Below are positions 1-64,000 of a DNA stretch of 64,000 nt, piece by piece. Source of the DNA: Alicyclobacillus sp. SO9. Its GTDB lineage: Bacteria > Bacillota > Bacilli > Alicyclobacillales > Alicyclobacillaceae. The notes under the pieces are model-generated. The model saw nothing but the letters and a program-made list of their open reading frames with translations, did not search any database and had not been told where the DNA came from. Each line of letters starts with the position of its first letter. The first letter of the stretch is position 1. Both the position numbers and the translations under genes were made by a program. Location: contig NZ_CP066339.1 of the NCBI RefSeq assembly GCF_016406125.1, positions 186,001 to 250,000 on the forward strand, read 5' to 3'.

Positions 1-1
1 C

Positions 2-121
2 GAGCTGAACCCAGCAAAGTTCCTTTATTACGATCACTTTCATCCAAATCAACTGGGCTACGAACGCATCGCCGAGCGGTTATGGCAGGACATTCAAGGC
101 ATCCCGCTGGCTCAAAAGTAA
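2..121 (+). CDS. SGNH/GDSL-type hydrolase, C-terminal fragment
   Basis: Only the last 39 codons are present, ending at TAA 119-121; the gene begins outside the window. The segment YYDHFHPNQLGYERIAERL fits block V of SGNH/GDSL esterases, where Asp and His of a DxxH pattern complete the triad with an upstream Ser. The PN..GY continuation is typical of the lysophospholipase L1-like and acyl-esterase branches. Substrate and localisation cannot be judged from this fragment. The next gene starts 43 bases downstream on the same strand with its own ribosome binding site, so the two may be co-transcribed. Confidence 0.7.
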   Translation, partial: ELNPAKFLYYDHFHPNQLGYERIAERLWQDIQGIPLAQK

Positions 122-164
122 AGGTTGACGCGGTCAATTTCAGTGCGAAAGGAAGTGAACTATC

Positions 165-1058
165 TTGACCATGATGGGCGTTATACCAGCGATGGTGACA
201 CCAATGCATTCCAACAACCAAGTGAATTTCCGTGCATTGATGAAGTATGCAAAATGGCTGGTTCAATACGATATTGCCGGGCTGTTTGCTTTGGGTACGA
301 CGGGTGAGGGGCTGTTGATACCAAGAGACGACTGGGCCCGTACAGTTTTGGTTACTGTGCAATCTGCTGAAGGAAAATGCCCGGTCATCATCCAGTGCGG
401 CGGAGCGTCGTTTCCGGATACGCAGTGGCGAATTGAAACCGCAGTAGAAAGCGGTGCTGATGCCGTCGCAATAATAGCTCCATACTTCTATCGGCACAGT
501 GAGAAGGCTTTGGAACGGTATTTTTCCGAAATTTTTCAGCGTTGGCCAGAGGTCGATTTCTACCTCTACAACATACCCGTTTACTCCAATAATGTAATTT
601 CGCCAGAGTTGTTTGGAACACTGTTTCACAGGTTTGCGAACTTGAAGGGCATAAAGGATTCCACAGGCAGTGAAAAATCCTTGGAATCGTTTGTGCGCGC
701 AGCACCTGATGCGGTCGTTTACACAGGCAGTGAAGCGATTTTGCAGGAAGCCTATGAACTGGGGGCAGCGGGGTCGATTTCCGGGATCGCTGCGGCACTC
801 CCCGAAATCGTCATCAGTGCTTGGAAGGACGTCGAGACTGAGGACTTTGCCAGGGCACATCAACTGAAAGAAGCAGTCAATCTGTTTGACTCATATTCAA
901 CCATCGCGTCTGTAAAAGCTGTGCTTGCAGAGCTGGGATTCGACGTAGGCAAAGCTTTGCCGCCGCTGCGGACCCTGGATAAGTCTGCGCGAGTACAACT
1001 TGTGCAAGCGCTGGCTGATATTGGACTGGATATCAAGAAACTCAATCTGAATTCCTGA
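165..1058 (+). CDS. DapA/NAL-family class I aldolase
   Basis: A 297-residue protein of the dihydrodipicolinate synthase / N-acetylneuraminate lyase family, which uses a Schiff-base lysine to make or cleave a C-C bond with pyruvate or a 2-oxo acid. The family GTTGE motif is at residues 44-48 (GTTGEG rather than the DapA-typical GTTGES). The catalytic Tyr is in YLYNIP (Tyr135) and the Schiff-base Lys in LKGIKDSTG (Lys164). Length matches the family. A TTG at 165 lies 9 bases after the GGAAG at 151-155; ATGs at 171 and 174 are alternatives. The absence of lysine-pathway neighbours and the altered GTTGEG make a sugar-acid or hydroxyproline-type aldolase as likely as true DapA. Family assignment is firm; substrate is unknown. 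Confidence 0.88.
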   Translation: MTMMGVIPAMVTPMHSNNQVNFRALMKYAKWLVQYDIAGLFALGTTGEGLLIPRDDWARTVLVTVQSAEGKCPVIIQCGGASFPDTQWRIETAVESGADAVAIIAPYFYRHSEKALERYFSEIFQRWPEVDFYLYNIPVYSNNVISPELFGTLFHRFANLKGIKDSTGSEKSLESFVRAAPDAVVYTGSEAILQEAYELGAAGSISGIAAALPEIVISAWKDVETEDFARAHQLKEAVNLFDSYSTIASVKAVLAELGFDVGKALPPLRTLDKSARVQLVQALADIGLDIKKLNLNS

Positions 1059-1081
1059 TTGAGCACACTCTGGAGGTACAA

Positions 1082-2368
1082 TTGTTCATGCTGGTAAATC
1101 GGATTAGGACCTTCGCAGTTCCACTGACTGTACTGCTTGCCGTGACAGGCTGCAGCACTGGAGGAGGCACTGGATCAACAAATCACGCGAAAAACGCCGT
1201 CAGCAACCAGACGATACATCAAGGCGGGGGAACAGCAAACTCAGTTACCGGTAACAGTACCGCCAGTCGGCCGCTGAAAGGACCAAACAGGACTGCCGTG
1301 GCGAAGGGATTTATGCCTACCGCCGTTCAGGTAATCGGGACGCAGCAGGCGTATATTGCAGCACGCAACACGTTGTACGAAACGATTGACGGAGGCCGTG
1401 ATTGGACTGTGAACTGGAGCGGCCAGGGCCAAATCCTGAAACTGGACTTTGAAAATGGAGTCGACGGATTTGCCTTGGTCAACAAGGGACAGACGCAATC
1501 CGGACACCTGACCGATGTGCAGTTGTGGCACACTACGGACGGTGGAACAACTTGGTCCAAAATTGCAGACTCATCGACCATGCAACTCTCATCGGTTCCG
1601 GCCAATGCATATTTTACTGTTAGTTTTCAAAACCGCGAAGTTGGAATTGTTACAATCACTCCCCTTGGAGGAACCAAGCAGTCTGCATCTGTGCTTATGA
1701 CAACAGACGGCGGCACTACGTGGACGCACACACCTTTACCGAGTCAAACTGCTGCAGCGGCGTTTTTAAGCACTGGGACCGGGTACGCTTTGTCTCATAC
1801 AGGGAACACCTACAGTATCGACAAGACAACGGATGGCGGGCAAAGTTGGACGGAATTAAAATCGATTCCGCTGACACGGCTGATGTCGGCGCGCATACAA
1901 ACTTTTGGCAGCAGCAGTGTTTGGGTGATGGCGTCGCGAGGGCAGAACATGTATCAGGCATCGTATGTCCTTTATCGGAGTACGGACAGCGGTGCGAGTT
2001 GGACAGCCATTATAAACCAGCATAATGCTGTAAACTATGGTTCTTCCAAACCAGTCGGCCAGCCATTTGCAACCAGGGGGCCGGGCACAATTCCTGTCAT
2101 GCTCGATCCCGTTAGCAAAACGTCAGCCATCCTCCTCGGCGCTTCACCCGCCCGCGGGCAGGGGCAATCTCAAATTGCCAAACTCAACAGCAACAGCGTG
2201 CACATCCTCAGTCACTATTTCCCGGGAACCAAAGGGTGGGTGCTGTTTCTAAACAGTCATGCTGGTTGGGTTGTGACGGGAGAAGACGGTCAGCCGACGC
2301 ATGTTTACCGGACTATTAACAGTGGTGCAACCTGGAAACTGCAATTTCAGTTCGTACCAACCGGATGA
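1082..2368 (+). CDS. Asp-box beta-propeller lipoprotein
   Basis: A 428-residue predicted lipoprotein. The N-terminus has a hydrophobic stretch ending in the lipobox LAVTGC, followed by a low-complexity Ser/Thr/Gly/Asn linker of about 40 residues. The rest carries at least six Asp-box motifs (S/T-x-D-x-G-x-x-W pattern): TIDGGRDW, TTDGGTTW twice, TTDGGQSW, STDSGASW and TINSGATW. These mark a BNR/sortilin-like beta-propeller exposed outside the membrane. Such propellers bind ligands or polymers; no catalytic residues can be assigned. GGAGG at 1072-1076 sits 5 bases before a TTG (1082) and 11 before an ATG (1088), so either start is possible. The stop codon lies inside the first unit of a 15-bp tandem array. 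Confidence 0.85.
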   Translation: MFMLVNRIRTFAVPLTVLLAVTGCSTGGGTGSTNHAKNAVSNQTIHQGGGTANSVTGNSTASRPLKGPNRTAVAKGFMPTAVQVIGTQQAYIAARNTLYETIDGGRDWTVNWSGQGQILKLDFENGVDGFALVNKGQTQSGHLTDVQLWHTTDGGTTWSKIADSSTMQLSSVPANAYFTVSFQNREVGIVTITPLGGTKQSASVLMTTDGGTTWTHTPLPSQTAAAAFLSTGTGYALSHTGNTYSIDKTTDGGQSWTELKSIPLTRLMSARIQTFGSSSVWVMASRGQNMYQASYVLYRSTDSGASWTAIINQHNAVNYGSSKPVGQPFATRGPGTIPVMLDPVSKTSAILLGASPARGQGQSQIAKLNSNSVHILSHYFPGTKGWVLFLNSHAGWVVTGEDGQPTHVYRTINSGATWKLQFQFVPTG

Positions 2369-2450
2369 GCTGTGACCAGATGAGCACAGACCGGATGAGC
2401 TGCGACCAGATGAGCATAGACCGGATGAGCATAGACCGGATGAGCACCGC
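2361..2450. repeat. 15-bp tandem array over a stop codon
   Basis: Six consecutive 15-bp units of the form CCRGATGAGCNNNGA. The propeller gene's TGA (2366-2368) is inside unit 1. Because 15 is a multiple of three, each later unit repeats an in-frame TGA. Units 1/3 and 2/4 alternate CCGG and CCAG, which suggests a two-unit duplication step. Confidence 0.9.
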
Positions 2451-2926
2451 GCTGTACTTCAGCAAGCCTCCTTTTCATGCGCCCTAGCGACATTTCATGG
2501 TACCTTTCTCCTCCTTGTTTCCCTCTTGCTATATGGAAGTTACTTCTCTTTTGAGACTTAAAAAGCCCGTCAATTCAGAAAATAGAACAGTTTAAATGCC
2601 TAGTTTTTCTATTAGCTAGAGCTAATTGTGAACAAGGTGTTACACTTTGTTTCTGCCCCCCTTTATACAAGCTTGTAATCATATCACTTTCACAAGTGTA
2701 CTGATATGATACAGATCACACTGGTCCTTATGAACTAGTCGTAACCACCTAGTTAACGTTAGAGCATTTAGTCTTGACGTTGCATGGGAATACATCCAGA
2801 GGTGTATCAGTTGGTGCTTTGGTGCTACTCGTGGATTTCTCAAGGCAGTGTAATGTCGGGTTCTATGTACTCTAGCGATGCTTCAATTGCAAGCCCCATT
2901 TTATTACCGAAAGGAGAGGAGCATAA
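2451..2926 (+). promoter_or_regulatory. Upstream region of qox operon with a dyad
   Basis: This 476-base stretch has no gene. A perfect 9-bp inverted repeat, ATCATATCA at 2678-2686 and TGATATGAT at 2702-2710, encloses a 15-base spacer and has no T-tract, so it looks more like an operator than a terminator. A half-site resembling Rex (TTGTGAA, 2626-2632) has no convincing partner. A TTGACG at about 2774 lacks a good -10 element. The oxidase promoter probably lies here, but I cannot place it. Confidence 0.4.
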
Positions 2927-3772
2927 GTGCAGAAAATGAGACGGTTCGGGAAACTTCTCATAGCAACACTGGTTCCTGTCTTGGCGTTAACTGGTTGTGG
3001 GCAGAACATTCAAGTGTTTCATCCCCAAGGCCCGGTTGCCAAACAGGAGCTCGACCTGATTCTCTGGTCTTTTGCTCTTATGTTCTTAGTGGTTTTGGCC
3101 GTCTTTATCCTGTTTTTCTACGTCATGATAAAGTACCGGGCGAAGCCTGAGAACGAAGGTTATGAGCCGCCTGAGATTTCAGGAAACAGAAAACTGGAGA
3201 CGATTTGGACGATCATCCCGATTATCGTTGTCATCGCGCTGGCGATTCCTACAGTAGCAACAACGTATCGATTGCAGAAACCGCCTAAAAACGCCTCTAA
3301 GGATCCACTAGTGATTAATGTTACATCCGTGGATTGGAAATGGCTGTTCAGCTATCCGAAGCAGGGCATCGAGACAGTCAACTATGTCGTGATTCCTGCG
3401 GGGCAACCGGTTAAGTTTGAGCAGAATGCGATTGGTCCAATGAACTCTTTCTGGGTACCTGAACTTGGCGGTATGGAAATGGATATGCCAGGACGGCGTC
3501 TGGGACTGTGGCTGCAGGCGAACAAGCCTGGCGACTACCTTGGCCGATCCGCAAACTTTTCCGGAAAAGGTTTCGCTCACATGACATTCCATGTGATATC
3601 CAAGAATCCGAACCAGTTTAATCAATGGGCACAGCAAGTCAAGTCGACAAAATCGCCTCTTACCAAGGCTGAGTACAAAACCTTGCTGAAGCCGGGGACA
3701 ACGGGTCGTCATACCTATTCTACTAACCAGCCGCCCCCGAAAATGGAGCATCACAGTATTACCGTACAGTAA
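2927..3772 (+). CDS. qoxA: aa3-type quinol oxidase subunit II
   Basis: A 281-residue lipoprotein: signal segment with lipobox LALTGC (Cys24), then two transmembrane helices (roughly residues 43-67 and 88-112), then a periplasm-type cupredoxin domain. The positions that hold the CuA cysteines in cytochrome c oxidases read GRSANFSGKGFAHMTF, with Ser and no CxxxC. That is the signature of quinol oxidases, so electrons should come from menaquinol rather than cytochrome c. It is the first of four contiguous genes in the B. subtilis qoxABCD order (II, I, III, IV). The start is a GTG 7 bases after AGGAGAGG. Assignment as a quinol oxidase rests on the missing CuA ligands. Confidence 0.93.
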   Translation: MQKMRRFGKLLIATLVPVLALTGCGQNIQVFHPQGPVAKQELDLILWSFALMFLVVLAVFILFFYVMIKYRAKPENEGYEPPEISGNRKLETIWTIIPIIVVIALAIPTVATTYRLQKPPKNASKDPLVINVTSVDWKWLFSYPKQGIETVNYVVIPAGQPVKFEQNAIGPMNSFWVPELGGMEMDMPGRRLGLWLQANKPGDYLGRSANFSGKGFAHMTFHVISKNPNQFNQWAQQVKSTKSPLTKAEYKTLLKPGTTGRHTYSTNQPPPKMEHHSITVQ

Positions 3773-3810
3773 ATTGATGACCTTTAGAGCAAAAGGAGGG
3801 TGTGGTCCTC

Positions 3811-5769
3811 ATGATTAATTGGCAATACTTGACGCAGGATATTCTGATGTGGAAAGAGGGTCCTCTGATTATCGGATCCGACTTGGCCATTCTTTTGACG
3901 AGTATCGGCGTTGTGGCCGTAGTGACATATTTCAAGAAATGGCGCTATTTGTGGACTGAGTGGCTGACAACTACCGATCATAAAAAAATCGGGATCATGT
4001 ACATCATCGCAGCACTTTTGATGCTCTTCCGAGGCGGTACAGACGCGCTCCTGATGCGAACGCAGTTGGCCCTGCCAAATGAACATTTCTTGTCAGCGCA
4101 GCACTATGACGGCATTTTTACAACACACGGAACCATCATGATTTTGTTCATGGCTATGCCCTTTATCATTGGGCTGATGAATGTCGCGGTTCCACTCCAA
4201 ATTGGAGCGAGAGACGTAGCGTTTCCTTATTTAAATGCAATTAGTTTTTGGCTGTTCTTCTTTGCAGCAATGTTGTTTAATCTATCGTTTGTCATCGGGG
4301 GTTCACCCGTTGCAGGCTGGACCAGTTACGCACCTCTGGCAGGACTTCAGTTCAGTCCTGGACCTGGTGAAAACTACTATCTAATTGCTTTGCAGATGAC
4401 CGGTATTGGTACGATTGCCACAGGTGTCAACTTCCTGGTTACAATTCTCAAGATGCGTGCACCGGGAATGAAACTCATGCGGATGCCGATGTTTACCTGG
4501 TCGGTCCTTATTACATCACTGATTATCCTGTTCGCTTTCCCGGTACTGGCCGTCGCATTGGCGATGTTGACAATCGACAGGCTGTTCGGAGCCCACTTCT
4601 TTACCGTAGCTGCAGGCGGAATGCCGATGCAGTGGGTAAACTTGTTCTGGATTTGGGGACATCCCGAGGTTTACATCGTAATCTTGCCGGCCTTTGGCGT
4701 ACTGTCTGAAGTGGTTGCCACTTTCTCCAGCAAACGGCTGTTTGGTTACGGCGCGATGGTGGCTTCGATGGTTGCAATTTCCGTACTCAGCTTCGTTGTC
4801 TGGGTTCACCACTTCTTTACGATGGGTGCAGGCCCAGGTGTCAACGCATTCTTCGGTATTGCAACAATGGCAATTGCAATTCCAACAGGCGTGAAAGTGT
4901 TTAACTGGCTGCTTACGATGTATAAGGGAAGGATTCGGCTGACGGTGCCAATGTTGTGGGCGACCGCCTTTATTCCCAACTTCCTGATTGGCGGATTGAC
5001 AGGTGTCATGCTGGCCATCGCACCTGCTGACTACCAGTATCACAACAGTTACTTCCTAGTCTCTCACTTCCACTACACGCTGATTGGCGGTACTGTCTTC
5101 GGTGTGATGTCTGGGTTGTTCTACTGGTGGCCAAAAATGTTTGGGACACACTTAAATGAACGCATCGGAAAGCATGCATTTTGGTGGTTCATGATTGGCT
5201 TCAATGTCTGCTTCCTGCCGCAGTACTTGCTTGGCTTTGAAGGTATGACGCGGCGTATGTACACCTATCCAGCCGGTTTGGGATGGGGACCATGGAACTT
5301 TATTTCCACCATTGGCGCGTTTATGCAAGGCGTCGGGTTCCTGCTCATCGTTTGGAATGTGGTGTACAGCCTCCGTCATCCGGAACGTGATTTGACAGGA
5401 GACCCGTGGAATGGACGTACGTTGGAGTGGTCCTTGCCGTCACCCGCACCGGAGTACAATTTTGCACGTATTCCAGTTGTCCATGACCGGGATGAGTTCT
5501 GGGAAATCAAGAAGGGTCGCGTAGAAGCGGAATATGCAGAAGAGCTGAAGCCCATTCATATGCCCAACAGTTCCGGGCGGCCGTTTATTCTCTCGTTCAT
5601 TTTCTTTGTCGCAGGATTTGCTCTTGTCTTCGAAATCTACTGGCTGGCCATTGCAGCTTTGGCAGGTATTCTGCTGATGTTGCTGCGCCGATCGTTTGAA
5701 TTTGACTACTATCACCACATACCGGTGGAAGAAGTCAAAGAAACAGAAGCCGCATGGGGGAGGTTGTAA
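3811..5769 (+). CDS. qoxB: aa3-type quinol oxidase subunit I
   Basis: The catalytic heme-copper subunit, 652 residues, with about 14 hydrophobic helices. All metal ligands are visible: a low-spin heme His in FTTHGTIMI, CuB His and the cross-linked Tyr in WGHPEVYI, the CuB His pair in WVHHFFTMG, and the high-spin and low-spin heme His pair in SHFHYTLIGG. The first helix precedes the usual HGT helix, as in QoxB and CyoB. The ATG at 3811 is 11 bases after GGAGG (3795-3799); an in-frame GTG at 3802 is too close to that site. The gene ends two bases before qoxC. It couples menaquinol oxidation to oxygen reduction and proton pumping. Confidence 0.96.
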   Translation: MINWQYLTQDILMWKEGPLIIGSDLAILLTSIGVVAVVTYFKKWRYLWTEWLTTTDHKKIGIMYIIAALLMLFRGGTDALLMRTQLALPNEHFLSAQHYDGIFTTHGTIMILFMAMPFIIGLMNVAVPLQIGARDVAFPYLNAISFWLFFFAAMLFNLSFVIGGSPVAGWTSYAPLAGLQFSPGPGENYYLIALQMTGIGTIATGVNFLVTILKMRAPGMKLMRMPMFTWSVLITSLIILFAFPVLAVALAMLTIDRLFGAHFFTVAAGGMPMQWVNLFWIWGHPEVYIVILPAFGVLSEVVATFSSKRLFGYGAMVASMVAISVLSFVVWVHHFFTMGAGPGVNAFFGIATMAIAIPTGVKVFNWLLTMYKGRIRLTVPMLWATAFIPNFLIGGLTGVMLAIAPADYQYHNSYFLVSHFHYTLIGGTVFGVMSGLFYWWPKMFGTHLNERIGKHAFWWFMIGFNVCFLPQYLLGFEGMTRRMYTYPAGLGWGPWNFISTIGAFMQGVGFLLIVWNVVYSLRHPERDLTGDPWNGRTLEWSLPSPAPEYNFARIPVVHDRDEFWEIKKGRVEAEYAEELKPIHMPNSSGRPFILSFIFFVAGFALVFEIYWLAIAALAGILLMLLRRSFEFDYYHHIPVEEVKETEAAWGRL

Positions 5770-5771
5770 TT

Positions 5772-6413
5772 ATGGGCACAGGTACTATTGAAAACGCACC
5801 AGTCCACGACCACCATGGGCAAGGCTCAAGTGAATTTCTCGAGTACTCTACTGAAGACGGAAGTCTAAGAATCATTGGTTTCTGGGTCTTCCTCGCTGCT
5901 GAAGTGGTCCTGTTCTCCTGCTTGTTTGCCACGTACATTCTCTACCACGGGCAGACAGCAGGAGGCCCGACCTCCAAGCAATTGTTCGATGTACCCGGAT
6001 TTGCAATCGAAACAATTCTGTTGTTAACAAGTTCGTTTACCTATGGAATTGCCACCTACTTCATGCGCAAGATGAACAAGACCGCCGTCGTTGGCTGGCT
6101 CATCTTCACAGCTCTCTTGGGCATGGGCTTTGTGGGAATGGAAATCTCAGAGTTTACGACCTACGTTGGCCAAGGTGCTACCATGCAGACCAGCGCGTTT
6201 CTGACAGCGTTCTATACGTTGGTCGGTACGCATGGTGCGCACGTAAGCCTCGGTATCCTGTGGATGATCGCGGTAATTATCCAGGTAGCCATACGCGGCA
6301 TCGACAACATGACATCTCGTAAGGTGTTCATTGTCGGTTTGTACTGGCACTTTCTTGACGTCGTATGGGTATTCATCTTTACGGTGGTCTACCTGACAGG
6401 GAAGGTGTTGTAG
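5772..6413 (+). CDS. qoxC: quinol oxidase subunit III
   Basis: A 213-residue membrane protein with five predicted helices of the COX3 family (FWVFLAAEVVLFSCLFATY, and YWHFLDVVWVFIFTVVYL at the end). The start is ATG 5772, preceded by GGGGGAGG at the end of qoxB; an in-frame ATG 18 bases upstream would overlap qoxB and place the SD inside the gene. It stabilises the catalytic subunit. The stop TAG (6411-6413) is two bases from the next ATG, so translation is probably coupled. Confidence 0.95.
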   Translation: MGTGTIENAPVHDHHGQGSSEFLEYSTEDGSLRIIGFWVFLAAEVVLFSCLFATYILYHGQTAGGPTSKQLFDVPGFAIETILLLTSSFTYGIATYFMRKMNKTAVVGWLIFTALLGMGFVGMEISEFTTYVGQGATMQTSAFLTAFYTLVGTHGAHVSLGILWMIAVIIQVAIRGIDNMTSRKVFIVGLYWHFLDVVWVFIFTVVYLTGKVL

Positions 6414-6415
6414 TG

Positions 6416-6748
6416 ATGGAAAACGCAAATCCAAACACCAACGTTCACCAAGGGCATGACGGGTTTCCGTGGAAGCACGTGATTGGGTATATTCTATCCA
6501 TCATTCTCACCGCCCTGGCATTTTGGTTTGTCCTTTCCGTTCACATGACAAAAGCAGCAACCATTGTTTCCATACTAGTGCTTGCTGTGTTTCAGGTTTT
6601 AGTCCAGTTGCTCATGTTTATGCACTTCACAGAACGAGATAAAGGCCCCGCATATCAGGTGACTGCCGTGCTGTTCGGCTTCTTTATCGCCTTTACTGTT
6701 GTCGGCGGAAGCATCTGGATTATGGCGTTTAAAGCAATTGTCTCATAG
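6416..6748 (+). CDS. qoxD: quinol oxidase subunit IV
   Basis: A 110-residue protein with three transmembrane helices of the prokaryotic COX4 type, including the motif LLMFMHFTERDKG in the loop after helix 2. It is the last gene of the oxidase operon and has the expected small size. ATG 6416 follows the qoxC stop directly; a GTG at 6413 is in frame and also possible. The subunit assists assembly of the CuB site in related oxidases. A tandem array starts 11 bases after its stop and a strong terminator lies at 7107-7150. Confidence 0.92.
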   Translation: MENANPNTNVHQGHDGFPWKHVIGYILSIILTALAFWFVLSVHMTKAATIVSILVLAVFQVLVQLLMFMHFTERDKGPAYQVTAVLFGFFIAFTVVGGSIWIMAFKAIVS

Positions 6749-6759
6749 CGTCAAGTCGG

Positions 6760-6879
6760 CTGAGGTCCGACTGGCTGAGGCAGAAGTGGCTGAGGTAGAA
6801 GTGACTGAGGTCCGACTGGCTGAGGCAGAAGTGGCTGAGGTAGAAGTGACTGAGGTAGAAGTGACTGAGGTAGAAGTGA
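6760..6879. repeat. 15-bp tandem array downstream of qoxD
   Basis: Eight 15-bp units starting CTGAGG. Units 1-3 and 4-6 form a 45-bp higher-order repeat, and the last three units are identical. Units contain TGA and often TAG. Spurious reading frames on both strands arise from this periodicity. No other role is visible. Confidence 0.9.
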
Positions 6880-7000
6880 CTCGAACGGTACCAGCGATGT
6901 CCCGCCTCGCCAGCCGGAGTGAGATACAGGCTCTGAGGCAGACATAGATGCGGTTGAAGCGTAGACCGCAACGAAAAGCGGAGTAGGAACGATAGAAGAG

Positions 7001-7066
7001 CGGAGAACGAACGGAGAACGAACGGAGAACGAACGGAGAACGAACGGAGAACGAACGGAGAACGAA
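7001..7066. repeat. 11-bp tandem array
   Basis: Six exact copies of CGGAGAACGAA between qoxD and its terminator. The unit is not a multiple of three and the region has no plausible reading frame. Confidence 0.92.
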
Positions 7067-7106
7067 CGAGCGCGGGCTCTACTGAAACGCGAGTGAATCT
7101 TATGAC

Positions 7107-7150
7107 GGGCTGTCCCAGACTGTTGACACAGTTAGGGCAGCCCTTTTTTT
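7107..7150 (+). terminator. Rho-independent terminator of qox operon
   Basis: GGGCTGTCC (7107-7115) pairs with GGGCAGCCC (7135-7143, one G-U pair) and is followed by seven T. It lies about 360 bases after qoxD, so the transcript would include both tandem arrays. Confidence 0.85.
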
Positions 7151-7253
7151 AAGTGGCCACGTGTACGCCGGGCAGCAATGGTGGCAGTGAGGCAGCATTC
7201 TTCCCTGATGTGGAAAAAATCAGAGTGGAAGGTGGGGGGCTGGGTGCCAGGAG

Positions 7254-7585
7254 GGGAGCGGTGAGTTGGTTAGTGATCCGAAAGATCACTATCAGTCGCG
7301 GTGACGTGGGATAGGGATCCCAATGATCATTAATGCTACCGCACCCAAGACATTAGTGTCATAAATGGACACTAATGTGGGGAGCGCCGGGGTGGGGGGT
7401 GGGAGATAGGGAGCAGCGGGATCCTTATTGCGGACGGCCATTGGCCATAGGGATCGCAGAGATCACTATTCTTTGGCCGGGCTCGTGATAGGGAGCGAAA
7501 GGATCACTAACAAGCGCTACCGCCGACACACTCGCACGCTGACAACCGTGACCGCCGACAAGCTCCTTCGCCAACAACCGTGACC
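7254..7585. repeat. Long direct repeat, left copy (with element A)
   Basis: About 330 bp nearly identical to 8352-8690; only a handful of differences are visible (one G indel and a few substitutions). The two copies are in the same orientation and flank the lipoprotein pseudogene. Each contains a complete six-dyad element. Confidence 0.9.
7271..7510 (+). repeat. Six-dyad element, copy A (forward)
   Basis: Six inverted-repeat sites centred at 7281, 7322, 7364, 7417, 7458 and 7499, with steps of 41, 42, 53, 41 and 41 bp. Slot 1 is TAGTGATC-CGAAA-GATCACTA. Slot 3 is CATTAGTGTC and GACACTAATG around ATAAATG. Slots 2, 4, 5 and 6 are variants on TAGKGATC half-sites. Defined here as forward orientation. 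It lies between the 3' ends of qoxD and the pseudogene. Confidence 0.88.
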
Positions 7586-7650
7586 GCCAACCAACGCGCC
7601 CGCCGACACACTCGCACGCCGACAACCGTGGTCGCCGACACACTCGCTTG
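7527..7650. repeat. Imperfect direct repeats after element A
   Basis: Repeats of the type CGCCGACACACTCGCACGC followed by GACAACCGTG, two to three imperfect copies. A shorter version follows element B. No coding potential is supported. Confidence 0.6.
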
Positions 7651-7818
7651 GGAGCCAACGAGCTATGGAGGTTGTCGTTTTAGTGTTCAGATTCGATTTC
7701 CATTATGATGCTCCAAAATATGATGCTCCAGAATTTCAACGGGTTTCATGAGCATCATTGTATATGTTTGTTTCCTATTGAAGGCAGTGGGCTTACGCGA
7801 TTGTTCTATGCAGGGAAA

Positions 7819-8232
7819 CTACTTTGAAGGCTTTAACGTGAGTGTTTCGTGTTTTCCACGGTAATTCACGGTTAGTTGATACTTGTCCCGCGCATAGGTT
7901 TTGAAATTGACTGTCCCCACCAGGAAACCAATTGTGTTGCCCTGTGTCTTGGTATCCATGGCTTGGAGGTTCCCTCGTAAGGTTCCATCTCTGCTTTTCA
8001 AGAGAATGCTGATATCAGCAAGGGGTGGCAGTTGTCGACCTTTGCACGTCATGTAAACCCAGTTGATTTTTTTCTTCTCATACAGATCAGGGTTGTAGAC
8101 ATACTCGGCCTTCCAATTCGGAGCATATCCCACAAATTTGATGTTGTGTTGCGCCGGGATCTGCCTCTGAACAGTCCCTCAAGCCGGTAGCAGCAATACT
8201 GCCGCAGAACACAGTAGAAGTCTTATTCTCAT
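7819..8232 (-). pseudogene. Small lipoprotein gene with TGA at the lipobox Cys
   Basis: Reading from an ATG at 8230-8232, with a GGGGGAG ribosome site just upstream, gives a classic signal peptide MRIRLLLCSAAVLLLPA, then TGA, then in the same frame GTVQRQIPAQHNIKFVGYAP and an intact 104-residue remainder to a stop at 7819. The TGA sits exactly where the lipobox cysteine (L-P-A-C-G) is expected, one base from TGC or TGT. The body has no family I recognise; it looks like a small beta-rich secreted domain. A GTG at 8131-8133 could start a short cytosolic product, but without a good ribosome site. The simplest reading is a recent nonsense mutation; recoding or a sequencing error are alternatives. 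Confidence 0.75.
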
Positions 8233-8351
8233 CTGCTCCCCCCTGTGAACGAGTTCATGTACAATGTAGTGTTTTTGAACGTGAATCTCAACGAGTCAGA
8301 ATGATTCCACTTATCCTTTTCGTCGATCACGCTATTCTCACCAGCCTCGCT

Positions 8352-8690
8352 GCCAAGCGGTGGAGCGGTGAGTTGGTTAGTGATCCGAAAGATCACTATC
8401 AGTCGCGGTGACGTGGGATAGGGATCCCAATGATCATTAATGCTACCGCACCCAAGACATTAGTGTCATAAATGGACACTAATGTGGGGAGCGCCGGGGT
8501 GGGGGTGGGAGATAGGGAGCAGCGGGATCCTTATTGCGGAGGGCCATTGGCCATAGGGATCGCAGCGATCACTATTCTTTGGCCGGGCTCGTGATAGGGA
8601 GCGAAAGGATCACTAACAAGCGCTACCGCCAACACACTCGCACGCTGACAACCGTGACCGCCGACAAGCTCCTTCGCCAACAACCGTGAT
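8352..8690. repeat. Long direct repeat, right copy (with element B)
   Basis: Partner of 7254-7585 in the same orientation, about 1.1 kb apart. The copies diverge after the shared GCCAACAACCGTGA segment. The pair would allow deletion of the intervening pseudogene by homologous recombination. Confidence 0.9.
8378..8616 (+). repeat. Six-dyad element, copy B (forward)
   Basis: Dyad centres at 8388, 8429, 8471, 8523, 8564 and 8605 (steps 41, 42, 52, 41, 41). Almost identical to copy A; one G fewer in the slot 3-4 interval accounts for 52 instead of 53. It lies upstream of fabF, between divergent genes, the only copy in such a position. Confidence 0.88.
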
Positions 8691-8908
8691 CGCCGGACAA
8701 CCGTGATCACTAACAAGCACGATTGGAAACAAGCGCAACTAGATTGAAAGCCGGCATCAGCATTTTTAGTGCACATGGTCAAACGACCTAAAACATCCCA
8801 TAATTGGGCTGTGCAACTGTCCGGATGAGGGGTTCGTGTCCGATTTATGCTATGGTAAGAAGGAACTATTTTATACATATCGTTGGCGTCTCGAAAGGGG
8901 AATGAAGC

Positions 8909-10171
8909 ATGTCGCAGGCTGTACAAATTGCGATAACCGGACTGGGCGCGGTTACTCCCTACGGGGCAGGAACATCCGCATTCTGGAACGGAATACTAGA
9001 AGGTAACTCCGTGACAACGAAAATGGAAGACGAGGAACTTGCTCGTTGGACACCGGTTGCGGCACAAGTTACGAATGTGGACTTCGAATCTTACTTAGGC
9101 CGAAAGACTGTTAAAGATACAGATAGGTTCACGCAGTTGGCCCTCGTCGCTGCACAGGAAGCACTGCGTGATGCAGATCTAATTGACTCGAGCCAAAACG
9201 TGAAGTCCCATATGGTAAAGGCAGACGATGTGGGGATTGCTCTGGGTTCGGCTTTTGGGGGTGTCCAGTCGCTGGAAGCGGGATCAGCCAAATTGGCACG
9301 ATTAAACACTGCACGGGTCAGCCCTCGCATTGTCTCAAAGTCCATACCGAATGCTGCAGCCGCAGCCATTGCCAAGGAATACAGTTTTCGCGGTCCGGTT
9401 ATGACATACGCGACTGCCTGTGCATCTGCCGCAAATGCAATTGGAGAATCGGTTCATTGGATCTTGCAAGGGAACGCCGAAGTGATTGTTGCCGGCGGGG
9501 CAGAGTGTCTCTTCACCCCATCGGTTTTGGCGGGTTTGCGGGCCGCAGGTGCTGTAGCCACAACGGGACCGGAGGATGTGCGTCAGTGGTCCCGGCCCTT
9601 CCATCGTGACAGAAAAGGCATGGTAATGGGTGAAGGATCGGCACTGTTGGTTCTGGAGACGTTGGAACACGCCAAAGCCCGCGGTGCCAAGGTCTACGGG
9701 GTACTGTCAGGATATGGTGCTTCCAATGATGCCTACCACGAGACTTCACCTCACCCTGAAGGGGCAGGCGGTTTGCTGGCTATGCAACGAGCCTTGCGGG
9801 GTGCCGGGTTGGACCCAGCAGATATTGATTATGTCAACGCTCATGCAACCGCAACACCAGCCGGGGACGCTGCAGAGTCGATCGCGCTGAGGACCTTGTT
9901 TGGAGACAACGTGGGGGCAACCCCTGTCAGTTCCATTAAGGGTGCTGTCGGTCATATGTTGGGTACGGCCGGTGCGATAGAAAGTATTGCTTGTGTCAAG
10001 GCATTGGAGACAGGATGGTTACCTCCGACGATAAATTGTGACATACCGGATGAGCTCGCTCCACCGGATATTGTCCCGCAGGCGCGACGCGCACCGGTGC
10101 GCCACGTAATGAGCAATTCTTTTGGATTCGGCGGACAGAACGGTGTGCTTATCTGGAGTCAGCCAGAATAG
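8909..10171 (+). CDS. FabF-like beta-ketoacyl-ACP synthase II
   Basis: A 420-residue thiolase-fold condensing enzyme. The catalytic Cys is in TYATACASAANAIGES, the two active-site His in NAHATATPAGD and KGAVGHMLGTAG, with the conserved Lys in the last motif. The C-terminal SNSFGFGGQNGVL block is typical of KAS II. It condenses malonyl-ACP with an acyl primer in fatty-acid elongation. NAHATATP replaces the usual NAHGTSTP, so it is a divergent paralogue rather than the housekeeping FabF, and it lies outside a fab cluster. Its neighbours, a FabL-like reductase and two acyl-CoA ligases on the opposite strand, suggest a dedicated acyl-chain pathway. ATG 8909 follows GAAAGGGG. Confidence 0.88.
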   Translation: MSQAVQIAITGLGAVTPYGAGTSAFWNGILEGNSVTTKMEDEELARWTPVAAQVTNVDFESYLGRKTVKDTDRFTQLALVAAQEALRDADLIDSSQNVKSHMVKADDVGIALGSAFGGVQSLEAGSAKLARLNTARVSPRIVSKSIPNAAAAAIAKEYSFRGPVMTYATACASAANAIGESVHWILQGNAEVIVAGGAECLFTPSVLAGLRAAGAVATTGPEDVRQWSRPFHRDRKGMVMGEGSALLVLETLEHAKARGAKVYGVLSGYGASNDAYHETSPHPEGAGGLLAMQRALRGAGLDPADIDYVNAHATATPAGDAAESIALRTLFGDNVGATPVSSIKGAVGHMLGTAGAIESIACVKALETGWLPPTINCDIPDELAPPDIVPQARRAPVRHVMSNSFGFGGQNGVLIWSQPE

Positions 10172-10224
10172 GTACTGTGGTTCGTGCATGGGCTTCTGCG
10201 GATGGTGGAGCCTTGGAGGCGAGG

Positions 10225-10413
10225 AATAAGCATCGCTCAGGTGCTTATTTGAGTTTTAATTGATGAATGGAGAAATATAAGCGCTTGTGGAGCGCTTATA
10301 TACCAATTTTCTTTAGATTTCTCTCGTTTTCTGGCTAATAGGCTTCTCTGGAGCGCTTATTTGTGTCCGTGGTGCATGGTTTAGGTAAATAAGCGCTTGC
10401 CGAGAGCTTATTT
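10225..10413. repeat. Cluster of AATAAGC/GCTTATT dyads
   Basis: Three hairpins and one extra arm share AATAAGC arms: 10225-10249 (8-bp arms), 10275-10301 (perfect 11-bp stem ATATAAGCGCT), 10352-10397 (11-bp arms AGCGCTTATTT), and an extra GCTTATTT at 10406-10413 that can pair with the same AAATAAGC. The second is followed by a T-rich run and may terminate fabF. This is a different motif from the GATC dyads. Confidence 0.6.
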
Positions 10414-10565
10414 GCCCGCTGGCTGCTCGCCCGCTGGCTGCCCGCTGCCCGCTGCTCGCTGGCTGCTCGCTGGCTGCTCGCTGGCTGCCCGCTGGCTGCT
10501 CGCCCGCTGCTCGCCCGCTGCTCGCCCGCTGCCCGCTGCCCGCCCGCTGGCCGGCGGCCGCCATC
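10414..10565. repeat. GC-rich low-complexity array after fabL
   Basis: About 150 bases of degenerate GCTGGCTGCTCGCCC-type repeats between the 3' ends of the fabF-like and fabL-like genes. Long reading frames here are repeat artefacts. No other signal is visible. Confidence 0.8.
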
Positions 10566-10629
10566 GCCGGTCGGCCGACTGGCTACCGCCGCCGACCGGC
10601 TTCAGCGGGATCGTCTGGGTGAGCGGGAC

Positions 10630-11400
10630 TTATGGAACCTTCAACGTAAGGCCGCCGTCTAGACGAACAGACTGGCCGCGAATCATTTCAGCTTCAGGGG
10701 AACAGAGGAACAACGCTAAGTTAGCCACATCATCTGCATTGACCATGCGTGGATAAGGTAGTTTTTTCTCCATCTGTGCCCACGTTGTTTCTATATCAGG
10801 GAAGTTTTTCAATTCACCAGTTACGACAGCTCCGGCAGAAATGGCGTTTGCATTGATACGCTTGTCCGCCAGTTCGACTGCAAAATATCGAACAAGCGAT
10901 TCCAGTGCAGCTTTGGATGCGCCGACGCTTGTGTAGTAGGGAAAAACGTGATCGGAACCGAACGAAGAAATGGCTAGCAAAGCACCGCCGTCCTTCATGA
11001 GCTTGGCAGCGTGTTGGGCACCGAGCAAGAACGCTCTCGCGTTAACGTCTTGTGTCCAGTCCCATCCTTTTATATCGAGATCCATCGCTTGTCGATTGCG
11101 GCTGGAAGCTGCATTGTGAATAAAAACGTCAAGTTGTCCAAATTTGGCACGAATTTCTTGGAACATGACTTGAATTCTATCTGGTTGCGTCAAATTAGCT
11201 TTGACCACCAATGCTTCCTGGCCAGCCTCTTCAACCATTCTCGCTGTTTCCTTTGCTCCCGCCGTATTGCGGAAACAGTGGACGGCAACATTGGCCCCTT
11301 CTTCTGCGAAACGGACGGCAAGTTTCTGCCCAATTCCGCGGGAACTCCCGGTAATACATACGACTTTTCCTGCATACCGCTGTACTGTTGTCACAGGCAC
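10630..11400 (-). CDS. fabL: FabL-type enoyl-ACP reductase III
   Basis: A 256-residue short-chain dehydrogenase fold: GSSRGIG nucleotide-binding motif near residue 18, NAAS motif, and the active site YTSVGASK with a Tyr-x6-Lys spacing. That spacing distinguishes enoyl-ACP reductases from ordinary SDRs (Tyr-x3-Lys). Segments such as NAASSRNRQAMDLD..WDWT and AISAGAVVTGELKNFPD closely follow B. subtilis FabL as I remember it. It reduces the enoyl-ACP double bond with NADPH, the last step of each elongation cycle. It is transcribed in the same direction as the two acyl-CoA ligase genes upstream (98-base gap), so it may be the last gene of that operon. Confidence 0.85.
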   Translation of the reverse strand: MPVTTVQRYAGKVVCITGSSRGIGQKLAVRFAEEGANVAVHCFRNTAGAKETARMVEEAGQEALVVKANLTQPDRIQVMFQEIRAKFGQLDVFIHNAASSRNRQAMDLDIKGWDWTQDVNARAFLLGAQHAAKLMKDGGALLAISSFGSDHVFPYYTSVGASKAALESLVRYFAVELADKRINANAISAGAVVTGELKNFPDIETTWAQMEKKLPYPRMVNADDVANLALFLCSPEAEMIRGQSVRLDGGLTLKVP

Positions 11401-11498
11401 ACCTCGTTTCCGGTACTTAAATCCATCAAGCCGCTACATCATGTTAGGTCTTATGTCATATTTTCGAGGGGCGGCTTGTGTTGAACCAGTATACATGT

Positions 11499-13277
11499 TT
11501 ATCGGCTTGGTAGAACACCCTCTTGTTCCAACTTTTTCTGAATTTCTTTACGCAGGACGAATTTTTGAATCTTCCCGCTGGGCGTCCTCGGGAAGTCGGC
11601 AACGACTTCCAACCGTTCCGGCCAGTCCTGCTGCCTGATGCCGTTGTTGCGCAGAAACTCTCGCATTTTATCAATGGTGAACCGTTCGTTAGACGATGAG
11701 GACAGCCATCCGCCTGCCGATGTGCCCGATGACCCGCCTGTCGATCCGCCTGTCGATCCGTTTGCCGATCCGTTTGTCAATCCGCTCCCCGCCCGCGCAC
11801 CGGACCGTGCACTCTTTCTGAGGCTGACCAAGGCGCAGCCTACCTCGGCGCTGGGATCTGCGGGGTCCGCCATAGCGACTACTTGTGCGACAGCGACGTC
11901 GGGGTGTTCGTGGAGCAGGTTTTCCAGCAGAGTCACAGGAACCTGTTCACCGTGATGTCGAATGATATCGCTGCTTCTCCCAGCTAAACGAATGTATCCG
12001 TCTGAATCCATTACGGCTCTGTCACCTGTCTTGAACCAGTCGCCCACATACTGCTCACGTGTAAACTCAATTCTGTCCAGGTATCCGACAAACATTGCCG
12101 GGCCGCGGCACCACAAGTCTCCTTCTGTGTCCGCAGGACAGGGGTTGCCTTCCAGATTGACAACGCTCAGTTCCATGCCGGGACAAGGGTACCCGGCAGT
12201 ATTGCAAAGCTTGTCTTCCGAGTCATCGAGATAGGTTAAAGTCACGAGACCGTTCTCTGACTGACCCCATCCTGCCAGAATGGTACACGGAAGTTTTTTT
12301 GCGGCTTCTTTGACCAGAGACGGCGGGACTGGGGCGCCGGCAGTGCAGAATGCGCGGAAAGAACTTAAGTCTCTGTCTTCAATGTCTTCTACATTAACGG
12401 CGTCAGACAAATACGGAGTGGCACCCATTGTAACGGACACACCGTCCTGTTCAATTCTGTCCAGGAATTCAGAGGCATTCCATTCATCCTGATAAATGGC
12501 CGTACAGCCGCAGTGCACTTGGATTCTTGCACCGTATAGAAATCCCGTCTGGTGAGCAAAAGTCGATGCCATGAATACGACGTCTTCACTGGTAATGTTC
12601 AGCCTCTCCTTAAAATACTCGGTAGAGACACACAACGAGTTGTGCGTGTGCATGACACCTTTTGGTTCGCCGGTGGTTCCTGAGGTAAACACAATTTCCG
12701 TGACATCGTTTGGATCCACATACAGCAGATCCAACTCTGCTTTGTCGTCCCGCTCTTCCCATGGTTCATCCATGAGTTTGCTGAAGGATTCCATGGGCTC
12801 GGGGACTTTGTCGCCGATAACCAGGACATGTTCCATCATTGGCCAGCCGTCTTTTAATCTGTCGACCATTGCCGTGAAATCAAAGCCGCCAAACTCATCT
12901 GGGATGACCAGCAGCTTTGATTTGGCAGCTTTGACCATATAGTCTATCTGTTCGTCTCGGTAAATAGGAATGAGAGGATTACTGATAGCACCAATGCGCG
13001 TTGCGGCAAAGTGCAAGATAACAAACTCATTCCAGTTTGGCAGTTGGAAGGAGATGACGTCATCGGGGACTACCCCCATGGCTTTGAGACCCAATGCAAC
13101 TCTGTCTACTTGACGGGAGAGTTCACGAAAGGTGTAGCTGGATCTGCCGTCTGAAATGGCTGTTTTATCCGGTTGTGCTGCAGCTGATTCCTTGAGATAG
13201 TCAATAATAGTCTTGTTCGGCCAGCGTGACTTGTATTTGTCTATGAGTTCTGCCGTTAGCGTCGTTTCAAGATTCAT
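11499..13277 (-). CDS. Acyl-CoA synthetase (AliA/FadD-like AMP-forming ligase)
   Basis: A 592-residue ANL-superfamily enzyme. Visible motifs: P-loop FTSGTTGEPKG, aromatic motif GWGQSENG, hinge GRSSDIIRHHGEQV and the catalytic C-terminal Lys motif FPRTPSGKIQK. It activates a carboxylic acid to acyl-AMP and then acyl-CoA. The general look is that of cyclohexanecarboxylate-CoA ligase-like or medium-chain ligases; the acid is not determinable. The start ATG at 13275-13277 is 9 bases after GAGGAGG and overlaps the upstream ligase gene by 11 bases, so translation is probably coupled. An unusual Gly/Ser/Thr-rich stretch of about 40 residues is inserted in the C-terminal domain (encoded at about 11690-11826). 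Confidence 0.88.
   Translation of the reverse strand: MNLETTLTAELIDKYKSRWPNKTIIDYLKESAAAQPDKTAISDGRSSYTFRELSRQVDRVALGLKAMGVVPDDVISFQLPNWNEFVILHFAATRIGAISNPLIPIYRDEQIDYMVKAAKSKLLVIPDEFGGFDFTAMVDRLKDGWPMMEHVLVIGDKVPEPMESFSKLMDEPWEERDDKAELDLLYVDPNDVTEIVFTSGTTGEPKGVMHTHNSLCVSTEYFKERLNITSEDVVFMASTFAHQTGFLYGARIQVHCGCTAIYQDEWNASEFLDRIEQDGVSVTMGATPYLSDAVNVEDIEDRDLSSFRAFCTAGAPVPPSLVKEAAKKLPCTILAGWGQSENGLVTLTYLDDSEDKLCNTAGYPCPGMELSVVNLEGNPCPADTEGDLWCRGPAMFVGYLDRIEFTREQYVGDWFKTGDRAVMDSDGYIRLAGRSSDIIRHHGEQVPVTLLENLLHEHPDVAVAQVVAMADPADPSAEVGCALVSLRKSARSGARAGSGLTNGSANGSTGGSTGGSSGTSAGGWLSSSSNERFTIDKMREFLRNNGIRQQDWPERLEVVADFPRTPSGKIQKFVLRKEIQKKLEQEGVLPSR
11690..11826. repeat. Intragenic repeat encoding Gly/Ser insertion
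   Basis: Degenerate 12-bp repeats (GTCGATCCGCCT type) inside the acyl-CoA ligase gene encode GSANGSTGGSTGGSSG and flanking Ser-rich residues. They lie between the hinge and the catalytic Lys motif. Reading frame is maintained, which suggests a tolerated surface loop grown by slippage. Confidence 0.75.
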
Positions 13278-14985
13278 ACGTAACAACCTCCTCAGATTCT
13301 GCAATAAGCTGCAACAGGTGGCTGCGGCTAAGAGCGGATGTTTGTTTTTCTTTGGGCACCGTTACGAACGCGAGTCTGTCAGGTACTTGCCATGATGCGA
13401 GCCCTTTCTCCAATAAGTACAAACGCAAATCTTCCAGTGTTAGTTTTGCTGTCTCTGGACTCAGTACCAAATAGGCAAGAGTCCGTTTCCCGAGCGTTTT
13501 GTCAGGTATACCGATTACCGCAGCCGCATCAATCAGCGGGTGGGTGAGGCACATCGTTTCTACTTCTTTCGGATCAATTTTCGTGCCGCCCCGGTTAATC
13601 ACCGCATCTCGGCGGCCCCTGTATCGGAACCGTCCTTCACTGTCCTGCTGCAGCAGGTCTCCCGAGTGGAACCAGCCGTCTGCATCCCACCGATTACGGG
13701 AAAACTCAGGCTGCTTGTAGTACCCGGCACTGAAACTAGGACCCTTGCACCACACCTCGCCAATCATGCCCTGCCTGACGGTGTCCCCTTTGTCATCCAC
13801 CAGCTTAACCTGCATACCCGGAATGGCAGTACCTACTGTTTCGTTGACAGCTTCAACGGGGCTATCCGGTCGTGTTGCCGACGCAAGGAAGCCTTCACTC
13901 CAGCCAAACATGGCTCCAACTTTCCAGCCTGTGTCTCGCTGCAGTTGCTTCAAAGTATTTGTTGGAACGGGGGCTCCCGCGTAGAAAAACATTTTGGCTG
14001 AGGACACGTCTGCCTTCTGCAAGTGAGGCGATTCTGCGATGTGTATTAAGTGCGGCGGAGCTCCTACCATGTAACGGACCTGATACGATTCAATCCACTT
14101 CAACGTTGTTCGAACGGAAAAGCGATTTTGCAGCAGTATCCTGCCATTGCTTACAATCGGCATAGTCAGTCCGACCAGAAAACCGGTGAGGTGGTAGAGG
14201 GGGGCCAGACACAGCATCGCTTCTTCGGCTTCCAGACCGTATAAGTTGGCATAAGTCCGCGCTGCCCACAGGGTGTTTGCGTGTAAGTGGACAATTCCCT
14301 TCGGCCGGCCTGTCGTACCAGCGGTAAATACCATGACAAAGGGACTCAGAGCCTGGGGCCGATTTTCATTCTCGGCTGTCGGAGCAAGCTTCTTGCCGCT
14401 CAACTTGGCCCCGGTGTAAGACAACACACGGACTCCAGTGACATCACCGCTGGCGTCATCATGGCGGGTGTCATCCAGGTTGTCAGCACTGTGTTGCTCA
14501 CTGCGGTTGTCGTCCCGGATGAGAATGGTCTCTAGGTGCGGCAAGTCAGGAGCCATGGTTATGGCTGTCTGGGCGACATCGTGGCCTTTGATATTGTCTG
14601 CCACAATCAATACGGAGGCTTCAGCCAGGTGGAGGCTGTCTTTGATGGCTTGGGAACCGAGATCGGCCTGGAGAATCACTGCAATTGCCCCAATCCGTGC
14701 TGCCGCAAACACAGCAACGACGAAATCCAGTGACGTGGGGAGTTGAATAGCGACCTTGCTGCCTCTATGTATGCCGAGCTCCAGCAAAACAGTGGCAACA
14801 GATTCCGCTTCTTGCCACAATTCCTTGTTGCTAAGCGTGCGGCTGTCGTCCCCATGCATGAGATGCGGGTATGCCTGAACGTTTTGCGCAAAGACATCCA
14901 CAAATGTCTCCTCCGGCCAGGTCCCTGTGTCCAGCCAATTTTGTGCTTCCTCCATGTTTAGCACACTTCCGGGAAATAAGTCCAT
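13267..14985 (-). CDS. Acyl-CoA synthetase-like protein lacking the A10 lysine
   Basis: A 572-residue ANL-superfamily protein with a good P-loop (FTAGTTGRPKG), aromatic motif (FGWSEG), and hinge motif (RGRRDAVINRGGTKI). At the C-terminus, where the family has P-x4-G-K with the adenylating Lys, this protein reads VPKEKQTSALSRS, so the Gly-Lys pair is absent. Adenylation should be weak or lost, unless a nearby Lys substitutes; it might instead work with the downstream ligase. A charged low-complexity insertion (HSADNLDDTRHDDASGD) precedes the P-loop. The start ATG at 14983-14985 is 5 bases after GGAGGG. First gene of the fabL operon. Confidence 0.8.
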   Translation of the reverse strand: MDLFPGSVLNMEEAQNWLDTGTWPEETFVDVFAQNVQAYPHLMHGDDSRTLSNKELWQEAESVATVLLELGIHRGSKVAIQLPTSLDFVVAVFAAARIGAIAVILQADLGSQAIKDSLHLAEASVLIVADNIKGHDVAQTAITMAPDLPHLETILIRDDNRSEQHSADNLDDTRHDDASGDVTGVRVLSYTGAKLSGKKLAPTAENENRPQALSPFVMVFTAGTTGRPKGIVHLHANTLWAARTYANLYGLEAEEAMLCLAPLYHLTGFLVGLTMPIVSNGRILLQNRFSVRTTLKWIESYQVRYMVGAPPHLIHIAESPHLQKADVSSAKMFFYAGAPVPTNTLKQLQRDTGWKVGAMFGWSEGFLASATRPDSPVEAVNETVGTAIPGMQVKLVDDKGDTVRQGMIGEVWCKGPSFSAGYYKQPEFSRNRWDADGWFHSGDLLQQDSEGRFRYRGRRDAVINRGGTKIDPKEVETMCLTHPLIDAAAVIGIPDKTLGKRTLAYLVLSPETAKLTLEDLRLYLLEKGLASWQVPDRLAFVTVPKEKQTSALSRSHLLQLIAESEEVVTYES

Positions 14986-15067
14986 TTTATCCCTCCTGTC
15001 ACGAGTGATATTCTTACCGATTTCGCTGACAAAGTACGGGCTCCATTCCCCTATTATATCGAAAGAA

Positions 15068-15105
15068 CAACTATAGTTCGAATATTCGGTGACAATTGAT
15101 AGTTG
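15068..15105. promoter_or_regulatory. Candidate operator upstream of acyl-CoA ligase operon
   Basis: CAACTAT (15068-15074) and ATAGTTG (15099-15105) form an inverted repeat enclosing the perfect 10-bp palindrome CGAATATTCG (15079-15088). It lies about 85-120 bases upstream of the ligase start. Dyads of this size suit a TetR/FadR-type regulator; none is encoded next to it. Confidence 0.4.
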
Positions 15106-15247
15106 TGGTATGCATCAGCCGACCGGGGTCATGGGCTGACAGGGCAGCGATGGTAGGGAGTGGCCCACCTGGACAATCGGTTGGCAGGGCAGCGATGGGA
15201 ACGGCTGACGGTTGTGACGGCAGCTGTTCAATGAGGGCATCCGGTGC

Positions 15248-16498
15248 TTAGAGCACAACGGTCACCGTTGTGCCTTTGTCCGGAGTGCTGGTGAGGGAGA
15301 TGTCTCCGCCGTGAGCGTCCACAATCCACTTGGCGATGGAGAGGCCTAATCCGCTGCCGCCGGTCTTTCGTGATCGGGCCTTGTCAGCACGGTAAAATCG
15401 ATGAAAAACATTTGGAATATCCGCTTCATCAATGCCAATCCCGGTATCCTCTACAGTCACTTCAATGCCCTTGCCGCGGCGGTTGCACACGACATGAATC
15501 TTGCCGCCGGGGCGATTGTACTTCACTGCATTGTCCAAAAGGATATAGAGTAACTGCCGAAACCGCTCGTCGTCCAGTTCTGCAGTGAGGGGGCGATGAC
15601 ATTCCAACGAGATCCCGATATCTTCACTTTTGCAAAGGGGCACAAAATTATCTATGGTCTTATCCAGCACCTCAGGAACAGACACCTGGTGCTTTTCAAT
15701 TTGGATTGCATTTGAATCGCCCCTCGACAAGGTCAACAGGTTGTCCACCAGCCGTGATACACGCTTTGCCTCCTGATAGATACTGCCAATTTTCTCCGAC
15801 TCTTCATCGATTGTCTTGTCTGGATTATGCAGGAGCATCTCAGCTCGGGCCTGAATTGCCATGAGCGGCGTGCGCAGTTCATGGGATGCATCAGCTACGA
15901 ATTGTGTTTGCCTGTCCCAAGACTTTCGAATGGGAATCAGGGCTCTGTCGGCTAACATGAAGCCGATAAAAACGGATAATGCTGCCGCAATCACCGTGCC
16001 CAAAATCAAGAGGAACAGCAAGTTATGCAAAGTAGAACGCAGTTGGTCTTCGTTGCGCACAAGCTGGAGAATGAGATGCCGTTTGTTGACGATGACGGCT
16101 GCGTTGATCACACGGTAGTAGTGTCCGTCAAAGCTGATTGTCAGGTGGTTGTCGTTCAAATGGGATTTCAATACCTCAACTTGATTGGATGAGGCAAAGA
16201 GGGGCTGTTTGGAAATCAGGTGCCCTTTTTTGTTCCATAGAAACATAGCCAAGGGAGCACGCATTGCCCCCTGACTCGTTTGTGTACTCAGCGTATCGCC
16301 GCGAATCAATTTTTTTGGAATCCGTCCTGCTTCCAGCGCTCGAGTCATGGGCCTGGCTTGTGCAGTCATATTTTTGTCGAAATCCTTGTACGATTTGTTC
16401 AACATGAAACCGTATAGAATGGAACCCAGAATCAGCAAAACAACGAAGATGAGGACGGATGTAAGTAGTGTGAATTTGAAGCGAATTCGCGCAATCAT
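15248..16498 (-). CDS. Sensor histidine kinase (HisKA type)
   Basis: A 416-residue membrane kinase: one TM helix at residues 10-32, an extracytoplasmic sensor segment to about 155, a second TM near 158-182, then a short linker, H-box FVADASHELRTPL with the phospho-accepting His, N-box DNAVKYNRPGG, and the G boxes DTGIGID and GGSGLGLSIAKW. It autophosphorylates and passes the phosphate to the regulator encoded just upstream. Its ATG overlaps the regulator's TGA by four bases (ATGA), so the two are translationally coupled. No sensor family is recognisable, so the stimulus is unknown. Confidence 0.92.
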   Translation of the reverse strand: MIARIRFKFTLLTSVLIFVVLLILGSILYGFMLNKSYKDFDKNMTAQARPMTRALEAGRIPKKLIRGDTLSTQTSQGAMRAPLAMFLWNKKGHLISKQPLFASSNQVEVLKSHLNDNHLTISFDGHYYRVINAAVIVNKRHLILQLVRNEDQLRSTLHNLLFLLILGTVIAAALSVFIGFMLADRALIPIRKSWDRQTQFVADASHELRTPLMAIQARAEMLLHNPDKTIDEESEKIGSIYQEAKRVSRLVDNLLTLSRGDSNAIQIEKHQVSVPEVLDKTIDNFVPLCKSEDIGISLECHRPLTAELDDERFRQLLYILLDNAVKYNRPGGKIHVVCNRRGKGIEVTVEDTGIGIDEADIPNVFHRFYRADKARSRKTGGSGLGLSIAKWIVDAHGGDISLTSTPDKGTTVTVVL

Positions 16499-17178
16499 GA
16501 GGACGGCTCCCGAAGGATAAAGCCGACGCCGCGCTTGGTCACCAGATACGCATCTGCTCCCGCTTGCGCCAGCTTTTTGCGGATATAGTGAATGTAGACG
16601 TCCACTACAGATTCCCCTGAATCAGAATCGAATCCCCAAATTCTGCTGAAAATCTGGTCCCGTGTAACTATTCTTCCCTGGTTTCGTACCAAAAACTCCA
16701 ATACTTCATACTCTTTGCCTCGTAAATTCAAGGGTGTTCCATCAACATAACCTTCCAGTGTATCGATATACAGAAGTAGGCGGCCGCAGCCTAATCGGTT
16801 GTTCTCATTACTGTAGCCTGCGTTTCTGCGAAGTAAGGCCCGTACTCTGGCCAGCAATTCCGTCACGGCGAAGGGCTTGACCAGATAGTCGTCAGCTCCC
16901 ACATCCAGACCCCGAACCCTGTCCGTCACACTGTCTTTGGCGGTGACCAGCAACACGGGTGTTGTAACGCCTTTTGCTCGGAGTTCTGTCACCAGCGAAA
17001 GGCCGTCCAGTTCGGGGAGCATGATGTCGAGGACAACGAGATCGTAAATAGCTTCCCCGGCTTTCCACAGTCCGTCGAGTCCGTCTACCGCCTCATCTGT
17101 ATCATAAAGGTCTTCTTGAAGTGCTTCGCAAATGATTGCACGAATCGTTGCATCGTCTTCAACTACAAGAATTTTCAT
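16495..17178 (-). CDS. OmpR-family response regulator
   Basis: A 227-residue regulator starting at MKILVVEDD. The receiver domain has the acidic pair EDD, phospho-acceptor Asp in LVVLDIMLPELDG, Thr in LLVTAKD and Lys in YLVKPF. It is followed by a winged-helix DNA-binding domain (REPSS end, with YIHYIRKKL and TKRGVGF). The first gene of the pair. An in-frame longer start at 17241 would add 21 residues before the receiver domain and is unlikely. The adjacent secreted coiled-coil gene is a possible target, by position only. Confidence 0.92.
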   Translation of the reverse strand: MKILVVEDDATIRAIICEALQEDLYDTDEAVDGLDGLWKAGEAIYDLVVLDIMLPELDGLSLVTELRAKGVTTPVLLVTAKDSVTDRVRGLDVGADDYLVKPFAVTELLARVRALLRRNAGYSNENNRLGCGRLLLYIDTLEGYVDGTPLNLRGKEYEVLEFLVRNQGRIVTRDQIFSRIWGFDSDSGESVVDVYIHYIRKKLAQAGADAYLVTKRGVGFILREPSS

Positions 17179-17304
17179 TCCGAATCCTGCCTTTGTCGCA
17201 CTCATTATCCTCATTATAAGAGATAGCGGGGCAAGGGTCACACCTTGGCTCGACTCTCCCTTTTTTCGAGGCTGTCGATTGGGTTGTTTGGCTGTCTGAC
17301 GCTT

Positions 17305-17320
17305 TGGTTAATGATAACCA
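17305..17320. promoter_or_regulatory. Palindrome upstream of the response regulator
   Basis: TGGTTA-ATGA-TAACCA, a perfect 6-bp inverted repeat about 130 bases upstream of the regulator gene. It could be an autoregulatory site; no T-tract follows. Confidence 0.35.
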
Positions 17321-17386
17321 GCTTAGACGACAAACTTTAGGATAGTCTTAAACCACATTTCTTATTGGGCGGCGCCGGCCATGGGC

Positions 17387-17428
17387 AACAGGCAACGCGA
17401 AACAGGCAGCGCAAAACAGGCAACGGGA
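17387..17428. repeat. 14-bp tandem repeat, three copies
   Basis: Three imperfect copies of AACAGGCARCGCRA between the regulator promoter region and the terminator of the secreted coiled-coil gene. Confidence 0.75.
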
Positions 17429-17442
17429 AATCAAAATATACT

Positions 17443-17512
17443 AAAACAGACTGCCTGCAGCGCACAGACTTCGGTAGAAGTCCAGAGCATGCGCTGTGGC
17501 AGCCTGTCTTTT
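17443..17512 (-). terminator. Long bidirectional terminator-like hairpin
   Basis: A long imperfect stem: AAAACAGACTGCC and CAGCGCA on the left pair with TGCGCTG and GGCAGCCTGTCTTTT on the right, capped by GACTTC-ggta-GAAGTC. A-tract and T-tract flank it, so it can act on both strands. It lies about 80 bases downstream of the secreted coiled-coil gene. Confidence 0.7.
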
Positions 17513-17591
17513 GAATCTATGTGAAATTCGGGGGATACCTCTCCTCTAAGCTATTTGAAATGGGCAGAGAGTGAAGAGAGGTGAGATAAAC

Positions 17592-18716
17592 TCAATCTCC
17601 CGAATTGAACTGAAACTTTACGTTGCCGGAGCCTTTCAGACTGTGGCCGAGCAAGCTGCCCGAGAGCATTCCCCATGCTCCTGTGTTCGAGTTCAAGTTA
17701 AAATTGTCGTCAGATGACTTCTGGCTGTCGCTCGTCTTGGTTGATGTCTTGCTGGACTCCTGTTCCTGATTTTGCCCAGTTTGATTGTCTTCGGTCGTTG
17801 CCTGGACAGTGCTCTGAACCGTATTTACGATGCTAGAAGTTACGGTATTAGCGCCGGCTGATGTCTTCGTTCCTGTGTGAGTCGAGGCGCTTGTGCTGCC
17901 GGATGCGGTCGATCCCGATGTCGATCCGCTTGCACTTTGCTTTGAGAAAGCCTGATTGCTGGCTTGGAGCGCACTCGTTACGCTCTGCAGCTTGGAAACC
18001 GCCGTTTTCATTGCTTGTGTCTTTTGTTTCAGGCGCGCATCTGCGTTGTCAATGGCCTGAATTGCGTTTGTCAGATGTCCGTCTTTTTGGAATGTGGCAC
18101 CGGATGCTGCATTTTTCATTTCCGAGAGCTGAGCTTTCGCTGCCTGTCTCAAAGTCGAAATAATCTGCTGGGCCTGGGTCACTGCTGTACTTAATCCTGA
18201 TGTATTCCCCATTGAAACAGCTTGTTCAACTTGTGCAATATAGGCGTGCAGTGCCTGAATGAGTTGCTGGTGTTCTGCCTTATCGAGCTTTTGGTTAACA
18301 TGCAGTTGGTTGATTGCCTTATGCAAGTCCGCAACAGCTTGCATGTGCTGGGTATGTTTGGCTTGTGCAGCCGCTTTCTGGTTCATCCCATTATTTGAAT
18401 TTCCATGGGCTTTTGTTTGACCACTGTTACTGCTTGTATTCTGTGTATTTACGGAGACATTGCCGTCTGTGTTAGTTTGTGCCTTCATGTTGAAGTCTCC
18501 AGCTTTGAAAGAGCCTTTTCCGTTCATATGGAAATCTGCTTTCATTTTTCCTGAGTGATCCAATCCCAGCCCATGTCCGCGCAGGATACCCAATCCCTGG
18601 CCCTGACCGTGGCTATTGTTGCCCTGGCCGTGTCCGTTATCGGCTGCAAAAGCTACAATAGGCGAGAACATCAGGGCAGCGACAGCTCCAGTTGCAAGAA
18701 GTTTTGATCTTTTCAT
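17592..18716 (-). CDS. Secreted Gln/Ser-rich helical protein
   Basis: A 374-residue protein with a clear signal peptide (KRSKLLATGAVAALMFSPIV, then AFA-A cleavage). After a His/Gly/Asn-rich segment comes a long helical region (about residues 110-255) with heptad-like Gln/Ala/Leu content, then a Ser/Thr-rich linker with SGSTSGSTASGST, and a C-terminal segment. No enzymatic motif is visible and I do not recognise the family. The ATG at 18714-18716 is 8 bases after GGGAGGA; a longer start at 18740 would put the SD inside the gene. The small lipoprotein upstream has a similar composition, so the two may act together at the cell surface. Confidence 0.75.
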   Translation of the reverse strand: MKRSKLLATGAVAALMFSPIVAFAADNGHGQGNNSHGQGQGLGILRGHGLGLDHSGKMKADFHMNGKGSFKAGDFNMKAQTNTDGNVSVNTQNTSSNSGQTKAHGNSNNGMNQKAAAQAKHTQHMQAVADLHKAINQLHVNQKLDKAEHQQLIQALHAYIAQVEQAVSMGNTSGLSTAVTQAQQIISTLRQAAKAQLSEMKNAASGATFQKDGHLTNAIQAIDNADARLKQKTQAMKTAVSKLQSVTSALQASNQAFSKQSASGSTSGSTASGSTSASTHTGTKTSAGANTVTSSIVNTVQSTVQATTEDNQTGQNQEQESSKTSTKTSDSQKSSDDNFNLNSNTGAWGMLSGSLLGHSLKGSGNVKFQFNSGD

Positions 18717-18838
18717 AATGAAATTCCTCCCTTTTTCCAATTTCGTCCCAAACCTGCGGCTTGCTTCGAGGGACAGTGAATTTTTTTAATTCTTCTTGTA
18801 CTTTCTGCATGTCTTCGGAGTTGTTCTATGCCGGAAAT

Positions 18839-19111
18839 CTAGTGCAACTGGTTCACCGAGTTCACCAGCTTATTGACGGTGGATTGAGCTTTTCCAACCT
18901 GAGCTTTTGAGACTTTCGGACTTACGCCTTTGGCCGAAACCTTGGCGTCACTCTGCGAAACGCTGTTGCTGTTGTTTTTAGTCGTTGCGGTGCTCGCACT
19001 GCCCGAACTCCCTGGTTGATTAATAGCGTTGGCTTCCTGCTTCGAATCACACGCTGTCAATACTGTTAGTGATGAAATCAACACGGCTGCAACTACGATT
19101 CCTCTTCGCAT
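18839..19111 (-). CDS. Small lipoprotein, Ser/Asn/Lys-rich
   Basis: A 90-residue predicted lipoprotein: RRGIVVAAVLISSLTVLTAC contains the signal helix and lipobox TVLTAC. The mature part is short and polar, ending in SKAQVGKAQSTVNKLVNSV. The ATG at 19109-19111 is chosen because it starts at the basic n-region; the upstream extension to 19207 lacks features. It is transcribed in the same direction as the secreted helical protein, with 122 bases between them, and may form a unit with it. Family unknown. Confidence 0.65.
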   Translation of the reverse strand: MRRGIVVAAVLISSLTVLTACDSKQEANAINQPGSSGSASTATTKNNSNSVSQSDAKVSAKGVSPKVSKAQVGKAQSTVNKLVNSVNQLH

Positions 19112-19286
19112 CTTCACAACCCCTTCACCCTTCCTGTCTAGAAATAAGGTTTCGGCAAACTTGTATGTTTTCTGTCGGTAGTAGGCTGGATTTTTTCGGC
19201 AAGTCATGAATTGGATGCAAAGATTGTTCCATACGCGGGCACCATGAGTTTGAGCCAGATAGGATAGGTGGAAGGAGTCGAGAGCT

Positions 19287-20639
19287 ATGCCTGTAAAGCG
19301 TGCCGTTGTTCGCTCCGGGTCAAAGGGAACAAGTATCGAAGATGCACCATTAACGCCTTTTCATCAAAGACTTACAGTGTATTCTTCGGGCGGTCCGTTT
19401 CTTGATGGATATACACTTAGCATTATCGGTGTCGCTCTCACACAATTGGGTCCGCAGTTAAATCTCGGTCCCGTCTGGAGCGGTTTGATTGGTGCCTCCG
19501 CATTAGTGGGATTATTTATTGGAGGCTTCTTTGGCTATCTGACCGATCTCGTCGGCCGCCAAGTCATGTACACCATCGACCTCATGGTGTTCATCGTGGG
19601 TTCCGTCTTGCAGATGTTCATTACCAATGCTCCTGAATTGTTTACTTTGCGGCTCATCCTCGGGATTGCAGTAGGGGCCGATTACCCCATTGCAACATCC
19701 CTGCTTGCAGAATTCGCGCCCAAGAAATACCGCGGCGGTATGCTTGGCATGCAGATTCTAGCCTGGTACGTCGGTGCTACAGCAGCCTATATTGTAGGCG
19801 GGATACTGGCCTATTACGGCGGAATGAATGCCTGGCGCTGGATGCTTGGAAGTAGTGCTGTCCCTGCATTGGTCTTGGTATTCATGCGGTGGGGTACACC
19901 AGAATCACCCCGCTGGTTGATGAGTAAAGGAAGACAGAAAGAGGCAGACAAAATTGTGAAGGATGTCTTTGGCGATCACGCCAATGCACACGATATTGTT
20001 GAAGATACTGGTGAAACATCCTTTGGTACCGTGTTTTCCAAAGGCTACTTAAACAGAATTCTGTTTGTCGGCTTGTTTGAAATGCTGCAGGTCGCCCCCT
20101 TGTTTGCACTCTACACGTTTGGACCGCAGGTTCTCAAAGCCTACGGTGTAACCTCCGGGAGTTTCGCGAACTTAGGACTGATTGTTATCAGCATTTTGTT
20201 TCTCATTGGCTGTATTCCAGCCCTGTTTCTAGTGAACAAACTCGGCCGCAGGCCCATGATAATCTGGTCTTTTGCGCTCATGACCTTCGGGATTTTCTTA
20301 CTTGGCATCTTTCCCAAAGGACCAACGTGGATTGTATTCTTCGGATTTTTGGTATACGCCTTCTTCTCTGGCGGACCCAATGTACTTGACTGGATCTACC
20401 CAAATGAGATCTTCCCAACAGAAGTACGCGGAACGGCAGTTGGAATCGCAACATCTATCAGCCGTATCGGAGCCTTTCTCGGCACCTTTGTGCTCCCCAT
20501 CGGACTTGCCAGAATAGGGATCGGTCCAACCATGTTAATCGGAGCCGCAGTCACTTTCGCAGGCCTGCTCATCTCCATCTTCATGGCACCAGAAACAACC
20601 AACAAAACGTTGATTGAGGCAAGCTCGGTTGACGAGTAA
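19287..20639 (+). CDS. MFS transporter, sugar-porter/metabolite type
   Basis: A 450-residue protein with 12 predicted helices. It carries the DGY motif in helix 1 (GGPFLDGYTLS), motif A in GYLTDLVGRQ, the second copy in NKLGRRP, and the PESPRWL motif after helix 6. These are signatures of the sugar porter / metabolite:H+ symporter branch of MFS. The substrate cannot be told. GGAAGGAG is 9 bases upstream of the ATG. It is divergent from the small lipoprotein gene and followed by a 15-bp tandem array and a hairpin. Confidence 0.87.
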   Translation: MPVKRAVVRSGSKGTSIEDAPLTPFHQRLTVYSSGGPFLDGYTLSIIGVALTQLGPQLNLGPVWSGLIGASALVGLFIGGFFGYLTDLVGRQVMYTIDLMVFIVGSVLQMFITNAPELFTLRLILGIAVGADYPIATSLLAEFAPKKYRGGMLGMQILAWYVGATAAYIVGGILAYYGGMNAWRWMLGSSAVPALVLVFMRWGTPESPRWLMSKGRQKEADKIVKDVFGDHANAHDIVEDTGETSFGTVFSKGYLNRILFVGLFEMLQVAPLFALYTFGPQVLKAYGVTSGSFANLGLIVISILFLIGCIPALFLVNKLGRRPMIIWSFALMTFGIFLLGIFPKGPTWIVFFGFLVYAFFSGGPNVLDWIYPNEIFPTEVRGTAVGIATSISRIGAFLGTFVLPIGLARIGIGPTMLIGAAVTFAGLLISIFMAPETTNKTLIEASSVDE

Positions 20640-20704
20640 GACTGAGGCAGCCAGCGGTCCTCTTGAGTAGGCCAGAGGCAAAGGAAGGAAGGGCAAAGGA
20701 AGGA

Positions 20705-20749
20705 GAAGCATAAGGAGGAGAAGCATAAGGAGGAGAAGCATAAGGAGGA
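20705..20749. repeat. 15-bp tandem array after the MFS gene
   Basis: Three exact copies of GAAGCATAAGGAGGA, preceded by shorter AAAGGAAGGA repeats from about 20681. Each unit contains a TAA and an SD-like AGGAGG, but no reading frame follows. Confidence 0.9.
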
Positions 20750-20750
20750 G

Positions 20751-20773
20751 AATAAACGGATTTTCCGTTTATT
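20751..20773 (+). terminator. Hairpin downstream of the MFS gene
   Basis: AATAAACGGA-TTT-TCCGTTTATT, a perfect 10-bp stem with a 3-base loop, followed by TTCC only. A terminator or a processing site for the MFS transcript. Confidence 0.55.
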
Positions 20774-20896
20774 TCCTTTCCAAGGCACAAATGCAGCAAA
20801 ATCGAGTTAGGAAATCCGCGTAAATAGGGGCAAGCAGCAGAACGGTTGGCAGTGGAGGCTCCCAGTTCAAGCGAGGTCGTTCCGATACCGTTTGTT

Positions 20897-21135
20897 AATG
20901 ATCCTTTTGCGCACTATCAACGTCCTCGCCAAAAAATAGTGATCTTTCCAGTCACTATTCCAGTGGACAGTCTCAAATAGGGATCCCATTGATCCCTATC
21001 CCCCACAGTCCCAGGTAGACCTCCCGATATTAGTGTCCATTCATGACACTAATATCTTGGACAACTGGCATTAGGGATCATTGCGATCACAATCACATCA
21101 TCACTTCGGCAATAGGGATCTTTCGGGTCACTAAC
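20897..21135 (-). repeat. Six-dyad element, copy C (reverse)
   Basis: Dyad centres at 20906, 20947, 20988, 21041, 21082 and 21123 (steps 41, 41, 53, 41, 41), i.e. the element A architecture read on the minus strand. Slot 3 is a perfect 12-bp stem, GATATTAGTGTC and GACACTAATATC, around CATTCAT, two added base pairs compared with copy A. It lies between the MFS gene and the IS. Confidence 0.88.
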
Positions 21136-21340
21136 CGCCTCAGTTACACCCACTACTAGAGCACTCCGTTCACAAATCCGCCACAAATGGGTACCTGAAG
21201 TGGTGGGATGTGACCAGGCTGTGACGAGACTGTGACCAGATTGTGGCGAGGGGTGGTCCCATGAAGCTGGTCAGCACAAATAGCGATCCCTGGGATGCTT
21301 ATACGGGATTGGGGCTATTCGCCCGCACAAATAAGCTCCT

Positions 21341-23307
21341 GCCAGAGACTGTCGATGAACTAGATAGGATAAGAGTCTCCAATTTTTGAATTTAACTCGT
21401 TATATCTTGATATTTATCCATAATTCGCTTGTTTTCGTGTATAATTGAATTATCAAAAAACAAGCGGGAGTTGGAGATATGAGCGGGGTTAAGTACAAGA
21501 ACTTTGAGCAGGCTTCCTTCGAAGACCTAATGGTGTACTCGGCGATACCACCTCACCCATTCTGGGATATGGTGGCGAAACACATTGACTTTTCCTTCGC
21601 AAATAAGCTGTGTGCTCCTTTGTACTCGCCGCTCGGCCAGCACCCCTACGCCCCGTCGTTGAAACTGAAAATCCATCTCATACAGCGATACTACAATATT
21701 TCCGACCGAGAGATGGAATTAAAGATCGTCGGTGACATCTTTATCAAGCGATTCTTGGGTGTTCCGGTTTCGCTCGCCAAATTTGACCATAGCACAATTG
21801 CATTAGACAGGAGTCGACTTGGGGCGGACATATTTCATGCCTGTCATATGAACATCCTTGCTCAAGCCCTAAACCACGGTATGTGGGGCCAAGACGATGA
21901 CCGTTGGTTGGTGGATGCGTTCCACACCTATGCCAATGTTGCCGCGCCAAGTACATACGAGCTTATTCAACAGGCTGCCCAAAAGCTTGTACGTCACCTG
22001 AAACGTAGGAGCCCAGCACATTATGCACAACTGAAAGCAGACATGGATGTGGGGGTGTTCTTCCGCAAGCTCAAACGTGATGTTCGGGGGACTGAAAGGA
22101 ATCTCGCCTTCAGTAACCTATGCGTTTTAGGGTTTGGATTGGTGGCATGGATGAAACGCACAGAGGCTGACGAGGGGGTTACAAAATGGGAAGACCCCAG
22201 TGAACAGGAGACGGCAGAGCAACAATGCGAGGTGCTGCTGCGCATTTTGCGTGAAAATGTGGACTCAAAGGAACAGGATGAGGACTCATCCGGTTCATCT
22301 GACAGCAGTGGACCACAGAATAGAGGCTTTCAATACGCTGAACTGGGTCAAAAGGAGAAACCCGCCGACCGCGTAGTCAGTGCCCATGACCCAGAGGTAC
22401 GTATAGGGCACAAATCCAAGAAGCTGGCGTTTCTGGGTGACAAGACGCAAGTAGTGGAATCTGCAAGCTCTCACTTAGTCCTCAATGCAGAGCCGATCCC
22501 TGGTAATGAAGCGGATGGGGTTACACTGGAAAACGTGGTGAAGACGGTCGTGGAGCAGTTCGACAAACGCCCCAAGGAAGTGGTGGCAGACGCAGCTTAC
22601 GGAAGCGGGGAGAATCGCGATAAACTTGTCAACGGGTTACACATTCATCTGACCGCACCATTGACTAAAGTCACCAACCCTTCTGGCAAGGCATTTCGAA
22701 CGGAGGACTTCACATATTTACCGGAAGATGACGTGGTCGTGTGTCCTGAAGGGCAGAGATCGGTTCGCAGGACTCACATTAAGAAATCTAAGGGTTCGCA
22801 ATATGGATTTGCCGAACAAGTTTGTGGACAATGTTCTCTACGTGGGCAGTGTACCGACCATGCCAAAGGTCGCACTGTATTTGTAAGTGACTATTGGGCA
22901 CTGCTGCAAGAGGCAAAGAAGTATAATGCGAGCGCGCAAGGGCAAGAGGCGTTACGAGCTCGGTACGAAATTGAGCGCACCAATAACGAGATGAAACGCC
23001 ACCACGGGCTCGAAAGACCGCGAACCCGTGGCCGAAAGAAATTGCGAATTGACGTCAAAATTACGTCCATGGTCGTCAACGTCAAAGTCATGGTAAAGAC
23101 CCTGGTGGAACGTTGTAAACCGTTAGAGGCCCCCGTCTGCTCTTAGAAGAAAGCGAGAGTAAAAAATGGAGGGATTGACAGTGGAAATCCCACGATTTCT
23201 GTTACTGACAACCAAAAATATACCATTTGCATCCAATTCCTTTGAAAAAATTCCCTAACGAAGGAAAACAGGAGCCTTACAGCTCCTGTTAATAGACTGT
23301 CTCTGCC
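21341..23307 (+). mobile_element. IS1182-type insertion sequence
   Basis: A single-ORF insertion sequence. Candidate terminal inverted repeats are GCCAGAGACTGTCGATGAAC at the left and, read inward from the right, GGCAGAGACAGTCTATTAAC (16 of 20 positions agree). The right end also contains the hairpin ACAGGAGC..GCTCCTGT (about 23269-23289). I see no obvious target duplication; the left flank AAATAAGCTCCTG is complementary to CAGGAGTTTATTT about 60 bases past the right end, which suggests insertion into or next to a hairpin. End positions are tentative. Confidence 0.6.
21479..23146 (+). CDS. IS1182-family transposase
   Basis: A 555-residue DDE transposase. The N-terminal domain (IDFSFANKL..PYAPSLKLKIHLIQRYYNISDRE) is the usual IS1182/DUF772 start. 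The acidic triad candidates are Asp in RWLVDAFHTYANV, Asp in VVADAAYGSGENRD and Glu in RYEIERTNNEMKRHHGL. A Cys-rich ribbon (CPEGQ, CGQCSLRGQC) precedes the last helix. The gene is uninterrupted and should be active. GGGAGTTGGAG is upstream of the ATG and a TATAAT at 21440-21445 may be its -10. An acidic, Ser-rich stretch at about residues 260-280 is a linker. Confidence 0.9.
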   Translation: MSGVKYKNFEQASFEDLMVYSAIPPHPFWDMVAKHIDFSFANKLCAPLYSPLGQHPYAPSLKLKIHLIQRYYNISDREMELKIVGDIFIKRFLGVPVSLAKFDHSTIALDRSRLGADIFHACHMNILAQALNHGMWGQDDDRWLVDAFHTYANVAAPSTYELIQQAAQKLVRHLKRRSPAHYAQLKADMDVGVFFRKLKRDVRGTERNLAFSNLCVLGFGLVAWMKRTEADEGVTKWEDPSEQETAEQQCEVLLRILRENVDSKEQDEDSSGSSDSSGPQNRGFQYAELGQKEKPADRVVSAHDPEVRIGHKSKKLAFLGDKTQVVESASSHLVLNAEPIPGNEADGVTLENVVKTVVEQFDKRPKEVVADAAYGSGENRDKLVNGLHIHLTAPLTKVTNPSGKAFRTEDFTYLPEDDVVVCPEGQRSVRRTHIKKSKGSQYGFAEQVCGQCSLRGQCTDHAKGRTVFVSDYWALLQEAKKYNASAQGQEALRARYEIERTNNEMKRHHGLERPRTRGRKKLRIDVKITSMVVNVKVMVKTLVERCKPLEAPVCS

Positions 23308-23679
23308 AAGTGCTTAAGTACCCCAAAGGGTGTCGAATCCTGAGACAAACTTAGAAATAAGCTTGTCTCAGGAGTTTATTTGGGTGGTCAGACCCTGATT
23401 TTAGACGATAAGCGCTTCTCGGATCTCTATTTCCCAGCCCTCCCGCTCCAGCGCTGGCCTCCGGCTCCAGCCCTCCGGCTCCAGCGCTGGCCCCCGAAGC
23501 TTTTGCCCGTCGGTCCCAGACCTCTGCAGTCGCTTTGTCTCCGCCCCCGGCGTCCCCCAGCGCCCCCAGCGCCCCCAGCAACCCAGCAACCCAGCAACCC
23601 AGCAACCCAGCGCCCCACCTCGAGCCTTCCCCTCGTCACACTCCAGCCCTCCGATTCCGGCCCCGTCCTTCCCCAGTGC
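23308..23679. repeat. GC-rich low-complexity region after aspartase
   Basis: The first part holds the AAATAAGC..TTTATTT hairpin at about 23353-23380. From about 23440 on, degenerate CTCCAGCGCTGGCC and CAGCAACC repeats run into the 3' end of the aspartase gene. No gene is supported; long frames across it are composition artefacts. Confidence 0.7.
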
Positions 23680-25179
23680 CTACACCGGCCTTCCGCCTGC
23701 ATCTGGAGATGCATCTCCAGATGCGCCGGCGATGCCAGGGTGCGTCATGGCGAACACGTCCAAAATCTGATTCAACTGTTCCTCACTCAAAATTCCGTCT
23801 CGCAGACACAAGTCGCGCACAGACTCTCCCGTGGCGATGGCTTCATGCGCCAGTCGAGAGGCAGTTTCGTAGCCAATGTGCGGGTTGAGGGCAGTGATGA
23901 TTCCTACACTGTTATCCACATACTCCTTGCATCGCGCTTCGTTCGCTTCCATTCCCTCAATGGCATAGCTTCGAAATACTGTCGCAGCTTGCGTCATGAT
24001 GTTGATGCTCTCAATCAGGTTGAACACGAGCACGGGTTCCATCACGTTCAGTTCCAATTGGCCCGCGCCTGCAGCGTGTGTGACAGTCGCATCATTTCCA
24101 ATCACTTGAAACGCTACTTGGTTTACAACTTCGCAGATAACGGGATTGACTTTGCCTGGCATGATGGACGATCCCGGTTGTCTCTCCGGCAACCGAATCT
24201 CCGCAAACCCTGCCCTCGGTCCGGAAGCCAGGAGGCGTAAATCGTTGGCGATTTTGGAGAGGCTGACCGCGCAGACCTTTAAAGCTGATGAGAGTTCCGT
24301 GTAGGCATCCGTGTTTTGTGTAGCGTCAACCATGTCGCGTGCTGAAGTGAGGGGGAAGCCGGTGTTTTCAGCCAGAAGCTGCGACACGCGCCGGATGTAC
24401 CGTAAGTCTGCATTGAGTCCGGTTCCGACCGCAGTGGCACCCATGTTAATCGTGTACAGGTTGCTTTGTGTTGCACGGATACGGAGAATGTCTCGATTCA
24501 ACACTTCAGCGTATGCCTTCAACTCCTGCCCCAGGCGAATTGGGACGGCGTCCTGAAGGTGTGTGCGGCCAAGTTTGATGACGCCGTCGAAGGCTTCTGC
24601 CTTTTTGTAAAAGGCATCGCGCAAGCTTGTCAAAGCCGACAAAAGTTTCTGTAACAAAGTCAACAGAGCAATATGTGTGGCTGTCGGGAAGGAATCGTTG
24701 GTGGATTCGCTCATGTTCACATGGGTGTTGGGACTAATAATGGTGTAGTCGCCTTTCTGTCCGCCAAGGAGTTCAATCGATCGGTTTGCCAGAACCTCGT
24801 TTGTGTTCATGTTGATGGACGTGCCGGCGCCGCCTTGAATCGGATCGACCAGAAAATGGTGGTGCCACTGACCGCCGATGACCTCGTCAGCCGCTTGCAC
24901 AATGACATTTCCAATCCGCCGCTCAAGTAAACCCAGTTCCATGTTAGCAAGGGCAGCACAGCGCTTGACGATAGCCATGGACTGAATCAAAATCGGATGA
25001 AGTCGATATCCGGTTATTGGGAAGTTCTCCACAGCACGCATCGTTTGAATACCGTAATAAGCCTCCTGAGGCAACTGCTTGCTGCCGAGAAAATCACGTT
25101 CAATTCGCGTACTGGTATTGCCAGCGTTATTTCCGTTGGAACCTCTGCCGTGAGGATAACTCGCTTCTCCAAAATCCAT
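23680..25179 (-). CDS. aspA: Aspartate ammonia-lyase
   Basis: A 499-residue member of the aspartase/fumarase superfamily. The signature loop GSSIMPGKVNPV (about residues 336-347) holds the catalytic Ser; TNDSFPTATHIALL and GRTHLQDAVP are the other two conserved regions. PGKVNPVICEVVNQVAFQVIGND resembles aspartase more than fumarase. It converts L-aspartate to fumarate and ammonia. The C-terminus has an extra ASGDASPDAGGRPV tail that is encoded by the edge of the GC-rich repeat region, so the tail may be a slippage product. The N-terminus is also about 15 residues longer than usual. A hexanucleotide array lies 60-160 bases upstream of the start. Confidence 0.9.
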   Translation of the reverse strand: MDFGEASYPHGRGSNGNNAGNTSTRIERDFLGSKQLPQEAYYGIQTMRAVENFPITGYRLHPILIQSMAIVKRCAALANMELGLLERRIGNVIVQAADEVIGGQWHHHFLVDPIQGGAGTSINMNTNEVLANRSIELLGGQKGDYTIISPNTHVNMSESTNDSFPTATHIALLTLLQKLLSALTSLRDAFYKKAEAFDGVIKLGRTHLQDAVPIRLGQELKAYAEVLNRDILRIRATQSNLYTINMGATAVGTGLNADLRYIRRVSQLLAENTGFPLTSARDMVDATQNTDAYTELSSALKVCAVSLSKIANDLRLLASGPRAGFAEIRLPERQPGSSIMPGKVNPVICEVVNQVAFQVIGNDATVTHAAGAGQLELNVMEPVLVFNLIESINIMTQAATVFRSYAIEGMEANEARCKEYVDNSVGIITALNPHIGYETASRLAHEAIATGESVRDLCLRDGILSEEQLNQILDVFAMTHPGIAGASGDASPDAGGRPV

Positions 25180-25237
25180 GTGTCGACACGCCTTTCCCTA
25201 AGGTTCGAGCCTAACAGTATATATTTTCAGCTCCGGC

Positions 25238-25336
25238 TCAATCCCAATCCCAATCCCAATCTCAATCCCAAACTCAATATCAATATCAATATCAATATCA
25301 ATATCAATATCAATATCAATCTCAATCTCAATCTCC
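25238..25336. repeat. Hexanucleotide microsatellite between aspA and glycerate kinase
   Basis: About four CAATCC-type units, then seven exact CAATAT units (25275-25316), then three CAATCT units. It lies in the upstream region of aspA (minus strand) and about 300 bases before the glycerate kinase. The exact core could change length by slippage. The rest of the gap (25337-25637) shows no other clear signal. Confidence 0.9.
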
Positions 25337-25637
25337 AAATTGCTGCGTTAAGCACTTATAGTGTGGTTGATGAAGATTGATGTATGCATCGCCGACGACT
25401 TCCAGGCAAGGATATGAAATTGTTTGACAGGCAAGCGTATGAAATTGCCCAAACAGTGGAGTTGAAGGTCGAATTGCCGCCATACCAGAGCGAGTGAACC
25501 AGAGTTCGGGTACAATCCAAAGAGAAGCAATCTGATTCTCAATGATAGGGCTAATGCCTGAATGTAACCGGTTTTCTATAATGAATCCAATCCAACAGCA
25601 CAGAGCCATCAGAACGAATGAGTAGGAAGTGAAGCGT

Positions 25638-26777
25638 GTGAAAGTCGTTATTGCGCCAGACTCGTTTAAAGGAAGTCTCACTGCCTCCCAAGTTGCAAAC
25701 ACCATTCAGAGAGCGTTTATCGCCGTTATGCCGGACGCATCGGTTGTGACGGTACCGATGGCAGACGGAGGAGAGGGGACATTGGATGCCCTCATCAACG
25801 CGACAAACGGCAAGAAGGTTGCTTGTACCGCACAGGGGCCACTGATGCATCCGGTTTCGACTCATTTCGGCGTGTTGGGGGACGGGGTAACAGCTGTCAT
25901 TGAAATGGCACAAGTATCAGGGTTAACGATGGTGCCGAAAGATCAGCTGAATCCTGAGTACACCTCCACTTACGGGGTTGGAGAACTGGTCACGCGTGCT
26001 CTGGACGAGGGCTACAGGAAGTTTGTCATTGGCGTTGGCGGCAGCGCTACAAACGACGGAGGTCTGGGACTGCTTCAGGCACTCGGCGGGAGGTTTCTTG
26101 ATGCACAGGGGCGCAACGTATCTCCCGTTGCAGGATCTCTATTCCAGATTCAGCATGTAGATTTGAGCGGACTTGACAGTCGGCTGCAAGAAAGCAAAAT
26201 CTCCATTGCCAGCGACGTCGAGAATCCGCTGTGCGGGTCAAATGGTGCATCCGCTGTGTTCGGTCCGCAAAAGGGTGCGACACCTCATCAAGTGAAAACA
26301 CTGGATGCCGCATTGTCTCACTACGCTGGACTTGTCGAAGAGAGCCTGGGGAAATCGTTGCAAGACTTGCCCGGTGCGGGTGCTGCGGGGGGAATCGGAT
26401 TTGCCTTGATGGCACTCGGAGCTGTCTTTGCGTCAGGCGGAAAATTAGTTGCATTCACGGCAGGCTTGGATAAGCAATTGGAAGGGGCCGACTACGTAAT
26501 TACGGGCGAAGGACAAACAGACAGCCAAACTCTGTTTGGCAAGGTCCCGTATGTCGTGGCCCAGCTTGCACAGGCACAAAAGGTTAAACCCATATTGCTC
26601 TCAGGCAGCTTAGCCGAGACCGCAGGTGAAAGCTTTCATCGGCTCAAGGAAACATTTGTCAGTATTCATTCCATTCTATCAAGGCCGATGACGACAGCCG
26701 AGGCAATGGCCGATGCAGAATCGCTTCTTTACACAAGTGCCTGGAATCTTGCGAAGCTTCTTGCTCTAACGTACTGA
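25638..26777 (+). CDS. Glycerate kinase (GlxK/GarK family)
   Basis: A 379-residue type-2 glycerate kinase. The N-terminus VKVVIAPDSFKGSLTA is the hallmark of the family, followed by MADGGEGTLDAL, GVGGSATNDGGLGLLQALG and GAGAAGGIGFAL. It phosphorylates D-glycerate to 2-phosphoglycerate with ATP, feeding glycerate into glycolysis. The GTG at 25638 is 8 bases after AGGAAG and begins at the family's usual first residue; a GTG at 25629 is the alternative. It is followed by an APC permease on the same strand. Confidence 0.93.
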   Translation: MKVVIAPDSFKGSLTASQVANTIQRAFIAVMPDASVVTVPMADGGEGTLDALINATNGKKVACTAQGPLMHPVSTHFGVLGDGVTAVIEMAQVSGLTMVPKDQLNPEYTSTYGVGELVTRALDEGYRKFVIGVGGSATNDGGLGLLQALGGRFLDAQGRNVSPVAGSLFQIQHVDLSGLDSRLQESKISIASDVENPLCGSNGASAVFGPQKGATPHQVKTLDAALSHYAGLVEESLGKSLQDLPGAGAAGGIGFALMALGAVFASGGKLVAFTAGLDKQLEGADYVITGEGQTDSQTLFGKVPYVVAQLAQAQKVKPILLSGSLAETAGESFHRLKETFVSIHSILSRPMTTAEAMADAESLLYTSAWNLAKLLALTY

Positions 26778-26981
26778 CGATAAGATGCTTACGGTTCTTT
26801 TCTTCAACCTGTACAGGATTCGTGATATAGTATTTTGAAAATTGCATATATACCTAAAGAGAGACTGAAGACAAGGGTAGGGTAGTTTGGTTAGGACATG
26901 GCAAGTGCAACTGGTGCAGACAGGAAACAGCGCGATGAACAGGTCCTAACAAAACAAATTGGCGAGGAGGTATGTGGTTCT

Positions 26982-28346
26982 ATGACTACGCAACCAACGG
27001 ATGTCTCAGTGGAGAAGTATGGGTATAAGCAGGAATTGAAGAGATCGCTAAGCTTTTGGGACCTTCTGGTCTATGGATTAATTTTTATGGTTCCTATTGC
27101 TCCGATGGGAATTTACGGACAGGTGGTCACAACAGCCAACGGCATGGTGGTGTTTGCCTATTTTGTTGGCGTGGTCGGAATGATCTTTACGGCTTTCAGT
27201 TACTTTCGGATGTCGGAGGCGTTTCCGATAGCGGGATCGGCGTACGCGTACGTACAACGCGGATGGAATCCATACATCGGTTTTATGGCTGGCTGGATGA
27301 TTCTAATGGACTACATTTTGATTCCGGCGCTGTTGTACTTAGTATCCGGTACCTGGTTGGCACAACTGGTTCCGGGCATCCCAATTTGGGGCTGGATTAT
27401 TATTTTTGTGGGAATCAACACTATCATCAATATCCGCGGGATTGAAATGACAAACAAGGCCAACTGGGTCATGTTGATCCTCGAGGTCGGTATTTTTGTT
27501 CTCTTCTGCGTTATGGCGTTCGCATTTGTTGCCGCAGGAAAAGACGGTACGTCCTTCACCATGAATCCAATTATTAATCCCCATAAATTCAGTATGAGTA
27601 TGGTTGGCGCCGCAACCTCTGTGGCTGTGCTCAGCTTCTTGGGCTTTGACGGTATCAGTACATTGTCCGAAGAGACGGTGGGCGGCAAGTCTACCGTTGG
27701 GAAGGCAACCGTCTGGTCTTTGATTATAGTCGCATTCTTTTTTATGATACTAACTTACCTGGCTGCTGTGGCGTATCCTCATTACAATCAGTTTCCAGAC
27801 CCCAGCGTCGCCTTTTACTATGTGGCTCAAAAAGTCGGAGGCACCTGGCTCAAGATTTTGACACTGGTTGTTACGGTAGCCGCCTGGGGCATTGCTGACG
27901 CACTCGCCGCGCAAGCTGCCATTTCACGCCTTTTGTTCAGCATGGGCCGGGACCGAATGCTGCCAAAGTTTCTCTCAAAAGTACACACCAAGTACAAAAC
28001 ACCGTATGCGTCCACTCTGCTGGTTGGTGCGGTGTCCATCATTGTCAGTCTCGTCATGACCATTGGAAATCTGAGCAGGTTAGTGAACTTCGGTGCTCTG
28101 ACCACGTTTATGGCGTTGAATCTGACCGTCATGATTTATTTCATGGGGAAGAAGAAGAGCAAGCACTGGTGGAAGCACCTCATCATGCCTCTGGTTGGGT
28201 TCTTTATTCTGCTCTACGTATGGCTCAATTTTGATAAGCTGACGTTCTACCTGGGGACATCCTGGTTTGTCGTCGGGTTGATTGTACTCGGCATTGCAAC
28301 CAAGGGCTTTCGTTCCATGCCGCAAGGGTTAAAGCTTGACGCCTAG
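26982..28346 (+). CDS. APC-superfamily amino acid permease
   Basis: A 454-residue permease with 12 predicted helices. Helix 1 has the APC pattern GLIFMVPIAPMGIYG, followed by AFSYFRMSEAFPIAGSAYAYVQRG, and helix 6 carries SFLGFDGISTLSEET. It imports an amino acid or amine by cation symport. The ATG at 26982 is 11 bases after GAGGAGG and starts a typical short cytosolic N-terminus; an upstream ATG at 26898 would add 28 residues that contain that SD. The substrate is unknown; the aspartase and glycerate kinase neighbours do not decide it. Confidence 0.85.
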   Translation: MTTQPTDVSVEKYGYKQELKRSLSFWDLLVYGLIFMVPIAPMGIYGQVVTTANGMVVFAYFVGVVGMIFTAFSYFRMSEAFPIAGSAYAYVQRGWNPYIGFMAGWMILMDYILIPALLYLVSGTWLAQLVPGIPIWGWIIIFVGINTIINIRGIEMTNKANWVMLILEVGIFVLFCVMAFAFVAAGKDGTSFTMNPIINPHKFSMSMVGAATSVAVLSFLGFDGISTLSEETVGGKSTVGKATVWSLIIVAFFFMILTYLAAVAYPHYNQFPDPSVAFYYVAQKVGGTWLKILTLVVTVAAWGIADALAAQAAISRLLFSMGRDRMLPKFLSKVHTKYKTPYASTLLVGAVSIIVSLVMTIGNLSRLVNFGALTTFMALNLTVMIYFMGKKKSKHWWKHLIMPLVGFFILLYVWLNFDKLTFYLGTSWFVVGLIVLGIATKGFRSMPQGLKLDA

Positions 28347-28390
28347 GAGTCAACACCCTGCGGCGAAGTACACGCGGCTGTACGAAGCGG

Positions 28391-28418
28391 TGAGCAGGCA
28401 ACAATTGTTGCCTGCTCA
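28391..28418. terminator. Perfect 28-bp palindrome between convergent genes
   Basis: A perfect palindrome with arms TGAGCAGGCAACAA, followed by a second copy of TTGCCTGCTCATCCTTC at about 28429-28445. It lies between the permease (plus) and the phosphoesterase (minus), as a shared terminator would, but lacks a long T-tract. Confidence 0.55.
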
Positions 28419-28446
28419 TCCTTCATGGTTGCCTGCTCATCCTTCG

Positions 28447-30030
28447 TTAGCGAACTTCTCTTCGCGGCATTTGTACACCGGCATCTGCATACAAAGACCG
28501 AAGCCAAGTGTAGAACTGACCGTACGCAGCATAAGGGTTTTCGGGTTCGCCGGTAGACGGACTTAAGAACAACTTGCGCTCATGCGGTCTTGAGAAATTG
28601 AACATATTGTCCAGTGTACCTGCGACTGAATCCATGGATGTACCGCCAATGCGGCCCAACTTCCAGTTGTTCTCGATGAACTTCGTAATCGAAGTCTGGT
28701 CTGTCAAGGTATTGTCTACGAAGTTCTTCTTTGCATATGGAGAGATGACCAACAACGGCAATCGCGGTCCATAGCCAAGACGGTTTGGATTGTGTGAGTT
28801 TGTGACAATCGGGGGCATAACGTGATCGTACCATCCATCTGAATCGTCATAGTTGATAATGACAGCTGTATTCTTCCACTGCGGGGACTGTTGCAGCCCA
28901 TTAATTGTGTTGACAATCCACTGCTGTTCATCCAAAGGGCTGGAGACGCCAGCATGTCCAGACCACCCGGCAGGCGGCTTCAAAAAGCTCACCGACGGCA
29001 GGTTGCGAGATGCTACAGCAGTCCAAAAGTCTGTTAAATCATATTGATGATTGGCTTGGTCCGTGTGGCCAATCATCTCTGGAGAGGACGGGGGCAGGTG
29101 ATTCGGGTTGGATGTTGATTTGTAGAACTGAAAGGGATCGGTGAAGGGCCATGCATAATCCTTCACAGAAGCACCAGCATAGTTCTTGTGGGTCTCGCTG
29201 GTGTTTCGGAATCCGCCAATAAACCATCCCCACGTAACACCTTTTGCATTCAGTAGATTACCGATGTTCTTTCCAGTCATTTCAGCGGTTTTGCCCGTCG
29301 ATGCTTTGTCGAAGTAGGGGTTGATGTTACCAACCATCGTGTTGTTGACGATGGCTCCCTGCGGGTAACCCGGCTCACCAGGCTGCAATTGAACGGCTTT
29401 CCCAGTTGTGGAGTTCGAGCTGTAGACTTTCACGCCGGTTGTCTGGCCGGAAATGAGGTTCAGGTGTCCCGGAAGCGTGGGTCCCATCACGGTTCCAAAG
29501 GAATTGTCATTCATGGCGTAGTGTTGCGCATAATTCCACAAGCCTGTAACCGTGTTGCCGTCATAATAATCCATGACAAGTTTGTTGCCATGGCCAGTAG
29601 ACGAAACAAACTTGTCCACTTTCCCGCCGTCATAGGCAGCTTGTTCAGCTTGATAGCTGTGATCCATATCCGCCGTAACCTCTTGGGAACGATTGAGACG
29701 CTGTGGATTCACGCCGTTCGGGTTGTGTGTGAGGAGGGGTCCTGACAACCCGTTCACGGTAGGTGTTCCCGGTGCTGCGTGGAACTGAGGCACACCTGGG
29801 GGATTCTTTGCATGAGGATAGGTTCCGAAGTAGTGATCAAAAGATATGTTCTCATCGAAAATTACCACTACGTGTTTGATAGGGGTCACTGTCTTGGCGT
29901 GAACATGCTCCGGAAACGGACTTGCAGATACGGTTCCTGCCGTCGTCATTAACAACAGTGATGCAATTGCAGAAGCACCAGTTACAACAGCCAACGGTCT
30001 TTGCTTCAGGTGACGCCATGCCTGGTTCAT
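28447..30030 (-). CDS. Secreted phosphoesterase (phospholipase C / acid phosphatase family)
   Basis: A 527-residue exported protein. Signal peptide: basic n-region HLKQRP, hydrophobic core, ending near TVSASPF. The catalytic domain begins with HVVVIFDENISFDHYFGTYP, the pattern of the bacterial phosphoesterase family (phospholipase C and AcpA type). Other conserved pieces are MGPTLPGHLNLISGQ, VSFLKPP and NYDDSDGWYDHVMPP, which carry metal-binding Asp/His. It hydrolyses phosphate esters or phospholipid head groups outside the cell. The ATG follows GAGGAGG by 6-7 bases. It is convergent with the permease and divergent from the acetamidase. Confidence 0.88.
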   Translation of the reverse strand: MNQAWRHLKQRPLAVVTGASAIASLLLMTTAGTVSASPFPEHVHAKTVTPIKHVVVIFDENISFDHYFGTYPHAKNPPGVPQFHAAPGTPTVNGLSGPLLTHNPNGVNPQRLNRSQEVTADMDHSYQAEQAAYDGGKVDKFVSSTGHGNKLVMDYYDGNTVTGLWNYAQHYAMNDNSFGTVMGPTLPGHLNLISGQTTGVKVYSSNSTTGKAVQLQPGEPGYPQGAIVNNTMVGNINPYFDKASTGKTAEMTGKNIGNLLNAKGVTWGWFIGGFRNTSETHKNYAGASVKDYAWPFTDPFQFYKSTSNPNHLPPSSPEMIGHTDQANHQYDLTDFWTAVASRNLPSVSFLKPPAGWSGHAGVSSPLDEQQWIVNTINGLQQSPQWKNTAVIINYDDSDGWYDHVMPPIVTNSHNPNRLGYGPRLPLLVISPYAKKNFVDNTLTDQTSITKFIENNWKLGRIGGTSMDSVAGTLDNMFNFSRPHERKLFLSPSTGEPENPYAAYGQFYTWLRSLYADAGVQMPRREVR

Positions 30031-30260
30031 CTTCGTCCTCCTCTGGGGTATTTTGTCTATTTCGTACTATTTCGTTTATAAGGATAAATCGTTAAAATGA
30101 AATCACCGTAATAGAGGTGTTACAAAACATAATTTTGCGTAAAGACTTTGTAAATACCGTATATTTCGCTTGTTACATCTACTCAGAGTATTGCTAATAT
30201 AATGGGAGTGGTGTGACGGTACAGAAACGGTATAATGCGTAAACTATAGGAGGGATCCCG

Positions 30261-31166
30261 TTGACCTTAACGGTACAAAAAGAACACATCGTCTATACTA
30301 TGTCTCCCAACAATCAAGCTTCTCAAACCGTACCAACCGAACAGCCCGTGGTCTTTCAAACCTACGACTGTTTTGAGGACCAGATTCAGAACTCTGAACA
30401 GGATTTTGGCCGCCTCGATTGGGAGCGCATCAATCCTGCCACAGGGCCCGTATATGTAGAGGGTGCAGAACCCGGCGATTTGCTCGTTGTCCACATTCAG
30501 AACATTGATTTGGCCAACCAAGGCGTTATGACCACAGGCCCAGACCTGGGCGTCATGGGCAAGTCCCTGACCGAAAACGTCATTAAGATAGTCCCCGTTA
30601 AAGACGGTAAAGCACGCTTTGACGATGACCTGGAGATCCCGCTCAATCCCATGATTGGCGTGATTGGTACCGCGCCTGCACAGGGGCAGGTTCCATGTGG
30701 AACCCCGGGCGATCACGGCGGCAACATGGACTGCAAACGCATCACCGAGGGCGCCTACCTCATTCTTCCCGTCAATGTACCCGGAGCCCTGTTCGGCCTC
30801 GGTGACCTGCATGCCGCTATGGGCGACGGTGAAGTAGGTGTCAGCGGCATCGAAATTGCTGCGAATGTCACGGTAGAGTTCCACGTGCTAAAGGATAAGG
30901 AGTGGACAGCACCGATGATTGTCGACAGCGAGCGCATTATCACCATTGCCTCAGAGGACGATCTCGATGCCGCCGCCGAACGGGCCGTCTACAACATGGC
31001 CAAGTTTATGGAACTCGAGTTTGGCATGCCCAAAGCCGAATCCGCATTTCTCATGACCGCCCAGGCCAACTTGGCCATCTGCCAAATGGTCGATCCCAAA
31101 AAGACCGTACGCATGGAGCTTCCCCGCTGGATTGCCGAGAAGAAAGGATTCAAGTGGGACCTGTAG
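30261..31166 (+). CDS. Acetamidase/formamidase family protein
   Basis: A 301-residue protein of the FmdA/AmdA family, which hydrolyses short amides to the acid and ammonia. Family blocks seen: VEGAEPGDLLVVHI, the metal-site region GTPGDHGGNMDCKRI, LFGLGDLHAAMGDGE and NVPGA. The TTG at 30261 lies 6 bases after AGGAGGG. Upstream, a TATAAT at about 30197 may serve as -10. It precedes an iminopeptidase-like hydrolase, separated by a 14-bp array, so the pair could share a transcript handling small amides or peptides; that is inference. Confidence 0.88.
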   Translation: MTLTVQKEHIVYTMSPNNQASQTVPTEQPVVFQTYDCFEDQIQNSEQDFGRLDWERINPATGPVYVEGAEPGDLLVVHIQNIDLANQGVMTTGPDLGVMGKSLTENVIKIVPVKDGKARFDDDLEIPLNPMIGVIGTAPAQGQVPCGTPGDHGGNMDCKRITEGAYLILPVNVPGALFGLGDLHAAMGDGEVGVSGIEIAANVTVEFHVLKDKEWTAPMIVDSERIITIASEDDLDAAAERAVYNMAKFMELEFGMPKAESAFLMTAQANLAICQMVDPKKTVRMELPRWIAEKKGFKWDL

Positions 31167-31192
31167 GAACTGCAAGCCACGCGCGATAAGCA

Positions 31193-31290
31193 CGAAGAAG
31201 AAGGTACGAAGAAGAAGGTACGAAGAAGAAGGTACGAAGAAGAAGGTACGAAGAAGAAGGTACGAAGAAGAAGGTACGAAGAAGAAGGTA
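31193..31290. repeat. 14-bp tandem array after the acetamidase gene
   Basis: Seven exact copies of CGAAGAAGAAGGTA starting 27 bases after the stop. A hairpin ACCGGTTGT-TCTG-ACAACTGGT (31301-31322) follows. Frames through it encode only Lys/Glu or Arg/Tyr-rich repeats and are not genes. Confidence 0.92.
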
Positions 31291-31371
31291 CGAAGAAGGC
31301 ACCGGTTGTTCTGACAACTGGTACCTTAGCACCTGAATCTGAATTATCACACCATAGGAGGAGACGAAGGT

Positions 31372-32253
31372 ATGGGTAAATCACAGCTAGTTCCTATCAG
31401 CGGCGGGTTTCATGTCTGGACGCGCAAGATTGGGGACAGTCCCGTGAAGATGCTGATCTTGCATGGGGGACCGGGATCGAGCCATGAATACCTGGAGATT
31501 TTCGAAGACTACCTCCCGCCGGAGGGTGTGGAAATCTACTTCTACGATCAACTCGGCTCATACTACTCGGACCAACCAGACGACCTCTCGTTGTGGAATG
31601 TGGAGCGCTTCCGCGAAGAAGTAGAAGAAGTTCGAAACTACTTGGGGCTGGAGAACTTTTATCTGTGCGGCCAGTCCTGGGGCGGCATGCTGGCCATGGA
31701 ATACGCACTGAAGTATCAAGACGCACTCAAAGGACTCATCATCTCCAATATGACAGCCAGCATTCCGTCCTATGTGAAGCATATCAACGCGTTGCGCGAT
31801 GCACTTCCGGCTCATCTCGTTGCCACCATGAAACGCTACGAAGCCGCCGAGGACTATGAGGCGCCGGAGTATCAGAAGTTGATGGACGAGCACTTGAACA
31901 ACAAGCATATCTGCCGGCTCGATCCTTGGCCCGACGCCGTCGTCCGCGGGTTCACACACATGAACCCAGCCGTCTACAACACAATGCAGGGCCCCAATGA
32001 GTTTTTGGTAACGGGATCGTTTAAGGACTGGGACAGGTGGGACGATATCCACAACATTCAAGTGCCCACCCTGCTGTTGGTCGGAAGGCACGACAGTATG
32101 GATCCCGCTGACATCGAGGAAATGGGCCGCCGCATCCCCGATTCCCGCGTCGGCATTTGTGAAACCGGCAGCCATTTGGCCATGTGGGACGACAGCGAGA
32201 CTTACTTCGGCTTCATTCGCGACTTTGTCGATGAACTGGAGAAGAAGCACTAA
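31372..32253 (+). CDS. Proline iminopeptidase-like alpha/beta hydrolase
   Basis: A 293-residue alpha/beta hydrolase of peptidase family S33. HGGPGSSHEY (residues 31-40) forms the oxyanion hole, GQSWGG contains the nucleophile Ser102, GRHDSMDP provides Asp and TGSHLAMWDD the His. HGGPG is characteristic of prolyl iminopeptidases, which release N-terminal proline from peptides. Length fits. AGGAGG lies 11 bases before the ATG. The tripeptide-preferring subgroup is likely. Confidence 0.9.
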   Translation: MGKSQLVPISGGFHVWTRKIGDSPVKMLILHGGPGSSHEYLEIFEDYLPPEGVEIYFYDQLGSYYSDQPDDLSLWNVERFREEVEEVRNYLGLENFYLCGQSWGGMLAMEYALKYQDALKGLIISNMTASIPSYVKHINALRDALPAHLVATMKRYEAAEDYEAPEYQKLMDEHLNNKHICRLDPWPDAVVRGFTHMNPAVYNTMQGPNEFLVTGSFKDWDRWDDIHNIQVPTLLLVGRHDSMDPADIEEMGRRIPDSRVGICETGSHLAMWDDSETYFGFIRDFVDELEKKH

Positions 32254-32298
32254 GGCAGGGATTGAGGCAGGGATTGAGGCAGGGATTGAGGTAGGGAG
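32251..32298. repeat. 12-bp tandem array at the hydrolase stop codon
   Basis: Four 12-bp units, TAAGGCAGGGAT then TGAGGCAGGGAT repeats. The gene's TAA starts unit 1, and each following unit begins with an in-frame TGA. Confidence 0.88.
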
Positions 32299-32458
32299 CT
32301 AAGAGTCACGGCAACTCGTCACAATTTCCTGGTTCTGATTTCGGCGCAACGACCGTACACTCATAAAGGATTTGAAGGGGACGCAGCAGGTTTGTTAGAT
32401 GGTCTCCTGTTGCCTCCCCTTTCAAATCACAAGCTCTCTACAGCAGGAGGTTATGTGT

Positions 32459-32911
32459 ATGGCGTGGGAGCAGGGCGAAGTCAGTGTACTGATAAACAGG
32501 CCTGTGGACGAAGTATTTGCCTATGCAGAGAACGTCGAAAAACTCACCCATTGGGCTGGCGTGGAAGAGGCCACAATAACTTCAGGGAAACCTCATGAAC
32601 TTGGCAGTCGCTTGAAAATAGTTACAAACATCATGGGAAAGAGAATGGAAGCTGATTCTGAACTCGTGGAATTTGAACGAAATCGAAGAAGTACATACAG
32701 GAACGAAAAGCCCTTTCCATCTGAAATCACCATGATTTATGAGGACTATTCGGGCAAGACGAAGGTTACCCGCCGTGTTGCTGGTAGTCCCAACGGGGCC
32801 TTCCGCGCTGCATATCCATTTATAAAAAAGAAAATCTTTAAGGAAGCCACGAAAATGATGGATAACCTAAAGGAAGCCTTGGAGCGGCGTGTGTCGGCGC
32901 AGAGCGTCTGA
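32459..32911 (+). CDS. SRPBCC-family (START-like) protein
   Basis: A 150-residue protein. INRPVDEVFAYAENVEKLTHWAG is the typical first strand and helix of polyketide cyclase/SRPBCC lipid-binding folds. The middle is beta-rich and the C-terminal helix (KKKIFKEATKMMDNLKEAL) closes the cavity. Such proteins bind hydrophobic ligands; the ligand is not predictable. The ATG at 32459 is 8 bases after AGGAGG; ATG 32453 is too close. Confidence 0.85.
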   Translation: MAWEQGEVSVLINRPVDEVFAYAENVEKLTHWAGVEEATITSGKPHELGSRLKIVTNIMGKRMEADSELVEFERNRRSTYRNEKPFPSEITMIYEDYSGKTKVTRRVAGSPNGAFRAAYPFIKKKIFKEATKMMDNLKEALERRVSAQSV

Positions 32912-32953
32912 GATTTAAAGCGTCTGTGAGGGCCGGAATTGTATGGTTACGGA

Positions 32954-33060
32954 ATTTGAGACGGCCCATTTAAATAGTGATCGCAAGGATCCCTATTCAT
33001 TGGCGAGCATGGTGATAGGGATCAATGGGATCCTTAAGCGCCCGCCGCGCCCCCGAGCCC
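32954..33060 (+). repeat. Six-dyad element, partial copy H (slots 5-6 only)
   Basis: Dyad centres at 32985 and 33026 (41-bp step). The 107-bp segment matches 33411-33517 with about three differences seen, and starts at the point just after slot 4 in copy I. It is therefore a direct duplication of the right-hand third of copy I or a truncated element. Confidence 0.85.
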
Positions 33061-33254
33061 CCGAGTCCCAGCCGCCGCGAACGAACTCAGGTAGACTTTG
33101 GAGCCAACATCAGCGTCTCAAAAGTCAGCCCATTCTACGGACTGAACTGTCTTTCAATGAATAAAGGAACTTTTCTACTTATCCTCTTCGTTCAATACCG
33201 TTTATCACGGGGGCTTCTCTGCCGGAGCTGCCAGGAGCGGGGTTGCGGTCCGGT

Positions 33255-33495
33255 TAGTGCCTGGAAAGATCCCTATTGGCCGAAGGGGATCGCGATTGTG
33301 ATCCCAATGATCCCTATCGTCCCCGCGCCCACGACAGTAGTGATCCGAATGATCACTACTGTCGGGAGAGCCGCCCCGGTACGTGGGGGATAAGGAGCAA
33401 CGGGATCCCTATTTGAGACGGCCCATTTAAATAGTGATCGCAACGATCCCTATCCATTGGTGAGCATGGTGATAGGGATCAATGGGATCCTTAAG
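33255..33495 (+). repeat. Six-dyad element, copy I (forward)
   Basis: Dyad centres at 33265, 33306, 33348, 33401, 33442 and 33483 (steps 41, 42, 53, 41, 41). Slot 3 is GACAGTAGTGATC-CGAAT-GATCACTACTGTC, a perfect 13-bp stem that uses GATC arms and a 5-base spacer instead of the GTC arms and 7-base spacer of copy A, while the 21-bp core length is kept. It lies between convergent SRPBCC and SEC-C genes. The stretch 33061-33254 shows nothing else. Confidence 0.88.
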
Positions 33496-33567
33496 CGCCC
33501 GCCGCGCCCCCGAGCCCGAGAGCCCACACCCGAACGTGATCACCAATCGCTACAATCCGGCAGGATG

Positions 33568-34863
33568 CTACTTACCGGCACTGTCCAGCATCCTCAGTCT
33601 GTCTTCAATTGCATCTCGCTCGTCCGTCACGCTGCTGAGGCCGCGAGTGTAGATGGACCGGGATTTGGCGACATCTACAACACCTCTGTCTTTCCAGAAC
33701 TCTGGGCTGTACTCGTCTCCCCACCCGATGTACGACCAGGCGTCATTGGGGAAGTCGCGAATGAGACGTTCGTAGACCGCATCGCCCTCATCCAGACGCT
33801 TTAGCAGGAATAGTGTCTCTCCTTCGGCTTGGCGAATTTGAAAGAGGAATTCGTCGCCCGATCCCGTTAAGCTCTGGTAAACTTCACACACATACTCCAG
33901 TCTTTTTTCTGCCCAACTGTTATCGCGAGCGGCTTGATTCCCGAGCACCATCTCTAAATCCAGCAGCCAATCGGCAATCTGCGTTTTTGTCATCCCGCCT
34001 TCTGGATAACTGTCACTGTCATCTGCGTAGGAGTAAGGTTCTTCGTTAGTTGCATTCACCTTGGCAGATACCACGCCTACACCCATAGCTCTTATAAAAT
34101 CCTCGTCCAGTTGCTGCACAGAGTTGTACCCTTTGTCTTTGGCGTAGTCGCGCAAAGTCGGCCACCATGGAAGCCAGGTTTTCGCAGCCGCTAGTTCCGG
34201 TCCATCTGATTTGGTCCTTTCCAGCCGTGTCACGGAGGATTCGTCTGTCGTCTCCAGCTTTGCGTATCCCTCTGCTATAGCATCAGTCAGTTCATCATAA
34301 CGGAACACATCTGGACACAGCGTATCCCACAGCAACTTGGTAAGGGCAGTAACTTCATCCTCATCAGCTTGCTTGTTGAGCTTCCATCCCTTTGCCAGTT
34401 TTCGATAAGACCGGGCCTTGGCTGCCAATCCTCTAAATTGGTCCACTTGTATCCGTACACCTTGTTGAGACAATGCTTTAGAGAGATCGGAGGATGATGA
34501 GTCTTTCCATTTCTCAATATAAGAATCAATTCTCCTGGCCTTATCGCGTTTTGCTCCCCGAATCGCCTTGTCCAACAACCGTTCATCGCGTGTTGTGATT
34601 GACTCGGATAGAGAAGATCGGGGCCTGGATGGCGTATTCGCAAACACTGCCTTATCGCTAGAGCTTTTCTCATTCCTGTTTTTGCTGCGAGCTTGGTTAC
34701 TGTCTTTGTTATTGCCGTTGTTATTGTTATTGCCTTTGTTATTGCCTTTGTTATTGCCTCTATCGACACCAGACTGGAATTCTGGCTTGTCCATACAGCA
34801 CTTTTTAAACTTCTTTCCGCTCCCGCAGGGGCATGGGTCATTTCGACCGATTTTCATTTTCAC
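33568..34863 (-). CDS. SEC-C zinc-motif protein
   Basis: A 431-residue protein. The N-terminal [18 protein letters not shown] is a SEC-C zinc-binding motif, as in the SecA C-terminus. It is followed by an Asn/Lys/Gly-rich low-complexity stretch ([17 protein letters not shown], about residues 36-60) and a mostly helical acidic body that I do not recognise; the segment [40 protein letters not shown] near the end resembles a TPR-like repeat found in other SEC-C proteins. The start is GTG at 34861-34863, 8 bases after GGAGG. Function unknown. Confidence 0.8.
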
Positions 34864-35038
34864 ATCTCATTCCTCCAACCCGGGTTCCTATTCATCAAGC
34901 TATATCTGACGGATATATACAACCCTATTTTCGTTTTCACTACCAACACAAACTCTAGTATGAGGAGCAGTGGGCCAAGCCAAACGGTAAAGGTACAAAT
35001 CAGTTGCTTTATTTGGAACTAGGAGAACATATATGAAA

Positions 35039-35063
35039 CAGGATGGCAGATTGCCATCCTGTT
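35039..35063. terminator. Hairpin downstream of the CgoX gene
   Basis: ACAGGATGGCA-gat-TGCCATCCTGT, a near-perfect 11-bp stem, between the tandem array and the SEC-C gene start. T-tracts are weak on both strands. The remaining stretch 34864-35038 has no recognisable signal. Confidence 0.5.
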
Positions 35064-35082
35064 GAGATGCTTCGGGCTGCGG

Positions 35083-35173
35083 CTCTTCGATGTGGCTCTT
35101 CGATGTACCTCTTTGATGTACCTCTTTGATGAGACTCTTTGATGCGGTTCTTTGATGCGGTTCTCTGATGTGA
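35083..35173. repeat. 13-bp tandem array downstream of CgoX
   Basis: Seven 13-bp units of CTCTTYGATGNNN form, located 70-160 bases beyond the CgoX stop (minus strand). Confidence 0.9.
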
Positions 35174-35242
35174 CTGTTTCATTGCTTTGTAGTGCTGGTG
35201 TTGTGCAGTGCTTGTTTGCTAGTTGCGCAATCGGGGAAAGTC

Positions 35243-36706
35243 TTACTTTCCCACTGCACCCTGGGTCGTGGGGGTTCTGTTGAAGGCCACGACTGTATTA
35301 TCCATGCATTCGCGCATGGCTTCACGGCCTTGGCGGATGCAGTCAGGAATCCCCATTCCGTTGTAGCCGGCGCCTGCTAAATACATTCCGGGGACATCTT
35401 GGGCTAATTGCCGCCGCAGTTTTGCGAGTTTTTCGCCGTGTCCGACTAGGTATTGAGGCATGGCGTGGGGCCATCTATCAACTTTGGACCAAACGGGATT
35501 TACTGTGAAGCCGAAGTATTCTCGCATTTTCTCGTCTACGTGCTTGATGATGGCTTTATCACTCTTTGCCATTCCGCGGTGTTCACCGTCACGGCCCACG
35601 TACCCGCGTACAATAATATTGCCGTTATGGGAAGAGTGGGACCATTTGCTTGAAACGACTGTACATGCGGTCAAAATTGTGTCTTCACCCCTGGGTACAA
35701 GAAAACCTGTATAGGGCAGTTCCATTTCGGATTCCTTGACGGGATACACGAGGCTCACAGCAGCTGTAGAAACATACGGAATTTGCTGCAGCCACTCGTA
35801 AATGGGTTGTGATGGAGCGGGAATGAGACGTTTCGCGGCGAAGGCGGGAACGCACAATAAGACTGAGTCGGCGTCCAATTTCTCTTTGTTTCCTGCGTCA
35901 TCTCGATGATAGAGACGGAATTTACCCGTCTGGGTCCGTTCAATATTTGTCACGCTAGCATTTGTGCGCAAGGTGACGTCTGCCTGCAGTGTATCTACCA
36001 AGGTGTCTATTAACTGCTGTAATCCGTGCTTTAGAGATACAAAAGCAGGTTTCTTTGCTGCTGTTGAGGCTGCACTGGCTTTTCCCTGTTTCAGCATTGC
36101 GCGAATGAGGCTGCGATTGTCCTGTTCCATCTTCTTTAGGTAGGGAGCAACTGTGTTCAGGCTGAGCCTGTCAACACTGCCTGCGTGAATACCGGCCAGC
36201 ATGGGTTCAGCGAGGATATCGACCAAATCATTGCCAATTCTTCTACGGAGCATTTTCCCGATGGTTTTATCTTCCTCATCTTTGTCACGCGGCAATAGAA
36301 AGTCCCACAATCCGCGGAGCTTTCCGGACAGTGGAATCAGTGAGTTGAATGCAAAACTGCGAATATTCGTCGGCAGACCAAAGGTCATGCCAGGCGGCAA
36401 CGGAAACAAATTCCCGCGGCGCAGTATACCAGTCTTCATTTCTGTAGGAGAGTAGACAACATCGGATTCAAGACCGAGTTCTCTAATTAACTCCATTCCA
36501 CCCTGCTTTTTTGTGTAAATGGAGTCTGGACCAGCCTCAATGACAAAATCGTCAGTCTCATGAGACTTGATTTTGCCGCCGAACCGATGACTCTGTTCCA
36601 GGACAGTTACCCGAACCGGTCTGTTTTCCTTTTTCGCACGTGACACGGCTTCATAGGCTGCAGCCAACCCAGTGATGCCGCCGCCTACAATTACGATGTT
36701 TTTCAT
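35243..36706 (-). CDS. hemY: Coproporphyrinogen III / protoporphyrinogen oxidase
   Basis: A 487-residue FAD enzyme. IVGGGITGLAAAYEA at the N-terminus is the dinucleotide-binding motif, with the EQSHRFGGKIKS segment after the second strand and GAGYNGMGIPDCIRQG near the C-terminus binding FAD. In Gram-positive bacteria this family (CgoX, also called HemY) oxidises coproporphyrinogen III to coproporphyrin III in haem synthesis. It is a single gene here, apart from hemE or hemH. Haem made this way would serve the qox oxidase. The start follows GATAAGG. Confidence 0.92.
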   Translation of the reverse strand: MKNIVIVGGGITGLAAAYEAVSRAKKENRPVRVTVLEQSHRFGGKIKSHETDDFVIEAGPDSIYTKKQGGMELIRELGLESDVVYSPTEMKTGILRRGNLFPLPPGMTFGLPTNIRSFAFNSLIPLSGKLRGLWDFLLPRDKDEEDKTIGKMLRRRIGNDLVDILAEPMLAGIHAGSVDRLSLNTVAPYLKKMEQDNRSLIRAMLKQGKASAASTAAKKPAFVSLKHGLQQLIDTLVDTLQADVTLRTNASVTNIERTQTGKFRLYHRDDAGNKEKLDADSVLLCVPAFAAKRLIPAPSQPIYEWLQQIPYVSTAAVSLVYPVKESEMELPYTGFLVPRGEDTILTACTVVSSKWSHSSHNGNIIVRGYVGRDGEHRGMAKSDKAIIKHVDEKMREYFGFTVNPVWSKVDRWPHAMPQYLVGHGEKLAKLRRQLAQDVPGMYLAGAGYNGMGIPDCIRQGREAMRECMDNTVVAFNRTPTTQGAVGK

Positions 36707-36893
36707 TACCTTATCCCATCCCCGTTAACAATAGCAGTTAATGTAGTTTTCATCTTCCGCCCGAAAAATACCCTGAGTACTTCTCCGCATTATAATTCTC
36801 CATTACAAGAGTATATCACTTCCTATAATAACCACAACGGTTGAGAGGAAAAAAACGGGACTTATTTTTGCTATAGAGGAAAATTTTCATAAT

Positions 36894-37991
36894 TTAGTGG
36901 GAAAAGTATTGTTTTACCACCCGCTTGAGTTGGCCTTTGTTGAGGACAATCTCATCGTTTTTTGCCTGAAGAATGGCATCATAGATGAGTTCGTTTTTAC
37001 CTTTCACTTGGCGGTAATGAATCTGTGTTGTGGGGTGGAAGTCAGACTTTACGCCCATGGCCAGGCTGAGCATATCCTGAGAAGTCATATTTGTCGCCAT
37101 GAGAAACTTAGGGAGCGTTCTGGCAAGAGAAGGGAGTTTGGGAATGTTTTTAGGTTTGAGCATGTCCTTTGCAATGCCAATTAGCGCCTGTTCCTGCAGC
37201 TTTTGGCGTCCGTAGTCTGTGCCTGGCACTCCATCGCGGATATGTACCAGTTCTGTGACCATGCGTCCGTTTAGAAAATGCATTCCCTTTGTAATCACCT
37301 TGCCGTTGTCCTTCGGATACCAGGCGTGATTGATGGTCACTTTAAATGGAACATACATGTTAATGCCGCCAATGGCGTTCACCATGTCCTGAAGCCCCCA
37401 GTAATCTGTTTCAGCATAGAAGTTGATGGGGACGCCTGTTAAGTTGGAGATGGTTTTGACCGCGTCGATAATGCCTTGTTTGGTTCCGTGTTTGACTTGG
37501 TCCATAAATTGGACGCTGGTGAGCTTTGTGTAGCCGTAACCGGGATCGTAGACACGTGTATCGCGAGGAAGACTGAGGATATTATACGTATGGGTGTTCA
37601 AGTTGACGTGAATTAACAGCATCGAGTCTGAATGACTAAACTTGTTGCCCGGCCGTGCATCAGACCCAATCAAGAGCATGTTAAACACGGCTTTCTGTTC
37701 CTTTGGTACTTGAAATGTGCTGCTTGTACTGTTGCTGCTTCGGGTTGAATTACTAGTTTGCCCAATAACCTTTAAATTTTGAAAGTGATGACTTGGCATT
37801 AACTGATAGTATTCGTATCCGCCTGCCCCCATTCCCGCGACTACCAGTACTGCCAATCCTATAAGTGAATTTCGCAGGATTCTGTGCTTTGCAAACCACT
37901 GGGGCGTTTCGCCAGCGTTTGAGCGATTTTCAGAGGCTGGATTCTTGCTGCTGTTGGTATTTTTCTGCTTTGAATCTTTGTTTTTCTTCAT
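36894..37991 (-). CDS. LytR-CpsA-Psr (LCP) family ligase
   Basis: A 365-residue membrane protein: Lys/Ser-rich cytosolic tail, a TM helix at about residues 40-62, then the LCP domain with LLIGSDARPG, HSDSMLLIHVN and ILSLPRDTRV, the conserved Asp and Arg of the pyrophosphate-binding site, and a C-terminal segment. LCP enzymes attach teichoic acids or other polymers to peptidoglycan outside the membrane. The ATG at 37989-37991 is 7 bases after AAAGGAG; a longer frame to 38036 lacks a ribosome site. Confidence 0.9.
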   Translation of the reverse strand: MKKNKDSKQKNTNSSKNPASENRSNAGETPQWFAKHRILRNSLIGLAVLVVAGMGAGGYEYYQLMPSHHFQNLKVIGQTSNSTRSSNSTSSTFQVPKEQKAVFNMLLIGSDARPGNKFSHSDSMLLIHVNLNTHTYNILSLPRDTRVYDPGYGYTKLTSVQFMDQVKHGTKQGIIDAVKTISNLTGVPINFYAETDYWGLQDMVNAIGGINMYVPFKVTINHAWYPKDNGKVITKGMHFLNGRMVTELVHIRDGVPGTDYGRQKLQEQALIGIAKDMLKPKNIPKLPSLARTLPKFLMATNMTSQDMLSLAMGVKSDFHPTTQIHYRQVKGKNELIYDAILQAKNDEIVLNKGQLKRVVKQYFSH

Positions 37992-38191
37992 ACCAGAAGC
38001 TCCTTTAATCCCCTTTTTCACACAAGTCCTCGCCACAATCTCTGCAGGTCAGTTCACACATATCGGACACAATATTTGACACATTGTGAATAAAATCGAC
38101 TTTAATTTTCATACTTTAAACCCTCAACTTCAAGAAATTCTCATGAGTGCTCGTTCTGACTACCATACCTATCATTATGTCAACTTTTCTT

Positions 38192-38219
38192 TTGATTTAT
38201 CCATGAAATATGTTATGAT
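38192..38219 (+). promoter_or_regulatory. SigA-type promoter of the c-di-AMP riboswitch leader
   Basis: TTGATT (38192-38197), 16-base spacer, TATGAT (38214-38219). It would give a leader of almost 600 bases before the binding-protein gene. Confidence 0.6.
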
Positions 38220-38375
38220 GAGATCGTGCGCAAATCCTCGGTAGTGTCAAACCATCTTCTTGTCAGTAGACACAAGTAGAAATACATGGCCTTGGTTGGG
38301 ATTATTTAGAACGTTGCGCTTGGGGCTATGTTGAAGATTGTATCTAGTTTAGCAATCCCACTTAAAACTAAATTC

Positions 38376-38490
38376 TTTGTGCTGAGTTCCCGAACAGGGA
38401 AGCGGGGGAACCATTATAGGGGTGAGTTCAGATGAATTCTGATAAGGCCGCTCTGAGCCTGAACCCGACAGCTAACTTCGTAAGCACAGC
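38376..38490 (+). ncRNA. c-di-AMP riboswitch (ydaO-yuaA type)
   Basis: The conserved blocks of the ydaO aptamer are visible: AGCGGGGGAACC at 38401-38412, GGGGTGAG about eight bases on, and CCCGACAGCTAACTTCGTAAGC ending near 38486 (given in part here as GACAGCTAACTTCGTAAGC). GTGCT (38379-38383) and AGCAC (38483-38487) form the closing stem. In known cases c-di-AMP binding turns off potassium and osmolyte uptake and wall-remodelling genes. The downstream gene encodes a betaine-type binding protein, which fits. Confidence 0.9.
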
Positions 38491-38691
38491 AGAGGATGAG
38501 ACATATGGATGATGGAAGGGTGAGTCTCCACACCTGGCAGGTCATGGTGTGAGATGATAAGCCGTTCTATAAGTACGTTGTGTCGGTATGATGCCAACGC
38601 ACTTCGTCAAGCCATGTCTCAGTGATAAGGATTCTGTGTTAAAACATTTCCCTTATAGATTTGCTGTGGTTCAAAAGTTAGGATAGATTTT
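38491..38691 (+). promoter_or_regulatory. Structured linker between aptamer and terminator
   Basis: About 200 bases with further pairing: TGAGACAT (about 38497) with ATGTCTCA (about 38613), CACACC with GGTGTG (about 38530-38551), and GTTG with CAAC near 38580-38601. It may form the antiterminator or an extra peripheral domain. No coding frame. Confidence 0.45.
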
Positions 38692-38729
38692 GCCCCCCGT
38701 CACAAAGTGTGAAGGGGGTCTTTATTTTC
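38692..38729 (+). terminator. Riboswitch-controlled terminator
   Basis: A run of C (38693-38698) pairs with GGGGG (38714-38718), inner stem TCAC-aaa-GTGT, followed by TCTTTATTTT. It lies 80 bases before the binding-protein start, where an expression-platform terminator is expected. Confidence 0.8.
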
Positions 38730-38808
38730 ATATACGTATAGGCGAGATTCTAGACGCAGTACTCAATACACTCAATACAAAATTATGTACAGAAACAGGG
38801 GGACATAA

Positions 38809-39744
38809 ATGAATAAGAAAAAATTTGCAATGTCATTGTCGGCGGTTGCTGCACTTGGCGCGATTTTAACCGGATGCGGGACGGCAAACAGCACGTCTGG
38901 CGGGGGAAACAGCAGCGGTAACACTTCGAGTCAAAACTCAACTGCGACCGGTGCCTCAAAAGGCAGCAAGACGATTACAATTGGCTGGATTCCTTGGACA
39001 GAAGACGTAGCCAACACTCACCTGTGGAAAGTCATTCTTGAACAAAAGGGTTACAAAGTGAATACGCCAGAGTTGGATGTTGGACCGTTGCTTCTCGGTA
39101 TGTCTAAAAACAGCGTGAATTTCTTTATGGACCTGTGGATGCCCGCAGAGCAGCCGAATGTGAAAAAGTATCAGTCGAAATTGGTCGCATTGAAAAATTG
39201 GTACAAAGGTGAGTCCAGCACGGGCATTGCCGTACCGAGTTACATGAAGAACATCAATACGCCGGCAGACCTGAACAAACACGCCAAGGAATTTCAAAAT
39301 AGAATTGTCGGCATCGATCCCGGTGCTATTGAAGAAAAACACACCCACCAGTTTGTAAAGACTTATCACTTGACGAATATTCATGTGCAGGACAGCAGTA
39401 CAACAGCCATGATAACTGCAGTTAAACGTGCCTACGATCAGCACAAGCCAGTGGCCGTAGTCATGTGGACACCAATGTGGCCCTTTACCAAATACCATCT
39501 CAAATATCTGAAGGATCCCAAACACATTGTTGCAGAGAAGACGCCAAACAAGTTACTGATTGAAGCCAATAAGACCTGGGTGAAAAACAATCCGAAGGTG
39601 GCTGGCTGGTTGAAGAACTTCAGCTTGACAGCAAAGCAGCTTTCGTCACTTGAAGAAGATATGAGAAACAGTTCCAGCAAAGATGCTGCAGCGAAAAAAT
39701 GGATTAAGGCTAATCAGTCTCTGGTGGACAGCTGGCTCAAGTAA
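38809..39744 (+). CDS. Glycine betaine-type ABC substrate-binding lipoprotein
   Basis: A 311-residue lipoprotein with lipobox AILTGC, a Ser/Gly/Thr linker and an OpuAC-type domain (TITIGWIPWTEDVANTHLWKVIL.., VDVG-like region LDVGPLLLGM, FFMDLWMPAEQP, GIDPGA). The Trp-rich positions would form the quaternary-ammonium cage. It should deliver betaine or a related osmolyte to an ABC permease, but no permease or ATPase gene is adjacent, so partners must be elsewhere. Control by the c-di-AMP riboswitch upstream fits osmotic regulation. GGGGG is 7-8 bases before the ATG. A strong terminator follows the gene. Confidence 0.88.
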   Translation: MNKKKFAMSLSAVAALGAILTGCGTANSTSGGGNSSGNTSSQNSTATGASKGSKTITIGWIPWTEDVANTHLWKVILEQKGYKVNTPELDVGPLLLGMSKNSVNFFMDLWMPAEQPNVKKYQSKLVALKNWYKGESSTGIAVPSYMKNINTPADLNKHAKEFQNRIVGIDPGAIEEKHTHQFVKTYHLTNIHVQDSSTTAMITAVKRAYDQHKPVAVVMWTPMWPFTKYHLKYLKDPKHIVAEKTPNKLLIEANKTWVKNNPKVAGWLKNFSLTAKQLSSLEEDMRNSSSKDAAAKKWIKANQSLVDSWLK

Positions 39745-39795
39745 GCTGATGAGCTTTATCAATCTCATTGCAGTACTGCATACCGCTTTTTTAGT

Positions 39796-39829
39796 CCAGG
39801 ATGGGCTTCACATCATCCTGGGCTTTTTT
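39796..39829 (+). terminator. Terminator of the binding-protein gene
   Basis: CCAGGATG (39796-39803) pairs with CATCCTGG (39814-39821), followed by GC and six T. The remaining gap to 40081 has only a possible -10 (TATAAT, 39970-39975) for the next gene. Confidence 0.88.
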
Positions 39830-40081
39830 AGTTCAGATTTTCAGTACCCCAAGGTACGAAGTGCGCTTGCGGCGTCGGCCAAATACCTTTGGCAAGGTCA
39901 CCTGGAGACAAAGCCCGCCTCTGCAGTGAAAGTGGCAAACCACCAACATACGTCTAAAAGAGGGCTTGTTATAATGGACACAAGAGGCCACAATACAATC
40001 CAGAGCAACAAAGTAGTCAGCCATTGACGCTTCAAGGCAGTCTTGTACCCATATGTTTATATCCGATTTGGAGGAATTTCA

Positions 40082-40972
40082 TTGCAAAAGCAGCCTGTAT
40101 TTAGTGTGAGAGAAGAAATGCAGCTTCTCCCATTTCTTTTGGAAAAGTACCCCGGAAAGGGACGCAATAAGGTGAAGTCGTTATTGACCAGAGGACAGGT
40201 TATGGTCGGAAATCGTGTTGTTACAAGGCACGATCACCTGTTGGGTGCAGGGGATAAAGTGACGATTCTACAAACGGGATCGGTCAAACAAAGAGAGTTA
40301 ATGGCAGGCATAAAAATCGTTTACGAGGACGAATTTTTGCTGGTCGTTGATAAACCTCCTGGACTACTGTCCATGGCAACCGACGAGGAAAAGGAACGGA
40401 CAGCTTACCGGATTCTTAATGAGTATGTTCAGGGACACAATGGAGGGGCACGCATTTTCATTGTTCATCGGCTGGACCGGGACACTTCTGGGCTGATGAT
40501 GTTTGCCAAGACTGCAGCCGTGAAAAATCAGCTTCAAGATAACTGGAAAGACATCATTTTGGAACGGTCCTACATGGCACTCGTGGAAGGTGAAGTGAAA
40601 GAAAAACAGGGAACTATCAAGACGTGGCTGAAAGAGTCGTCTACAAAGACCATGTATGTAAGCAGACCTGGAGAAGGTGTCATCGCAATTACCCACTATG
40701 TGGTTGTCGAGCAAACACCTGAGTATTCTTTGTTGGCTGTGCAGCTAGAGACGGGCAGGAAAAATCAAATTCGCGTACACATGCAGAGCATTGGACACAG
40801 CGTCGTGGGAGACAAACGATACGGATCAAAAAGAAACCCCCTTGAAAGGCTCGGGCTCCATGCACAAGTCCTGGCTTTTAAGCACCCAATTAGCGGGGAA
40901 ACCCTTCGGTTTGAAACAAAGATTCCGAAGCGATTCAAGAGCCTATTCCCTGTGAACAAGCCCCCAGTCTGA
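40082..40972 (+). CDS. RluA-family pseudouridine synthase
   Basis: A 296-residue RNA pseudouridine synthase. The N-terminal S4 domain (REEMQLLPFLLEKYPGKGRNKVKSLL..) precedes the catalytic domain with HRLDRDTSGLMMFAK, whose second Asp is the nucleophile, and QIRVHMQSIGHSVVGDKRYG. Members modify rRNA or tRNA uridines; which one is not deducible. The TTG at 40082 is 7 bases after GGAGG; a longer frame to 40043 has no ribosome site. The stop TGA is inside the first unit of a 15-bp array. Confidence 0.9.
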   Translation: MQKQPVFSVREEMQLLPFLLEKYPGKGRNKVKSLLTRGQVMVGNRVVTRHDHLLGAGDKVTILQTGSVKQRELMAGIKIVYEDEFLLVVDKPPGLLSMATDEEKERTAYRILNEYVQGHNGGARIFIVHRLDRDTSGLMMFAKTAAVKNQLQDNWKDIILERSYMALVEGEVKEKQGTIKTWLKESSTKTMYVSRPGEGVIAITHYVVVEQTPEYSLLAVQLETGRKNQIRVHMQSIGHSVVGDKRYGSKRNPLERLGLHAQVLAFKHPISGETLRFETKIPKRFKSLFPVNKPPV

Positions 40973-41054
40973 TGTAGTCCGGTCTGATGTAGTCTGGTCG
41001 GGATTAGTCCGGTCTGAGTTAGGCCCGCTCTGAGTTAGCCTGGTCTGATGTGTG
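40967..41054. repeat. 15-bp tandem array over a stop codon
   Basis: Six imperfect 15-bp units of GTCTGATGTAGTCCG. The synthase TGA (40970-40972) lies within unit 1, and most later units keep an in-frame TGA. Same period and arrangement as at 2361-2450. Confidence 0.88.
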
Positions 41055-41222
41055 CGAACCGGGATTTCTCTAAAACGGTATGTATGACCCAAGAGATGAA
41101 TAATATGGGTGAAGGATAATCCAGATTGATGCCGAAGTGGTATCTCCGGATGTCATTTTATTGCACTTTTGTGAATTTGCTGTGTGTCATCCAAATCGAA
41201 TCTTCTTGAAAGGAGTACCTGA

Positions 41223-41723
41223 ATGCAAACCAACCCTATGCCGCCCCCACCGTTTCACATGGCAAATGGTGTACTTGGCGCCCTTCTTGCCGCGTATTTC
41301 ACTATCATCTTCGTATTCAGTCTTGCTCTCTATATTGCGTACGTCATACCAATTTGGAAGTTGTACAAGAAAGCAGGGCAAGAGCATCCTTGGCTTGCCT
41401 TTATACCCATTGCGCAATACTGGCCCTTTTTCTGGACAATCAGGAAGAGTGCGTGGAATATTCTATGGTTCCTACTCCCCGTAGCTGCACTCATCGTGCT
41501 ACACCCGCTTCATGTAGTCGGAATCGTCATTGCCATTTTGGCTGATATTGCTGTTTTTGTGCTGGAAATTACGTGGGCAGCCGCGTTTTTGCGCGCTTTT
41601 AACATGTCGCCGTATTGGCTGTTCTTGCTCCTCTTGCTGGTGATTCCACCCATTGGCGTCTTGGCCATTGTGATTTTGTTGTACATTATGGCATTCAGCG
41701 ATGACTATCAGTATCAGTTGTAA
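41223..41723 (+). CDS. Multi-pass membrane protein, DUF5684-like
   Basis: A 166-residue protein with four to five TM helices. The segment IWKLYKKAGQEHPWLAFIPI resembles the WKLYKKAG.PGW..IIP core of DUF5684-type membrane proteins. No enzymatic motif is visible. GAAAGGAG is about 8 bases before the ATG, and a terminator follows at 41798-41830, so it is a single-gene unit. Function unknown. Confidence 0.7.
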   Translation: MQTNPMPPPPFHMANGVLGALLAAYFTIIFVFSLALYIAYVIPIWKLYKKAGQEHPWLAFIPIAQYWPFFWTIRKSAWNILWFLLPVAALIVLHPLHVVGIVIAILADIAVFVLEITWAAAFLRAFNMSPYWLFLLLLLVIPPIGVLAIVILLYIMAFSDDYQYQL

Positions 41724-41797
41724 GTTGATTTGAGACGAAATTCATCGCATCCGCTGGACAGCTGCAATTCAGTTTACAGGCAGCAGCGAAAATCCTT

Positions 41798-41830
41798 GCC
41801 CTGTACGGAATTTTGTACAGGGCATTTTAA
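41798..41830 (+). terminator. Terminator after the membrane protein gene
   Basis: GCCCTGTAC (41798-41806) pairs perfectly with GTACAGGGC (41815-41823), followed by ATTTTA. Two GCGTACGC palindromes follow at about 41862-41885. Confidence 0.8.
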
Positions 41831-41885
41831 CGGCCTGGTTTCGATTGTGAAATAGAGGTGGCGTACGCTTTTGGGGGCGTACGCT

Positions 41886-42126
41886 TAAGGATCCTTTTGC
41901 TCCCTATTACGATGCGGGCCAGCCAATAGTGATCGATGCGATCACTATCACCAGCCGGCTTCTACAATAGGGATCCCGTTGCGCCTTATTACCTACGCTC
42001 CACCTTGCCCCTCTCCGCGGTAGTGATCATTTCGCTCCCTAATGTCTCGGGTGGGGTGGCAATAGGGATCATTGGGATCACAATTGCATCGCTCTTTGCC
42101 AAATAGGGATCATTCGAGGCACTAAT
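41886..42126 (-). repeat. Six-dyad element, copy D (reverse)
   Basis: Dyad centres at 41896, 41937, 41978, 42031, 42073 and 42114 (steps 41, 41, 53, 42, 41). Slot 3 is degraded (TAGTGATC-ATTTC-GCTCCCTA) but its position is kept. Confidence 0.88.
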
Positions 42127-42387
42127 CGGCTCGCTGACGGAGCCGGGGCCCGCCCTTCAGGCACTAATCGGCTCGCCGACGGAGCCCGGGCCCATCCCGT
42201 CAGCCATTCCGTCAGCATCAGACAGCGCGATCGACGAAGAAGATAAGCGGAAAAGTTCCCTTTATACGACTTATACGACCGGATTCCCATTGCACACCAT
42301 AATATGATGAATTTGGTTCAAAATAGGATGGTACCACTCATGCAGGATCCCGGTTCAAACCACTGCGTTCGCAATCATCCACTCGCT

Positions 42388-42627
42388 TAAGGATCCTTTT
42401 GCTCCCTATTACGATGCGCACCAAGCGATTAGGATCATCGCGATCACTATCCGGATAGGCCGCCTGAAATAGGGATCCCGTCGCTCACTATTACCAAGGT
42501 CCCACTGTGCGCCTCCCATATTAGTGCCCATTTATGACACTAAGTTCTGGCGTAAGTTGCATTAGGGATCATCGCGATCACAATCGCATCAGCACTTCGA
42601 CGAATAGGGATCTTTCCAGTCACTAAC
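42388..42627 (-). repeat. Six-dyad element, copy E (reverse)
   Basis: Dyad centres at 42398, 42439, 42480, 42532, 42573 and 42615 (steps 41, 41, 52, 41, 42). Slot 3 is of the GTC/7-base-spacer type as in copy A (read on the minus strand). Same orientation as copy D, 284 bp from it between facing slots. Confidence 0.88.
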
Positions 42628-42793
42628 TGCCTTACCGCCTTACCGCCTTACTGCTCCACTGCCCCAGCCTGGCAGCGTCATCAGCATCCAGTTGAACCAC
42701 TGCACTAACCCCCGTTTGTTGCATTACACGGATATTGAAGCAGAAATGAACCTCAACCCAAACAGAATTATCAGTTCTTATGTGGTAGACGAT

Positions 42794-43306
42794 TTACTTC
42801 TGATATTCCATTAAGTTCCGTGATAGGAGTCTCACCCGAATAATAATTGCCACACTCCTTACCAAAACCATGGTGGCTGTCAGAAAAATAAAGGATGGGG
42901 CAATAATATTCGGAATACTTATCTCATGCTTAATCGCAAAATGCATCGTCTGAAGCCCGTGGTGAGTCATCCACTCAATTGGGATAATACGCATAAGGAA
43001 GGCGAACAATAGAACTGCAACGCCCCCCATCCCAAGGTGTAGGTATATTCCCCCATCATCTTGAACTATTTTCGTTAATATAGACCAAATCACTCCAAGG
43101 ATTGCACCCATCAGGATAAAGGCGATTAGGGCAATGAGATTATTTCCGTTTGTTGGAATGCCCTTGATATACTTAAATGCAAAGTACGACAACACGGCTA
43201 TTGGAATCAAGAATCGTCTTGTAATACTGTACTTCTTTCTACCGTACGACGCGGTTACGAGAACTACGAAAAGAACAACCATCTCAATCCATGTTGAAGT
43301 GGTCAC
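42794..43306 (-). CDS. Polytopic membrane protein, CcdC/DUF1453-like
   Basis: A 170-residue protein with about five TM helices (WIEMVVLFVVLVTASYG first, then FLIPIAVLSYFAFKYI, LIALIAFILMGAILGVIW and so on). Topology and the basic loop after helix 1 resemble CcdC/DUF1453 proteins, but similarity is loose. The GTG at 43304-43306 is 8 bases after AGGAGG; the longer frame to 43594 runs through the divergent promoter region. It is divergent from the NarL-type kinase gene and shares its upstream dyad, so the two-component system may regulate it. Confidence 0.65.
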   Translation of the reverse strand: MTTSTWIEMVVLFVVLVTASYGRKKYSITRRFLIPIAVLSYFAFKYIKGIPTNGNNLIALIAFILMGAILGVIWSILTKIVQDDGGIYLHLGMGGVAVLLFAFLMRIIPIEWMTHHGLQTMHFAIKHEISIPNIIAPSFIFLTATMVLVRSVAIIIRVRLLSRNLMEYQK

Positions 43307-43436
43307 GAGAGGTACCTCCTTTATTGTGGGAGCTGTGATAGCGTCCTCGTACAGAAGTGTAACCCGCACGACCTGTCGAAAACCTGTGGCATCGGTCACG
43401 AATGTGGGCCTAGTTCTGGTGCTAGTTAACGTGACC

Positions 43437-43471
43437 AGAGTCATGGGTCTGTGGGGCAAACCCATGACTCT
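43437..43471. promoter_or_regulatory. Perfect 12-bp dyad in a divergent promoter region
   Basis: AGAGTCATGGGT (43437-43448) and ACCCATGACTCT (43460-43471) around an 11-base spacer, 78 bases upstream of the kinase gene and 131 upstream of the membrane protein gene. Likely an operator for the divergent pair, or a terminator-like hairpin without T-tract. Confidence 0.55.
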
Positions 43472-43548
43472 AAACACTGGCATGCGGGAAGAAAAGTGAG
43501 ATATGATGTAGAAAAGTAGGTACATCTCTCGAAATCGGTGGGTATACC

Positions 43549-44718
43549 ATGACAAGAAAGCAAGAACAGACCATTGATACGCGACCACTCTCATTTGGAT
43601 GGTTCCTTCGAGGTGCTGCTTATTGTGTTGGCGGTGCCGGATATCTCTTCGGACTCTTTTTGGAACGACATACGCTATTTAGCCTTTTGCTTCTTACAGT
43701 AACCTATGGTAGCTGGATTTTGATTTATCATGCCGGAAGAAGGCGCTCCCATCCCGCGTGGGTCATTGCCTTGTCGTGTCTAGCTTGTGCCTCTTTATTC
43801 GTCCCCACCCAGGCCAGCAATGTCTATTGGCTCCCGATTTTGCCATCAATGACCGCTTGCGTGACGGCGAAAGCTAAACCACGATTGTTCGTTCTACTGA
43901 CTGCAGGTACACTCTGGCTCGCCACAGCCATCGCGTTGACCCTTGTAACCGGGCAGTTGGATTTTGGCAGCCAAGTGATTCTCCTAATCTCCTTTGCCTC
44001 CAACTGGGGCTTGGCTGCGTCCATTAGCAAACTCATGGCGGCCCATGTACAACTTCACGAGTATAGCGCTCAAATTGAGGAACTCTCGGTCGTCCGCGAG
44101 CGCAATCGGATTGCCCGTGATATCCATGATACTCTCGGCCACTCGCTGACATCGCTAGCCGTCCAGCTCGAAACAGCGATGCAGCTCGAAGTGCGCGGCG
44201 ATAGCCGTCTGCATGAGGAATTGCTGGCGGCGCGTCAGGTGACAAAAGCTTGTCTACGAGAAGTCCGTCACTCCGTCGAAGCACTCCGACCCGGAGATGT
44301 CGACGCGCGCTCACTGCACGAGCAATTGCGTAGTCTGGTGTTACAATTTGAAACCACCTGCCCTCAGACGAAGATCACCCTGGATTTCGATGAGTATACG
44401 CACCCTGCGGATCCAGAAGTGGGAGTGGCACTGTATCGCTGTGCGCAGGAGGCACTGACGAATATTCGCAAACATGCGAACGCAACGAAGGTGCTGCTGC
44501 GTCTTTCAACGAGTGGTGGACGAAAGGATCATGTAGAACTGACCGTACTGGACAATGGCCGCGGGTCCACGCCTACGGACGAACACTCAGTGTCCGGGTT
44601 CGGATTGCTGGGCATGGGTGAGCGCATTACACCGCTAGGCGGCACATTGCGGGCCGGTCCTGAATCCGGACACGGATGGCGCGTCGAAGCGGTACTACCA
44701 CGGAACATTCGAGAGTAA
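43549..44718 (+). CDS. NarL-type sensor histidine kinase (HisKA_3)
   Basis: A 389-residue kinase of the LiaS/DesK branch: four to five TM helices in the first 165 residues with almost no extracytoplasmic loop, then the dimerisation box RNRIARDIHDTLGHSLTSLA with the phospho-His, and a HATPase_c domain (QEALTNIRKHANA, DNGRGS, GFGLLGMGERI). Kinases of this build often sense membrane state or antibiotics through the membrane itself. It pairs with the regulator starting 62 bases downstream. The stimulus is unknown. Confidence 0.9.
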   Translation: MTRKQEQTIDTRPLSFGWFLRGAAYCVGGAGYLFGLFLERHTLFSLLLLTVTYGSWILIYHAGRRRSHPAWVIALSCLACASLFVPTQASNVYWLPILPSMTACVTAKAKPRLFVLLTAGTLWLATAIALTLVTGQLDFGSQVILLISFASNWGLAASISKLMAAHVQLHEYSAQIEELSVVRERNRIARDIHDTLGHSLTSLAVQLETAMQLEVRGDSRLHEELLAARQVTKACLREVRHSVEALRPGDVDARSLHEQLRSLVLQFETTCPQTKITLDFDEYTHPADPEVGVALYRCAQEALTNIRKHANATKVLLRLSTSGGRKDHVELTVLDNGRGSTPTDEHSVSGFGLLGMGERITPLGGTLRAGPESGHGWRVEAVLPRNIRE

Positions 44719-44780
44719 GCAGCTGTCATTGCAAAAGAGTACACAAAGGAGTACACATAGATTTGGAGGAAGGTCTAGTC

Positions 44781-45476
44781 GTGGAAGAGCCTATCCGCGT
44801 GATGATTGTCGATGATCAGCGCCTGCTGCGCGAAGGTTTTCGCAAGCTGATTGAGCTGGAACCCAATCTGGAGGTGAGCGGCGTCGCTGGGAACGGCGAG
44901 GAAGCACTGAGAACGGTCGAAAACCTCCAAGCAGATGGAATCGCCCCTGATGTTGTACTGATGGATGTGCGCATGCCGCATATGGATGGTATTGCCGCGA
45001 CACGGGTCTTCAGAGAGCGTTGGCCCGAGATCCGCATTGTTATCCTTACTACATTTGACGATAGGGAACTTATCCAGGCTGGTTTACAAGCTGGAGCGCT
45101 GGGCTATGTGCTTAAAGATATCACTGCGGACCAGCTCGCAACGGCGATTCAAGTGGTGGCACAAGGCCAGGTCCTCCTGCATCCTAGCGTCGCAAGCAAG
45201 GTTGTTGCCTCGTTTTCTTCTACATCCACCGAGTCTACGGTAACCAATGCGGTCACCGGGGAATCCGTCGATGGGAGCGAAGTAGCTTCACTGACGGAAC
45301 GCGAACGGGAGATTCTTGCCTTGCTGGCAGGTGGAGCCTCCAATCGCGAGATCAGTGAGAATCTCTACATAGCGAGTGGTACCGTTAAGAATCACATGAG
45401 TAATATCCTGAGTAAGTTAGGTGTGCGCGATCGGACACAGGCAGCCTTGAAAGCAAAGGAACTTGGCTTATTGTAA
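44781..45476 (+). CDS. NarL/LuxR-family response regulator
   Basis: A 231-residue regulator: receiver domain with DDQ, phospho-acceptor Asp in VVLMDVRMPHMDG, Thr in ILTTFDD and Lys in GYVLKD; then a Ser/Thr/Val-rich linker and a LuxR HTH (LTEREREILALLAGGASNREISENLYIASGTVKNH). The GTG at 44781 starts at the first receiver strand (EEPIRVMIVDD) with GGAGGAAGG upstream; a longer frame to 44676 overlaps the kinase gene and is rejected. Cognate partner of the kinase before it. Confidence 0.93.
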   Translation: MEEPIRVMIVDDQRLLREGFRKLIELEPNLEVSGVAGNGEEALRTVENLQADGIAPDVVLMDVRMPHMDGIAATRVFRERWPEIRIVILTTFDDRELIQAGLQAGALGYVLKDITADQLATAIQVVAQGQVLLHPSVASKVVASFSSTSTESTVTNAVTGESVDGSEVASLTEREREILALLAGGASNREISENLYIASGTVKNHMSNILSKLGVRDRTQAALKAKELGLL

Positions 45477-45492
45477 CAAAAACTCGTTGACA

Positions 45493-45520
45493 AAGGAGAC
45501 CTTCTGCCGAAAGGCTCCTT
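45493..45520 (+). terminator. Hairpin after the response regulator
   Basis: Imperfect stem AAAGGAGACCTT with AAAGGCTCCTT soon after the stop; no strong T-tract. Weak terminator candidate. Confidence 0.4.
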
Positions 45521-45594
45521 ACGTTCAATGTGGCAATCACTTTCTGGGGAGCTCGCTTAAGGGGGGGTTCGCTTAAGGGGTGGGGGAGTTCGCT

Positions 45595-45835
45595 TAAGGA
45601 TCCTTTTGCTCCCTATTACGATGCGGGCCAGCCAATAGTGATCGATGCGATCACTATCACCAGCCGGCTTCTACAATAGGGATCCCGTTGCGCCTTATTA
45701 CCTACGCTCCACCTTGCCCCTCTCTGCGGTAGTGATCATTTCGCTCCCTAATGTCTCGGGTGGGGTGGCAATAGGGATCATTGGGATCACAATTGCATCG
45801 CCCTTTGCCAAATAGGGATCATTCGAGGCACTAAT
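45595..45835 (-). repeat. Six-dyad element, copy F (reverse)
   Basis: Dyad centres at 45605, 45646, 45687, 45740, 45782 and 45823 (steps 41, 41, 53, 42, 41), the same steps as copy D. Confidence 0.88.
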
Positions 45836-46096
45836 CGGCTCGACGACGGAGCCGGGGCCCGCCCTTCAGGCACTAACTGGCTCGCTGCCGGAGCCCGGGC
45901 CCATCCCGGCAGCCATTCCGTCAGCATCAGACGGCGCGATCGACGAAGAAGATACGCGGTAAAGTTCCTTTTATACGACTTATACCACCGGATTCCCATT
46001 GCGCACCATAATATGATGAATTTGGTTCAAAATAAGATGGTACCACTCATGCAGGATCCCGGTTCAAACCACTGCGTTCGCAATCATCCACTCGCT

Positions 46097-46339
46097 TAAG
46101 GATCCTTTTGCTCCCTATCACGATGCTCACCAAGGGATTAGGATCATCGCGATCACTATTCCAATAGGCCGCCTGAAAATAGGGATCCCGTCGCTCACTA
46201 TTCCCAACGTCCCACCGTGTGCATCCCCATGTTAGTGCCCATTTATGACACTAAGGTTTTGCGCAAGTTGCATTAGGGATCATTGCGATCACTATCGCAT
46301 TATCACTTCGACGAATAGGGATCTTTCCAGGCACTAACT
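46097..46339 (-). repeat. Six-dyad element, copy G (reverse)
   Basis: Dyad centres at 46107, 46148, 46190, 46243, 46284 and 46326 (steps 41, 42, 53, 41, 42). It differs from copy E in several spacer and linker positions, yet the spacing is retained. Confidence 0.88.
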
Positions 46340-46483
46340 GCCGCACTGCCTTACTGCTCCACTGACCCAGCCTGGCAGCGTCATCAGCATCCAGTTGAGC
46401 CACTCACTGGCTTAAAATGGAGAGATGACGCTATGATTCTTCTCTAAGGAACATCGGAAACAGCCTTGTGTTCGGTAACTCAC

Positions 46484-46744
46484 TTATTTGCTTTCTATCG
46501 CTTCATGGGCTCTGTGTTCGTCTTCAACACGCACGTAGATTTCATATTGCGATTGCTTACGGCCCAATCCCGCCTCACGAGGCGACGAACCATAAGTCCC
46601 CTTTATCTTTGTCTTGTGGAAAATTCCTGCTGCTCTTAGTTTACCGTTTATTTTCATACAGTCCTTATCATTTAATGCGATACGAATGAGAGTGTATTTT
46701 CGCCGAAGATAGAAGCAAAATTCACAACAACACCTCCTCTTCAT
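46484..46744 (-). CDS. Small conserved-type protein, DUF2007-like
   Basis: An 86-residue frame whose core YTLIRIALNDKD..KINGKLRAAGI and C-terminus YEIYVRVEDEHRAHEAI resemble small Firmicutes proteins of the DUF2007 'putative signal transducing' type. The N-terminus is doubtful: no ribosome site precedes the ATG, while a GAGGAGG lies inside codons 2-4 and is placed for a GTG in another frame (NFASIFG..). A single-base indel near the first ten codons would join that start to this frame, so the gene may be frameshifted or misread there. Confidence 0.5.
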   Translation of the reverse strand: MKRRCCCEFCFYLRRKYTLIRIALNDKDCMKINGKLRAAGIFHKTKIKGTYGSSPREAGLGRKQSQYEIYVRVEDEHRAHEAIESK

Positions 46745-46817
46745 TCTGCAGAGTATTTTTTAAGCCACCCGCAAGAATCGCTAAGAGTCATAGCATCGTA
46801 ACAGTTGAACCAAACTC

Positions 46818-47840
46818 TCAGCCCCGAATACTGTCCATTATGGCTTGTACCCGAACGGCATCTTCAAGACTTGGCAAATGAGCGCTGGATTCTCCTGCAA
46901 TCGATTTTGCCAGGTCGGTGTACAAGTGCCACTGTGCGTGAACGTATCCCTGGATTTCGGCGGGGAACTCAGACGCGTCCATGGTTTTTTCAAGGAAGAC
47001 CGGACCGAAGTCTGGTGAAGTGGTTGTCGCAATTTGAATTTGATGTCCTTGGATTCTCAGAGTTCCTTGTTCACCGACGATCTCGATATACGGAGGACGC
47101 CCGACACTCGCAATCGTACAATTCACTGCACATGTGACTTCGTTACGAAAGATACAGATAAACGAAAAGCTGTCATCGGCGGTCGTAGGGACCCAGTCAG
47201 TTCCACTTTTGCGCAGGGGTACATGATTCATCGTAATTCCTGTGACTGATGCTGCTTCCCCAAACCAATGACACAGCGCATCAATGATATGAGAACCTAT
47301 TGCCCCCAACATACCGCCGCCTTGTTCCTTCTGCGAATCCCAACCGGCATTAAATTCTTGAATTCTTCCCCATAGTTGCCACACCTCTGACCAGTTTACG
47401 TGTAGAATTCTGCCCAATTGCTCTTCTTTCAGAATTCGTTTCACAGCTAGACGTTCAGGGAGATATCTCCATTCAAAATTCATTGACGCTACACGGTCCG
47501 TTAATTTAGCCGCCTGCTCCATCGTCTCAGCTTCAGAGAGATTTAATGCAGGGGGCTTCTCACATAACACATGTAATCCAGCCGACAGCGCACTCAAAGT
47601 CATGACCTTATGATCAGAGGGTCTCGTTGCAAAAACAACGCATTCAATCGATGCTTCTGCTAACATCTGTCTCCAGTCATCAAACGCGTCGGGTATGTGC
47701 AACATAGAGGCTGCTTGCGATGCTCTCTCAGGACGCTGACTCGCAATCGCCACTAAATCAAAATCCGGGTGTCGTTGTAGTATCGGTGCATGCACCTGTG
47801 CTCCAAATCCAGTGCCGACAATACCAATACGAATGGACAC
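46818..47840 (-). CDS. Gfo/Idh/MocA-family oxidoreductase
   Basis: A 340-residue NAD(P)-dependent dehydrogenase. IGIVGTGFGAQVHAP is the Rossmann motif, CEKPPALN the EKP motif with the catalytic Lys, and GGGMLGAIGSHIIDALCHWFG supplies the His of the substrate site. It oxidises or reduces a sugar or cyclitol; specificity is unknown and no sugar operon surrounds it. The GTG at 47838-47840 lies 7 bases after GGAGGA. Confidence 0.9.
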   Translation of the reverse strand: MSIRIGIVGTGFGAQVHAPILQRHPDFDLVAIASQRPERASQAASMLHIPDAFDDWRQMLAEASIECVVFATRPSDHKVMTLSALSAGLHVLCEKPPALNLSEAETMEQAAKLTDRVASMNFEWRYLPERLAVKRILKEEQLGRILHVNWSEVWQLWGRIQEFNAGWDSQKEQGGGMLGAIGSHIIDALCHWFGEAASVTGITMNHVPLRKSGTDWVPTTADDSFSFICIFRNEVTCAVNCTIASVGRPPYIEIVGEQGTLRIQGHQIQIATTTSPDFGPVFLEKTMDASEFPAEIQGYVHAQWHLYTDLAKSIAGESSAHLPSLEDAVRVQAIMDSIRG

Positions 47841-47979
47841 AACGTCTCCTCCAAATGAATAGATTCAGTCCAGCCCTCTGTCACATAGCTGCCATACAAT
47901 AATAGGAATGACGGAAGTATAATATTGTATATTTACATGTATACTATAGGGAATCCTTCTCGGAACAACAGCTTTAGCT

Positions 47980-48606
47980 TCAATAGAGCCGATTTTTATA
48001 ACTATCCTCAAGCGAATTTGCCACTTGCTTGGTATCCATGCCTGGCAATTTGGCGTGATCGGCCAACATCTTCGGTACATTCGGAAGTTCGTTGGCGTGG
48101 GGCCAAGATTCGGGATCCCATACTTTCGAACGCTTAAAAGCTTTTGCGCAATGAATAAAACACTCTTCCACCGTTACGCCAATCCCAAGAATAGGGACAT
48201 GTCCGTGTGATTCCATGCTTATGAGTAAGTCCTTATCTCGAACGAGGCGCGCAGAGCCATTGACCCGCAATGTTTCCTCCAGACCTGGAATCATAAATAT
48301 CAGCCCGATGTGTGGGTTGGATAAGATATTTCTCATGGAGTCAATTTTTCTATTTCCCGGTCTCTCAGGAATAATCAAGTGCGTGTCATCTAGCACATAA
48401 ACAGAGCCCGCAGAATCGCCTCTGGGTGAAACATCACACCGTCCATTATTGTCCGCTGTTGATAATAGCAATAATGGTGATCTCGAAATGAATCCACGAC
48501 AATGTTCATCAAGGTGAGGAATTACCTTATTTTGTACTAGATCACTAGGATAACCAATGAGTGAGCGCAATTCTTCTTCCGTCGAAACGCCGCTGGTAAA
48601 GTCCAT
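47980..48606 (-). CDS. PPOX-type FMN flavoprotein, MSMEG_1061-like
   Basis: A 208-residue split-barrel flavin protein of the pyridoxamine-phosphate-oxidase fold. LLLLSTADNNGRCDVSPRGD is the FMN-binding start and LIIPERPGNRKIDSMRNILSNPHIGLIF the next conserved segment. Length and motifs match the MSMEG_1061 subgroup, whose reactions are poorly known. GAAAGGGG lies 8 bases before the ATG. It stands upstream of the Gfo/Idh/MocA gene in the same direction with a 139-base gap. Confidence 0.85.
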   Translation of the reverse strand: MDFTSGVSTEEELRSLIGYPSDLVQNKVIPHLDEHCRGFISRSPLLLLSTADNNGRCDVSPRGDSAGSVYVLDDTHLIIPERPGNRKIDSMRNILSNPHIGLIFMIPGLEETLRVNGSARLVRDKDLLISMESHGHVPILGIGVTVEECFIHCAKAFKRSKVWDPESWPHANELPNVPKMLADHAKLPGMDTKQVANSLEDSYKNRLY

Positions 48607-48923
48607 TTTGAATCCCCTTTCGTCAACTTCAGCTTTCCTGCGCTCTCAGTGTTTCGGATAGCAATCATTGTACGACTCCTATGCAAATGATGTTTACTGA
48701 TTTCGCATTGTTCTGTTTAATAGGTATAGAGCCGTAGACCGCTCATAAATATCTGATTACCGTCGAATAGCGAATCGGAGTATGGTGGTATTGGGGGAGC
48801 TGAGTGCATGGATGTTGAAATTCACCCACACGCTACATCATCTCGCAGCTCTGAAGACTGTAAGAATCTGGCTTATTTAGCGAGTGTTTTCATCCGGGTT
48901 TGAAATGCGGAAGTGTGTAAGTC
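48607..48923. other. Intergenic region without recognised signal
   Basis: Divergent upstream region of the flavoprotein and a small membrane protein gene. It must hold two promoters, but I see no element good enough to place. Confidence 0.4.
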
Positions 48924-49139
48924 ATGAATCGAGTAGAGAGAAGCAACTTTCCAATTCAGGGCTTTATGTCGTTAATACTGTCTCTTGCCTTTGCATTTGT
49001 GTGCTTTCTGATGTATTCGGTGATGGTCGCAGGGTTCCTGCCTTTTACTGCTTTTGAATTGACATCATTTGTTTTCATAGCAATTCCGATGACGGTTGGG
49101 ATAATTGGATTACTTCGTGAGAAGACAAAGAGTCTGTAA
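48924..49139 (+). CDS. Small two-helix membrane protein
   Basis: A 71-residue protein with two hydrophobic helices (SLILSLAFAFVCFLMYSVMV and FVFIAIPMTVGIIGLL) and a basic C-terminus (REKTKSL). GGAAGTG is about 8 bases before the ATG. Composition and topology look real; the family is not recognised. It is convergent with the 33-residue peptide gene that follows. Confidence 0.55.
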   Translation: MNRVERSNFPIQGFMSLILSLAFAFVCFLMYSVMVAGFLPFTAFELTSFVFIAIPMTVGIIGLLREKTKSL

Positions 49140-49243
49140 ATTATTGATATATTTATTTCCTCGCTGGCTGTTGTGTGGCTTGTGCTGCTAATTGCCACCT
49201 AGGGCATGTAATAAGCAAGTATTTGCCGCATTGTGGCGTTCCG

Positions 49244-49268
49244 AATAAAAAAGGACCCGAAGGTCCTT
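49244..49268 (-). terminator. Terminator for a minus-strand small gene
   Basis: Read on the minus strand: AAGGACC-TTCG-GGTCCTT followed by TTTTATT. A textbook stem with a stable UUCG loop, 15 bases after the stop of the small membrane peptide gene. Confidence 0.9.
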
Positions 49269-49282
49269 TGATGTATCCTATG

Positions 49283-49384
49283 TCACTGGCCAAACTTCGA
49301 TCTAATCCGGCTTGTCGCAACCCTAATTCCATTAAAGAGAACAATGCCGGATAGGATTGCTGCAAACGCCATGATTATCTGCAT
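49283..49384 (-). CDS. 33-residue single-helix membrane peptide
   Basis: Reading from ATG at 49382-49384 gives MQIIMAFAAILSGIVLFNG, then IRVATSRIRSKFGQ and TGA. It is one TM helix followed by a basic tail (Arg/Arg/Arg/Lys). GGAG is 12 bases upstream of this ATG and about 24 before a second in-frame ATG at 49372, so the ribosome site is not strong. The tightly placed terminator supports a dedicated short transcript. Such peptides can act as membrane-complex regulators or toxins; no antitoxin RNA was identified. Confidence 0.55.
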   Translation of the reverse strand: MQIIMAFAAILSGIVLFNGIRVATSRIRSKFGQ

Positions 49385-49614
49385 CTTCCTATCACGCTCC
49401 AATGTTCTGTTCTAGCAGATGCCCCACCTTCGCATACTGCCGTTGATGACCACAGATGTCATCTCGCCTGTCCATCATTATGCCCAACGGATATTGCGTG
49501 CATGTTAACAAAGATTGTTGTTTGTGTGAAGAGAACTGAGATCTTCTCTATTGGTTTGTGGTATATACTTACATAAGACGATTACGACAAGAGAGAATGC
49601 AGGGGGAGGAGCCA

Positions 49615-50242
49615 TTGAGTAACGATTTCACAATCGGGCATATCCTCCATGACCGGGCTGCTAGTTTTTACTGGTCGGGAACGGGATGGACTTCCATAAA
49701 GTCGTTCTATAATGGGGCTGCGAAATACCGTTTAGACAGCGGCACCAGAATTATCGACCCACATCGTTATTTATTGCTTAACGACCAGCAACCGTATTCT
49801 CTTGAAATCGATTCGCCTACCCAAGTTGAGTCACTTCATGCAGTCTGTGCTATTGCTTCATTCTGATGTTATGTCACGCATGAACAAAATTACATCCCTG
49901 CGGGCTAGCACTCGTGAAGAATTGTACAGGCGGGTTTCGATAGCCAATGAGGTCATTCTGGATCACTTTCGAGATCCCGTTTCCTTAGAGCAGCTGTCAA
50001 AGGCAGCCATGCTGTCTGTAAACCATTTGATCCGTAACTATAAGCTTGTTTATGGAGTCACTCCCCACCAACACATGATTTTCTTGCGTCTGCTGGAGGC
50101 AGAGCGATTGTTGCAGAAATCCGCATTGCCTGTTTCCGAAATCTGCTCTCGTATCGGTTTTGAGAGCCTTGGTTCATTTATCACCATTTTTCATCGAGTG
50201 AAGGGTGTCTCTCCCCAACAATTTCGGAAACAAAGTAAGTGA
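49615..50242 (+). pseudogene. AraC-family regulator with internal deletion and frameshift
   Basis: The first part, from a TTG at 49615 (5 bases after GGGGGAGGA), gives an AraC-type ligand-binding start ending SLEIDSPTQVES, then runs out of frame to a stop at 49866. A second frame, shifted and overlapping, continues HFMQSVLLLHSDVMSRMNK, then STREELYRRVSIANEVI and an HTH_18 domain (SLEQLSKAAMLSVNHLIRNYK, ICSRIGFESLGSFITIFHRV) to 50242. Intact relatives have roughly 80-100 more residues at the junction, so a deletion removed them and shifted the frame. The DNA-binding half might still be made. Confidence 0.75.
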
Positions 50243-50313
50243 TTTTCGAGAAGACAACGTCACGGAAAACACGTACGATTTCATTATCGTCAAGGACTTA
50301 AGGGGGCCGTTAG

Positions 50314-50694
50314 ATGAGAATCGTGCGTAACATTGGACAGGTTTCCATTAGTGTGCAGGATTTACAAAGAGCCATTGCCTTTTATCGGGATGTTTTGGGA
50401 CTCGAATACATTTGGGAAACTGGCGGAATGGCTTTTTTTCAATGCGGAGAAGTACGATTGATGCTTACTGTACCTGAGGGTGAGGACACTCCTTCTGGTG
50501 ACCAGACATCGGTCATTTATTACAATGTTGACGATATTAATGAAACTTACAATCATCTCGTTTCGCAGGGAGTTGTGTTTAAAGGAGAACCGCACGAAAT
50601 AGGGAAGCTGGGTGACCGGTCAATACTGATGGCCTTTCTCAACGACACTGAAGGCAATTTGATGGCAATTCAAGCTGAAGTGCCAATTAACTAG
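50314..50694 (+). CDS. VOC-family protein (glyoxalase/dioxygenase fold)
   Basis: A 126-residue vicinal-oxygen-chelate protein: SVQDLQRAIAFYRDVLGLEY is the usual first beta-alpha module and FLNDTEGNLMAIQAEV the last with the metal-ligand Glu region. It may bind a metal and act on a small aldehyde, antibiotic or aromatic compound; that is not resolvable. It lies 71 bases after the decayed AraC gene, which probably regulated it. Confidence 0.85.
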   Translation: MRIVRNIGQVSISVQDLQRAIAFYRDVLGLEYIWETGGMAFFQCGEVRLMLTVPEGEDTPSGDQTSVIYYNVDDINETYNHLVSQGVVFKGEPHEIGKLGDRSILMAFLNDTEGNLMAIQAEVPIN

Positions 50695-50849
50695 ACAAGT
50701 GCCACTTGTTCCTTCATCGGTTTCTGCCTGGGTCCGATACTTGGGCGAGGTGCTTGGGTGCGATGCTTGGGTGCCGGTACTGCGTCCGTTGAACAGGCTG
50801 CCTCCAATGGGGAGCAGCCTGACCATCCATACACAGTAATCCTCTCAGG

Positions 50850-51323
50850 CTATTTTTGTTCTGAAAAGTAATGGGTGAAGTGATGAGCCTTATCCCGTAC
50901 AAACCTATTTCTCTTATAAAATGCCTGAGCTCTGGTGTTTTCCGGGGTCGTTTCAAGTATGACTCCCTTGGAGCTGCGTTCATGTGCAAAGTGGAGAACG
51001 TGGTGTAGCAGGAGCCGTCCAACCCCTTGTCCTCTGGTCGTTTCCGTGACGTACAAGTCATTCAGTATCCATAGATTCTCCAGTGTGACAGATGAGAATG
51101 ACGGATAAAGTTGAGCAAAGCCCGTGACAGCGCGGATGGCGCTTTGTTCGTCACTCCGTTCATCATATGCATAGAAGATAACGGAGTCCGCAGACATCAT
51201 CCGGTCTTTGAGAAATTCCATAGAGGCACTCACATCAGATTTCCCGCCAAAATGACTTCGATATGCATTAAAAATGGCTGCAAGCTGGTCGGCGTCTTCT
51301 AACACTGCTTGCCTGATTTCCAT
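50850..51323 (-). CDS. GNAT-family N-acetyltransferase
   Basis: A 157-residue acetyltransferase. EIRQAVLEDADQLAAIFNAY is the typical first strand and helix, DLYVTETTRGQGVGRLLLHHV contains the acetyl-CoA-binding R-x-x-G-x-G loop, and LETTPENTRAQAFYKRNRF the C-terminal motif. Substrate unknown. The ATG at 51321-51323 is 8 bases after GGAG; two starts further upstream overlap that site. Confidence 0.88.
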   Translation of the reverse strand: MEIRQAVLEDADQLAAIFNAYRSHFGGKSDVSASMEFLKDRMMSADSVIFYAYDERSDEQSAIRAVTGFAQLYPSFSSVTLENLWILNDLYVTETTRGQGVGRLLLHHVLHFAHERSSKGVILETTPENTRAQAFYKRNRFVRDKAHHFTHYFSEQK

Positions 51324-51498
51324 TTGCATCACTCCTCTCGTTCATATCCTTATAGCCATTGTATCGATAAATCCCTATGAGCGGGTTACTGTCCCCGTAA
51401 ATTCGTCGTAGTATTATAAGGAATCGAAGCTAGGTTTGATTAAATCTGCGTTGAAGTAAGAGTATCATTTCCAATTCGTCAATGCGGGGGATGGACAG

Positions 51499-52284
51499 AT
51501 GCTAAAAATAGGGCAACGAAATGGAGTCGTTTTTGCAGAGGGCAGCATCGGTAATCTTCGGCCTCACGTGTTTGTGTATGTCGTGGACGGGATGTTGATT
51601 GATACGGGTCCTCAGAAGTTGGAAGCGGAACTTGCAGAGTTCTACACGTCCCAGGATTTTAATCAAGTGGTGCTCACCCACAGCCACGAGGACCACTCAG
51701 GCACGGCAGCCTGGATGAGAGAGCGGGGGGTGCCTGTGTACCTGTGGGAAAGCGGTATTGACGCTTGTAAAGAAGAGGCAGACTATCCTCAATATCGACA
51801 GGACATGTGGGGTCTGCGTCAACCTTTTGCTGCGGTTCCGCTCAAAAACACGGTTGTCTCGGACACGACTGTTTGGGATGTGGTTCATACACCAGGACAT
51901 TCACCCAATCACGTTTGCCTCCTCAATCAAGACACCGGAACGCTCTTTTCTGGAGATTTATACCTGTCGACCAAGGTCAAAGTCTTGATGAAAGACGAGT
52001 CGGTACCTGTCATGATGCAATCCATTCGGAAAGTATTGTCGCTAGATTTTGAAGACCTCTACTGCAGCCATGCCGGGTATGTGCCGGAAGGGAGGCAGCA
52101 TTTGAAAAGAAAGCTCGTGTTTATGGAGGAATTGTCGGGCGAAATCTTGCAGCTTTATCACAAGGGGTGGACCATTAGCGAGATCGATAAACAGATGTTT
52201 CCTCAAAAACCTCCTATAGTCGCTTATTCAGCCGGCGAATTTGATACCGTTCATATTGTTTCATCAGTAGTGGAGAATGCCTGA
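51499..52284 (+). CDS. MBL-fold metallo-hydrolase
   Basis: A 261-residue metallo-beta-lactamase-fold protein with the metal motif THSHEDHSG (HxHxDH), HTPGHSPNH for the third His, and SGDLYLSTKVKV for the bridging Asp. The C-terminal helical region is of the glyoxalase-II-like subgroup. It hydrolyses a thioester, lactone or ester; the substrate is unknown. A GGGGGATGG stretch precedes the ATG. Confidence 0.88.
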   Translation: MLKIGQRNGVVFAEGSIGNLRPHVFVYVVDGMLIDTGPQKLEAELAEFYTSQDFNQVVLTHSHEDHSGTAAWMRERGVPVYLWESGIDACKEEADYPQYRQDMWGLRQPFAAVPLKNTVVSDTTVWDVVHTPGHSPNHVCLLNQDTGTLFSGDLYLSTKVKVLMKDESVPVMMQSIRKVLSLDFEDLYCSHAGYVPEGRQHLKRKLVFMEELSGEILQLYHKGWTISEIDKQMFPQKPPIVAYSAGEFDTVHIVSSVVENA

Positions 52285-52428
52285 AGGCAAAAAAAAAGAG
52301 ATGCCCCGTTGGGACATCCATCGCATAGGCGAGACAAGATATACAGAAACAGCAGTGACCTTAGTGTGACAGACTTTCCATGTCGAATGCAGTCGAACCC
52401 TGGGAGAAACAAAATATTTTTCCACAAC

Positions 52429-52890
52429 CTAGTGCTTTAGGGTGACGGATGGAAGCTGAGTGAGTTCTGACGCTGCTTGGCCTGTTTCGGGCTTGAACAT
52501 CAATACGGGTTGCACTTTCCCTGCGCTGACTTTGTTCATTGGGAAATCCAGTTTGACTGTCTTTGTTGAATTTGCGGGTACTTGTGTTGGGATTTTTGAT
52601 GTAGAAGCGGGACTTATCAGCGTTTTTGCACCGATTTTCAATCTCAAATCACCAGGTTTGATGTTCACTGCCTGACTTGTGTTGTTGTTTATGGTAGACG
52701 TGACGGTGAGAATGCCGCCTTTCATGCCTTCAATTTTCGATCCCGTCAATTTCACAATCTTCGCCGGCGCCTGCGAACTGGACACTGATGTGTTCGTAAT
52801 GTTGGTCTGCTGAGTGCCGCTGTGGCTGCCACATCCAGTCACCGCAAGCAATACCGCGGCCATGGTGCCCCACAATATCTGTTTCGTCAA
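52429..52890 (-). CDS. Lipoprotein with Ig-like domain
   Basis: A 153-residue lipoprotein: TKQILWGTMAAVLLAVTGC gives the signal helix and lipobox AVTGC; a short polar linker leads to a beta-rich domain (GGILTVTSTINNNTSQAVNI.., STKTVKLDFPM) resembling DUF4352-type immunoglobulin folds. The TTG at 52888-52890 is 7 bases after GGGGGG; no ATG is better placed. It probably binds a ligand or partner outside the membrane. Divergent from the beta-propeller lipoprotein gene. Confidence 0.75.
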   Translation of the reverse strand: MTKQILWGTMAAVLLAVTGCGSHSGTQQTNITNTSVSSSQAPAKIVKLTGSKIEGMKGGILTVTSTINNNTSQAVNIKPGDLRLKIGAKTLISPASTSKIPTQVPANSTKTVKLDFPMNKVSAGKVQPVLMFKPETGQAASELTQLPSVTLKH

Positions 52891-53171
52891 AAGTATCCCC
52901 CCATGATAAGAACCATACGTGCCTTGGTATATTGTCCAAAGTATAGAAAAGCGTGCGCCGTTTCGCAAATTGGACAAATTCGCAAATGCCTGAACGACTG
53001 TATATGTCTTGACGGAGAATAAGACTAGTCTGTTTTGCATCAATAATATAGTTCAGTCATACCTCGAAGCTAGTCTTCATCTGATCAGATAATAGTACAG
53101 TCACAATTACACATGCTCTACCTGCCGCACATCCAGGTCCTAGGAACTACAACATTCGAGGTGAAGATAAG

Positions 53172-54311
53172 TTGAAGATGAAACATGGCGTATGGACTGT
53201 AGCGTTGGTCACACTTGTGGGGCTCACAGGGTGCAGCCAAAATGCTGCAGGACAATCAAAGCAGGCGGCACAGAGCACAAGTAATCATGCAAGCGTGAAG
53301 GCCAGCGGGAATAGCACAGGAACGAATGGCGTGAAGACAACGCAAGCAAATGCAGGAAGTTCTACAATACAGGGGAGTACCAACTCCACCGCGGCCAAAG
53401 TTCCAAAAGGGCCCTTGCCCGGCGACTTACTTATCGCCGATGAAGGGAACAGCCGTATTCTAATTGTTAATCCTCAGAAGAAAGTTGTCTGGTCAATGAA
53501 CCTCGGGTTTAAGGGGAACACAAAGGCAGGCGCAGATGATTCTTTTCTGACGCCTGATCAGAAGCACATCATTATTAACGAGGAAAACAACCAGGTTATT
53601 GCCATTATTGATATTGCCAAAAAGAAAATTGTGTGGCAGTACGGGCATCCTGGCCATCCGGGCAGCAAGCCGGGCTACCTGAATACCCCAGACGATGCAT
53701 ACCAACTCCCAAATGGCGATGTGAGCGTGGCGGACATTCGCAACCAAAGAATCCTCTTTATCAACCCCAAGACGAATAAAATCGTGAAACAATACGGCAT
53801 TACCGGAAAGAGGTACCACAACCCGCCATACTCCTTTGCAGCACCCAACGGCGACACACCTGTATCGGGCGGGAGGACACTGGTAACGGAAATTGGGGGA
53901 AGTTACGCAGATATGCTCAGTCCTTCAGGGAAACTCTTGTACACAGTTCACTTCCCAAACATCAAATATCCGTCAGATACCCAATTGCTCCCGAATGGAA
54001 ATTTGCTTGTCGTCGATTACAGTAAACCAGGGCGTGTCGAGGAAATCACGCCGAAAGGGAAAATCGTGTGGGACTACTACAAGACATCAGGAAACGGCGC
54101 ATTGAATCACCCATCCCTTGCCATTCGTCTTCCCAATGGTGACATTGCGCTCAATGATGACTACGACGATAGAGTTGTTATTATCAATCCAAAGACAAAC
54201 AAAATTGTCTGGCAGTATGGTCACAAAGGCAAGTCAGGCACGGCTAAGGGCTTTTTGAACGAGCCTGATGGAATCGACTTTGTTCCAACAACCGTAAACT
54301 TGGGGAACTAG
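53172..54311 (+). CDS. NHL/PQQ-like beta-propeller lipoprotein
   Basis: A 379-residue lipoprotein with lipobox VGLTGC, a Ser/Asn/Thr-rich linker of about 55 residues, and then six or so repeats of the pattern (I/L)..NP.(T/K)..(I/V)VW.YG, such as SRILIVNPQKKVVWSMN, QRILFINPKTNKIVKQYG and DRVVIINPKTNKIVWQYG. LPNG motifs start the strands (LPNGDVSVAD, LPNGNLLVVD, LPNGDIALND). It resembles ASST/NHL-type propellers. No catalytic residue can be named. The TTG at 53172 or ATG at 53178 may start it, after GAGGTGAAG. Confidence 0.82.
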   Translation: MKMKHGVWTVALVTLVGLTGCSQNAAGQSKQAAQSTSNHASVKASGNSTGTNGVKTTQANAGSSTIQGSTNSTAAKVPKGPLPGDLLIADEGNSRILIVNPQKKVVWSMNLGFKGNTKAGADDSFLTPDQKHIIINEENNQVIAIIDIAKKKIVWQYGHPGHPGSKPGYLNTPDDAYQLPNGDVSVADIRNQRILFINPKTNKIVKQYGITGKRYHNPPYSFAAPNGDTPVSGGRTLVTEIGGSYADMLSPSGKLLYTVHFPNIKYPSDTQLLPNGNLLVVDYSKPGRVEEITPKGKIVWDYYKTSGNGALNHPSLAIRLPNGDIALNDDYDDRVVIINPKTNKIVWQYGHKGKSGTAKGFLNEPDGIDFVPTTVNLGN

Positions 54312-54330
54312 ATTTTCTCGATATCTGAGC

Positions 54331-54469
54331 AAAAAGGGGACGCACCACAACCGCTCCAACAACCGTACAACAGGCCGGCAAGTCGGAACGAGTGCTCCAT
54401 CTCGAGTGAGCGCTGAACTAGCGCTAGAGCCAACGAGCAGAGGCTGCGACGGCTGAGGGCGTCCCTTTT
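54331..54469. terminator. Large stem-loop between convergent genes
   Basis: AAAAAGGGGACGC (54331-54343) can pair with GCGTCCCTTTT (54459-54469, one bulge), enclosing about 115 bases that hold further hairpins, including AGCGCT-gaact-AGCGCT. The A and T tracts at the two ends suit termination on both strands. Confidence 0.5.
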
Positions 54470-54565
54470 CTACTGAATGAAATGGAATGCACGAGCACAA
54501 CCAAAAGTGAGAGGATAATAGAATTTAATTGTGCTTCATCGTTTACGGGCTACAGGCTCATCAAC

Positions 54566-55183
54566 TTAGCCTTGTGCTTGACCATTCTTGACCCAACCGG
54601 CAACTGTCACGACGCGCTTCGCTTGATGTTTGATGGCTGTGCTGGCACTCTCATCGATGGATCCGTCTTCTTTAGCGGTCACACTTGTGCCATACGGGTT
54701 GCCGCCTGCTGCAAACAGTGATGCATCTGTATATCCAGGAGCTACGACAATCGCGCCCCAATGATACATGGATGTGTATAGGTTGAGGATTGTTGCTTCT
54801 TGTCCGCCGTGTGGATTTTGGGCACTTGTCATCGCTGTGACGACTTTATTCACAGTTTTTCCTTGTCCCCACAGTCCGCCCATGGTATCCAGGAATTGTT
54901 TCATTTGCGAAGGAATGTTTCCAAACCGAGTCGGTACGCTGAAAATGATCGCATCGGCCCAATCCAAATCAGCTGCTGTTGCCTCAGGAACGTGTTTTGT
55001 TTCCTCATGATGCTTTTTCCACCCAGCGTTTGCTGCAATGGCCTCTTCTGGAGCAAGCTCAGGTACCTTCAAGACTTTCACTTCAGCACCAGATTCCTTT
55101 GCACTTTCTGCAGCAGCATTTGCCATGTTGTGATTTGTTCCTGTTGAACTGTAGTAAATCACAGCAACCTTTACGTTTGCCAA
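54566..55183 (-). CDS. wrbA: WrbA-type NAD(P)H:quinone oxidoreductase
   Basis: A 205-residue flavodoxin-fold protein. VKVAVIYYSSTGTNHNMA is the FMN phosphate loop, DAIIFSVPTRFGNIPSQMKQFLD and MTSAQNPHGGQEATIL are WrbA-type blocks, and GAIVVAPGYTD lies near the end. It reduces quinones by two electrons and limits redox cycling. The TTG at 55181-55183 is 8 bases after GGAGGG and starts right at the first strand; longer ATG starts would include that SD. Confidence 0.9.
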   Translation of the reverse strand: MANVKVAVIYYSSTGTNHNMANAAAESAKESGAEVKVLKVPELAPEEAIAANAGWKKHHEETKHVPEATAADLDWADAIIFSVPTRFGNIPSQMKQFLDTMGGLWGQGKTVNKVVTAMTSAQNPHGGQEATILNLYTSMYHWGAIVVAPGYTDASLFAAGGNPYGTSVTAKEDGSIDESASTAIKHQAKRVVTVAGWVKNGQAQG

Positions 55184-55419
55184 ATAGGATCCCTCCATTG
55201 TTGATAATAAGAGTAACTTATTTATATATAGTGTACTCTCTGTCATTGTACTTTACTATGCACAATTTAGGCTAGTTCTAGGCAGTTTGTTTGATACATT
55301 TTATATCTGATATCTGAACATCATGGCAAAAAATAATGGAAATAAAAGCAAGTGTGGGATAGTATAAAAAAATAGTATGCTATAAAATGAGTTGTTAGCT
55401 CCAGCGGGAGGTGAATGAG

Positions 55420-55710
55420 TTGAAGCCATTTCTTGTAGGAATCCTGTTTCTCATCATCTTTTCGATTGAAGGGGTAGTCACTGGGCATTGGACAGGTCCG
55501 ATGCATTGGATGCTGATTACAGGCGGGATCGCCAGTTTTATCAGCGCGATGTTCACGGGAGCGCCAGGTTTGCTAGGAAGAAAAATGCCTACTGTCCCCG
55601 AGGGAGGGAAATGGATCCGAAAAGTCTCCTTTCCTTTGCTCTTATTTGGATTGCCGAATCTTATAGTCGGAGTTGCGTTGTGGTTTATTACTCTTCCGCC
55701 TGGACCATAA
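55420..55710 (+). CDS. Three-helix membrane protein
   Basis: A 96-residue protein with three hydrophobic helices (FLVGILFLIIFSIEGVVTG, HWMLITGGIASFISAMFTG, FPLLLFGLPNLIVGVALWFI). The TTG at 55420 is 8 bases after GGGAGG; the GTG at 55411 overlaps it. It lies 45 bases before a signal peptidase gene, possibly co-transcribed. The family is not recognised. Confidence 0.65.
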   Translation: MKPFLVGILFLIIFSIEGVVTGHWTGPMHWMLITGGIASFISAMFTGAPGLLGRKMPTVPEGGKWIRKVSFPLLLFGLPNLIVGVALWFITLPPGP

Positions 55711-55755
55711 AGTCATCAAATCTAACAGTTGTCCTTCTAAGATTGGAGATCTGAC

Positions 55756-56280
55756 ATGGCAGTAAAATCGTTCATGAAAAATTGGATTCTGCCGATTGCG
55801 GCGGGTGTTCTCGTTGCCCTCATCGTAAAAACCTGGGTGGTTAGTGCGGCTGTGGTTCCGAGTTCATCAATGCGACCGACGATTCCGAATCCATGTTACA
55901 TTTTGGTCGATAAACTCTCCACGGAATTTGGGAGTCTGCACCGGGGTGAAGTTGTAACGTTCCACTTTCCCGATAATCCTTCAGAGATTTTCGTAAAACG
56001 TATTGTTGGTATGCCAGGAGACACAGTAACCGTGAAAGACCACTCGGTTTTGGTAAACGGCAAGCCGTACAAAGTACCAACAAGTATCATCATGCCAAAC
56101 GGTCTTGGCCTGGGTACATATCACGTTCCGCCTGGGCATTACTTTATGATGGGGGACAACAGACCCATTTCAAGGGACAGCAGGTTTTGGACGCACAAAT
56201 ATGTCGCTAGGTCTGCAATCACCGGTCAGGCGAGCTTTGTTATTTTTCCATTCAACAAAATCAAGAGTATTTCACAGTAA
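55756..56280 (+). CDS. Signal peptidase I
   Basis: A 174-residue type-I signal peptidase of the Gram-positive S26A type: one N-terminal TM helix, then box B VPSSSMRPTIP with the nucleophile Ser, box D FVKRIVGMPGD with the general-base Lys, and box E MGDNRPISRDSR. It cleaves secretory signal peptides on the outer face of the membrane. Bacilli often carry several paralogues; this one is not in the rplS-adjacent housekeeping context. Confidence 0.93.
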   Translation: MAVKSFMKNWILPIAAGVLVALIVKTWVVSAAVVPSSSMRPTIPNPCYILVDKLSTEFGSLHRGEVVTFHFPDNPSEIFVKRIVGMPGDTVTVKDHSVLVNGKPYKVPTSIIMPNGLGLGTYHVPPGHYFMMGDNRPISRDSRFWTHKYVARSAITGQASFVIFPFNKIKSISQ

Positions 56281-56302
56281 GGCAAAGCGTTATTTAACAG
56301 AC

Positions 56303-56896
56303 TCATAGGCCCCCCACACTTGGTCGTTTTGCACGCTTCTCCTCATGACGAGCTACTTTTGCACGGTTTCCGCAGATTTTCATCGAACACCATTTGCGCC
56401 GACCGCTTGAGTCCATAAACAGCAATACGCAGTCTGGATTCGCACAGCGGTGCATGGTCCGTAATTCTTTGGTGGCCAATAGTTGAAGTGCATCAAATGC
56501 AATGAGTGATAGCAGGGCATCTGTTGAATTGCCTACGGGAATGGGTACGAGACCTTGGGGCATAATTTTATACGACAAAGGCGCTCGTTGTGTCAAATCC
56601 TCCAGATGTTGTTTCCATTTCTCCACCTGTGCGTGTTCCCTCTTATCCGCCAACTTTTCAAATCCATCTCGTAAAAAGGAACGCAATTCTTTCACAGCAT
56701 GCAAGCTTTCTGGGGGATGGCCAGTTGTTTGTACAGCAACAAGACTACCTGTTTCCTTCATTGAAACAAGCCAATGGTCTAAGTCGGATTCTGTAACAAG
56801 CAAATCATGGCGTACGCCGCGGCGTACAACCTCTGTATTAACGAGATCGATGGATGGATGTCCTGAGATAAGCGGAAATTCCTCGCGTTTGGTCAT
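56303..56896 (-). CDS. CGNR zinc-finger regulator (ABATE domain)
   Basis: A 197-residue protein. The N-terminus SGHPSIDLVNTEVVRRG is the start of the ABATE domain; the C-terminus has HRCANPDCVLLFMDSSG, RRKWCSMKICGNRAKVARH, the CxxC..C..CGNR zinc finger that binds DNA. Such regulators are thought to act as stress-responsive repressors or activators. It is divergent from a truncated DUF1348 gene whose promoter has repeated ACTAACC sites, the probable binding sites. GGGGGAG precedes the ATG. Confidence 0.87.
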   Translation of the reverse strand: MTKREEFPLISGHPSIDLVNTEVVRRGVRHDLLVTESDLDHWLVSMKETGSLVAVQTTGHPPESLHAVKELRSFLRDGFEKLADKREHAQVEKWKQHLEDLTQRAPLSYKIMPQGLVPIPVGNSTDALLSLIAFDALQLLATKELRTMHRCANPDCVLLFMDSSGRRKWCSMKICGNRAKVARHEEKRAKRPSVGGL

Positions 56897-56913
56897 ATTT
56901 CTCCCCCTGCTGT

Positions 56914-56996
56914 ACTAACCATATTATATCTCATTGACAGGTTATATTGAAGCCGGGTATGATACTAACCGAAAAGATAATTAATAATGGGTTAGT
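56914..56996 (+). promoter_or_regulatory. Divergent promoter with three ACTAACC operators
   Basis: Plus-strand promoter TTGACA (56934-56939), 18-base spacer, TATGAT (56958-56963). ACTAACC occurs at 56914-56920 and, just after the -10, at 56964-56970; its inverted partner GGTTAGT is at 56990-56996. The arrangement suits repression by the divergent CGNR regulator. Confidence 0.65.
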
Positions 56997-56998
56997 TT

Positions 56999-57340
56999 AT
57001 GTGGAGGAATCGGTCTCAGTTTGTATCGGGAAGAGCGGAGATTGTTGACTTCCTGAAGCAGAAATGGAACCGTGAATTGGAGTACCGCTTAATCAAAAGC
57101 CTGTGGGCATTTGGCGATAATAGAATTGCTGTACGGTTTGCGTATGAATGGCATGACCATTCCGGAAACTGGTTTCGCTCCTATGGAAATGAGAATTGGG
57201 AGTTTAATGAATCCGGGTTGATGGTCCGTCGTCTCGCATCGATTAATGATGTGCCAATCACAGAGGCCGATAGGCTCTTTCATTGGGAACTTGGACCCCG
57301 CCCAAATGACATACCGGAGTTAGAGGAGTTTAGGCTGTAA
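56999..57340 (+). CDS. DUF1348 (NTF2-like) protein, N-terminally truncated
   Basis: A 113-residue protein matching the C-terminal three quarters of DUF1348 proteins of the NTF2-like fold: [18 protein letters not shown].., [30 protein letters not shown]. Relatives, as I recall them, have about 40 more residues before the Trp-Arg-Asn-Arg, forming helix 1 and 2 of the fold; no such segment is encoded upstream in any frame. The ATG has no good ribosome site, but a promoter with operators lies directly upstream. Either a deletion remnant or a shortened functional form. Confidence 0.7.
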
Positions 57341-57459
57341 ATGTCTGCGGGCCCGCTTTGGCACGCCGTTTTTTTATAAATGGCCCAGCAAGTATCGACA
57401 TCGTTTACAACATTGATGAACAAGTGGTATCGGCGCACCTTTCGTGGTATAGTAACTGT

Positions 57460-57476
57460 AATGATCGTTCTATATA
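57460..57476. promoter_or_regulatory. TetR operator, site 1
   Basis: AATGATCGTTCTATATA, matching site 2 (58116-58132) at 16 of 17 positions, 17 bases before the TetR start. Likely autoregulatory. Confidence 0.65.
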
Positions 57477-57493
57477 ATTGAGGTGAATGACCT

Positions 57494-58048
57494 ATGGTTC
57501 AGTCGGCGAAGCGACAGGCCATACTCGATACAGCGGAAAATCTGTTTTATGCCCACGGATTTCACGCCGTCGGTTTGAAAAAAATTCTTGAAGAAGCAGA
57601 TACTGCAACAATGACCATGTACCATCACTTTGCTTCTAAAGAGCAGCTGATTGAGGAAGTTCTGAAGAAGCGAGAGGCAGCCTATTGGTCCTATCTTAAT
57701 GCACGTATGAAGACGCAATCAGAGTCACCGCTTGTACAGGTTGTAAAAGCTCATGTGAGATGGCTTGGTGACAAAGGAAAGCACGGATGTATGTTTCTTC
57801 GAGCCATGGAAGAATTTGCGGGGACTGACAACCAAATTGAGAGGATTGCTAGAGAGCATAAGAAACGGTTGCTTGACTACTTACGGAATCTCGCACGCGA
57901 GAGTGGCTATGGCAATTCCTATGACATTGCTTGTCAAATGATTGTGCTCCTGGAAGGTGCCACGTCAATAACAGAAATGATTGGGCCGGAGCAGGCCGGA
58001 AACCAAGCGCTTCAAATGGTTACGGCGCTGCTGGCGGTCTGGGACTAG
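57494..58048 (+). CDS. TetR-family transcriptional regulator
   Basis: A 184-residue regulator. The N-terminal HTH is clear: RQAILDTAENLFYAHGFHAVGLKKILEEADTATMTMYHHFASKEQLIEEVL. The C-terminal ligand-binding half has the HVRWLGDKGKHGCMFLRAMEEF segment typical of the AcnR/YxaF-like subgroup. It probably represses its own gene and the MFS exporter downstream through the shared AATGAWCGTTCTATATA sites, and releases upon binding a small molecule. GAGGTGA is 7-8 bases before the ATG. Confidence 0.92.
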   Translation: MVQSAKRQAILDTAENLFYAHGFHAVGLKKILEEADTATMTMYHHFASKEQLIEEVLKKREAAYWSYLNARMKTQSESPLVQVVKAHVRWLGDKGKHGCMFLRAMEEFAGTDNQIERIAREHKKRLLDYLRNLARESGYGNSYDIACQMIVLLEGATSITEMIGPEQAGNQALQMVTALLAVWD

Positions 58049-58115
58049 GATGAAGGGTACGGGCGTTGCGATGTGTGGGTGGTTTGTCACTCACTATTTT
58101 TTTGGAGTTCATTAT

Positions 58116-58132
58116 AATGAACGTTCTATATA
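58116..58132. promoter_or_regulatory. TetR operator, site 2, over the MFS promoter
   Basis: AATGAACGTTCTATATA overlaps the -10 TATAAT (58113-58118) of the MFS gene, so a bound regulator would block transcription. It contains the palindrome GAACGTTC. Confidence 0.68.
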
Positions 58133-58144
58133 GGTGGTGTCCTC

Positions 58145-59260
58145 TTGAAGAAAATTGTCTTTCTTGGAATTGCTATGATTGCCGTCTGTTACGCCTTTGC
58201 TCGCTTTAGCTTTGGCTTGTTCTTACCGTCTATGGCAAGAACCCTGGGACTGACGGTTGTAGGTTCAGGACTTATCGCATCAGCATCGTATATCGCCTAT
58301 TGCGCAGCGCTTATCACCTCGACTTTTGTGATTTACAAAACGGGATGTCATACGGCCGTTCGATTGGCTGGAATCAGTACAGTTATTGGCTTGGCGGGAA
58401 TTACATTTTCAGGAGACGCGGTCGTTCTGGCGGGAAGTGTATTCGTAGCCGGGTTGGGTACGGGGTGGGCATCACCTGCTTTTGGAAACATTGCAGCAGC
58501 GGAATTAACGGAAGCAAATCGCCACCAAGGAAATACATGGATTAACTCGGGAACGAGTTTTGGAATTATTTTGTCCGGCCCAATAGCCTTATTTTTCAGT
58601 CACTATTGGCGGCAATCGTATGCGTTGTTCACTGTCATCAGCCTTGCGGTGCTGGTCTGGAATGTCAAGGCGATTCCCCAATCTAAAACGAGAGTCACGG
58701 CGCTGTCGCTGCGTGAGCTGAGGACTTCATGGAGGAGAAGTATCCCGCTTATCACAGCATCGCTGCTCATGGGAATCAGTTCTTCAATCTATTGGACTTT
58801 CTCCAGGGATTACATTACGGTGCATCATCACATATCCTACACGGTTTCAATCTGGTTTTGGATCACTATGGGTGCATCTGGAATACTTGGCGGCCTGGCA
58901 GGGGGAATTATTGGTCGTATTGGCATGCAGGGTGCGTATGTCAGCGCACTGTTCTCAATGAGTGCTGCTATAGCTCTGTTGACATCCACTTCCGTCTCGC
59001 TCACTTTTCTGTCCGGTGTTCTATTTGGCATCACTTACATTTTCTTGACGGGTGTGTTCATTGTCTGGGGAACCAATTTATTTCCCGAGAACCCTGCCAT
59101 AGGCATAAGCCTGTCCTTTTTACTTTTAGGAATAGGTCAGACCGTCGGTACGGCTTTGGCCGGCCTTTCCATCGCTGCCTTCTCCTATACCACGTCATTC
59201 CTACTCTTTGCGTTTGTAGGACTTGTTGGTTTGGTTGTTCGGACGAATTCTTCTAAATAA
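58145..59260 (+). CDS. MFS transporter, YbfB/YjiJ-like
   Basis: A 371-residue MFS protein with about 12 helices. The start VFLGIAMIAVCYAFARFSFG and the Arg in helix 1 resemble the YbfB/YjiJ group; VAGLGTGWASPAFGNIAAAEL matches helix 4. These are putative exporters with unknown substrates. The TTG at 58145 is 8 bases after AGGTGG. Its promoter carries the same operator as the adjacent TetR gene, which points to efflux of the TetR ligand. Confidence 0.85.
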   Translation: MKKIVFLGIAMIAVCYAFARFSFGLFLPSMARTLGLTVVGSGLIASASYIAYCAALITSTFVIYKTGCHTAVRLAGISTVIGLAGITFSGDAVVLAGSVFVAGLGTGWASPAFGNIAAAELTEANRHQGNTWINSGTSFGIILSGPIALFFSHYWRQSYALFTVISLAVLVWNVKAIPQSKTRVTALSLRELRTSWRRSIPLITASLLMGISSSIYWTFSRDYITVHHHISYTVSIWFWITMGASGILGGLAGGIIGRIGMQGAYVSALFSMSAAIALLTSTSVSLTFLSGVLFGITYIFLTGVFIVWGTNLFPENPAIGISLSFLLLGIGQTVGTALAGLSIAAFSYTTSFLLFAFVGLVGLVVRTNSSK

Positions 59261-59469
59261 GCCTATTTCATGATGTATCTGTCTTGTCATATCCCTTATC
59301 TGCGTTGCGAGCAGTTCACTACTCACGTATTACCTCATGAAAGGTCTTCCGCGGTGTTTAGCCAAAAGCGATTGTGAGTCCATAGCCGCTGATTCGGCAT
59401 TCGACGATTCTACCGCATAAGTATTTTAATGCCAGGACGCCGCAACCTACCAAACACATGTTCAATCGA

Positions 59470-59504
59470 AAAACTCCAGGTGCCTTCTAGCAACCTGGAG
59501 TTTT
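59470..59504. terminator. Bidirectional terminator between MFS and chemoreceptor genes
   Basis: AAAACTCCAGGT (59470-59481) pairs perfectly with ACCTGGAGTTTT (59493-59504) around an 11-base loop. It is shared by the convergent MFS and chemoreceptor genes. No gene lies in 59261-59469. Confidence 0.88.
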
Positions 59505-59544
59505 GGACTTGTTTCGGAGGGGAGCTAAAGCCGGGTCAAGGCTC

Positions 59545-61305
59545 CTACACGCGGAATTTGTTGACCATTTCCTGCAACTGTTCGGCCATCGTTGTGAGGG
59601 AAGCTGCAGAGGCCGTAATCTCTTCCGTAGCAGCGAGTTGTTCCTCGGCCGAGGCGGAGACGGTTTGCATTCCAGCAGCAGTTTCTTCGGAGATTCGTGT
59701 TACAGCCTGAGTCGCCTTTATTAATTCTTCTGTCCCTGAGTTGAGCTGTTTGGCTGCTGTCGACACACTCTGAATTTGACTGCTGACAGATTGTACGGAC
59801 TCCTGAATCTCTTCAAAGGAACGTCCTGCCGTATTAACGGCGTCCAATCCTTCAGAGACTCGCTCTGTCGTCGATTGCGTTGCAGACACGGCTTGTGTTG
59901 TTCCTTCGTGAATTTGGGAAATCAATGTCGCGATTTGTTCTGCAGAGTGGGCTGATTGTTCCGCCAGCTTGCGGACTTCGTCGGCCACGACCGCAAACCC
60001 GCGCCCGCTTTCGCCCGCTCTGGCAGCTTCAATCGCAGCATTCAGTGCGAGTAGATTCGTTTGCCTGGAAATGTTGGAGATAGCGGTCAGCATTTCATCA
60101 ATTTCGTCGGACTTCGATCCCAATTGTTCAATGACACCTGCCAATTCACCGACGGTTGTACTGATATCCTGCATTTTCCGCACCGCAGTTTGAACAGACA
60201 CGTTGCCTGAAACGGTCTTGTCCTTCGCCGTTAAAGCCGTTGCAGACACGGTGTTGGCTGTGCCCGCAATTTGTTCTACACCCTGCACCATCTGGACAAT
60301 CGACTGTTTGCCTTGTTCCACGCTCTCGGACTGTGTCTGAGCACCGTCTGCAGCCTGTTGGATAGTAGCCGTAATCTGTTCCGTCGCACGCCCGCTTTCC
60401 TCGGAACTGGCAGATAGTTCTTCAGCAGAGGCAGCAACCTGCTGTGTAGTCTGGGTAATGTGGGAAATCAGGTTCTTTAGATTTTCTGTCATGCTGTTAA
60501 TACCATTTGCAAGTCGGCTGGTTTCATCTCTGTTCTTCACTACCAGAGGCTCAACCGTCAAATCCCCTCCAGCAACTTTCCGGACCTGTCTTTCAACGGC
60601 AAGAATCGGTTTTGTAATGCTGTACGCCATGAGAACGGTAAGGAGAATGCCGGCAATAATTGAGATGCCAAGGGTAATAAGGATGTATCTTAGTATCGAG
60701 TTCGCTCCTGAATTGTAGTCACTTTCATACGATCCCGCTGCGACATTCCAGCCCCAGCCAGCCGGATCCTTGGCAACATATACAATTTTCTTGGCGTCCT
60801 TCTTGGAGTTGGGAAGCGGCCATATGTATTGAATGAATCCACCGCCTGACTGTCCCACTTTGACAATTTTCTGTCCAATCATGACGCCGTCCGGTGTCTT
60901 TGCGCTCCAGATGCTTGTTCCCTCAATGGAGGGGTGAGCCACTTCAACACCTTGATTGTTGACAATGAAGAAATATCCGTTTTTCCCCAAGTCATAATTA
61001 TGATTAATTGGACGATGGCCGTTTGCTTCTTTCTTTCCCAGAATCATTCGTTTCACTTCTGTTTGTGCTGTGGGCAGTGTCAAGTCCCCGGCTTGAACCT
61101 CTTTGTTTAATTCTTTAATGGTTCCGTTGACAAGGTTGACTTCGGATTTTAGCGCCGCCTTGCTCTGAACATTCAGTTGATTTGTGGCAACCCTCCAGCC
61201 AATCAAACCAGTAACAAGGCTTGGTACAATCAGCAGGATGAGCGAAAAGCCAATCAGCTTTTGTCGCAGTGACCTGATTTGAAACAGCACTTTAAGTCTG
61301 TGCAT
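59545..61305 (-). CDS. Methyl-accepting chemotaxis protein with Cache sensor
   Basis: A 586-residue chemoreceptor: TM1 ([20 protein letters not shown]), an extracytoplasmic sCache-type domain ([18 protein letters not shown].., [28 protein letters not shown]), TM2 ([14 protein letters not shown]), a HAMP domain, and the coiled-coil signalling domain with hairpin tip [20 protein letters not shown]. sCache receptors bind small organic acids or similar ligands. ATG 61305 is chosen because it begins at the basic n-region; the frame extends to 61365 without a ribosome site. GTG 61308 is equally possible. Confidence 0.92.
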
Positions 61306-61637
61306 CACCTTTGATTTCCCCCATTCTGTGATGTAGCAAGTGGCAAAAAACCAGTCAAAGGACAATCAAAAAACAATAAAAAAACGCCCGGAGCAGGCGC
61401 ACTTTTGACACTGTGGCGGCCAGGCTGTCATAGGTCGAAGTTGACCCGTAGACCCTGTGGCTTTGCGCCCCAATGTTTCCACTGGTATGCCCTTTGCACA
61501 TAAAATTGTCCACATGACATCATGTCGGAATTCATTGACCTTGTCAACCGTTTCTTTTCTCCATCAAAACCTCATATAATCATGTTTGTGGGTACTGTTC
61601 TGGCACCGCAGAGAAATCCCATCAAGGAGGTACACGA
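61306..61637. other. Divergent upstream region, few signals
   Basis: Contains a short CGCC-cggagca-GGCG hairpin flanked by an A-rich tract (about 61370-61400), which on the minus strand resembles a weak leader terminator for the chemoreceptor. GGAGG just before 61638 belongs to the phosphoesterase. No other element could be placed. Confidence 0.4.
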
Positions 61638-62498
61638 ATGACTGTACTGTGGATAGCTGTCGCAGTCGCCCTCGTCGTCATTAGCATTGATTTGCTTTTC
61701 ATTCTTCCTACCCAGTGGTTGAAAGTGGAGCGCGTAACATGGACACGCCATCCAAATACGAAGATTCTGCAAATCAGCGACCTTCACATTGAACGTAACC
61801 GAGTGACAGAAAAGATTCTCCAAGTCCTTGCACAGGAGCAGCCTGACTATGTGTTTCTGACCGGCGATTATCTCGATTCTCTCAAAGCAATGGGTAAACT
61901 GAGCCTGTTTCTAAAGAAAATGGCGTTCTATCGAATTCCGACTTACGCCGTGTTTGGGAACCACGATTATCTCTTGCACGACATAATCCCGCTTCTCGAA
62001 CTGATGAAGGAACACGGAATTACGGTTCTGCGAAACGAAAGTGTCTCACTACCAGAGTTCGACTTGGTTGGTATTGATGATTTTTGCACAGAGAACTCCG
62101 ATATCGATGCCGCTTTCTTTGAAGTTCAGAAGCAGCGGACTAAGCAGCAAAACCGGACAGACATTCACCAATCTTCGGTTACAGTGCAGGAGCATGTTCA
62201 CCAAGACCCACAGAGTTGGAGGAACCGCAGGTGCTTCGTCATTACACACGATCCAAATATTGTTCTCTCGATAGATTATCCATACGATGTCCTCATCAGC
62301 GGTCATCTGCATGGCAAACAATTTAATGTACCCCTCTTGTTTGCGCTTCAACCGATGGGGTCATTAACAGCACAGGGAATCTATAAAGGCGTTCACAGCA
62401 CTTCGTATGGAAGGTACTATATCTCCAAGGGAGCGGGGCAGTCCGGTTTCAATGCACGTTTGTTTGTCCGAAGTGAAATCACTTTGCATTTCGTTTAA
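61638..62498 (+). CDS. Membrane-anchored metallophosphoesterase (YkuE-like)
   Basis: A 286-residue calcineurin-like phosphoesterase: N-terminal TM helix (VLWIAVAVALVVISIDLLFIL), then metal motifs ISDLHIE (DxH), LTGDYLD (GD), FGNHDYL (GNHD) and ISGHLHGKQ (GHxH), with the additional His in FVITHDPN. Related enzymes such as YkuE cleave phosphodiesters at the membrane, but some are inactive. AAGGAGG lies 8-9 bases before the ATG. Confidence 0.9.
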   Translation: MTVLWIAVAVALVVISIDLLFILPTQWLKVERVTWTRHPNTKILQISDLHIERNRVTEKILQVLAQEQPDYVFLTGDYLDSLKAMGKLSLFLKKMAFYRIPTYAVFGNHDYLLHDIIPLLELMKEHGITVLRNESVSLPEFDLVGIDDFCTENSDIDAAFFEVQKQRTKQQNRTDIHQSSVTVQEHVHQDPQSWRNRRCFVITHDPNIVLSIDYPYDVLISGHLHGKQFNVPLLFALQPMGSLTAQGIYKGVHSTSYGRYYISKGAGQSGFNARLFVRSEITLHFV

Positions 62499-63051
62499 AC
62501 TGGAGGGAGGGTGATCCACAGAACGTACAAATTTCCAGCATTATTCTTATGTTAGTTAGAATTCTGATATTTACATAAACACAGTCTATATAGTAAAATT
62601 CCTTCGTAGGCAGGTGAGACAAGTCTGTTCGTCGCCCTTTGAGGGCCGCTTGGCTTGTTGCAGTTCATTGGCAACTTTTATTTCATGTTTGCGAAGAAAG
62701 GGCATATTGTAGTAGCATCACCATGGAGTGTTTTGACAGGGGCGGGAAGCTGAACTAGGGTAGGCATAGTTTTTATAGTGCATCACAGAGAAAACGCTTA
62801 CAAAATAGTGACGGTGCGATTTTCGAGAGGATTTTGAAGTTCCTTAGAGGTACTTGCTTTTATTTGTTTAAAGTATAGTATAATATGCGTAAATTGGGTG
62901 GCTATAATCCTCTACAAATACTATATTCCATAGTATTCTTGGCTGAATAAGTCATATCGTAAGAAGCGGTAGAATCAAATTTTGATTCATATATGCATGA
63001 TTCAGATCTATGTCAGCAAAGATGTCAGCAAAGAAAACAGGGGTGAACAGT
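62499..63051 (+). promoter_or_regulatory. Long leader region before the ABC ATPase
   Basis: About 550 bases without a gene. A hairpin GTTGC..GCAAC followed by TTTTATTT (about 62656-62686) may end the phosphoesterase transcript. A-T-rich sequence with TATAAT-like elements at about 62877 and an imperfect TACTAT..ATAGTA dyad near 62918-62936 may hold the promoter. No known riboswitch pattern was recognised. Confidence 0.4.
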
Positions 63052-64000
63052 TTGTCCGTACTCAGTGTGGACTCGTTAAATGTCGAATTCAATCTAAACG
63101 GCACTTATTTTCCTGCGGTTCGGGATTTATCACTAGATATTAAAGAAGGGGAAACCTTAGGACTTGTCGGTGAATCTGGATGTGGAAAAAGTGTTACATC
63201 ACTTGCACTAATTCGATTACTAACCAAATCAGCACGTGTCACTGGAAGTGTCCAGTACAACGGGAAAAACCTACTGACACTGGGAGATAAGGAGATACGG
63301 AGCATTCGGGGCGATGAAATCAGTATGATTTTCCAAGAGCCTATGACTTCGTTGAACCCAGTGTATAAAGTTGGCGCTCAGATTTCAGAGATTCTTCTCT
63401 TGCACAAGGATATGTCCCCAAAAGAAGCTTTTAAGCATTCCCTAGAGATGTTGAAAAAAGTAGGAATCGCCAGGCCTGAACAAATTTTGCAATCTTATCC
63501 TCATGAACTTTCCGGCGGCATGCGCCAACGGGTAATGATTGCAATTGCAATGTCCTGCGACCCGCGTTTGCTAATTGCGGATGAGCCGACAACGGCTCTT
63601 GACGTAACCATCCAAGCACAAATTTTAGATCTAATGAGAAAAATTTCCAAGGAATTTAAGACTTCAATTTTGCTTATAACCCATGACCTGGGTGTCGTGG
63701 CTGAAATGTGTCAGCGGGTCGCCGTGATGTATGCAGGTCAGATTGTGGAACAAGGGAACGTTGATGAAATTTTTATGGAACCCCAGCACCCCTATACGAG
63801 AGGGCTTTTAGCTGCCATTCCAAAAATTGATGCAAAATCCAAGGAACGTTTGCGTCCCATCGACGGCACTGTGCCTACAATAACCAGAATGCCCAAAGGC
63901 TGTCACTTTGCGCCTCGGTGTCCTTTTGCTATGGACAGGTGCCGCAGTGAAAAACCGACTTTGTTTGACGTGGCGGACAATCATTCGTCTCGTTGTTGGT
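63052..64000 (+). CDS. Oligopeptide ABC transporter ATPase (OppD/DppD), partial
   Basis: The frame runs off the window, so the C-terminus is missing; at least 316 residues are present. Walker A is [14 protein letters not shown], the signature [12 protein letters not shown], Walker [14 protein letters not shown], and the H-loop [19 protein letters not shown] begins the oligopeptide-specific C-terminal domain with [14 protein letters not shown], a likely Fe-S or Zn cysteine cluster. It powers dipeptide or oligopeptide import. The TTG at 63052 is 6 bases after AGGGGTG; an ATG at 63010 would add 14 residues, including the direct repeat MSAKMSAK. Confidence 0.92.

Follow-up and report, generated by a model that had tools for sequence, protein, structure and literature searches.

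A Family of Intergenic Six-Palindrome Elements, Putative Protein-Binding Arrays, in the Chromosome of Alicyclobacillus sp. SO9

Direct Repeats Surrounding a Two-Component System

The window, i.e., the whole analyzed stretch of 64,000 nucleotides, contains two long direct repeats located at 41872–42706 and 45581–46408 (both on the + strand). Comparison of the window with itself by blastn revealed 93.7% identity between them over 837 columns on the same strand, in agreement with the original prediction of two long, similar, equally oriented repeats with two elements each. Both repeats consist of two array elements, the spacer between them and a tail. The left repeat contains elements A1 (41885–42127, + strand; palindromes starting at 41886, 41927, 41968, 42021, 42063, and 42104) and B1 (42387–42629, + strand), and the right repeat contains A2 (45594–45836, + strand; palindromes starting at 45595, 45636, 45677, 45730, 45772, and 45813) and B2 (46096–46340, + strand). 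A1 and A2 are 99% identical, and the first and second elements of one repeat share 71–72% identity.

The identity between the left and right repeats varies along their length, from 99.2% in the first element to 94.5% in the spacer, 89.6% in the second element and 84.2% in the tail. The longest identical run comprises 131 bp, a length reached in 0.24% of cases when the 54 differences were shuffled 5,000 times. Such patchy identity is compatible with gene conversion between the two repeats; selection acting on the palindromes could also have clustered the differences.

Three genes are located between the repeats: a 266-aa ORF (42794–43594, − strand) without a Pfam match, a NarL-type sensor histidine kinase with HisKA_3 and HATPase_c domains (43549–44718, + strand) and a LuxR/NarL-type response regulator with Response_reg and GerE domains (44676–45476, + strand), whose real start probably lies further inside the ORF. 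The domain content bore out the kinase/regulator pair that had been predicted here, and the 266-aa product is a predicted membrane protein as judged by eye. No recombinase or transposase genes were found between the direct repeats.

Additional array elements were revealed elsewhere in the window, at 7269–7511 (−), 8376–8617 (−), 20894–21137 (+, single) and 33251–33494 (−), together with a fragment at 32954–33037 (−). The regions 7245–7588 and 8351–8694 are 97.7% identical, so that ORF 7819–8133, for which the 58 other genomes of the order gave no match, is likewise a gene flanked on both sides by near-identical elements (7269–8617).

Structure and Constraint of the Elements

Each element is composed of six 21-bp imperfect palindromes with the consensus TARKGAKC-N5-GMTCMYTA, that is, two half-sites of approximately TARKGAKC with a 5-bp center. 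When the palindromes were listed without any spacing rule, the successive gaps were 41–42, 41–43, 51–53, 41–42, and 41–42 bp in most complete elements. The mean gaps in 98 elements were 41.0, 41.6, 52.9, 41.6, and 41.2 bp, with a span of 218.3 bp, which over 21 helical turns corresponds to 10.4 bp per turn and to gaps of 4, 4, 5, 4, and 4 turns. It should be mentioned that this fit allowed a shift of up to 4 bp per gap; the rule-free listing supports it independently. The fit to the half-site is poor for unit 4 in most elements (on average 3.4 mismatches in 16 positions) and moderate for unit 6 (1.8 in 16).

Comparison between loci showed that the half-sites are 85.5% identical and the spacers 53.1%, a mean of 53% at which the spacers are not random overall. 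In 182 of 1,182 locus pairs the spacers are less than 35% identical (mean 30.7%), and the half-sites of these pairs are still 79.8% identical; 358 of the 1,540 pairs, with too little spacer of equal length, were left out of the comparison. Half-sites thus stay at 80% identity where spacers have dropped to 33%, and it appears that the sites and their spacing are maintained while the sequence between them drifts. Since the family is seen in one genome only, selection on phenotype cannot be inferred here from conservation between species. The even 41-bp spacing can also originate from duplication of a 41-bp unit, and one locus (L118) carries such extra units.

Copy Number, Chromosomal Distribution and Gene Context

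A profile built from the element copies and run on 50 stretches of contig C1 and on the window revealed 116 matches at 57 loci of the 5.2-Mb chromosome, 98 of them nearly full length, for this family of approximately 245-bp elements. In total, the genome contains 513 palindromes with no more than two mismatches (one in the reversed-pattern control) and 167 exact palindromes (none in the control). The analyzed stretches cover 480 of the 513; the other 33 (about 6%) are unplaced, and the placed set leans to low coordinates. Within the stretches covered, 478 of the 480 palindromes belong to elements, which leaves no regulon of single operators.

The number of elements per locus varies from one to five: 22 loci are single, 20 double, eight triple, five quadruple and two quintuple, and in all 35 multi-element loci the elements point in one direction. 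A BLAST search with one element copy gave 54 matches in its own genome, and no element was found in the second contig, C2 (90 kb).

The dnaA gene is located at position 1 of C1 and the ParA-Noc-rsmG-mnmG region at its far end. The first 0.7 Mb to the right of dnaA contain 24 of the 57 loci (p = 1e-7), and the 0.7 Mb to the left contain eight, a number at chance level (p = 0.85). An enrichment centered on the origin (32 of 57 loci within 0.7 Mb on either side of dnaA, p = 4e-6) is therefore an effect of the right arm only. As a centromere-like role predicts symmetry, this one-sided density weakens the case for an origin-centered role.

The arrays are located in intergenic gaps. According to a simple ORF caller, convergent gaps make up 28 of the 60 that bear arrays, as compared with 37 of the 194 others (p = 4e-5), while divergent gaps (9 of 60 vs. 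47 of 194) are not significantly rarer. Convergent gaps contain no promoter of either neighbor, and thus promoter-type positions are avoided. The arrays have no recurrent gene family as neighbor: even the most frequent Pfam family occurs in four of the 100 flanking proteins scanned (out of 117, the 17 omitted including transposases inserted in arrays), and no shared function of the flanking genes was seen among the best 25 of 215 families. The only families present in many array loci were the three-copy IS110 element described below, broad ATPase/transporter families and ORFs made of the repeats themselves.

Occurrence in Other Genomes

The family is confined to one lineage in the genomes searched. 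When 398 genomes of the class were searched for the relaxed palindrome, it was found 381 times here and at most once in each of the 397 others; ten of these contain one copy, and the reversed control gave single matches in 16 genomes (table count). Exact palindrome forms are absent from the 58 other genomes of the order, and BLAST with one element copy gave no match in 40 relatives. In a set of 84,980 species genomes that may not include the genome studied here, one palindrome form gave four single matches; the first 532 kb covered here contain the same form 42 times. Five single palindrome matches were found in viral contigs. None of the loci inspected from the class, species-genome and viral searches is an array (five of the ten class matches were inspected).

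Multiplication of the Elements and Insertion Sequences

The mean identity of elements is 93.0% within a locus and 69.1% between loci. Nevertheless, nearly identical copies are present at distant positions (577850 and 4233647, 98.3%; 41672 and 5103702, 97.9%), and blocks comprising elements and spacers recur at some distant loci with 88–98% identity, these matches breaking off at variable positions close to the array edges. Such variable block ends agree less with a transposon, whose ends would be fixed, than with tandem duplication plus block copying or recombination. Judging from the extents of homology, the elements may have spread in two ways: tandem duplication within a locus, and transfer of copied blocks (elements with their spacers) to distant loci, the most likely route being recombination.

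The same data can be read in another way, namely that the elements are selfish satellites or MITE-like non-coding repeats that are multiplied by a trans-acting palindrome-binding recombinase or transposase and are of no use to the host. A multi-copy intergenic family that avoids coding DNA, has near-identical copies at distant loci and has its tandem blocks copied from locus to locus would agree with this possibility. We nevertheless consider it doubtful: no fixed ends are apparent, the block limits varying within spacers; no gene family accompanies the arrays among the 100 flanking proteins scanned; and the half-sites and their spacing outlast the spacers beyond what a dead MITE would leave, although a live trans-acting factor could still explain the latter.

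In the stretches selected around arrays, to which the survey of insertion sequences was limited, we found three copies of a 1.69-kb IS110-family element (99.8–99.9% identical) containing the DEDD_Tnp_IS110 (PF01548) and Transposase_20 (PF02371) domains. Each copy lies inside a palindrome 2; the right half is interrupted by two of them and the left half by the third, which has the opposite orientation. The junctions are compatible with a CT core. Comparison of guide-like 7-mers in the non-coding end of the element with the target gave two matches per strand, which we judge to be at chance level (approximately three expected by our own estimate). A Mutator-family element is located at the edge of another palindrome 2.

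The Genes Between the Direct Repeats

In the original prediction, the 3.7-kb two-component unit looks like a cassette that has the repeats as its boundaries and could be cut out or amplified by recombination between them. The direct orientation of the repeats, their 93.7% identity and its patchiness are consistent with this proposal, as is the second segment with an accessory gene between near-identical elements, at 7269–8617. The part of the claim concerning the genes stood, in that a near-orthologue of the kinase (69%) was found in only one of the 58 other genomes of the order (G002). In that genome the kinase likewise lies beside its regulator (82%), but among different neighbors, with neither array elements nor a homologue of the 266-aa protein. 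The pair thus appears to be accessory and not tied to the repeats. The part concerning the boundaries did not stand: the repeats represent four of 116 elements of a genome-wide family with 57 loci, most of whose tandem copies have no genes between them, and hence they are not cassette ends. Nothing shows the repeats at 41.8–46.4 kb to be the bounds of a mobile unit, and we regard the cassette as improbable and the two-component genes as bystanders between two loci of the array family. More generally, a gene bracketed by direct repeats is not necessarily a cassette.

Duplex DNA, Hairpins or Operators

To compare the two arms of the palindromes, the left-arm base was set against its mirror base at 120 symmetric pairs in 89 elements. 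For most pairs the match rate is no higher than for independent columns; z is at least 3 for six pairs and at most −3 for five. The covarying pairs include d = 1 of unit 2 (z = 5.1) and d = 5 and d = 11 of unit 4 (z = 3.2 and 4.8). At position d = 7, halfway along the arms, Watson-Crick pairs account for only 49, 60, 72, 56, 33, and 10% at units 1–6, the mismatches being G:A and T:C. This lack of general arm covariation speaks more for double-stranded DNA occupied by protein dimers than for RNA or hairpins; the arms show the pattern of a half-site that each subunit of a dimer would recognize on its own, not that of a hairpin.

Every palindrome is foldable and a few symmetric pairs covary, which might suggest a structured RNA made up of six hairpins or else REP/IS200-type hairpins in single-stranded DNA. 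Besides the independence of the arms at most positions, such structures are made very improbable by several observations: (i) no Rfam match was found at the elements; (ii) the strand of the elements does not follow that of the genes in tandem contexts (eight same, 15 opposite, p = 0.21); and (iii) the genome contains no Y1_Tnp/RAYT transposase (PF01797), the control search being positive in five of 14 genomes. Finally, dimeric palindromes look like operators, but it is hardly credible that a transcription factor controls the flanking genes through them, as 478 of 480 sites lie in arrays, promoter-type positions are avoided (28 of 60 gaps being convergent) and the flanking genes share no function among the best 25 of 215 families.

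Possible Function and Comparison With Known Systems

Taken together, the repeats of the window can be regarded as members of a lineage-specific family of approximately 245-bp intergenic DNA elements that occur singly or as two to five copies in tandem, in one orientation per locus. We propose that each element would be bound by six dimers of one sequence-specific DNA-binding protein; placed on one side of the helix, these dimers could assemble into a single complex. That the elements are protein-binding arrays on duplex DNA seems to us quite probable from their sequence organization. If so, their most likely role would be in chromosome organization or segregation, or in anchoring a nucleoprotein complex, by analogy with plasmid centromere arrays; granted protein binding, we consider a chromosome-organizing role about evenly balanced against its absence. 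Lineage-specific, putatively protein-binding arrays of six palindromes are the best explanation of the data overall, and we hold it with intermediate confidence. A more far-reaching version is in our opinion unlikely, namely an undescribed architecture system whose roughly one hundred sopC-like blocks, each with six dimer sites phased on one helical face, would be under selection and bound by a lineage-specific non-ParB protein, tying dispersed loci together in nucleoprotein assemblies, above all loci of the right arm within its first 0.7 Mb.

As to the candidate binder, only two ParB-type proteins (PF02195) were found in the genome, both in the origin-linked ParA-Noc-rsmG-mnmG region at the end of C1, and Noc can be aligned along its whole HTH region with the solved Noc proteins 7ng0 and 7nfu. 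These proteins being origin-linked and Noc looking canonical, a ParB/Noc binder is not indicated; no ParB-type binder with a linked ParA was found in the genome (PF02195) besides the chromosomal Spo0J and Noc.

If the arrays bind protein, as their geometry suggests, one chromosome of one lineage would contain several hundred dimer sites of natural origin, grouped in sixes and phased along the helix, and would provide a natural system for studying how bacteria gain and multiply centromere-like or nucleoid-organizing sites. No description of such elements was found in the literature, which was judged in part by titles and the beginnings of abstracts.

In Bacillus-type chromosomes, the Noc-binding sites and parS sites are palindromic, spread over the chromosome and bound by dimers of chromosome-organizing proteins. 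The arrays resemble them in being palindromic sites dispersed on a chromosome, while they differ in sequence and length, in their arrangement by six and in their one-sided density; in addition, Noc and Spo0J of the strain appear canonical. A general description of parS sites is given in PMC6238139.

The REP/BIME elements, as characterized in PMC2817692 and PMC1525189, share with the arrays the intergenic location, palindromic structure, more than 100 copies, clustering and use as targets by insertion sequences. However, the family can hardly be assigned to them, since a Y1/RAYT-type transposase (PF01797) is absent here, the units do not alternate in orientation, the arms show no general compensatory change and the six-unit architecture is fixed. 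The insertion of IS110-type elements (IS621) into REP palindromes is already known (PMC11208160; PMC1525189). As in the IS621 case presented in PMC11208160, an IS110-family element has here entered a repeated palindrome, and its junctions would allow a CT core, while the target is palindrome 2 of the array family, which adds an IS110 target of a REP-like kind.

The closest layout known to us is that of sopC, the parS locus of the F plasmid, where, according to PMC6238139, SopB/ParB binds twelve 43-bp repeats in tandem that carry inverted repeats of 16 bp. In contrast to this account of sopC, the palindromes of the arrays are 21 bp long and differ in sequence, they form blocks of six with a 53-bp center, and about a hundred such blocks are scattered over the chromosome instead of occupying one locus, with no cognate ParB found. 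What the arrays have in common with sopC, as presented in the same source, is the centromere-type feature of dyad sites in a helically phased array: tandem sites lie approximately four helical turns apart on one face of the DNA, an arrangement suited to the loading of a multimeric protein.

Other features of the window

The small ORF at 7819-8133 (minus strand) represents a second case of a gene located between two near-identical array elements, the intergenic elements with six palindromes each. The region spans 7269-8617 of the window and its flanking repeats are 97.7% identical; a search of 58 further genomes from this order gave no match to the ORF. Short tandem repeats, perfect or near-perfect, are present at 6753-6881, 6979-7068 and 31192-31298. 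A c-di-AMP riboswitch (38370-38501, plus strand; RF00379, 87.7 bits) lies upstream of the gene at 38809 for a glycine-betaine type binding protein, and a c-di-GMP-I riboswitch (61412-61501, minus strand; RF01051, 68.6 bits) just beyond the ORF at 59545-61365 of the same strand.

Divergent arrays and insertions in the chromosome

Divergent arrays with extra 41-bp units were revealed in the main contig, C1, at 697.7-698.2 kb (L118) and 1217.5-1218.0 kb (L119). Additional palindromes with a different half-site are located close to the latter, and these features suggest related site families.

In the C1 stretches around arrays, all three copies found of an IS110-family element (501820-503532 in L091, 4234115-4235827 in L068 and 4968751-4970461 in L073) are inserted in palindrome 2, the second of the six. 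The element would lend itself to work on its guide RNA and target.
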